Virus record (IMG/VR): IMGVR_UViG_3300042731_002827
Span: 1-21,098 of that record
Length of the DNA stretch: 21,098 bases
Reading direction: 5' to 3' (one strand)
From: a virus
Both the position numbers and the translations under genes were made by a program. The number at the start of each line of letters is the position of its first letter. Within the stretch, counting starts at the first letter, position 1. Shown here piece by piece: positions 1 to 21,098 of this stretch. Below the pieces are notes generated by a model. The model was given only the letters and a program-made list of their open reading frames with translations, was not told the DNA's origin and made no database searches.

Positions 1-918
1 TTGAACTGCGCTACTGATCTGCTCTCCAATCATCGCTGCGAAGTCGGCGACTTTCATCTTCCCAGGCTCCTGGTTGTTACCGTCATCCTGGGACTGATTC
101 TGATTCTGGTTGGCATCACCATCGTTGGTGTTGCCGTCATCTCCTTTTTCTGCAGCCTGAGCTTCCTTGATCTCCGTTACCGAAGCTTCCAGAGACTCCT
201 GCTTCGTGGCCTGCTCATCGACCTTCCCCTTCACCTCATCGATTGAGGCTTGGAGTGGGTCGATAGTGTCAGTTTTGAATTTCGTGAAGGTATCATCGAG
301 TACCTTCTTCAATGCGGTTTCATCGAACATATCGTTCTCCTTTGATTTAAGTTTAAGACCCTGTGCTGCGAGCTGCGTAAATTCATAGGCCGCTATGTCT
401 CGTTTGAGTACGGTAGCACCTCGCCATTCAAAGTCGTTCACCACTACAACCTTTTCCCCGAATACTTCTTGGATCTGAATTTGGACGTTCTTGATATCGT
501 ATGAGAAGCCCAGGGATCCCGCACGTGCCATTTGCACCATTTCGTCCACGAAGTCCTCGTCCTTCTCTCGATCAAAAAGCCCCGACGCTCTTGCCGCTAA
601 TACTTTAGTCATTCCGTCTTGAGAGTCTACGCTCTCGGTCCAGGCGTCTGTAAAAACTCCTACGTTATCTGATCGCTGATGGGTATCCAAGCCTTCCGCC
701 GCAAATACTTTCTTGCCTTTCAACCCAGAGATCTTTGCTTCAAGCACGTTCGCTGGGATGATCACCTTGTAGGGACCACCATCGATATTCTCAGTTCCTC
801 CCACAAAATTATCAGATGGGCGCCCGCCGTAAGTTACCAGGGCAAGGAAAGGGTGTTTCGACCTACTAGTTGATGCTTGAAACTCCAATTCAGCTGAGTA
901 AAAGTGGAGTATGTTCAT
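1..918 (-). CDS. Head maturation (prohead) protease fused to scaffold, C-terminus outside window
   Basis: The frame is open from an ATG at 918 to the window edge, giving 306 residues with no stop, so the C-terminus is missing. Residues about 1-180 look like the S78-type prohead serine protease fold: a conserved-looking His (H80, in LDTHQRSD) and a Gly-Ser segment (ARAGSLGFSYD, 132-141) that probably holds the nucleophile S135. This protease trims scaffold and capsid during head maturation. Residues about 195-260 are a charged coiled coil. Residues 260-287 are rich in Asn, Gln, Asp and Gly, which fits a scaffold domain fused behind the protease. The start overlaps the upstream stop as ATGA, so translation is probably coupled. 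The expected next gene, beyond the left edge, is the major capsid protein. The protease assignment rests on motif spacing and position, and the exact catalytic residues are inferred. Confidence 0.75.
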   Translation of the reverse strand, partial: MNILHFYSAELEFQASTSRSKHPFLALVTYGGRPSDNFVGGTENIDGGPYKVIIPANVLEAKISGLKGKKVFAAEGLDTHQRSDNVGVFTDAWTESVDSQDGMTKVLAARASGLFDREKDEDFVDEMVQMARAGSLGFSYDIKNVQIQIQEVFGEKVVVVNDFEWRGATVLKRDIAAYEFTQLAAQGLKLKSKENDMFDETALKKVLDDTFTKFKTDTIDPLQASIDEVKGKVDEQATKQESLEASVTEIKEAQAAEKGDDGNTNDGDANQNQNQSQDDGNNQEPGKMKVADFAAMIGEQISSAVQ

Positions 919-1532
919 TCGTCCTCTCCTCTAACGAATTCGATGGTCGATCCATCGGTCATCACATAGTCACTAACTGGGGTCTCGGCGAGTTCAACTC
1001 CGTCTGATCCTAATACTACTTCTTGACGGGCCATCCTCTCGGACCTCTCGATTACCTCGTTCAGTTCGTCCCGGCTCTCACGAAGCTTATGGAGTTCTAC
1101 TCCTACAGCAAACTTCTTCTGAGCAACCAACTCTCGGACTTGACTCCGAATGCTGGTATGCGTTGGCTCTGGCCACGGAGGTATAAAGGTCTCATCTTTG
1201 TACTCCCGTCTCATCCGAGCGTACAAATTACTAAGAACCCTCTTCGCGTACGGAGTATGGTTTCGTGGTACCTTACCCCTCAGCACCGCCTTCGCTGCCT
1301 CATCTATTGCTTCAGCAACGTAGACGAACTCTCCATTGACAACATCACCTAACGGAAGAATGTACGAACTGAACTCATGCGGGAACCGTCGATTACTGTG
1401 TAAGAAAGCGGCCGCATACTGCTTGAAATCAATACCATCCTTACTCGGACCACCAGCCCACAAACGAATCCTCATGAGAGCGCGTACTCGATTCCACGAA
1501 CGATGCCGGGACGCGCACAATCGTATTCTCAT
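915..1532 (-). CDS. Protein with a domain usually seen attached to phage head proteases
   Basis: A 205-residue protein with an ATG start at 1532, five bases after the previous stop. Residues about 36-108 (SSYILPLGDVVNGEFVYVAE, then Ala-rich, ending NLYARM) resemble a module I know from phage head protease and scaffold polypeptides, with the pattern YKLP-hADVhDG-hVAVPRAhhAA...YY-KM. Its molecular job is not established. Residues 125-175 are charged and probably helical. Lying directly before the protease-scaffold and overlapping it by four bases suggests that the module, normally fused, is encoded separately here. The peptide MRIRL occurs at residues 1-5 and again at 20-24, both from an ATG, so the second ATG (at 1475) is an alternative start. 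The frame is well supported; the function is an inference. Confidence 0.72.
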   Translation of the reverse strand: MRIRLCASRHRSWNRVRALMRIRLWAGGPSKDGIDFKQYAAAFLHSNRRFPHEFSSYILPLGDVVNGEFVYVAEAIDEAAKAVLRGKVPRNHTPYAKRVLSNLYARMRREYKDETFIPPWPEPTHTSIRSQVRELVAQKKFAVGVELHKLRESRDELNEVIERSERMARQEVVLGSDGVELAETPVSDYVMTDGSTIEFVRGEDE

Positions 1533-1537
1533 AACAC

Positions 1538-1774
1538 CTAACTCTCTTCGGGTAACGGGAGTCGCTCCTCCCCTGAAGGTTCATACTCGGGTATCAAGTC
1601 ACGCTTGAGTACCCAACCCAACCCACGACAAACCTCACATATCGCCCGATTACATGCGTTCAGATCTCTTCTCGATCCATCGCACTCTGGGCAGATAACA
1701 CATTCGTCACAAAGCGGGAACGGACTCTCGAGTCCTATCTTATGCTTTTTGTTCCCACACCTCACACATGCCAT
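1538..1774 (-). CDS. Small double zinc-ribbon protein
   Basis: A 78-residue protein with nine cysteines arranged largely as CxxC pairs: C3/C6, C22/C25, C28/C31 and C46/C49 plus C41. Motifs such as CPECDG and CEVCRGLGW recall the CxxCxGxG knuckles of DnaJ. This strongly suggests two zinc sites, but no enzymatic part is visible. The tail is acidic and Pro-rich. The ATG at 1774 has a good ribosome binding site (GAGG, seven bases before the start). The gene is the first one after an intrinsic-terminator-like hairpin at 1797-1823, and it ends five bases before the next start. It could be a nucleic-acid-binding or adaptor protein. The coding call is solid and the role unknown. Confidence 0.8.
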   Translation of the reverse strand: MACVRCGNKKHKIGLESPFPLCDECVICPECDGSRRDLNACNRAICEVCRGLGWVLKRDLIPEYEPSGEERLPLPEES

Positions 1775-1791
1775 TGTTTTCCTCGTACATG

Positions 1792-1825
1792 AAAAAGGGG
1801 ATGCTCTGGTCTAAAGCATCCCCTT
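1792..1825 (-). terminator. Intrinsic (rho-independent) terminator
   Basis: On the minus strand a perfect 9-bp stem (1815-1823 with 1797-1805; GGGGATGCT and AGCATCCCC) with a 9-base loop is followed directly by five T residues (1796-1792). Two A:T pairs can extend the stem at its base. This is the textbook layout of a rho-independent terminator. It lies 18 bases before the start codon of the zinc-ribbon gene, so it must act as a partial terminator or attenuator, or as the 3' end of a separate RNA. Confidence 0.7.
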
Positions 1826-1990
1826 CAGAAGGAGAGACGCGTGCCATGCGTCTACTTAGGTGTCCCCTCTTCCCAGGATTTGACAACCTCAGGGACTCGG
1901 TCCTCTATCCCCTGCCTGGTTCAGTGCGTTGCCCACAGCTCGCCTTATGGCAACGGGCGGCTCTATTAGTCCACGAGCGCCGCGATGATT
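1792..1990 (-). ncRNA. Candidate structured RNA: five tiled stem-loops ending in a terminator
   Basis: This is the gap of 216 bases between the glycosyltransferase stop and the zinc-ribbon gene. Read on the minus strand it holds, in order: a stem 1980-1983/1957-1960 continued by 1975-1977/1961-1963; a perfect 7-bp stem 1949-1955/1927-1933; a two-part stem 1915-1919/1873-1877 and 1910-1914/1890-1894 (with a competing GGAC/GTCC hairpin at 1893-1903); a 6-bp stem 1848-1853/1835-1840; and the terminator hairpin. A TAGAAT box at 1993-1988 could be a -10 element, but no -35 is visible. It could be a phage small RNA, a packaging-type RNA or a 5' leader. No known RNA family is recognised. Confidence 0.45.
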
Positions 1991-2638
1991 CTATGCTATA
2001 GGACGGATCGTATGATACCCATGGTTGACTCGATCCGCACCATGCTTTACTAATTCTAAATGCGTTACTTCATAGGGGTGTAAGCACCAACTGAGATCAT
2101 GCTCCTTCATCTTCATCCAAAAGTTAACATCGTGCCCACCGTAAACTGCCCGCTCTCGTAGTTTCTTGACAACGTCCCTATTGATAGAATACGTCTCAGT
2201 CTGGAACCAAGGGTTCTTGATCTGAGTAAATACCCAAGTATCAAAGAGCACACATCCCAACCCGACAAAGACCACTTCCCCATCGATCACTTGATGAGCT
2301 TTCAACCCGCCCTTTAACGAGTAACTCGATGCCACGGCAAACGCTTTCTTCTTCACCATGTAATCTTGCATGCTATCAAGATGTCCAAAAGGGACTTCTA
2401 TGTCCTCTTCGACCATCCAAATCCACTTAGGTCCGTAGGTGAGTGCTTTACTGATCGCCCAGTTCTGAGCATCTGGTATCGGGCGCTCATGAGTGAAGAC
2501 TGAAATCCACGTCTGTTTCTTCATATCCTCAACTACGTGGATGTTCTTCTCTACTGACTCAATGGTTCGTGAGTGGATCAATCCCCGAGAGCAAATGACA
2601 ACCACCCCAACCTCAAACCCGATGTTCTTCGCATCCAT
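1991..2638 (-). CDS. GT-A-fold glycosyltransferase-like protein
   Basis: The frame runs upstream to a GTG at 2689, but the ATG at 2638 overlaps the previous stop as TGATG and is the better start (215 residues). The N-terminus GFEVGVVVICSRG starts a Rossmann-like strand. WIWMVEEDIEVP (72-83) looks like the metal- and nucleotide-sugar-binding acidic motif (a DxD variant, EED at 77-79). GLGCVLFDTWVF (126-137) and NPWF (142-145) match the acceptor-side pattern of family-2-like enzymes, and YGGHDVNFWMKMKEHDL (166-182) resembles the region with the catalytic base. The enzyme would transfer a sugar from a nucleotide-sugar donor; the acceptor is unknown. The gene sits between head genes, suggesting that it modifies a virion protein or the host surface. 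The family call is fairly confident, the substrate is not. Confidence 0.68.
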   Translation of the reverse strand: MDAKNIGFEVGVVVICSRGLIHSRTIESVEKNIHVVEDMKKQTWISVFTHERPIPDAQNWAISKALTYGPKWIWMVEEDIEVPFGHLDSMQDYMVKKKAFAVASSYSLKGGLKAHQVIDGEVVFVGLGCVLFDTWVFTQIKNPWFQTETYSINRDVVKKLRERAVYGGHDVNFWMKMKEHDLSWCLHPYEVTHLELVKHGADRVNHGYHTIRPIA

Positions 2639-2943
2639 CAATGACGTGCCCTTTTCCGGCTGGGTACTTTGGGAATCTGGCCCGACCACTCAAGAACCTT
2701 TATGAGTTTTGCTTCCTCCTCTAGGTACTCGATAAAGAAGCGAGCACTCAACCCATTCAAAAAGTAATCCCAAGCAGTCTGAGGACCTGGGATCGGCCCC
2801 ACCTCGGTAGTCCCTTGAAACACTTCTTCAAGTTTCTTCAAGAGATCGATTCCAATCTGATCACCAAAGAGTCCCCCACCCGCCCATCGCACTGTGTAGG
2901 TATCTGGGATCCCAACAAGCCTGTACTTGATTTGAAATGCCAT
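2638..2943 (-). CDS. Conserved-looking small head-module protein, function unknown
   Basis: A 101-residue protein with an ATG at 2943, 11 bases after the head protein stop. Its stop overlaps the glycosyltransferase start (TGATG). It begins with a beta-like segment (MAFQIKYRLVG, TYTVRWAGG), has a Gly-rich turn, then an amphipathic helix around 30-43 and a helical part 65-86, and a basic tail (SRKRARH). The ribosome binding site is weak, so it may be translated by coupling to the upstream gene. I do not recognise the family. Its place just after the Mu-F-type head protein would suit a head-completion or minor structural protein, but nothing in the sequence proves that. Confidence 0.6.
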   Translation of the reverse strand: MAFQIKYRLVGIPDTYTVRWAGGGLFGDQIGIDLLKKLEEVFQGTTEVGPIPGPQTAWDYFLNGLSARFFIEYLEEEAKLIKVLEWSGQIPKVPSRKRARH

Positions 2944-2954
2944 CGTATTAGATT

Positions 2955-4928
2955 CTACGGGACTGAGGCTAAGACACCGAGAACAAAATCAATAAAGTCG
3001 TCATCGCTCCAGATCTTATGCTTGTTGAAGAACACCCCTTCCATCCCAGTCGACATCACCTCAGTTGCCCCTCCCAAATTCGGTTGCCATTTACCCGAGT
3101 ACTTCTCGGTGAACTTATCCTTGTATGCCCACTCTTTACCGTTACCGTAGAGGTCTATGTTAGCCGAACCCCACGACTCCCCCGCTCGCGTTGAGTAACC
3201 GGACCCTTTAGCAATTCGTCGTTGGACAAAAGCGTTCTCCAAAGCCTTAACGTGCTCAACAGTATCCTGGGTTCGATGCGTTAGTTCATGTAGAGCAACC
3301 GATGGGCGATCACTTGAGTGAATAGTAATATGTCCCTGTCCGCCTACAGAGCTATAACCCGCACGAACTTCTTTCCCAGTCTTATGTATAATTTTCGTCG
3401 ACGACTTAAGAGCACGTTCCCCAGTCTGTCGTCGAATCGGGTTGTTCATTACGGAGATCCAATCACTAGGTAAATACTTGGCAACATCCTGGATCTTGCT
3501 AACTCCCAGAGCATCCCCAAACAGAGCCAACTGCCCACCGAATCCTCTGATCTCAGAAAGTACTTCTAACACTGTATCTCGTAAGAGGGTGGGAGTGACT
3601 TTCTTTGCCGCTTGCTCAAAGTACTTAAGACTGCTTGTTGCAGAATTGAGTAGGGTTTCTGCTCTTCTTGCTTCCTGACTCAAAGCCCCGTAGTCAATCT
3701 TAGCTTGAGTCCAGTCCTTCAATCTCTGGTCACGTATTTTCGTCCACTTCTTTACAGCCTCAAGTTCTTGCTTGTTGGCGACCCCAAGTTTCACTTGCGC
3801 TCTTCGGCGGGCTTCCTTTCGGATTTGTGCCCCGATCTTACGAACCGCAACCTCGTTAGATCTGGCGGACTTATGTACCCATCCGTTCCGAATGAAAGGC
3901 GACGTTGTTCTCGATGCCAAGGGTACCTCTCCCCCAATCCACTCAGCAGCAATCTGCTGATTGATCTTCTCCGCAAAAGTCTTTGGCGGGACCTTACGAA
4001 TTGGTTGGGGCATCTTCTTCGTTGGGGCACCGGGCGGCATCTTTGGTTGAGGCGGTAAGACCTGCTCCGGGATATCGGTTTCTGTTGGAGTTGTATCAGG
4101 TTTCCGCGGTGCTACTTCTTCGTACGCAATCGTACATCGGCAGTTGATCACTTCCTCTGCCGGTCCCCCAGATCTGGGGTACATCAATCCGTTAGGGAAC
4201 GGTTCGTTGAACTTACGTTTCATCCGATGCTGTGCCCGATGCGAGTCCCGGACCCTGCCATCACTCGCCGTGATCCAGATCTTCATCACGTTCTTCTTAT
4301 CGAGCTTCGAATGCTTGATCGTTTCGTTGATGGTCAACGATGAGATCTTACCCACTTCAGTACGAGCAATTGTCTCAGGTCTCGACCGCGACCAATGCAG
4401 ATACGAATCACTGATCCGGTCCGTGATCTGATCAAGAGTTTCCCCCGCTGCGATCCCAGCAGTAATCTGGGTTTTGATCATCTTCATCGTCGTCTTGTTG
4501 ACTTGATCAGCCAGGTTAATCGCATAGGTCTGGAGGAACTTCTCTACCTCGGGAGCGAGCCCAGGAAACGTAAACGACATCGAGACCATAACATCGTTGG
4601 TAAACTTGGTGGCCGTCGGCTTAATCACAGCGTTGATGTTTGCTGCCCACTGTTCCTTATTCGCCTCATGGAATCTGCCGATCTTTGCTAAGACGTCTGC
4701 CGCTTCCAGAGTACCACCCCAAGTGGCAGCTTTAAAGTCACTCAAAGTCGAACCCCTGAGGATCCTAAGAACATGGCGACGCTCCGAAAGATACTCTCGA
4801 CGAAGGACTCTGATCAGGGCTTCTTCGAAACGACTAACCGCTTGATCCCAACGCCTCCACTCTCGATCAAACCGAGCAGCTTCAGATGCCTGGGCGATTA
4901 TAGGTACAATCAGGGGTTGAGATGCCAT
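2955..4928 (-). CDS. SPP1 gp7/Mu gpF-type minor head protein with C-terminal HExxH domain
   Basis: A 657-residue protein whose ATG at 4928 overlaps the portal stop as TAATG. Residues about 150-270 are the Mu-F head morphogenesis domain: IARTEVG (187-193), WITASDGRVRDSHRAQH (218-234), FPNGLMYP (244-251), and GGPAEEVINCRC (254-265). This family is a minor head component near the portal and is thought to enter the cell with the DNA in some phages. A Pro-rich linker (273-317) is followed by an Arg/Lys-rich helical region (350-445) and a C-terminal domain with HELTH at 547-551, a zinc-metallopeptidase signature. A candidate third ligand is E623 or E630 in GGATEVMSTGMEGVF. Polyvalent Mu-F proteins carrying toxin or peptidase domains are known. 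Peptidase activity here is inferred from the motif. The Mu-F call is very strong. Confidence 0.9.
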   Translation of the reverse strand: MASQPLIVPIIAQASEAARFDREWRRWDQAVSRFEEALIRVLRREYLSERRHVLRILRGSTLSDFKAATWGGTLEAADVLAKIGRFHEANKEQWAANINAVIKPTATKFTNDVMVSMSFTFPGLAPEVEKFLQTYAINLADQVNKTTMKMIKTQITAGIAAGETLDQITDRISDSYLHWSRSRPETIARTEVGKISSLTINETIKHSKLDKKNVMKIWITASDGRVRDSHRAQHRMKRKFNEPFPNGLMYPRSGGPAEEVINCRCTIAYEEVAPRKPDTTPTETDIPEQVLPPQPKMPPGAPTKKMPQPIRKVPPKTFAEKINQQIAAEWIGGEVPLASRTTSPFIRNGWVHKSARSNEVAVRKIGAQIRKEARRRAQVKLGVANKQELEAVKKWTKIRDQRLKDWTQAKIDYGALSQEARRAETLLNSATSSLKYFEQAAKKVTPTLLRDTVLEVLSEIRGFGGQLALFGDALGVSKIQDVAKYLPSDWISVMNNPIRRQTGERALKSSTKIIHKTGKEVRAGYSSVGGQGHITIHSSDRPSVALHELTHRTQDTVEHVKALENAFVQRRIAKGSGYSTRAGESWGSANIDLYGNGKEWAYKDKFTEKYSGKWQPNLGGATEVMSTGMEGVFFNKHKIWSDDDFIDFVLGVLASVP

Positions 4929-6439
4929 TATTCACGGGTCTCCCACCCCATATTCGACGTATAGGAGTTGTTTCGGCTCCGCCTAGCCCGATATGGTCGT
5001 CCAAAGATCATGCGAGCGCTCCTGCTCGAAATACTCAATGCGCGTGACGCTGCGATCAACCGCCCACCTAACCCTTCGTCTATACTCTGATCATCCGGAC
5101 CGATGATTGACTGCGTATCAAGATCGTCAATGAACGTCTGACCCATATCAGTTTTCGCCCACTCTTGGAGCGCGGTTAAAGTCATTTTACCGATCCCGTT
5201 AGGGAGTGGTGGTAAGTCAAGATCAGATCGCACTTCATCGATAGTTACGACATCGGTCTTGAGGTACTCCACATGCACCATTGCATCGCCCACATCGTCA
5301 GTGGGATCCAACCCGATCCAAAAGAACTCGAGTTGACCGATTAGTGGGTTACCCGTGATCTCTGCTATCCGGGGAATGATCCGAGTATTGATCCGTTTCT
5401 GTAGGAGTAGAGCTAGCGGTCTCCTCGCCTCATCAATACTTTGTGATCTGCCAACCATGGCCGTAGATCGATTGATGTCCCGCTCGATCCCAAAGTCCTG
5501 GGGCTTGAGATCAAACGAAAAGGCGATTGACCGCATAAGCATTTCCTGGTACCTGAGGTAAAGTCCGTCGTCCCCCGCAGGTTTGAGATTGAGCGTTGCT
5601 GGTTTTGATCCGGTGTTACCAAAGACTCTGGGGATTCCCTTTCCAACCATCTCTTGCTCAAAGAATGTCCGAAGGAGTTTTACCTGATCATCCGATGCGT
5701 CCTCACCCAGGTAGATCCAAATCGGTGGATAAGCATTTGACGCGATCTCACGTTGGTATGAAGTGACTCCCAACCACGCCTCCATGATATCGATTGACGA
5801 CTCAAGCTGCGAGACTCCAAAAGGTTTCCAGGTTCGCTTTCTCTGCATTACGTACTCGAGTTGAGAGTGGAGGAACTCTACCTCAACTTTCGACTCGATT
5901 ACCTGCGCCCATCGTGGTTGATTGGGATCGCCCCTCCAATCCTTATTTCGAGCGATAGTATAACCTGCGATAGGGTATAGTCCTAACCACGGGTTACCCA
6001 CATCTACTGGGTTCTCAACGTACTCCCAAACCCCCGCATCCCACTCAAGCATGTCTTCTGCTACCTGCCCGATGAAGGAACCAAAATCGTTGTCCTCCGG
6101 ATTGGGATTCTCGAGAACCAAACGCACGGTATCAATCGCCTCAGAGAAATCCTCAAGATCCAAATCCTCAATAACGTCCTGGTCTGGGCGTACCCCATAG
6201 TCTGACTGAGCGATCCCATTTCGGATCACCCGAATCGCTCTAGAAGGTATCGCTGACTCTGAGAACGCTTGAAGGTTCTTGAGTCGTCGTCGAGTCCGTC
6301 GTGATTCGTAGCTCCCCGTCGACGTCGATACTGGAACTATAGTCATCCCGCCCGTCGGTTTTGACTGACGTTCTTCGGCCTGGATGACAGGGGGAACCTC
6401 CAATGGAGCTAACCCATGACGTTGCAGAATTCCAATCAT
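4928..6439 (-). CDS. Phage portal protein
   Basis: The portal forms the dodecameric ring at one head vertex through which DNA enters and leaves. I use the ATG at 6439 (503 residues): it has AGGAAG seven bases upstream, whereas the longer frame from 6490 would start inside a 13-bp hairpin. Recognisable stretches are the helical segment SAIPSRAIRVIRNGIAQSDY near residue 62-81, EDMLEWDAGVWEYV, SYQREIASNAYPPIWIY, LYLRYQEMLMRSIAFSFDLKPQDFG, and DINRSTAMVGRSQS, typical of the crown, wing and stem region of HK97/SPP1-like portals. The C-terminus is basic and Ser/Arg-rich. The length is normal for the family. It is followed without a gap by the Mu-F gene, the standard arrangement, and preceded by a conspicuous hairpin. 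Confidence 0.88.
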   Translation of the reverse strand: MIGILQRHGLAPLEVPPVIQAEERQSKPTGGMTIVPVSTSTGSYESRRTRRRLKNLQAFSESAIPSRAIRVIRNGIAQSDYGVRPDQDVIEDLDLEDFSEAIDTVRLVLENPNPEDNDFGSFIGQVAEDMLEWDAGVWEYVENPVDVGNPWLGLYPIAGYTIARNKDWRGDPNQPRWAQVIESKVEVEFLHSQLEYVMQRKRTWKPFGVSQLESSIDIMEAWLGVTSYQREIASNAYPPIWIYLGEDASDDQVKLLRTFFEQEMVGKGIPRVFGNTGSKPATLNLKPAGDDGLYLRYQEMLMRSIAFSFDLKPQDFGIERDINRSTAMVGRSQSIDEARRPLALLLQKRINTRIIPRIAEITGNPLIGQLEFFWIGLDPTDDVGDAMVHVEYLKTDVVTIDEVRSDLDLPPLPNGIGKMTLTALQEWAKTDMGQTFIDDLDTQSIIGPDDQSIDEGLGGRLIAASRALSISSRSARMIFGRPYRARRSRNNSYTSNMGWETRE

Positions 6440-6450
6440 ACTATTTCTTC

Positions 6451-6505
6451 CTAAAGAAAGACGAGGGTAGAGGTGAGAAGGGAGTATCATCTCCTCTACC
6501 CTCGT
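6451..6505 (-). promoter_or_regulatory. 13-bp perfect stem-loop just upstream of the portal start
   Basis: Positions 6493-6505 and 6461-6473 form a perfect 13-bp inverted repeat (arm CCTCTACCCTCGT on the plus strand) with a 19-base loop. On the minus strand it is followed by a pyrimidine run (CTTTCTTT, 6460-6453) and then the portal ribosome binding site (6452-6447). It looks like an attenuator, a partial terminator or an RNA-processing or stability element that sets portal expression. The T-rich run is interrupted by a C, so termination would be weak. Confidence 0.55.
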
Positions 6506-6547
6506 TAGCCCCTGCGGGATCAGGGCATTCGTCTACACCGGTAACAA

Positions 6548-6793
6548 CTACTTAGAGGTAGGTTGCTGAACGCCAGAATCTGCATCGATCTTCTGCCACA
6601 TCCATTTGGCTTGGGAACCCAGACCCCTACCGATCAGTAATCCTAGATCAAGCAGGAGAGTCAGTGGCCAAAATATCGACTGAAGCCCTAACATAGCAGA
6701 TCGGTCAGGAGGTTTATAGTTGATCAGATAGTTCAGCAAAACCAGTTGCCCGATTAGAAAGTATAACAACACCAGTAACAAAATCTCAAACAC
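6548..6793 (-). CDS. Small membrane protein with two transmembrane segments
   Basis: An 81-residue protein starting at GTG 6793 with a strong GGAGG six bases upstream; the start lies inside the 3' end of the preceding gene. Residues 3-23 (Leu/Ile-rich) and about 36-57 (SIFWPLTLLLDLGLLIG) are hydrophobic enough to be two membrane helices separated by a polar loop (KPPDRS). The tail is polar. The size and two-helix hairpin resemble small phage holins, but no family is recognised and no lysis enzyme is adjacent. The neighbours are a coiled-coil protein upstream and the portal downstream. The gene is likely; a holin role is speculation. Confidence 0.68.
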   Translation of the reverse strand: MFEILLLVLLYFLIGQLVLLNYLINYKPPDRSAMLGLQSIFWPLTLLLDLGLLIGRGLGSQAKWMWQKIDADSGVQQPTSK

Positions 6794-7175
6794 GATCTAC
6801 CTCCTCTAACTCTCGCTTGAGGATCTCTCGCTCGAGTACCACGATTGCTGACTCTAGTCTGTCCATCCGATCTCTAAAATCACACATCCGATCAACCAGG
6901 TTCCTGAGTATCTTCTCAAGGTGCTCCCTCTTCATCTCTACTGCTCTGATTCCAGGTTGAGTGGCAGAAGAAAGAAACTCACCAAGTTCCTCAAGCTCAA
7001 AGTCCTCTAATCCTTTTACCAGTCTGACATCAGGCGCCAATTTTCTTCCGCGCTTTACAACGTCCCTTAGACGCTCGCCAAACTCTTGTAACGATCCGTA
7101 GAGAATCGTTAAAGTCTCCCGCAGGGTATAGTCCCTACCCTTCCTTACTGATGGTTCCGGATCATATGTCACCAT
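6786..7175 (-). CDS. Coiled-coil protein of unknown function
   Basis: A 129-residue, strongly charged protein. Residues 18-50 and 77-125 have the heptad pattern of long amphipathic helices (for example ILRNLVDRMCDFRDRMDRL), so it probably forms a coiled-coil dimer or higher oligomer. The ATG at 7175 has no ribosome binding site; instead a long GC-rich hairpin (7182-7218) ends six bases upstream, and a possible 26-codon frame (7162-7242) runs across the start. Translation may therefore depend on coupling. It lies between TerL and portal, where phages often carry small unknown genes. No family is recognised. Confidence 0.65.
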   Translation of the reverse strand: MVTYDPEPSVRKGRDYTLRETLTILYGSLQEFGERLRDVVKRGRKLAPDVRLVKGLEDFELEELGEFLSSATQPGIRAVEMKREHLEKILRNLVDRMCDFRDRMDRLESAIVVLEREILKRELEEVDRV

Positions 7176-7242
7176 AGTTTTGAGGGAAGGGCGGAGGTGT
7201 CACGTCAACCCCTCCCTCACCCACTGGTATGGCATCCACCAT
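7162..7242 (-). CDS. Possible 26-residue leader peptide
   Basis: An ATG at 7242 lies ten bases after AAGGAG (7258-7253) and opens a 26-codon frame, rich in Gly, Val and Pro, that stops at 7162 inside the coiled-coil gene. The stretch between the two larger genes is otherwise empty and the downstream gene lacks its own ribosome binding site, so a coupled leader peptide is reasonable. Its start codon falls in the stem of one hairpin (7220-7251) and its body in another (7182-7218). It is too short for codon statistics, so it remains a candidate. Confidence 0.32.
   Translation of the reverse strand: MVDAIPVGEGGVDVTPPPFPQNYGDI
7182..7218 (-). promoter_or_regulatory. GC-rich stem-loop before the coiled-coil gene
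   Basis: Positions 7209-7218 and 7182-7191 pair over 10 bp on the minus-strand RNA (GAGGGAGGGG with CCCTTCCCTC, including one G:U) around a 17-base loop. The 3' arm ends six bases before the ATG at 7175. A second hairpin just upstream pairs 7246-7251 with 7220-7225 and 7239-7242 with 7229-7232. Together they could gate ribosome entry or stabilise the message. Confidence 0.45.
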
Positions 7243-7274
7243 GGTAGTGGGACTCCTTTTTGGTTATCCCAAAA

Positions 7275-7970
7275 TCAGGTGTCAGTATCTAGTATCTGGA
7301 CTGTCATCCCTTCTTTCTTCAAGTCCTCAATACCCTCATCGTCAACCCAACCTACGATATAGTTTTGGTCGTGCTCTTTACCCGACCCATCGACTTTCAA
7401 ATCACTACGACCCATCACGTCGAGAATCATCTGACGGTGATGCGACCAACTATAATTCACTTTCACTTTGCGACTCTCGGGGAACTCGGTCAAGTCTTGT
7501 GCCTCTAGTTGAGCAGTCATCTCGCGACACTCCTCCTTACGTCGTTTTGCTTTCGCCCTGATTTCGTCCCTCAACTTCGTAATCGATGGGTGAGAGATTC
7601 TCCCGACTCTAAACCCAGTCCCGGTGAGATAGTTGAGTACGATACGGATCTTTCGATCAGAGGGACTCTGACCAAGAAATGAGCGTAGTTTGCGTACATT
7701 AGCTTGTTCATTCCCAGACCATGTACCAACGAGTTTTTCCCTTAACGTTTGCCACTCGCCCAGAGCTACCACTTCTACTATCGGGCGGGTCCACCATTCA
7801 CATCCTCGACCTTGAGCGGTAATCTCTCCCATGGCTATTGCCTGGTTGAGAGCTTTCTGTTTGGCGCCCTTCTCCGAGGCTGCGTTCCCTTGGGTATAGG
7901 GGTAACACTTCCCAGCGTCTCCCCACTTCCAACCTGGTCGCCCGTCAGTTTGACATCTCCTTAAAGGCAT
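7275..7970 (-). CDS. Protein with N-terminal CxxxGxPGxKWG...CYxY phage motif
   Basis: A 231-residue protein with an ATG at 7970 and GAGGT a few bases upstream. Residues 6-45 (CQTDGRPGWKWGDAGKCYPY, then Ala/Lys-rich) match a short motif I know from many phage structural-region proteins, with the general form C..DGKPG.KWG..GKCY.Y..G.....A..KA..QG.AI. It has no assigned function. The rest (about 66-231) is unfamiliar: a basic helical middle (RDEIRAKAKRRKEECREM) and a mixed C-terminal part (KVKVNYSWSHHRQMI to the end) that could be a small alpha/beta domain. It lies between TerL and portal with the other small genes. Coding is secure because of length, start and motif. Confidence 0.72.
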   Translation of the reverse strand: MPLRRCQTDGRPGWKWGDAGKCYPYTQGNAASEKGAKQKALNQAIAMGEITAQGRGCEWWTRPIVEVVALGEWQTLREKLVGTWSGNEQANVRKLRSFLGQSPSDRKIRIVLNYLTGTGFRVGRISHPSITKLRDEIRAKAKRRKEECREMTAQLEAQDLTEFPESRKVKVNYSWSHHRQMILDVMGRSDLKVDGSGKEHDQNYIVGWVDDEGIEDLKKEGMTVQILDTDT

Positions 7971-8001
7971 GGTAACCTCGAATAGAATTTACTGGATTTA
8001 C

Positions 8002-8060
8002 CTTGACGGGATCAAGGGAGCTGCTCGGGGGAGCAAAGCTAACACCTCAACCCCGTCAAG
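8002..8060 (-). repeat. Inverted repeat with nested hairpin in the 8056/7970 gap
   Basis: A perfect 9-bp inverted repeat (CTTGACGGG at 8002-8010, CCCGTCAAG at 8052-8060) encloses a smaller hairpin (GCTC 8023-8026 with GAGC 8031-8034, extended by AGCT pairs across a bulge). The outer arm includes the stop codon of the upstream gene. No T-run follows, so it is more likely a processing, stability or translation-control structure than a terminator. Confidence 0.45.
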
Positions 8061-8382
8061 CCTTCCCTCTCTTAGCAACCTCGCTCTCCCAAAGTAACGC
8101 AAACATCCGATCATTGCTTCTCATCACTTTGACCAAGGTCTGCACATTCCAGAGGATCTCGTCTATAGTATCACCGCGCAACAGATAAACATTGGATTCC
8201 GTTTCGTCAACGGCCTCATCACGAACCCCAGTCGCACCTGGTAGCTCTGAAACTGATCCATTGAAGAAAGGGGGACCGTTTACCTGATCGGTCGGGTTAA
8301 CCACCTGTCCCGCCTGAACCAACTCAGAGTAAATCTTATCATCGATTACCCGTGCTCCATCTCTACAAAATACGGTCTTCAC
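8056..8382 (-). CDS. Hypothetical protein, 108 residues
   Basis: Starts at GTG 8382 behind GGGGGAG (three bases of spacing) and stops inside one arm of an inverted repeat. The N-terminus (MKTVFCRDGARVIDDKIYSE) looks like a compact domain. The middle has a Pro/Gly-rich stretch, and the C-terminus (about 70-108) is a predicted amphipathic helix. No family is recognised. The order and spacing (just after the membrane coiled-coil gene) and the strong ribosome binding site support a real gene. It could be a minor structural or accessory protein. Confidence 0.62.
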   Translation of the reverse strand: MKTVFCRDGARVIDDKIYSELVQAGQVVNPTDQVNGPPFFNGSVSELPGATGVRDEAVDETESNVYLLRGDTIDEILWNVQTLVKVMRSNDRMFALLWESEVAKRGKA

Positions 8383-8383
8383 T

Positions 8384-8407
8384 GTCTCCCCCTTCAGTCT
8401 CCCCCTT
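8384..8407 (-). repeat. Tandem 11-base direct repeat at a ribosome binding site
   Basis: GTCTCCCCCTT (plus strand) occurs at 8384-8394 and again at 8397-8407, a 13-base period. On the minus strand each copy reads AAGGGGGAGAC and the second acts as the ribosome binding site of the 8382 gene. The same GGGGGAGAC lies directly before the ATG at 11695. It is probably a short duplication around a favoured ribosome binding site. Confidence 0.5.
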
Positions 8408-8765
8408 ACTTATGCGGCGGCTCTTCTAGTCCATCAAGCCCGTGCATAGCAATACAATGCCGGGTAATTACCGCCAACTGCCTTGTTATCAGATCGACTT
8501 GTTTTGTTACCCCTACGGTATAATCCCGGTGAGCCCTTCGCCTCTCTTCTTCTCGGATGAGTCGCCGTTCGTGGTCATCAAGATGTTTGTAGTGATCGCT
8601 AACATGCCCGTTGATTTTCTGCAGGCGTCCCAGTATAACCTCGTGCCTCTGTTTAACATCAGCTTTGAGGTTATAGTAGACCACCCCAATCAACAATATT
8701 ATTGTAGATCCAAACCCACCCGTTATCCACATTAGTATAGTAGCAGGTGAATGCAATTCGCTCAT
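8406..8765 (-). CDS. Single-span membrane protein with cytoplasmic coiled coil
   Basis: A 119-residue protein whose ATG at 8765 overlaps the TerL stop (ATGA). Residues 8-31 (ATILMWITGGFGSTIILLIG region) form one membrane helix. The rest is highly charged, with a helical heptad stretch 32-75 (RHEVILGRLQKI, HLDDHERRLIREEERRR) and a second helix 85-106. The build (N-terminal anchor plus coiled coil) resembles XhlA-like holin accessory proteins or spanin-like components, but I cannot assign a family. Coupling to TerL is unusual for a lysis protein, so a role at the membrane during assembly or packaging is equally possible. Confidence 0.68.
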   Translation of the reverse strand: MSELHSPATILMWITGGFGSTIILLIGVVYYNLKADVKQRHEVILGRLQKINGHVSDHYKHLDDHERRLIREEERRRAHRDYTVGVTKQVDLITRQLAVITRHCIAMHGLDGLEEPPHK

Positions 8766-10315
8766 ATAGCAAAAGCTTCCTTCTTTGATTCAAACTGCTC
8801 GAGTACTCCCACAGTCGAGTCGGGTCCGTCATCGTGACTCCCGTAAGGAAACTCACTCCACTGCGAAAAGTAATGAGCGGGTAGTGATGCTTCAAACAAA
8901 GTCCGCCGCTTGATTATAGGTTCCGCATTGAGAATTCGTTGGACCTTATTCTTACTCTGGGATACTTGCTTGAGTGGGAGAGAAACGCCCCTCTCTTTCG
9001 CACGTCTCTTCAGGAACGGAACCATGATCGCAAACCCTCCGTTGTCTTCGTAGTAGAGTGTACGGATTGGGTACTCTTCCATGAGATCAAGCGCCGCCTC
9101 AATCTGCTGCTCAGCAGATGCCCGCTTCAAGTAAACCTTTAACACCCAGTAGTACCTGAGAGGATCCCCCGATTCTCTCTTGACTCGTCGAGTAGCCACA
9201 ACCGAAATGGCTGCATAGTCCCGCTCATTCGCCGCCCCAGATCCTTTCTCCTTTCCAGTAGCAGGATCCCAGTAGGCAATTACCTGATAACCTTTGAGCG
9301 TACGACCATTAAGTGAGAACCTCTTAAACTGTGCTGTATCGTAGACTATCTCCTCTGCACCGCGATCGTAATTGAGAAACTCGAGAGCGAATGAGCGCCC
9401 CTTGATTAGCCTCTCACGTTCGACCAATCTCTCCATCGGCCACTGATGTGGCCAGAGAGCAGAGGAGTCCTCTTTTGTGTTACCGATTGGAAAGTCCTCA
9501 TACTCTCCTTTCGGGATATTGATCGCCCGGTACAGCTTCCCATCCCAAAGTGGATCCTTGAGGTAGGTGGCGACCAATGACTCTTTGTGCATAAAGTTGC
9601 CCTCTACGTAGATGTCACAGTCATGCGAACCTAGGTTGAGGATCGTATTTCTAAACCGATGGATGAGTCGCTGCCGACGAAAAGCGGTCGCTACATCATC
9701 CTCGTCCTGCGGGTCATCGCAGACCATTACATCGGGTCTACGATGCTCGTCCTTTAGTCCTCTAAACTTCGAATGGATCGATCTGGCTTCAACCGCTGCC
9801 CCACTCAACAGTTTGACCTTATCATCAGTCCACTTTACAAACTGACCCTTGAAGTCAAGCTGAGGAGTCAAGTGGGGGAAGTCAGCCAATAGGGTATCGT
9901 TGTTTTCGATCTCGTTCTGCAGCCCCAAAAAGTGGGGAGCTAGCGAGTCAGTAGATGCCCCGAAGAGGACTATGTAGTACTTCAACTTATAGGCCAACCA
10001 CCAGAGTGGAGCAGCAATCAACATAATCGTCGATTTCCCATGCTCCCGTGGCTCGGCTCGTATGACTCGTTTCCCCGTCTTGGGATCTTGGATAACCTCG
10101 AATAGATCCCGGTGATGTTCTCCGAACGGAGCAGTAAAGTGATGACCTAAGTAGATCTCACAGAACCGCTCAATGGACTGTCTCCCCTCCGCTACCCGAT
10201 CCTTGTCCGACAGCTCGAGCCGCTCCCGTGCTTGACGCAGGGCGGACACCGCTGGGCTGGTCATCGAGTTGGATGAGTCCCCAGTCCCGTTCAATACGTC
10301 TGAGAGTCTTGCCAT
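8762..10315 (-). CDS. terL: Terminase large subunit (packaging ATPase and nuclease)
   Basis: A 517-residue protein of normal length for the family. Residues 89-96 (PREHGKST) form the Walker A-type loop, 195-202 (DVMVCDDP) the Walker B strand with its acidic pair, and 115-121 (IVLFGAS) a neighbouring ATPase-core strand. The C-terminal RNase-H-like nuclease has its acidic residues in AYWDPATG (D350), YYEDNGG (E423, D424) and SHDDGPDSTVG (D495, D496, D499). The enzyme cuts concatemeric DNA and pumps it into the prohead through the portal. The ATG at 10315 lies inside the 3' end of terS, so the genes overlap by 146 bases; a shorter start at 10264 exists but has no ribosome binding site. Its stop overlaps the next start. 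Identification is firm. Confidence 0.95.
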   Translation of the reverse strand: MARLSDVLNGTGDSSNSMTSPAVSALRQARERLELSDKDRVAEGRQSIERFCEIYLGHHFTAPFGEHHRDLFEVIQDPKTGKRVIRAEPREHGKSTIMLIAAPLWWLAYKLKYYIVLFGASTDSLAPHFLGLQNEIENNDTLLADFPHLTPQLDFKGQFVKWTDDKVKLLSGAAVEARSIHSKFRGLKDEHRRPDVMVCDDPQDEDDVATAFRRQRLIHRFRNTILNLGSHDCDIYVEGNFMHKESLVATYLKDPLWDGKLYRAINIPKGEYEDFPIGNTKEDSSALWPHQWPMERLVERERLIKGRSFALEFLNYDRGAEEIVYDTAQFKRFSLNGRTLKGYQVIAYWDPATGKEKGSGAANERDYAAISVVATRRVKRESGDPLRYYWVLKVYLKRASAEQQIEAALDLMEEYPIRTLYYEDNGGFAIMVPFLKRRAKERGVSLPLKQVSQSKNKVQRILNAEPIIKRRTLFEASLPAHYFSQWSEFPYGSHDDGPDSTVGVLEQFESKKEAFAI

Positions 10316-10898
10316 CCTTCACGTACCTTGCTACAGTTAACGCCATTTGCTCCATCAACCGTTTGAAAGTTCTCATGGTGATGGATCCTTGGTTACGAAT
10401 ATCGTGCACGAGTTTGACGACCCGAGTCGCCTCCCTTATCAACGAAACAGCATGGCTGATGTCATACACCCTTGTGGGCTTTCGTGCCTTCTCGGGTTCC
10501 TTAGAGTTCTGCCATGACTTATTCCAGTTGATGAGAGCTTCGGTATACTCATCATACCGATTCACAAAGTCTATTGCCATTGCTCTGATCAGGTACAAAT
10601 CCTCTACCAGGTTCAAAGGGTCCTCACCCTTCTCTTTCAACTCATCGATCAGGTCAGTGACTCTCCGCCTTTTGACTGCTGAGTACATCCCGTGCTTGAT
10701 CGCTTTGGTGCCCCCATGAAACTTACATCTCCCCTGACCCAGGTGATCAGTTGCTTGCCCCGCTTTAGCCATACACGGTTTCCCTGACTTCTTCGGCGCT
10801 CCGCAGACGAGGTATCCACGAGTCGGGTGTCGCCCGTCTTTTGTCGGCTCATACGGGGACGGGGGTGTCCCGGTTTTGTATTTCTTTTTCTCACTCAT
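10170..10898 (-). CDS. terS: Putative terminase small subunit with Cys/HGG zinc-like motif
   Basis: A 242-residue protein. Residues 32-63 carry C32, C42, C58 and H61 in the pattern CGAPKKSGKPC...GRCKFHGG, followed by HGMYS, a motif known from a group of phage small-terminase-like and HNH-neighbouring proteins. Residues 75-200 are helical, with coiled-coil character (DLIDELKEKG, RTFKRLMEQMALTVARYV), suiting an oligomeric DNA-recognition subunit. The last about 35 residues are low-complexity (Gly, Ser, Ala) and are encoded in DNA that also encodes the TerL N-terminus. Position directly before terL is the main argument. The start overlaps the previous gene as ATGA. TerS is the likely but not certain function. 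Confidence 0.72.
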   Translation of the reverse strand: MSEKKKYKTGTPPSPYEPTKDGRHPTRGYLVCGAPKKSGKPCMAKAGQATDHLGQGRCKFHGGTKAIKHGMYSAVKRRRVTDLIDELKEKGEDPLNLVEDLYLIRAMAIDFVNRYDEYTEALINWNKSWQNSKEPEKARKPTRVYDISHAVSLIREATRVVKLVHDIRNQGSITMRTFKRLMEQMALTVARYVKDGKTLRRIERDWGLIQLDDQPSGVRPASSTGAARAVGQGSGSGGETVH

Positions 10899-11155
10899 CG
10901 TAAAAACCTTTTCTTGAGTAACTGGGTACGCAAAGGTACATCATGAAATCGATGGCTCTTACCATCCGCCTTTACTAAACAAAGTACTAGATCATCTCTG
11001 GGCGGACCCTCAAGATGGAGTCGGTCCATTAGATCGAACTGCCCTACCCAGATCACACTAGCCTCAACCTGCCATGGCCGTAAAGTAAACTCCGTGATTA
11101 GATCAGATCGAGCGGTAATGGCATTCTGTCGAAACAGTTTGTACTTCGACTCCAC
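10895..11155 (-). CDS. Hypothetical protein, 86 residues
   Basis: Starts at GTG 11155 with a poor ribosome binding site and ends overlapping the terS start by four bases. The sequence mixes beta-like hydrophobic strands (ASVIWVGQF, DDLVLCLVKADG) with a basic C-terminus (RTQLLKKRFLR), as in a small folded alpha/beta protein. No family is recognised. Conservation of the ATGA overlap with terS is the main reason for believing it. It could be a packaging accessory or a nucleic-acid-binding protein. Confidence 0.58.
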   Translation of the reverse strand: MESKYKLFRQNAITARSDLITEFTLRPWQVEASVIWVGQFDLMDRLHLEGPPRDDLVLCLVKADGKSHRFHDVPLRTQLLKKRFLR

Positions 11156-11211
11156 CTGGAAAGGCGTGAGGGTACTTAGGTAAAGATAGTCACACCATCC
11201 CAGATTCTTTA

Positions 11212-11529
11212 CTATGGATCCTCCTTAGTCCCGCGGTTCCCATACCACCATGGGGTGTAAGGTCGTCCCCACCCCAGATTCTGAGCAGTCATTTCCTCCA
11301 AGAAAACGACGTCAGGAGGTCTATCGTATTGGCGCCAGGTTGAGACCCGCTTCTTTGTCATAGCCCCATGACAGATGAAAGTGTAGATCTGCTCAACCGC
11401 AATAAAGGACTCCTCGATTATCACCTGCTTTACGCGGGTGTTACACTTAGCACAAATCGGATGGTATCCTCTATCCGTCTTTGGTTGGGAAAAGGCTGTC
11501 GAGCTTTCCCGAGACTTTACTGGCAACAT
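11212..11529 (-). CDS. Small zinc-site protein
   Basis: I take the ATG at 11529 (105 residues) rather than the GTG nine bases earlier. C26 and C29 (PICAKC) with C53 and H54 (FICHGAM) could form one zinc site around a short beta region (VKQVIIEESFIAVEQIYTF), as in small zinc ribbons. The C-terminus is aromatic and Gly/Pro-rich (GWGRPYTPWWYG). It overlaps the end of the membrane-protein gene by about 59 bases in another frame. No family is recognised. It is one of several small Cys-rich proteins in this genome. Confidence 0.62.
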   Translation of the reverse strand: MLPVKSRESSTAFSQPKTDRGYHPICAKCNTRVKQVIIEESFIAVEQIYTFICHGAMTKKRVSTWRQYDRPPDVVFLEEMTAQNLGWGRPYTPWWYGNRGTKEDP

Positions 11530-11695
11530 TCCACCCACCCATAATCGCGTTGATCCAGATCACTGCGGAAACGCAATCGGCTCCATCGATCCTCTTCATA
11601 CCAGTCAGGGTGCAAACCAAGATCGTCGAGAACATCGCAAGTATGAACTTCTGTTTGTGGATCGTCTTGTACCACTTTACTTCCACATCGCTCAT
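11471..11695 (-). CDS. Small two-helix membrane protein, holin-like
   Basis: A 74-residue protein with an ATG at 11695 directly behind GGGGGAGAC. Residues 17-33 (FILAMFSTILVCTLTGM) and 42-60 (VSAVIWINAIMGGWNVASK) are membrane helices. The layout KWY...helix...helix with a final motif near NVASKVSG resembles a family of short phage membrane proteins ending in NxAxK, often annotated as holin-like. A holin would make the inner-membrane lesion that triggers lysis. The neighbouring SGNH-hydrolase-like and other membrane genes make an envelope-directed cassette plausible, but no endolysin is seen. The gene is likely; its function is tentative. Confidence 0.68.
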   Translation of the reverse strand: MSDVEVKWYKTIHKQKFILAMFSTILVCTLTGMKRIDGADCVSAVIWINAIMGGWNVASKVSGKLDSLFPTKDG

Positions 11696-11703
11696 GTCTC
11701 CCC

Positions 11704-11838
11704 CTAGAAGATTGGATAAGTAAACGAATCCTTACTCTTCCTACGATAACGCCAGAGGTCATAGGTGGCCCTGTGCCACTTATACTTCTTACGGCAGTAC
11801 CGCTTAAGAAGTTTCCAATAGACCTTTACTCTTCGCAT
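11704..11838 (-). CDS. 44-residue basic protein overlapping the SGNH gene
   Basis: An open frame from ATG 11838 to TAG 11704, inside and beyond the 3' end of the SGNH-like gene (35-base overlap). It fills exactly the gap before the next gene, ending just before that gene's ribosome binding site. The product is very basic and aromatic (MRRVKVYWKLLKRYCRKKYK, then WHRATYDLWRYRRKS and so on), with GAG a few bases before the ATG. Such tight packing is typical of a real phage small gene. It might bind nucleic acid or a membrane surface; no family is recognised. An 8-bp inverted repeat (11784-11791/11805-11812) lies inside it. Confidence 0.55.
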   Translation of the reverse strand: MRRVKVYWKLLKRYCRKKYKWHRATYDLWRYRRKSKDSFTYPIF

Positions 11839-12445
11839 AATCTCTAACCTGGGTTGCTGCTATGACGTCAGCGGATCTGTTTGGATGAGGGTCGATTACT
11901 ATGCACCCATCCGGGTGGACTATATCCAAATCCAACGTCTCTAGGTAACGCTTACGAAACTCTCGGTCGACCCTTTTCTCTCGCTTGGCAAATCCGGGTC
12001 TACCTTCGAAGGTACATCGTAGGAAACCCCAACCCCTCCTCGCGAACTCAGCCAACATGTCATTCTCTGCTCTCACACCAAAGTCATAAGGAGCCCGTAG
12101 GGGATAACCACCCACGTTATACATAAAGAAAACGACTGAAGGATGCAACGCTTTGATCCTCTCCAAATCGTCCCAGTAGAGTTTGAGTAATCGCTCATCC
12201 TCCCAACCGCTCGATCTAAACTTTCGTAACCAACATAACGTCCGCTCCTTGAGTATCTCTGGTTCCTCTGGGAAAGAACGTATGGGTGTAGGCAGTTGTA
12301 CGAAGAGAGTACGCGGTTGCTTCTCCAACTCTTCTAACTTCTTTACAAACTCTGGGAGTCCCCAACCGCCCAGAGAAATCCCCTCCATTGGGATCATCTT
12401 CGGGAACCGCTTTGACCAACTACAACCAATGACCAGATCACTCAT
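11804..12445 (-). CDS. SGNH/GDSL-hydrolase-like protein
   Basis: A 213-residue protein whose ATG at 12445 overlaps the previous stop (ATGA). The N-terminus VIGCSWSKRFP matches block I of SGNH hydrolases, with candidate nucleophile S9. ISLGGWG (23-29) fits the block II glycine; N110 in FMYNVGG may be the block III position. VHPDGCIVIDPHPNRSA (176-192) carries the C-terminal catalytic-type pair D185 and H187 (DPHPN). SGNH enzymes are esterases or deacetylases, in phages often acting on cell-surface or virion polysaccharide acetyl groups. No signal peptide is seen, so it would act in the cytoplasm, on virions, or after lysis. The family call is likely; the substrate is unknown. Confidence 0.65.
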   Translation of the reverse strand: MSDLVIGCSWSKRFPKMIPMEGISLGGWGLPEFVKKLEELEKQPRTLFVQLPTPIRSFPEEPEILKERTLCWLRKFRSSGWEDERLLKLYWDDLERIKALHPSVVFFMYNVGGYPLRAPYDFGVRAENDMLAEFARRGWGFLRCTFEGRPGFAKREKRVDREFRKRYLETLDLDIVHPDGCIVIDPHPNRSADVIAATQVRDYAKSKGLLETS

Positions 12446-12765
12446 TCTTTGTGTTTCTTGTACAGAGCTATTGCCCAGGTCCTAAGTTCTTTTTGTTTCG
12501 CGGCTGGGATCTCATCCATTGATACCGTAACCGAGTCGTTTTTGTGCTTGACCCATTGGAAAGTGGTCCCTTTGAATTCACCCAACTCGACCCCGACCTG
12601 AACGTGCTTCTGATCGTAGACTATGATCGAGCGGACGCGCACGTGAGTGATGGTCCCCAAGTCAATCGGGTCGTCCATCTCCACCGCCACTTGCATCTGA
12701 CCAAATGCTATTGCTACCGCTAAAGGACCCAGTAGCAAAACCAGCAACTGCTTATCACGAAACAT
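12442..12765 (-). CDS. Exported or membrane-anchored small protein
   Basis: I take the ATG at 12765 (107 residues); a TTG one codon earlier is less likely. A purine-rich GGGGGAG lies about 11 bases upstream. The N-terminus has a short basic part (MFRDK) and a hydrophobic stretch (LLVLLLGPLAVAIAFG), then QMQVAVEMDD, like a signal peptide or anchor. The mature part alternates beta strands (THVRVRSIIVYDQ, HVQVGVELGEF, SVTVSMDEI) and ends in a Lys-rich helix. No family is recognised. With its neighbours (cohesin, dockerin, SGNH) it suggests a cassette acting outside the cytoplasm. Confidence 0.65.
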   Translation of the reverse strand: MFRDKQLLVLLLGPLAVAIAFGQMQVAVEMDDPIDLGTITHVRVRSIIVYDQKHVQVGVELGEFKGTTFQWVKHKNDSVTVSMDEIPAAKQKELRTWAIALYKKHKE

Positions 12766-12853
12766 CAATCTCTACTCTCCCCCGTTTTAGTCCCACCCGA
12801 TAAGGTTGGACTGGATACGATCGCGTCCTGAGAGCGAAGTATGCGAGCGTATT

Positions 12854-13048
12854 CTACAACTCAACCCGTCGGACCCCAAACTTCTTGACCTTTGGCAATT
12901 TCTTCTTGGGCTTATCCGGCTTAGGTTTCTTAGACGACTCTGATCGAGAACCCCTCAACAGATGGTAAAGCTTGATCAGTCGAGAACGGAACCGGGACCA
13001 TAACCGGCCCAAGGTCGTCCTCGGCATCTTGGTGGACGGCATAAGCAT
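12854..13048 (-). CDS. Small highly basic Lys/Pro-tailed protein, overprinted on the cohesin gene
   Basis: A 64-residue frame whose first 40 codons overlap the 3' end of the cohesin-like gene in another frame. The ATG at 13048 follows AGGAACGAGGT, a fair ribosome binding site; ATG 13042 is also possible. The N-terminal half is Arg-rich and could be helical (RLWSRFRSRLIKLYHLLRG). The tail is Lys/Pro-rich (KKPKPDKPKKKLPKVKK). Such proteins often bind nucleic acids or acidic surfaces. The open region past the cohesin stop and the start signal favour a real gene, but overprinting keeps confidence moderate. Confidence 0.48.
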   Translation of the reverse strand: MLMPSTKMPRTTLGRLWSRFRSRLIKLYHLLRGSRSESSKKPKPDKPKKKLPKVKKFGVRRVEL

Positions 13049-13613
13049 ACCTCGTTCCTACATTCGATGGCACTTCAAACTGAGGTGACACCACTTTCTG
13101 AGGATCTTGAGGATCAACCGTCCATGGATAAGTGGCAACAGCTACCTCAGCAAAAGTCCCATCGTTGGGGTCGACTGACTCTCCAACAAACACTAGAGTT
13201 CTCACCACACCAAAGCTCGCAGGCGGTGGTGTCCAAACCGCTTCGTAGATCACAGTAGTCTCTCCTACTAAAATCTCCCCGTCGGTAGTCTCCGGAAAGA
13301 AGTCCTCTGGTCCCTCAGTTCCCTGCCGGCTACCGACGACATTTTGTAGAGCGAGAGTTGAGGGTCCATTTACTTTGAAGGTTATCTCTAAAAGTGTCCC
13401 AAGAGGGATAAGGGTAGCTTGACTATAAACCCCAGAAAGCACCCCAGGATCATTAACACTCGCCCATCCCCGAGAAACACTCACGTACTCGAGAGCTACC
13501 GGATCAAACCTCAACTCAAACGAGAGTCCAAAAACATGTTCGTCGGTCAACAAACGCACAGGCACTTCCTGCCCAGTGGCTTGACCGAGTAACAAAGTTT
13601 CAAGGGTAATCAC
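12930..13613 (-). CDS. Cohesin-like domain protein
   Basis: I place the start at GTG 13613: it overlaps the dockerin gene's stop as GTGA and has GAGG seven bases upstream; a TTG six bases earlier is worse. The product is 227 residues. Residues about 5-116 follow the cohesin beta-sandwich pattern: VPVRLL, then FGLSFELRFDPVALEYVSVS (28-47), a loop with GVLSG (57-61), LGTLLEITFKVNG (71-83), STLALQNVVG (85-94) and a last strand GEILVG. Cohesins bind dockerins in cellulosomes and related extracellular assemblies. Residues 117-227 look like a second beta domain of Fn3 type. There is no signal peptide. Domain identity rests on pattern; a generic carbohydrate-binding-like sandwich is the alternative. 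Its coupling to a dockerin gene strengthens the cohesin call. Confidence 0.68.
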   Translation of the reverse strand: MITLETLLLGQATGQEVPVRLLTDEHVFGLSFELRFDPVALEYVSVSRGWASVNDPGVLSGVYSQATLIPLGTLLEITFKVNGPSTLALQNVVGSRQGTEGPEDFFPETTDGEILVGETTVIYEAVWTPPPASFGVVRTLVFVGESVDPNDGTFAEVAVATYPWTVDPQDPQKVVSPQFEVPSNVGTRYAYAVHQDAEDDLGPVMVPVPFSTDQALPSVEGFSIRVV

Positions 13614-14080
13614 TGGCAATCCTCAAGCGAGTAAATCCCCGCAATGTATTGATGGACTAGAGTTAGATCAGTCACCGTTACGTTCCCATCTCCATTGGTG
13701 TCTGCTGCTTCCAACTCGTAGCCTGTTAAGAGATTGATACCTACTATATGCTGCGCGATCAAAACTGCGTCAGTCACAGTCCTTTGATTATCTGCGTTTG
13801 CATCACCCCGGCAGATGAACCGATAGGGCACTTCGTTTGAGAACCCCGACTCAAGATCCGCGGTGTTGACTGCGGTGCAGACGTAGTAATATTGATCACC
13901 GGGCACAATCGTCTGATCATCGTAAGTAGTCGGTGCGATCAAGTCTTGATTCAACCGAACGTATCCAGACCCACTCTGGTGAGAGCGGTACATATTGTAT
14001 CCGGCAACATCATCCTCTGGTGGGTTGGGGTCCCACTCTAACGTGACCCCTAACTGCAAGAGAATAAGTAGAGCTAACAC
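13610..14080 (-). CDS. Fn3-dockerin protein with hydrophobic N-terminus
   Basis: A 156-residue protein starting at GTG 14080, eight bases after AAGGAG. Residues 1-12 are hydrophobic (MLALLILLQLGV), perhaps a minimal signal peptide or anchor, although no basic n-region is present. Residues about 11-86 are an Fn3 domain (VTLEWDPNPPEDDVAGYNMY, YYYVCTAVNTADLESGFSNEV). Residues 91-153 are a type I dockerin: two EF-hand-like loops, D93-x-N95-x-D97...D104 and D127-x-N129-x-D131...D138, each followed by a helix (AVLIAQHIVG; LTLVHQYIAG). C90 and C155 flank it and could form a disulphide. Dockerins fold with calcium and bind cohesins; the next gene encodes a cohesin-like protein. The dockerin call is strong. 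Confidence 0.85.
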   Translation of the reverse strand: MLALLILLQLGVTLEWDPNPPEDDVAGYNMYRSHQSGSGYVRLNQDLIAPTTYDDQTIVPGDQYYYVCTAVNTADLESGFSNEVPYRFICRGDANADNQRTVTDAVLIAQHIVGINLLTGYELEAADTNGDGNVTVTDLTLVHQYIAGIYSLEDCQ

Positions 14081-14092
14081 TCTTTCTACTCC

Positions 14093-14443
14093 TTAACCCA
14101 GGTTCATTACTCCCAGAAGCATGAACGCCGATACGACACACCCGATAATCCAACTCAAGATATCACTGAGTCCTTTCTTCAGGGTCTGCCCTTGGGACAT
14201 ATTGTAAATCTCCCAGATACCTACGACTACCAGAACAATCAATCCCGCAACGACATGGCGCATAATCCCCTGCTGCCCAAGAGCAACGCTGAAGAATAGT
14301 GCCCAGGTATAAACGAACGTTGACGAAGTCAGATGCAGGAGTGCCCGTTCGGTATTATGAACATCTTCTTGGTTCTTTACGAACCAAAGTTTCCTGATCA
14401 ATTTCACCAGTAAAGTTTCGACTTGACGGTTGGTCATTTTCAT
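14093..14443 (-). CDS. Membrane protein with three predicted transmembrane segments
   Basis: A 116-residue protein. AGGGAG lies directly before the ATG at 14443 and six bases before the in-frame ATG at 14437, so the latter may be the true start. After a basic N-terminal helix (VKLIRKLWFVKNQ) come hydrophobic segments at about 40-57 (SSTFVYTWALFFSVALG), 62-80 (HVVAGLIVLVVVGIWEIY) and 92-114 (LSDILSWIIGCVVSAFMLLG). No family is recognised; a holin or a superinfection-exclusion type membrane protein are both possible. Its stop lies directly before the dockerin gene's ribosome binding site, so the two are co-translated. Confidence 0.7.
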   Translation of the reverse strand: MKMTNRQVETLLVKLIRKLWFVKNQEDVHNTERALLHLTSSTFVYTWALFFSVALGQQGIMRHVVAGLIVLVVVGIWEIYNMSQGQTLKKGLSDILSWIIGCVVSAFMLLGVMNLG

Positions 14444-14452
14444 CTCCCTCTC

Positions 14453-14980
14453 TTACTCTTCGAATCCGAAATCATCAGCATCAAAGATCACCCCATACAC
14501 CCGTTGCTTCCGCGCCGTCCAAATACGGGTATAGTTAGGATTCTCCCCTTTCTCAGATACAGGAGGCAATGCCATATCCTCTAGTAGATCAGCCCGCCAC
14601 CCCATGTTATGAACTCTCTTGACTCCCCGCTGTCGGGCGTGGTTACCACCATGCCCCTCACAATAGCCATTAGCAAGAGCAGGGGCTTTACAAAAGGTCC
14701 TCTTGAATGATCTCTTACCGATCTGCTTCCGCCAGATCTCTTTCTTACAGGTGATCGATCCCCGGTACTCTCCTTTATGCAATCGATCCGCGAAGTCCTG
14801 AAGCTCAGGATAAGGCGGGTAACTGAGTACTCCCTCCTTGAGTCCCCTCCGATACTGCTTCATTATTTGCTGAATCGATACGAGATGGAGTCGGTAGATT
14901 CCCTGAGTCTTGACGTTATGTAACAGATTCCGTACTACATCAAGATCAGTCTTCTGTGCAGTCACCCTCCGTCTTCTCAT
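14453..14980 (-). CDS. Cys/HGG-motif protein, possible DNA-binding
   Basis: A 175-residue basic protein with ATG at 14980 (AGGA close upstream). Residues 97-112 (CKAPALANGYCEGHGG), preceded by C78, repeat the Cys...C-x2-H-G-G signature seen in the putative small terminase (C58, H61 there), followed by HARQRGVKRVHNMG. The N-terminal half is helical and basic (VRNLLHNVKTQGIYRL, IQQIMKQYRRGL), suited to nucleic-acid binding. It could be a paralogue or an alternative to the small terminase, or a homing or regulatory protein. No nuclease motif is visible. Coding is secure; function is unknown. Confidence 0.68.
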   Translation of the reverse strand: MRRRRVTAQKTDLDVVRNLLHNVKTQGIYRLHLVSIQQIMKQYRRGLKEGVLSYPPYPELQDFADRLHKGEYRGSITCKKEIWRKQIGKRSFKRTFCKAPALANGYCEGHGGNHARQRGVKRVHNMGWRADLLEDMALPPVSEKGENPNYTRIWTARKQRVYGVIFDADDFGFEE

Positions 14981-15001
14981 ATTCCTAAAATGGCCGGGAG
15001 G

Positions 15002-15235
15002 TCATCGCCTTGGTCTTAACCATCGAAGAACACAACATATCAACGACTCCGGAGGACTACTGATCCCGATCCCCTTCTCATGTGTCGGCAATCCATACAT
15101 GAGTAAGGAGGGGGAGGGTGTGTACACATTGGGGTGCATCACTCCTCTCTTCTGGGGACCGCTATCAGACCCTCGCATTGCCAGAGCTCGCTCCCGACCA
15201 TACCCTATTATTTCACATTCTCGACACGAGGCCAC
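15002..15235 (-). CDS. Possible small Cys-containing protein
   Basis: A 77-residue frame from GTG 15235, overlapping the previous gene's 3' end by 28 bases and filling the gap of 227 bases before the Cys/HGG gene. It begins ASCRECEIIGYG, a CxxC knuckle, and ends with CC and a basic tail (LRWLRPRR). The middle is rich in Pro, Ser and Gly. The ribosome binding site is weak (GAG six bases upstream). The packing argument and CxxC start favour a gene, but composition is unusual. A 10-base palindrome (TGTGTACACA) lies at 15119-15128 inside it, so the stretch could instead hold regulatory sequence. Confidence 0.4.
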   Translation of the reverse strand: MASCRECEIIGYGRERALAMRGSDSGPQKRGVMHPNVYTPSPSLLMYGLPTHEKGIGISSPPESLICCVLRWLRPRR

Positions 15236-15489
15236 TTCTCGAGCTGCACTTCAGTGATCTTTACTACACCTGACCACTCTTCTTCCTCAGGAATCCGAGC
15301 GGGACAATGTTGAGTATCGATTGCCTCCTGGCGTGCTCGAGTGATATGTAGACTCTCACTATAATCGTTCTTAGACTCTCTCAAGAAAGTGCACCATCGA
15401 CTCCCATCCATTTTCTTGTTATCTCGTAAGAGTCTCTGATGTCGCCGTAATCGCCAACGTCGGTAAAACCCGGCTATAAAATTCCACAT
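15208..15489 (-). CDS. Small basic protein, 93 residues
   Basis: The ATG at 15489 has AAGGAG five bases upstream, the best ribosome binding site in the area; the longer frame to 15591 would run through a 12-bp hairpin and is rejected. The N-terminal part is aromatic and Arg-rich (MWNFIAGFYRRWRLRRHQRL), the middle polar, and the C-terminus acidic then basic (PEEEEWSGVVKITEVQLEKW). It is the first gene after the large structured gap 15490-15779. No family is recognised. Confidence 0.65.
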   Translation of the reverse strand: MWNFIAGFYRRWRLRRHQRLLRDNKKMDGSRWCTFLRESKNDYSESLHITRARQEAIDTQHCPARIPEEEEWSGVVKITEVQLEKWPRVENVK

Positions 15490-15509
15490 ATAAACTCCTT
15501 GGTCTACGG

Positions 15510-15720
15510 CGGGGGAGGGAGGAGGAATCAGATGATAAAAACTCCCTCCCCCGTCCAACGAAAGGAGAGGTGGGGACGACCAGTTCTCCAAGAACCCAAA
15601 AACTCAGAGGACCAACTGTCGTCCCAACCGAAGGGGTTATGAGCCCCATACGAGGCGGGTAGATCGATACCCTAGGACCACATCGATCTGTCAGGGGTGA
15701 CCGCCACGATCACCACTGAC
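15510..15720 (-). promoter_or_regulatory. Structured untranslated leader: five stem-loops
   Basis: The gap 15490-15779 has no convincing gene. Read on the minus strand it holds, in order: an 11-base arm pair 15710-15720/15690-15700 (10 of 11 paired); a perfect 8-bp stem 15682-15689/15661-15668; a 4-bp GGGG/CCCC hairpin 15644-15647/15633-15636; a 12-bp stem with one bulge 15618-15625/15573-15580 extended by 15614-15617/15582-15585; and a perfect 12-bp GC-rich stem 15542-15553/15510-15521, ending about nine bases before the ribosome binding site of the 15489 gene. This could be a long regulatory 5' leader or a separate RNA. Confidence 0.5.
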
Positions 15721-15740
15721 TACCTCAACCTCGTAGTGAG

Positions 15741-15746
15741 ATTATA
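15741..15746 (-). promoter_or_regulatory. Candidate -10 promoter box (TATAAT)
   Basis: A perfect TATAAT reads leftward from 15746 to 15741, just after the HTH gene and upstream of the stem-loop array. A start site near 15734 would give a leader of about 245 bases before the ATG at 15489. No good -35 box stands 16-18 bases upstream, so the promoter would need an activator or a phage factor, or the match is chance. Confidence 0.35.
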
Positions 15747-15779
15747 CAAGATTACCGGCCCCACGTGGTTTAAGATCGA

Positions 15780-16214
15780 TCACCGGCCTTCTATTTTCCA
15801 ACCTCGGGATCGGCACATCCGCCGAGCTGCCGACCGGAGCATATATGCAAACTGCTCCTTGGTATCATGGTTACACTTCCCAGTCAAGCAAGAGTGGCAA
15901 CCTGGAAAGAGTTCCTCGGGACAGTAAGTATCTAACACAGCCACGATAGTTACAATCAATCCAAAGAGTCCGTCCCTGGTTGTCCTGGGACTCGCTTGTC
16001 GTTCTTGATTATCAACGACGAAATCATCAAGTCGGAGACCCAGAGGTTTCATTAACCGCACTACCGTATTAAAAGTGGGGTTCCTATACTGCTCGGCTTC
16101 AAGGCGTACAATGGTCACACGCCCCACTCCGGAAATATCAGAGAGTTGTGACTGGGTCCCTCCCGCTTCTCTGTACAACTTGATGCACTTTGAGAGAACC
16201 GGTACGACGTTCAT
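15780..16214 (-). CDS. XRE-family HTH regulator with C-terminal Cys cluster
   Basis: A 144-residue protein. Residues about 5-68 form a Cro/C1-type helix-turn-helix domain: TQSQLSDISGVGRVTIVRLE (20-39), then NPTFNTVVRLMKPLGLRLDDF, the usual five-helix pattern. The C-terminal half carries C98, C106, H107, C109, C114 and H116 (CHSCLTGKCNH), which could bind zinc or sense redox state. Repressors of this type normally control lysogeny or middle genes. Here the gene sits inside the virion operon, its ATG overlapping the previous stop as TAATG, and just upstream of a TATAAT box and a palindromic region (including 15661-15689) that could be its operators. The HTH call is firm; targets are inferred. 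Confidence 0.75.
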   Translation of the reverse strand: MNVVPVLSKCIKLYREAGGTQSQLSDISGVGRVTIVRLEAEQYRNPTFNTVVRLMKPLGLRLDDFVVDNQERQASPRTTRDGLFGLIVTIVAVLDTYCPEELFPGCHSCLTGKCNHDTKEQFAYMLRSAARRMCRSRGWKIEGR

Positions 16215-16654
16215 TACCCGGTACCAACATAGATCCCACCGCCGATAGAATCAGCATACGACTGGGTCACAACTAACTGCCCTTCAGGTACCTTTCGCTG
16301 ATAGAGTTGGTCTGTCAACCATGTGGGTTGCCAGTGAGCAGCGACCTGGCGTAAGAATGGGTTGACTGCCCACCCGGGCCAGTCGCCATTCTCCAACTCC
16401 TCGATCAGGTTTCGGACTGTCCATCCTGGACTCTCCACCAGGCAACTTCGCATCGGTGGTTTACGAGATTGTTTCCAAGGCTGAGACGGATGACTCACAT
16501 ACTCAACATTCTCGATGAGTTTCGCCGCTTCGAGTTCAGCGAAGAACTCCTGCGGCACAGCGAAACGAGCACCCGCATAGAAGATCCCACTGCCCCCGAA
16601 CTTCTTTTCCTCAGGGTACCAAGTTGCGTTTAGCCCCACGTTCTTTCGTCCCAT
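16214..16654 (-). CDS. Hypothetical virion-region protein, 146 residues
   Basis: Starts at ATG 16654 with AGGGAG seven bases upstream; the stop overlaps the HTH gene start by one base. It is rich in Trp, Pro and Gly, with beta-like stretches (GIFYAGARFAVPQEF, EGQLVVTQSY) and no membrane segments. The C-terminus is Gly-rich (SIGGGIYVGTG). It follows the Ig/BppU-like gene and is probably part of the same virion-surface unit. I do not recognise the family. Confidence 0.7.
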   Translation of the reverse strand: MGRKNVGLNATWYPEEKKFGGSGIFYAGARFAVPQEFFAELEAAKLIENVEYVSHPSQPWKQSRKPPMRSCLVESPGWTVRNLIEELENGDWPGWAVNPFLRQVAAHWQPTWLTDQLYQRKVPEGQLVVTQSYADSIGGGIYVGTG

Positions 16655-16671
16655 TTGCTTACTCCCTTTCT

Positions 16672-17010
16672 TTATTTGGTGATGTCCATCGTGATGACAA
16701 ATTCGTCTTTCAAGATGGTTCTTATATCTCCGGTATCGGTGGTCATCTGCACATCATAAAAGTAGGTCGCGGGCTCTTGATCAGAGTGGGTACTCGTAAC
16801 CGGAAATCCAACTTTCCCAGTAGTCGGGTCTCCGTCCAAAACCCCAGCCACTTGAAAGAGCTGATTGCCCGCGTCGTCGGGGTCCGATGACGGGTCAACT
16901 GATAGTAAGAAATTGTAACCCGTAATGTCAATCGGGTCGCCGGACGACCGGTACTTTATCGTCAGGAGAATCGTGTACTGGTCACCCCTGTAAAACACTA
17001 TCTTTGGCAT
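16672..17010 (-). CDS. Ig-like/BppU-type virion protein
   Basis: A 112-residue beta protein with ATG at 17010. The pattern YRGDQYTILLTIKYRSSGDP, DITGYNFLLSV, GKVGFPVTSTHS, ATYFYDVQMTTDTGDIRTIL and a final DEFVITMDIT matches the N-terminal fold of baseplate upper proteins (BppU) and many tail-associated proteins: a seven-stranded domain, often an adaptor joining fibres to the tail. It would act in the virion. No catalytic residues are seen. Upstream are the acidic small protein and the beta-helix protein, supporting a receptor-binding apparatus. Confidence 0.72.
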   Translation of the reverse strand: MPKIVFYRGDQYTILLTIKYRSSGDPIDITGYNFLLSVDPSSDPDDAGNQLFQVAGVLDGDPTTGKVGFPVTSTHSDQEPATYFYDVQMTTDTGDIRTILKDEFVITMDITK

Positions 17011-17011
17011 G

Positions 17012-17287
17012 TTACACTTCTCCCGTTATATCATCGTCGTCGATAACGGCATCTAACTCTTCATCAATCTCTACTTCGATCATCTCAGGTTCAAGAGTCA
17101 CGAAGACCTCAATGTCCTCCAGAGACCCCACTAAAACTTCGATTTCGTTTTGCTCAACCATGACTTCTACCCCGTCCCCAAACACTTCTCCAATACCACC
17201 AGAGTGTGTCAGGTGATCCCACGCATCGTTGTCAGGGGAGGGATTCAAACGTGACGAAGCAACTAACCACTCCCAAGCATCAGGCAT
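17012..17287 (-). CDS. Small acidic protein
   Basis: The ATG at 17287 has GGAGGT nine bases upstream and lies inside the last codons of the beta-helix gene; a longer frame to 17329 is less likely. The 91-residue product begins with DAWEWLVASS and PDNDAWDHLTHSGGIG, a repeat of a DAW-L motif, then a very acidic beta-like run (EIEVLVGSLEDIEVFV, MIEVEIDEELDAVIDDDD). Proteins of this composition sit between tail genes in several phages, but I cannot name a function. It might be a chaperone-like partner of the adjoining fibre proteins. Confidence 0.65.
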   Translation of the reverse strand: MPDAWEWLVASSRLNPSPDNDAWDHLTHSGGIGEVFGDGVEVMVEQNEIEVLVGSLEDIEVFVTLEPEMIEVEIDEELDAVIDDDDITGEV

Positions 17288-18380
17288 CGCGGTTATACCT
17301 CCAGAGAGTATCAGGACTGAGCAACCCATCGCTTATAACATTGGCACTCCCTGTACTATTATCCGTCAGAGTTCCCACTCCCCTTACCACTATGTCCCCG
17401 TTCGTTACCGTGTCCTCCAGAATTACCTGGCCGCTGTTCAGGTCGATGCTCACCGGATCGACCCCGCTTTTGTTTTTCAATGTTATGCCGCCGTTGTAGT
17501 TTCTCAACGCCAGCGATTGGCCGCTTCCCCCTAAGTCGATTATGGGGGTGGTCAACCCCGGAACGCCGCTCCAACAGTCTAAAAAGTGGGCCTCGTCTGA
17601 ACCGCCTAACGTTATTGTCCCCGGTGCTAGAACGCATTGTTCAATGAATCCCTTCACATAGATTAAGTCCTCGATCTGACACCACTGCAAGCGACTGTTT
17701 CCGTCCAAGGTCCCCATCACATTTGCGTGTTGGTAAGAGCAGTTTTCCACGCTAGCCAATGGATCCAAATCGATGGTTGTCCTGTCCATCCCTTCGCCCA
17801 CAAAAGTGTACCCTAACATATTCGGGACGGATGCTGTAATATCAAGATCACCCTTGATGTAGAACAACGGAAAGCCTCTCACCTCTGCGATCAAGAAAGC
17901 ATCGTCCAAGTTATTGACCGGACGTTGAGGGGTCCCTACCGGGTAGACCGTACCGGAATAACTCGTCGTCACATCAACCGTGACTCCACCATTGAAACTC
18001 GCGTACTCGATCGCAAGGTTATTGATAAGACCCGCAGCGTTATTAACGATCAGCGAAACGGAGTTAGCTACCTTCACGTCGGACAGATTATGATTGGCTC
18101 CCGTGCAGTTCACGGTATAGGTTCCGTTCTCGAACTCGACCGTATACCCGTTTATGATTTCGACAATCCTTGCGTACGTCAAACCCGCTAGAGTGACCTC
18201 TGTGAAGTGCCGGTGGGTGTCGGGGAAAGGCATCCCTTCGGCATCGTCCTCCAAATCCTTAAGCTCGAGTCGAAACCAGTCGACATCAAGTTCTCTGACT
18301 TCAGGCGATGCTTGTAGTAAAGGTAAGTCAGCCTTCGGCACATTGATGACTTTAGTCCCCCAAGCTATCGATATCGCCAC
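17280..18380 (-). CDS. Beta-helix tail fibre or spike-like protein
   Basis: A 366-residue protein starting at GTG 18380. The first about 120 residues (IAWGTKVINVPKADLPLLQ, ELDVDWFRLELKDLEDDAEG, TEVTLAGLTYARIVEIINGY, VNCTGANHNLSDV) form a conserved N-terminal module that I know from structural proteins of several phages. YPVGTPQRPVNNLDDAF (146-162) is the xYPxGTxxxPV signal that often precedes a beta-helix. From 170 on, short repeating strands (for example FYIKGDLDI, CVLAPGTITLGG, LALRNYNGGITLKN, GQVILEDTVTNGDIVVRG) support a right-handed beta-helix. It probably assembles as a trimer in the virion, recognising the host surface. No enzymatic site is identified. Confidence 0.75.
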   Translation of the reverse strand: MAISIAWGTKVINVPKADLPLLQASPEVRELDVDWFRLELKDLEDDAEGMPFPDTHRHFTEVTLAGLTYARIVEIINGYTVEFENGTYTVNCTGANHNLSDVKVANSVSLIVNNAAGLINNLAIEYASFNGGVTVDVTTSYSGTVYPVGTPQRPVNNLDDAFLIAEVRGFPLFYIKGDLDITASVPNMLGYTFVGEGMDRTTIDLDPLASVENCSYQHANVMGTLDGNSRLQWCQIEDLIYVKGFIEQCVLAPGTITLGGSDEAHFLDCWSGVPGLTTPIIDLGGSGQSLALRNYNGGITLKNKSGVDPVSIDLNSGQVILEDTVTNGDIVVRGVGTLTDNSTGSANVISDGLLSPDTLWRYNRDA

Positions 18381-18690
18381 TGTAACCCGTCTCCTTCAAA
18401 GCGTTTCGAAGTGCGGTTATCTTACGAACGTACATCTGCTCCTTTTCATTAAAACCACTCAACGCATTAATGTTTATCAGCTTTCGGGTCTCGACGTTGC
18501 TCTGAGCGTTTTTGTTCCTGGCCTCAGCTAACTCCAACGCGAGTTGAGTCTTCGCGTGCTCCTGTTCCAAAATCTCATGTGCTCTCCTAAGAGACTTATA
18601 CCTTCGTCGCCAATCTCTGCATACCTGGTGCTTTTCCCGTAGAGACTCATACCGTACACGCCACTTTTCGTCTCCGTTTTTATCGCTCAT
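18352..18690 (-). CDS. Coiled-coil protein
   Basis: A 112-residue protein whose ATG at 18690 overlaps the previous stop (ATGA); its 3' end overlaps the fibre gene start by 29 bases. Residues about 8-65 are a long charged helix with heptads (WRVRYESLREKHQ, AHEILEQEHAKTQLALELAE). A second helix lies at about 80-100. It may be a trimerisation or connector component of the tail apparatus. No family is recognised. Confidence 0.68.
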   Translation of the reverse strand: MSDKNGDEKWRVRYESLREKHQVCRDWRRRYKSLRRAHEILEQEHAKTQLALELAEARNKNAQSNVETRKLININALSGFNEKEQMYVRKITALRNALKETGYSGDIDSLGD

Positions 18691-18902
18691 GTCTTCTTTG
18701 TTTTCTTGGTAGTCTTCTTAGTTGCACCTAAGCACTTGGGGCATATCGCCGACGACCCTTTAGGATCTACTTCCCATCCCAAGTAAGTAAGTCGTTTGAG
18801 TGCCAGAGGAGGGGTTTGGTCAGAAACGCGTGCTCCCCCTAAACACCCTTTACCTTTCTTATCGCAGTCAACCTTGAGTAGAACTCTTTGCGTGATAGCC
18901 AT
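18687..18902 (-). CDS. Small zinc-site protein with Lys/Thr tail
   Basis: A 71-residue protein with ATG at 18902, nine bases after AAGGAGG. C13, C20, C54 and C57 (VDCDKKGKGC; AICPKC) could form one treble or ribbon zinc site. The end is a KT-rich tail (KKTTKKTKKT). It is coupled to the coiled-coil gene by ATGA. It could bind nucleic acid or stabilise a virion subassembly; no family is recognised. Confidence 0.68.
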   Translation of the reverse strand: MAITQRVLLKVDCDKKGKGCLGGARVSDQTPPLALKRLTYLGWEVDPKGSSAICPKCLGATKKTTKKTKKT

Positions 18903-18916
18903 TAAGTAAAACCTCC

Positions 18917-20920
18917 TTATTCGTCAATAACCAAAACCGCCGTGGTTGAAAAGCCATCTGCGCTGTCCACCGTCCCACTTAAAGGCCCCGGCTTGTAGTA
19001 AGGGCTAGAAGATGACTTTCTGGCCCATCCCTCTACGTTTTGATCTGCAGAGTAAACTCTACTGGTTGTTACAATCCCCGAGGCGTTTGACAATCCGTAC
19101 AAGGCAACAAATGTGCAGGTGATGGTCCCTGTCGGGCTGCTTCCCGGTGCGCTGTCCATCACGTAGGAATAGCTGTTGGCGCTGATGTAAGTGATCTGGT
19201 GAACACCATTATTCTGGTAAAGACTAGCTCCTTCGATAAAGACATGGTCATTGGTCGCAAGACCATGTGAATTATGAGTAACGGTCGCCAGTGTGCCAGA
19301 GTTGGAAATTGATGTTACTGACTCCTGATAAGGGAATGGACCAGCGCCATCAGAGGCTTTCAGAAAGACTCTGGCATTCTCGACATTCACACCATCAGCG
19401 GTTTTGACTGTCGTCTGAACGGTTACCGGATCGCTAACAATAGTGATAGTTGCTCCAGCCGATTTGTAAGTGACGTTGCCCGTACAGCTAACAAGAGTTA
19501 AAGTGATCGAGCCGCCTGTGTCCGCAAAGTAGAAGGTAGAATCATTCTGACTATCGCTGGCATTGTAGCCAGAGAAATCACAGTTCCTCAACGTCATGGA
19601 AGCAGGAACCGAAGTCCCGAACTCGATGGCGTGGGTTGCGGCAGTTCCCTTAATAAAACTGCTTCCATCCAGATTGCCGTCCGGGTCTGCGTTCACGTTC
19701 CAAACCAGGGCTGACGTATCTGCCGTACCCTCGTAACCGCTGACGATCATATTCTTGGCTGTAACATCGTACTCTAGCTTAACAGCGTTGGTGGTCGCAG
19801 CGGAGTCTATAATCCGGTTGTCGTCAAAGTCCACTGTCCCGACAGTGATGGTCCCGCAGTTTCTGAAAACGCAGCCCTCTACCGAATGACTTAGGCTATT
19901 TGTTACTGTGTCGGTGGGAAGGTCGATGGTCCTCAAGAGGTCAATGAAGTTGACATTAGTGATCGTCAGAACGTTGATCCAAGTTGAGTTCCAGTCCAGC
20001 TCTACGCCCGGTCCAGCCGATTGAATTGTGCCATCTGTTAGAACAAAACTATTTGTGTTTGTACTGTTGCCGAAAATGAATATCTTGAACTTGTCGTCGT
20101 TTACATCTCGGTCCTCGAAGATCAGGGTAAAGTTGCTATCTTCGAAGTAGGCATTCCCTGCCGTGTTGGTCGTGCCGAACTTCAGTATCCCTTGACACCC
20201 GTAGATCCCGGAACTGTACTGTCGGATGACTCCAAATCCCTTATCAGCGGCAATAGAGATGTCGTCTGCTACAATCTCGGCAAAGGTTCCTTCCGTACCA
20301 ACTCCACCGCCATAGATGAAGATGCCACTGTTACTCGTAGTGCTATCTCCGCTCGTGTCGGTTTGGTCGTACCGCATGATGTCGATAAAGCAGTTACTAC
20401 CGCCAGCAAGAGCTTTCGACTCGCTATGAAAGACTGACCCTACACGATCAACACTCGTCTCAACGAAGGCTGCGACTGTGCCGCTAACTTCCTCGATCTC
20501 TCCCGCAGTATTCTTCGTAGCAAGATAATCAAGGTCGATCAGAAAGGACTGGAACGCCACCTGACCACCGCCAGCGTGTTTGAATACGTCCCGATCATTC
20601 CCCGCTTCAAGAAGAAACAGTTCGTTCGTACCATCGTACAGGTACATGCCATGAGAACTGTCTGACAGCGTGGACTCTTTCCAGCCGTTTTGGATTGCGT
20701 TAGTGTAGGACTGGACATAAAGAAGATGCCCATCCAAATCTAATGCAGTACCGGGAGTAAAGTAGTAAAACGTCTGCCCCGCAGCAGGCTGTACCTCGTC
20801 ACCCGCACAGTATGATCCTTCTGCCCTTGGAGACGAGATCAGATTTGCCGGACCCGTTATCCCGGTAAGAGCATCGCAGTCGGTGATTAGAGTCCTTCTG
20901 TCTACTGTTGTGACAGCCAT
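18917..20920 (-). CDS. Large beta-rich virion surface protein (fibre-like)
   Basis: A 667-residue protein, ATG at 20920, with GGAG nine bases upstream. The central part (about 190-500) is made of short repeated beta strands and Asn/Thr/Asp turns (for example EGCVFRNCGTITVGTVDFDD, MTLRNCDFSGYN), like a parallel beta-helix. Residues about 508-535 (TVKTADGVNVENARVFLKAS) and 600-667 look like a carboxypeptidase-regulatory/Ig-like domain. Between them is inserted a small beta module (536-600: GTLATVTHNSHGLATNDHVF, NGVHQITYISANSYSY), of the HGL...GD.V.I.G type seen in phage structural proteins. It is expected on the virion surface or tail. No enzymatic motif is seen; the receptor is unknown. Confidence 0.72.
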   Translation of the reverse strand: MAVTTVDRRTLITDCDALTGITGPANLISSPRAEGSYCAGDEVQPAAGQTFYYFTPGTALDLDGHLLYVQSYTNAIQNGWKESTLSDSSHGMYLYDGTNELFLLEAGNDRDVFKHAGGGQVAFQSFLIDLDYLATKNTAGEIEEVSGTVAAFVETSVDRVGSVFHSESKALAGGSNCFIDIMRYDQTDTSGDSTTSNSGIFIYGGGVGTEGTFAEIVADDISIAADKGFGVIRQYSSGIYGCQGILKFGTTNTAGNAYFEDSNFTLIFEDRDVNDDKFKIFIFGNSTNTNSFVLTDGTIQSAGPGVELDWNSTWINVLTITNVNFIDLLRTIDLPTDTVTNSLSHSVEGCVFRNCGTITVGTVDFDDNRIIDSAATTNAVKLEYDVTAKNMIVSGYEGTADTSALVWNVNADPDGNLDGSSFIKGTAATHAIEFGTSVPASMTLRNCDFSGYNASDSQNDSTFYFADTGGSITLTLVSCTGNVTYKSAGATITIVSDPVTVQTTVKTADGVNVENARVFLKASDGAGPFPYQESVTSISNSGTLATVTHNSHGLATNDHVFIEGASLYQNNGVHQITYISANSYSYVMDSAPGSSPTGTITCTFVALYGLSNASGIVTTSRVYSADQNVEGWARKSSSSPYYKPGPLSGTVDSADGFSTTAVLVIDE

Positions 20921-21098
20921 TTCTTCTTTCTCCGGTCATCCATGACCAAGCACAAACACTGAGAAGGCCACAAACCTCCACGGTCAATCTGAGTCTTTAT
21001 GGTAACTACCGAATCCTCTTCTCTTTTGTAGCCTAGCGTGGGATTTTTGTGCGCGGAGCCGAAGACATAGACGCAATCTTCGGGATGCTGAAAATCAT
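20902..21098 (-). CDS. C-terminal fragment, possible SPOUT/SpoU-type RNA methyltransferase
   Basis: Open from the right edge of the window to a TAG at 20902, overlapping the virion gene start by 19 bases. The 64 visible residues begin DFQHPEDCVYVFGSAHKNP (HPExxVYVFG, like the G-rich second motif of SpoU enzymes), continue with VVTIKTQIDRGGLW, and end in PSQCLCLVMDDRRKKKW, the place where SpoU proteins have their knot helix (N-V-A-x-A...LYDR-RK). SPOUT enzymes methylate ribose or bases of RNA. The match is loose, and the usual Asn and Ala of the knot are not clear. The start is outside the window. Confidence 0.4.
   Translation of the reverse strand, partial: DFQHPEDCVYVFGSAHKNPTLGYKREEDSVVTIKTQIDRGGLWPSQCLCLVMDDRRKKKWLSQQ

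What the first reader, a model, noticed from the sequence alone, without database searches (positions are those of the whole stretch)
12930..14080. Phage-encoded, translationally coupled dockerin and cohesin-like proteins
Two adjacent genes in a phage late operon encode the halves of a known high-affinity pair. The first (13610-14080) is Fn3 plus a type I dockerin with both calcium loops intact (D93/N95/D97/D104 and D127/N129/D131/D138). The second (12930-13613) has a cohesin-like sandwich (FGLSFELRFDPVALEYVSVS and following strands). They overlap as GTGA, suggesting balanced synthesis. Established knowledge: cohesin and dockerin assemble cellulosomes and related surface complexes. I infer a plug-and-socket device for virion decoration, host-surface tethering, or docking onto a host cellulosome-like scaffold. 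The dockerin protein has a hydrophobic N-terminus and the cohesin protein has none, so they may meet only at lysis or on the virion.
Basis: partly seen in the sequence, partly recalled or inferred. Interest (0 to 1): 0.86.

Follow-up and report, generated by a model that had tools for sequence, protein, structure and literature searches.

The report
Phage-borne dockerin and cohesin-like gene pair
An uncultivated phage carries, in two overlapping genes, a calcium-loop "plug" domain (dockerin) and a probable matching "socket" domain (cohesin) that bacteria use to snap surface proteins together; whether these two bind is untested, and no such neighbouring pair was found in any other phage searched.

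Summary
On the minus strand, 14080-13610 (GTG start) encodes Fn3 plus a type I dockerin (PF00404, 42.4 bits, E 8e-11) with both calcium loops intact. Its stop overlaps the next start (GTGA), and 13613-12930 encodes an N-terminal cohesin-like domain. That domain is just under Pfam's cut-off (23.1 v 24.1 bits, E 9e-5). AlphaFold with five cohesins as alignment gives pLDDT 82.6 and the 38 best PDB matches are cohesins; the alignment biases that test.

Two things change the picture. First, the Fn3 half belongs to a widespread phage family (17 loci found, 14 distinct), nearly all with a Sec-type leader and several beside holin-, spanin- or endolysin-like genes; the dockerin is a C-terminal addition seen only here. 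Second, phage dockerins are not unprecedented: endolysins on other viral contigs carry them. The neighbouring cohesin-like gene is what is new: no kin phage or Fn3 relative searched has either domain.

Most likely reading: a cognate, calcium-dependent two-protein clip on late-phase Fn3 proteins. Binding, virion location and compartment are inference. New variant of a known kind.

The parts
13610..14080 (-). Gene 1: hydrophobic leader, Fn3 domain, type I dockerin (156 aa, GTG start, AGGAG 8 nt upstream)
13643..13807 (-). Dockerin_1 domain, duplicated calcium-loop/helix repeats, about aa 92-146
   Evidence: Pfam PF00404 42.4 bits; six-frame search 44.4 bits, E 4e-13
13820..14050 (-). Fn3 domain of the phage late-gene Fn3 family, about aa 11-87
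   Evidence: HMM of phage homologues E 1e-18; 48-49% identity to kin phage G001
14048..14080 (-). Short hydrophobic leader MLALLILLQLG, no positive n-region; signal peptide uncertain
   Evidence: sequence; homologues in other phages carry Sec-type leaders
12930..13613 (-). Gene 2: N-terminal cohesin-like domain plus an unassigned beta-rich C-terminal half (227 aa, GTG start, GAGG 7 nt upstream, no leader)
13260..13613 (-). Cohesin-like domain, aa 1-118
   Evidence: Pfam 23.1 bits, E 9e-5; AF2 pLDDT 82.6, pTM 0.74; Foldseek top hits cohesins, best E 2.8e-8
13610..13613 (-). GTGA overlap of stop and start codons (translational coupling inferred)
14093..14443 (-). Small membrane protein directly upstream; relatives lie 0.3-0.8 kb upstream of the Fn3 gene in L068 and L066, and next to TerL in G022

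Best explanation
The two genes encode a cognate, calcium-dependent clip. Gene 1 is a member of a common phage family of late, leader-bearing Fn3 proteins that has gained a C-terminal type I dockerin; gene 2, made from the overlapping start, supplies a cohesin-like socket on a second beta-rich protein. Steps shown: both genes, both calcium loops, the overlap with Shine-Dalgarno-like sites, membership of the Fn3 half in a phage family. Supported by model: the cohesin fold. Steps inferred: the two bind each other; binding waits for millimolar calcium, so the halves join outside the cytosol or at lysis (gene 1 has a weak leader, gene 2 none); the joined Fn3-dockerin:cohesin-X chain tethers something at the host envelope or on released virions, in the place where kin phages use longer multi-Fn3 chains or coupled beta-rich neighbours.
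For: Dockerin certain. Cohesin by sequence and fold; even the unaided low-confidence model had a cohesin as its most probable match (0.92). Genes overlap and each has a ribosome-binding-like site. Phage setting certain: TerL, portal, MuF, TerS-like. Base composition equals the rest of the genome. Kin G001 has the same layout: an Fn3 gene with ATGA overlap into a small gene, with extra Fn3 domains where this phage has the dockerin. Established knowledge, also summarised in PMC9012536: cohesin-dockerin pairs occur outside cellulosomes, and archaeal ones bind.
Against: No binding data. The pair is not conserved in any relative searched, so no co-evolution test is possible. Cohesin is below the Pfam cut-off, and the good model used cohesins as its alignment. 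No evidence that either protein is in the virion. The leader of gene 1 is short and uncharged, so export is doubtful.
Confidence: 0.5

Rival explanations
1. Host-facing use: the dockerin docks onto cohesins on the host surface and the cohesin-like protein captures host dockerin proteins; the two need not bind each other.
For: Other phage contigs carry dockerins on cell-wall lysins: GH25-dockerin-LysM, GH25-dockerin, amidase-dockerin, best explained as docking to host surface cohesins (inference).
Against: Those contigs have no cohesin over the cut-off; carrying both halves side by side is not needed for host docking. Host unknown.
Confidence: 0.2
2. The domains are generic modules of two late surface proteins: the cohesin-like domain is only a jelly-roll relative of cohesin and of carbohydrate-binding modules, and there is no plug-and-socket function.
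For: Sub-cut-off Pfam score; the weak unaided model also matched cellulose- and chitin-binding domains; cohesin-like folds occur in other viral proteins with no dockerin known to me (BFVD A0A7T8ERM8, A0A6J5M064).
Against: It would put a cohesin-like domain next to a true dockerin by accident.
Confidence: 0.18
3. One polypeptide split in two: a sequencing error or programmed frameshift divides an Fn3-dockerin-cohesin-X protein.
For: Gene 2 begins at the first strand of the cohesin domain, has no leader, and runs on directly from the dockerin's end.
Against: Both starts have Shine-Dalgarno-like sites; 4-base overlaps are ordinary and also join the Fn3 gene to its neighbour in G001 and L075.
Confidence: 0.08
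4. Recently captured cellular DNA or an assembly artefact, without function for the phage.
For: No kin phage searched has either domain.
Against: The Fn3 half is homologous to genes of kin phages including the leader region; GC and GC3 match the phage; flanked on both sides by phage genes.
Confidence: 0.04

Closest known systems
Non-cellulosomal cohesin-dockerin proteins of archaea and bacteria (Archaeoglobus fulgidus; ANME archaea)
   Same: Cohesin and dockerin outside any cellulosome; the A. fulgidus cohesin 2xdh is a top structural match (E 4e-7)
   Different: Cellular, not viral; here one cohesin-like domain and one dockerin on separate overlapping phage genes
Clostridium perfringens GH84C cohesin-Fn3 double module (2w1n)
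   Same: Single cohesin followed by another domain; structural match E 1.2e-5
   Different: Part of a secreted enzyme; here no enzyme, and the C-terminal half of gene 2 is not shown to be Fn3
Phage endolysins with a dockerin (L022, L023, L028, L029)
   Same: Phage-encoded PF00404 dockerins over the Pfam cut-off
   Different: Dockerin on a cell-wall hydrolase with no cohesin gene found; here on a non-enzymatic Fn3 protein with a cohesin-like neighbour
Late-gene phage Fn3 proteins with Sec-type leader (L062-L078, G001, G023)
   Same: Homologous Fn3 domain, similar neighbours
   Different: None of the others has a dockerin or a cohesin
Vibrio phage VvAW1 gp40 (PMC3558961)
   Same: Earlier report of a dockerin type I similarity in a phage
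   Different: Only a BLAST remark in the paper, no cohesin mentioned

Membership tests
Dockerin type I (PF00404) | Pfam gathering score reached | tested here: met
   42.4 v 22.9 bits
Dockerin type I (PF00404) | Two calcium-binding loop-helix repeats with D1, N3, D5, D12 | tested here: met
   residues 93/95/97/104 and 127/129/131/138
Dockerin type I (PF00404) | Calcium-dependent binding to a cohesin | not testable with these tools
   needs protein
Cohesin (PF00963) | Pfam gathering score reached | tested here: not met
   23.1 bits (domain) v 24.1, so called cohesin-like; E 9e-5 is nonetheless significant
Cohesin (PF00963) | Jelly-roll cohesin fold | tested here: met
   AF2 pLDDT 82.6 with cohesin alignment, 38 best PDB matches cohesins, TMq up to 0.81; biased by the alignment, the unaided model was poor
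Cohesin (PF00963) | Binds a dockerin | not testable with these tools
   needs protein
Cellulosome / scaffoldin system | Several cohesins in one scaffoldin, dockerin-bearing enzymes, carbohydrate-binding modules | tested here: not met
   one cohesin-like domain, one dockerin, no enzyme or CBM found on either protein
Phage late-gene Fn3 protein family | Homologous Fn3 domain | tested here: met
   HMM E 1e-18; matches in G001 and G023
Phage late-gene Fn3 protein family | N-terminal Sec-type leader | tested here: inconclusive
   hydrophobic but short and uncharged; no signal-peptide predictor on hand
Phage late-gene Fn3 protein family | Located beside membrane/lysis-type genes | tested here: met
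   membrane gene 14093-14443 has relatives upstream of the Fn3 gene in L066 and L068

The most novel reading that the evidence does not exclude
A virus uses its own cohesin-dockerin pair as a calcium-triggered self-assembly clip: two halves made from overlapping genes, kept apart in the low-calcium cytosol, and joined at lysis to decorate virions or tether them to envelope debris or neighbouring cells.
Probability: 0.25. Interest if true: 0.8.

Novelty: new variant of a known kind. Interest (0 to 1): 0.55.

Why it matters
Cohesin-dockerin is among the strongest known non-covalent protein pairs and the basis of cellulosomes. A phage that carries both halves would show that the system moves on viruses and is used without any enzyme, and would offer a small natural pair that is easy to test. 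It also gives a first clue to a widespread, unexplained phage gene family of leader-bearing Fn3 proteins: one member appears to have been turned into a docking device.

Tried and rejected
Single-protein scans for relatives of gene 2 in viral and genome contigs, phages and plasmids found nothing. TerL in genome contigs gave no prophage and hence no host. Dockerin hits in GenBank 'Bacteriophage sp.' scaffolds (MT83xxxx) were set aside: the records are unverified and, judged by eye from their translations, carry ordinary bacterial genes. L019 and L020, though in IMG/VR, also look bacterial. Fn3 nature of the C-terminal half of gene 2, suggested by its PSVEGFSIRVV ending, was tested and not supported (within shuffles). 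A home-made narrow cohesin HMM was uninformative, as was hhalign with a single sequence. AF2 of the whole gene 2 product without alignment was poor. No promoter, Rfam or tRNA feature bears on the pair. The complex could not be modelled with the tools at hand.

Full report
What is there. The window is a 21,098-base viral record whose recognisable genes all lie on the minus strand. It is a genuine phage segment: terminase large subunit at 8762-10315, portal at 4928-6490, Mu F-like protein at 2955-4928, a terminase small subunit-like gene at 10170-10898 and a BppU_N-like gene at 16672-17010 (PHROG 1084, E 1.5e-13; weak Pfam match). Gene 1 (14080-13610) starts with GTG after AGGAG and ends in TGA; gene 2 (13613-12930) starts with GTG after GAGG; they share GTGA.

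Gene 1. Nearest solved relatives by sequence include the dockerins of a serine protease (8x39) and of cellulosomal proteins. The two repeats match at 12 of 24 positions by my count, including T-V-T-D up to loop position 12 and the Q at position 18; from general knowledge such symmetry would allow binding in two orientations.

Gene 2. Pfam gives cohesin and nothing else credible (21.4 bits whole, 23.1 bits for the first 118 residues; cut-off 24.1). Because cohesin was the named hypothesis, E 9e-5 over 24,736 models means P of about 4e-9 for that family. The unaided AlphaFold model was poor (47.1), yet two cohesins were among its few high-probability matches (0.92 and 0.82, all with E above 0.2). 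With five cohesins of L019 as alignment, the domain folds at pLDDT 82.6, pTM 0.74, and the 38 best PDB matches are cohesins, best E 2.8e-8, with A. fulgidus 2xdh and the C. perfringens cohesin-Fn3 construct 2w1n among them. This is a consistency test rather than an independent one, since the alignment was cohesin. The C-terminal half is unassigned. I therefore write 'cohesin-like'.

Relatives. Phages related by TerL (47-51% identity for the nearest) or portal (about 40-45%) were fetched. None has a dockerin; those tested have no cohesin. But the Fn3 half of gene 1 has homologues in two of them: G001, 48-49% including the hydrophobic leader, and G023, about 40%. A scan with this Fn3 found 17 viral loci, 14 of them distinct, one being G001 itself. 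Read one by one, nearly all encode an Fn3 protein behind an evident Sec-type leader (judged by eye) with variable C-terminal additions, among them further Fn3 domains; several come in tandem (L065, L070, L075), and L075 and G001 show a four-base overlap with the next gene. Neighbours include a lysozyme and weakly Rz-like genes in G001. The membrane gene just upstream of gene 1 has relatives upstream of the Fn3 gene in L066 and L068. None of the 16 other records has a dockerin or cohesin. So the dockerin is a lineage-specific C-terminal addition to an existing phage protein, and gene 2 is new to the clade as far as seen.

Other phage dockerins. A dockerin scan of IMG/VR gave 13 loci. Of these, L022, L023 and L029 (GH25) and L028 (amidase) carry over-threshold dockerins on cell-wall lysins, and for L022, L023 and L028 the neighbouring genes look like phage structural genes; none of these has a cohesin over the cut-off. 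The literature library held one remark on a phage dockerin (VvAW1, PMC3558961), and a search for 'cohesin domain' with 'phage genome' returned only an ANME paper. In BFVD, two viral proteins match the cohesin model with E below 0.001, so cohesin-like folds in viruses are rare rather than absent.

How it works, and how sure. Shown: the genes, loops, overlap, phage setting and Fn3 kinship. Supported by model: the cohesin fold. Inferred: that the two bind (my estimate 0.6-0.65), that calcium outside the cytosol triggers it, and that the joined chain serves at the envelope or on released virions (0.25-0.35). The overall confidence of 0.5 refers to the cognate clip.

Limits. Collections are fragmentary; absence from them is weak evidence. 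No host was found. No metagenome scan was allowed. Leaders were judged by eye. The complex was not modelled.

Noticed in passing
L021 (IMGVR_UViG_3300037454_000603), 9512-10250: A CHAP-like lysin frame runs on into a dockerin repeat pair through in-frame TAG codons at 9845 and 10103, suggesting TAG recoding in this 179 kb phage; a TGA at 10196 may be the true end.
   Followed up: partly
L062-L078, L056, L057: Widespread, seemingly undescribed phage family of leader-bearing Fn3 proteins near membrane and lysis-type genes, often in tandem, with variable C-terminal domains.
   Followed up: partly
window 12854-13048, minus strand: A 64-codon frame overlapping the end of gene 2 ends in a lysine-rich tail (SKKPKPDKPKKKLPKVKKFGVRRVEL).
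   Followed up: no
L026, L027: A phage structural-looking protein (peptidase S74 found by Pfam in L027; L026 is cut short) has one dockerin-like calcium repeat (AADINGDGKVNISD) in its N-terminal part.
   Followed up: no
L030 9983-10327, L031 9366-9710: A 115-aa membrane protein has a single EF-hand-like loop (AADLNGDGHITKVE) before its membrane segments; possibly a calcium-linked holin-like protein.
   Followed up: no
L017 578-4229 (GenBank MT839502, probably bacterial): A dockerin protein is followed by a cohesin-bearing gene: the same side-by-side arrangement in what looks like a bacterial chromosome fragment.
   Followed up: partly
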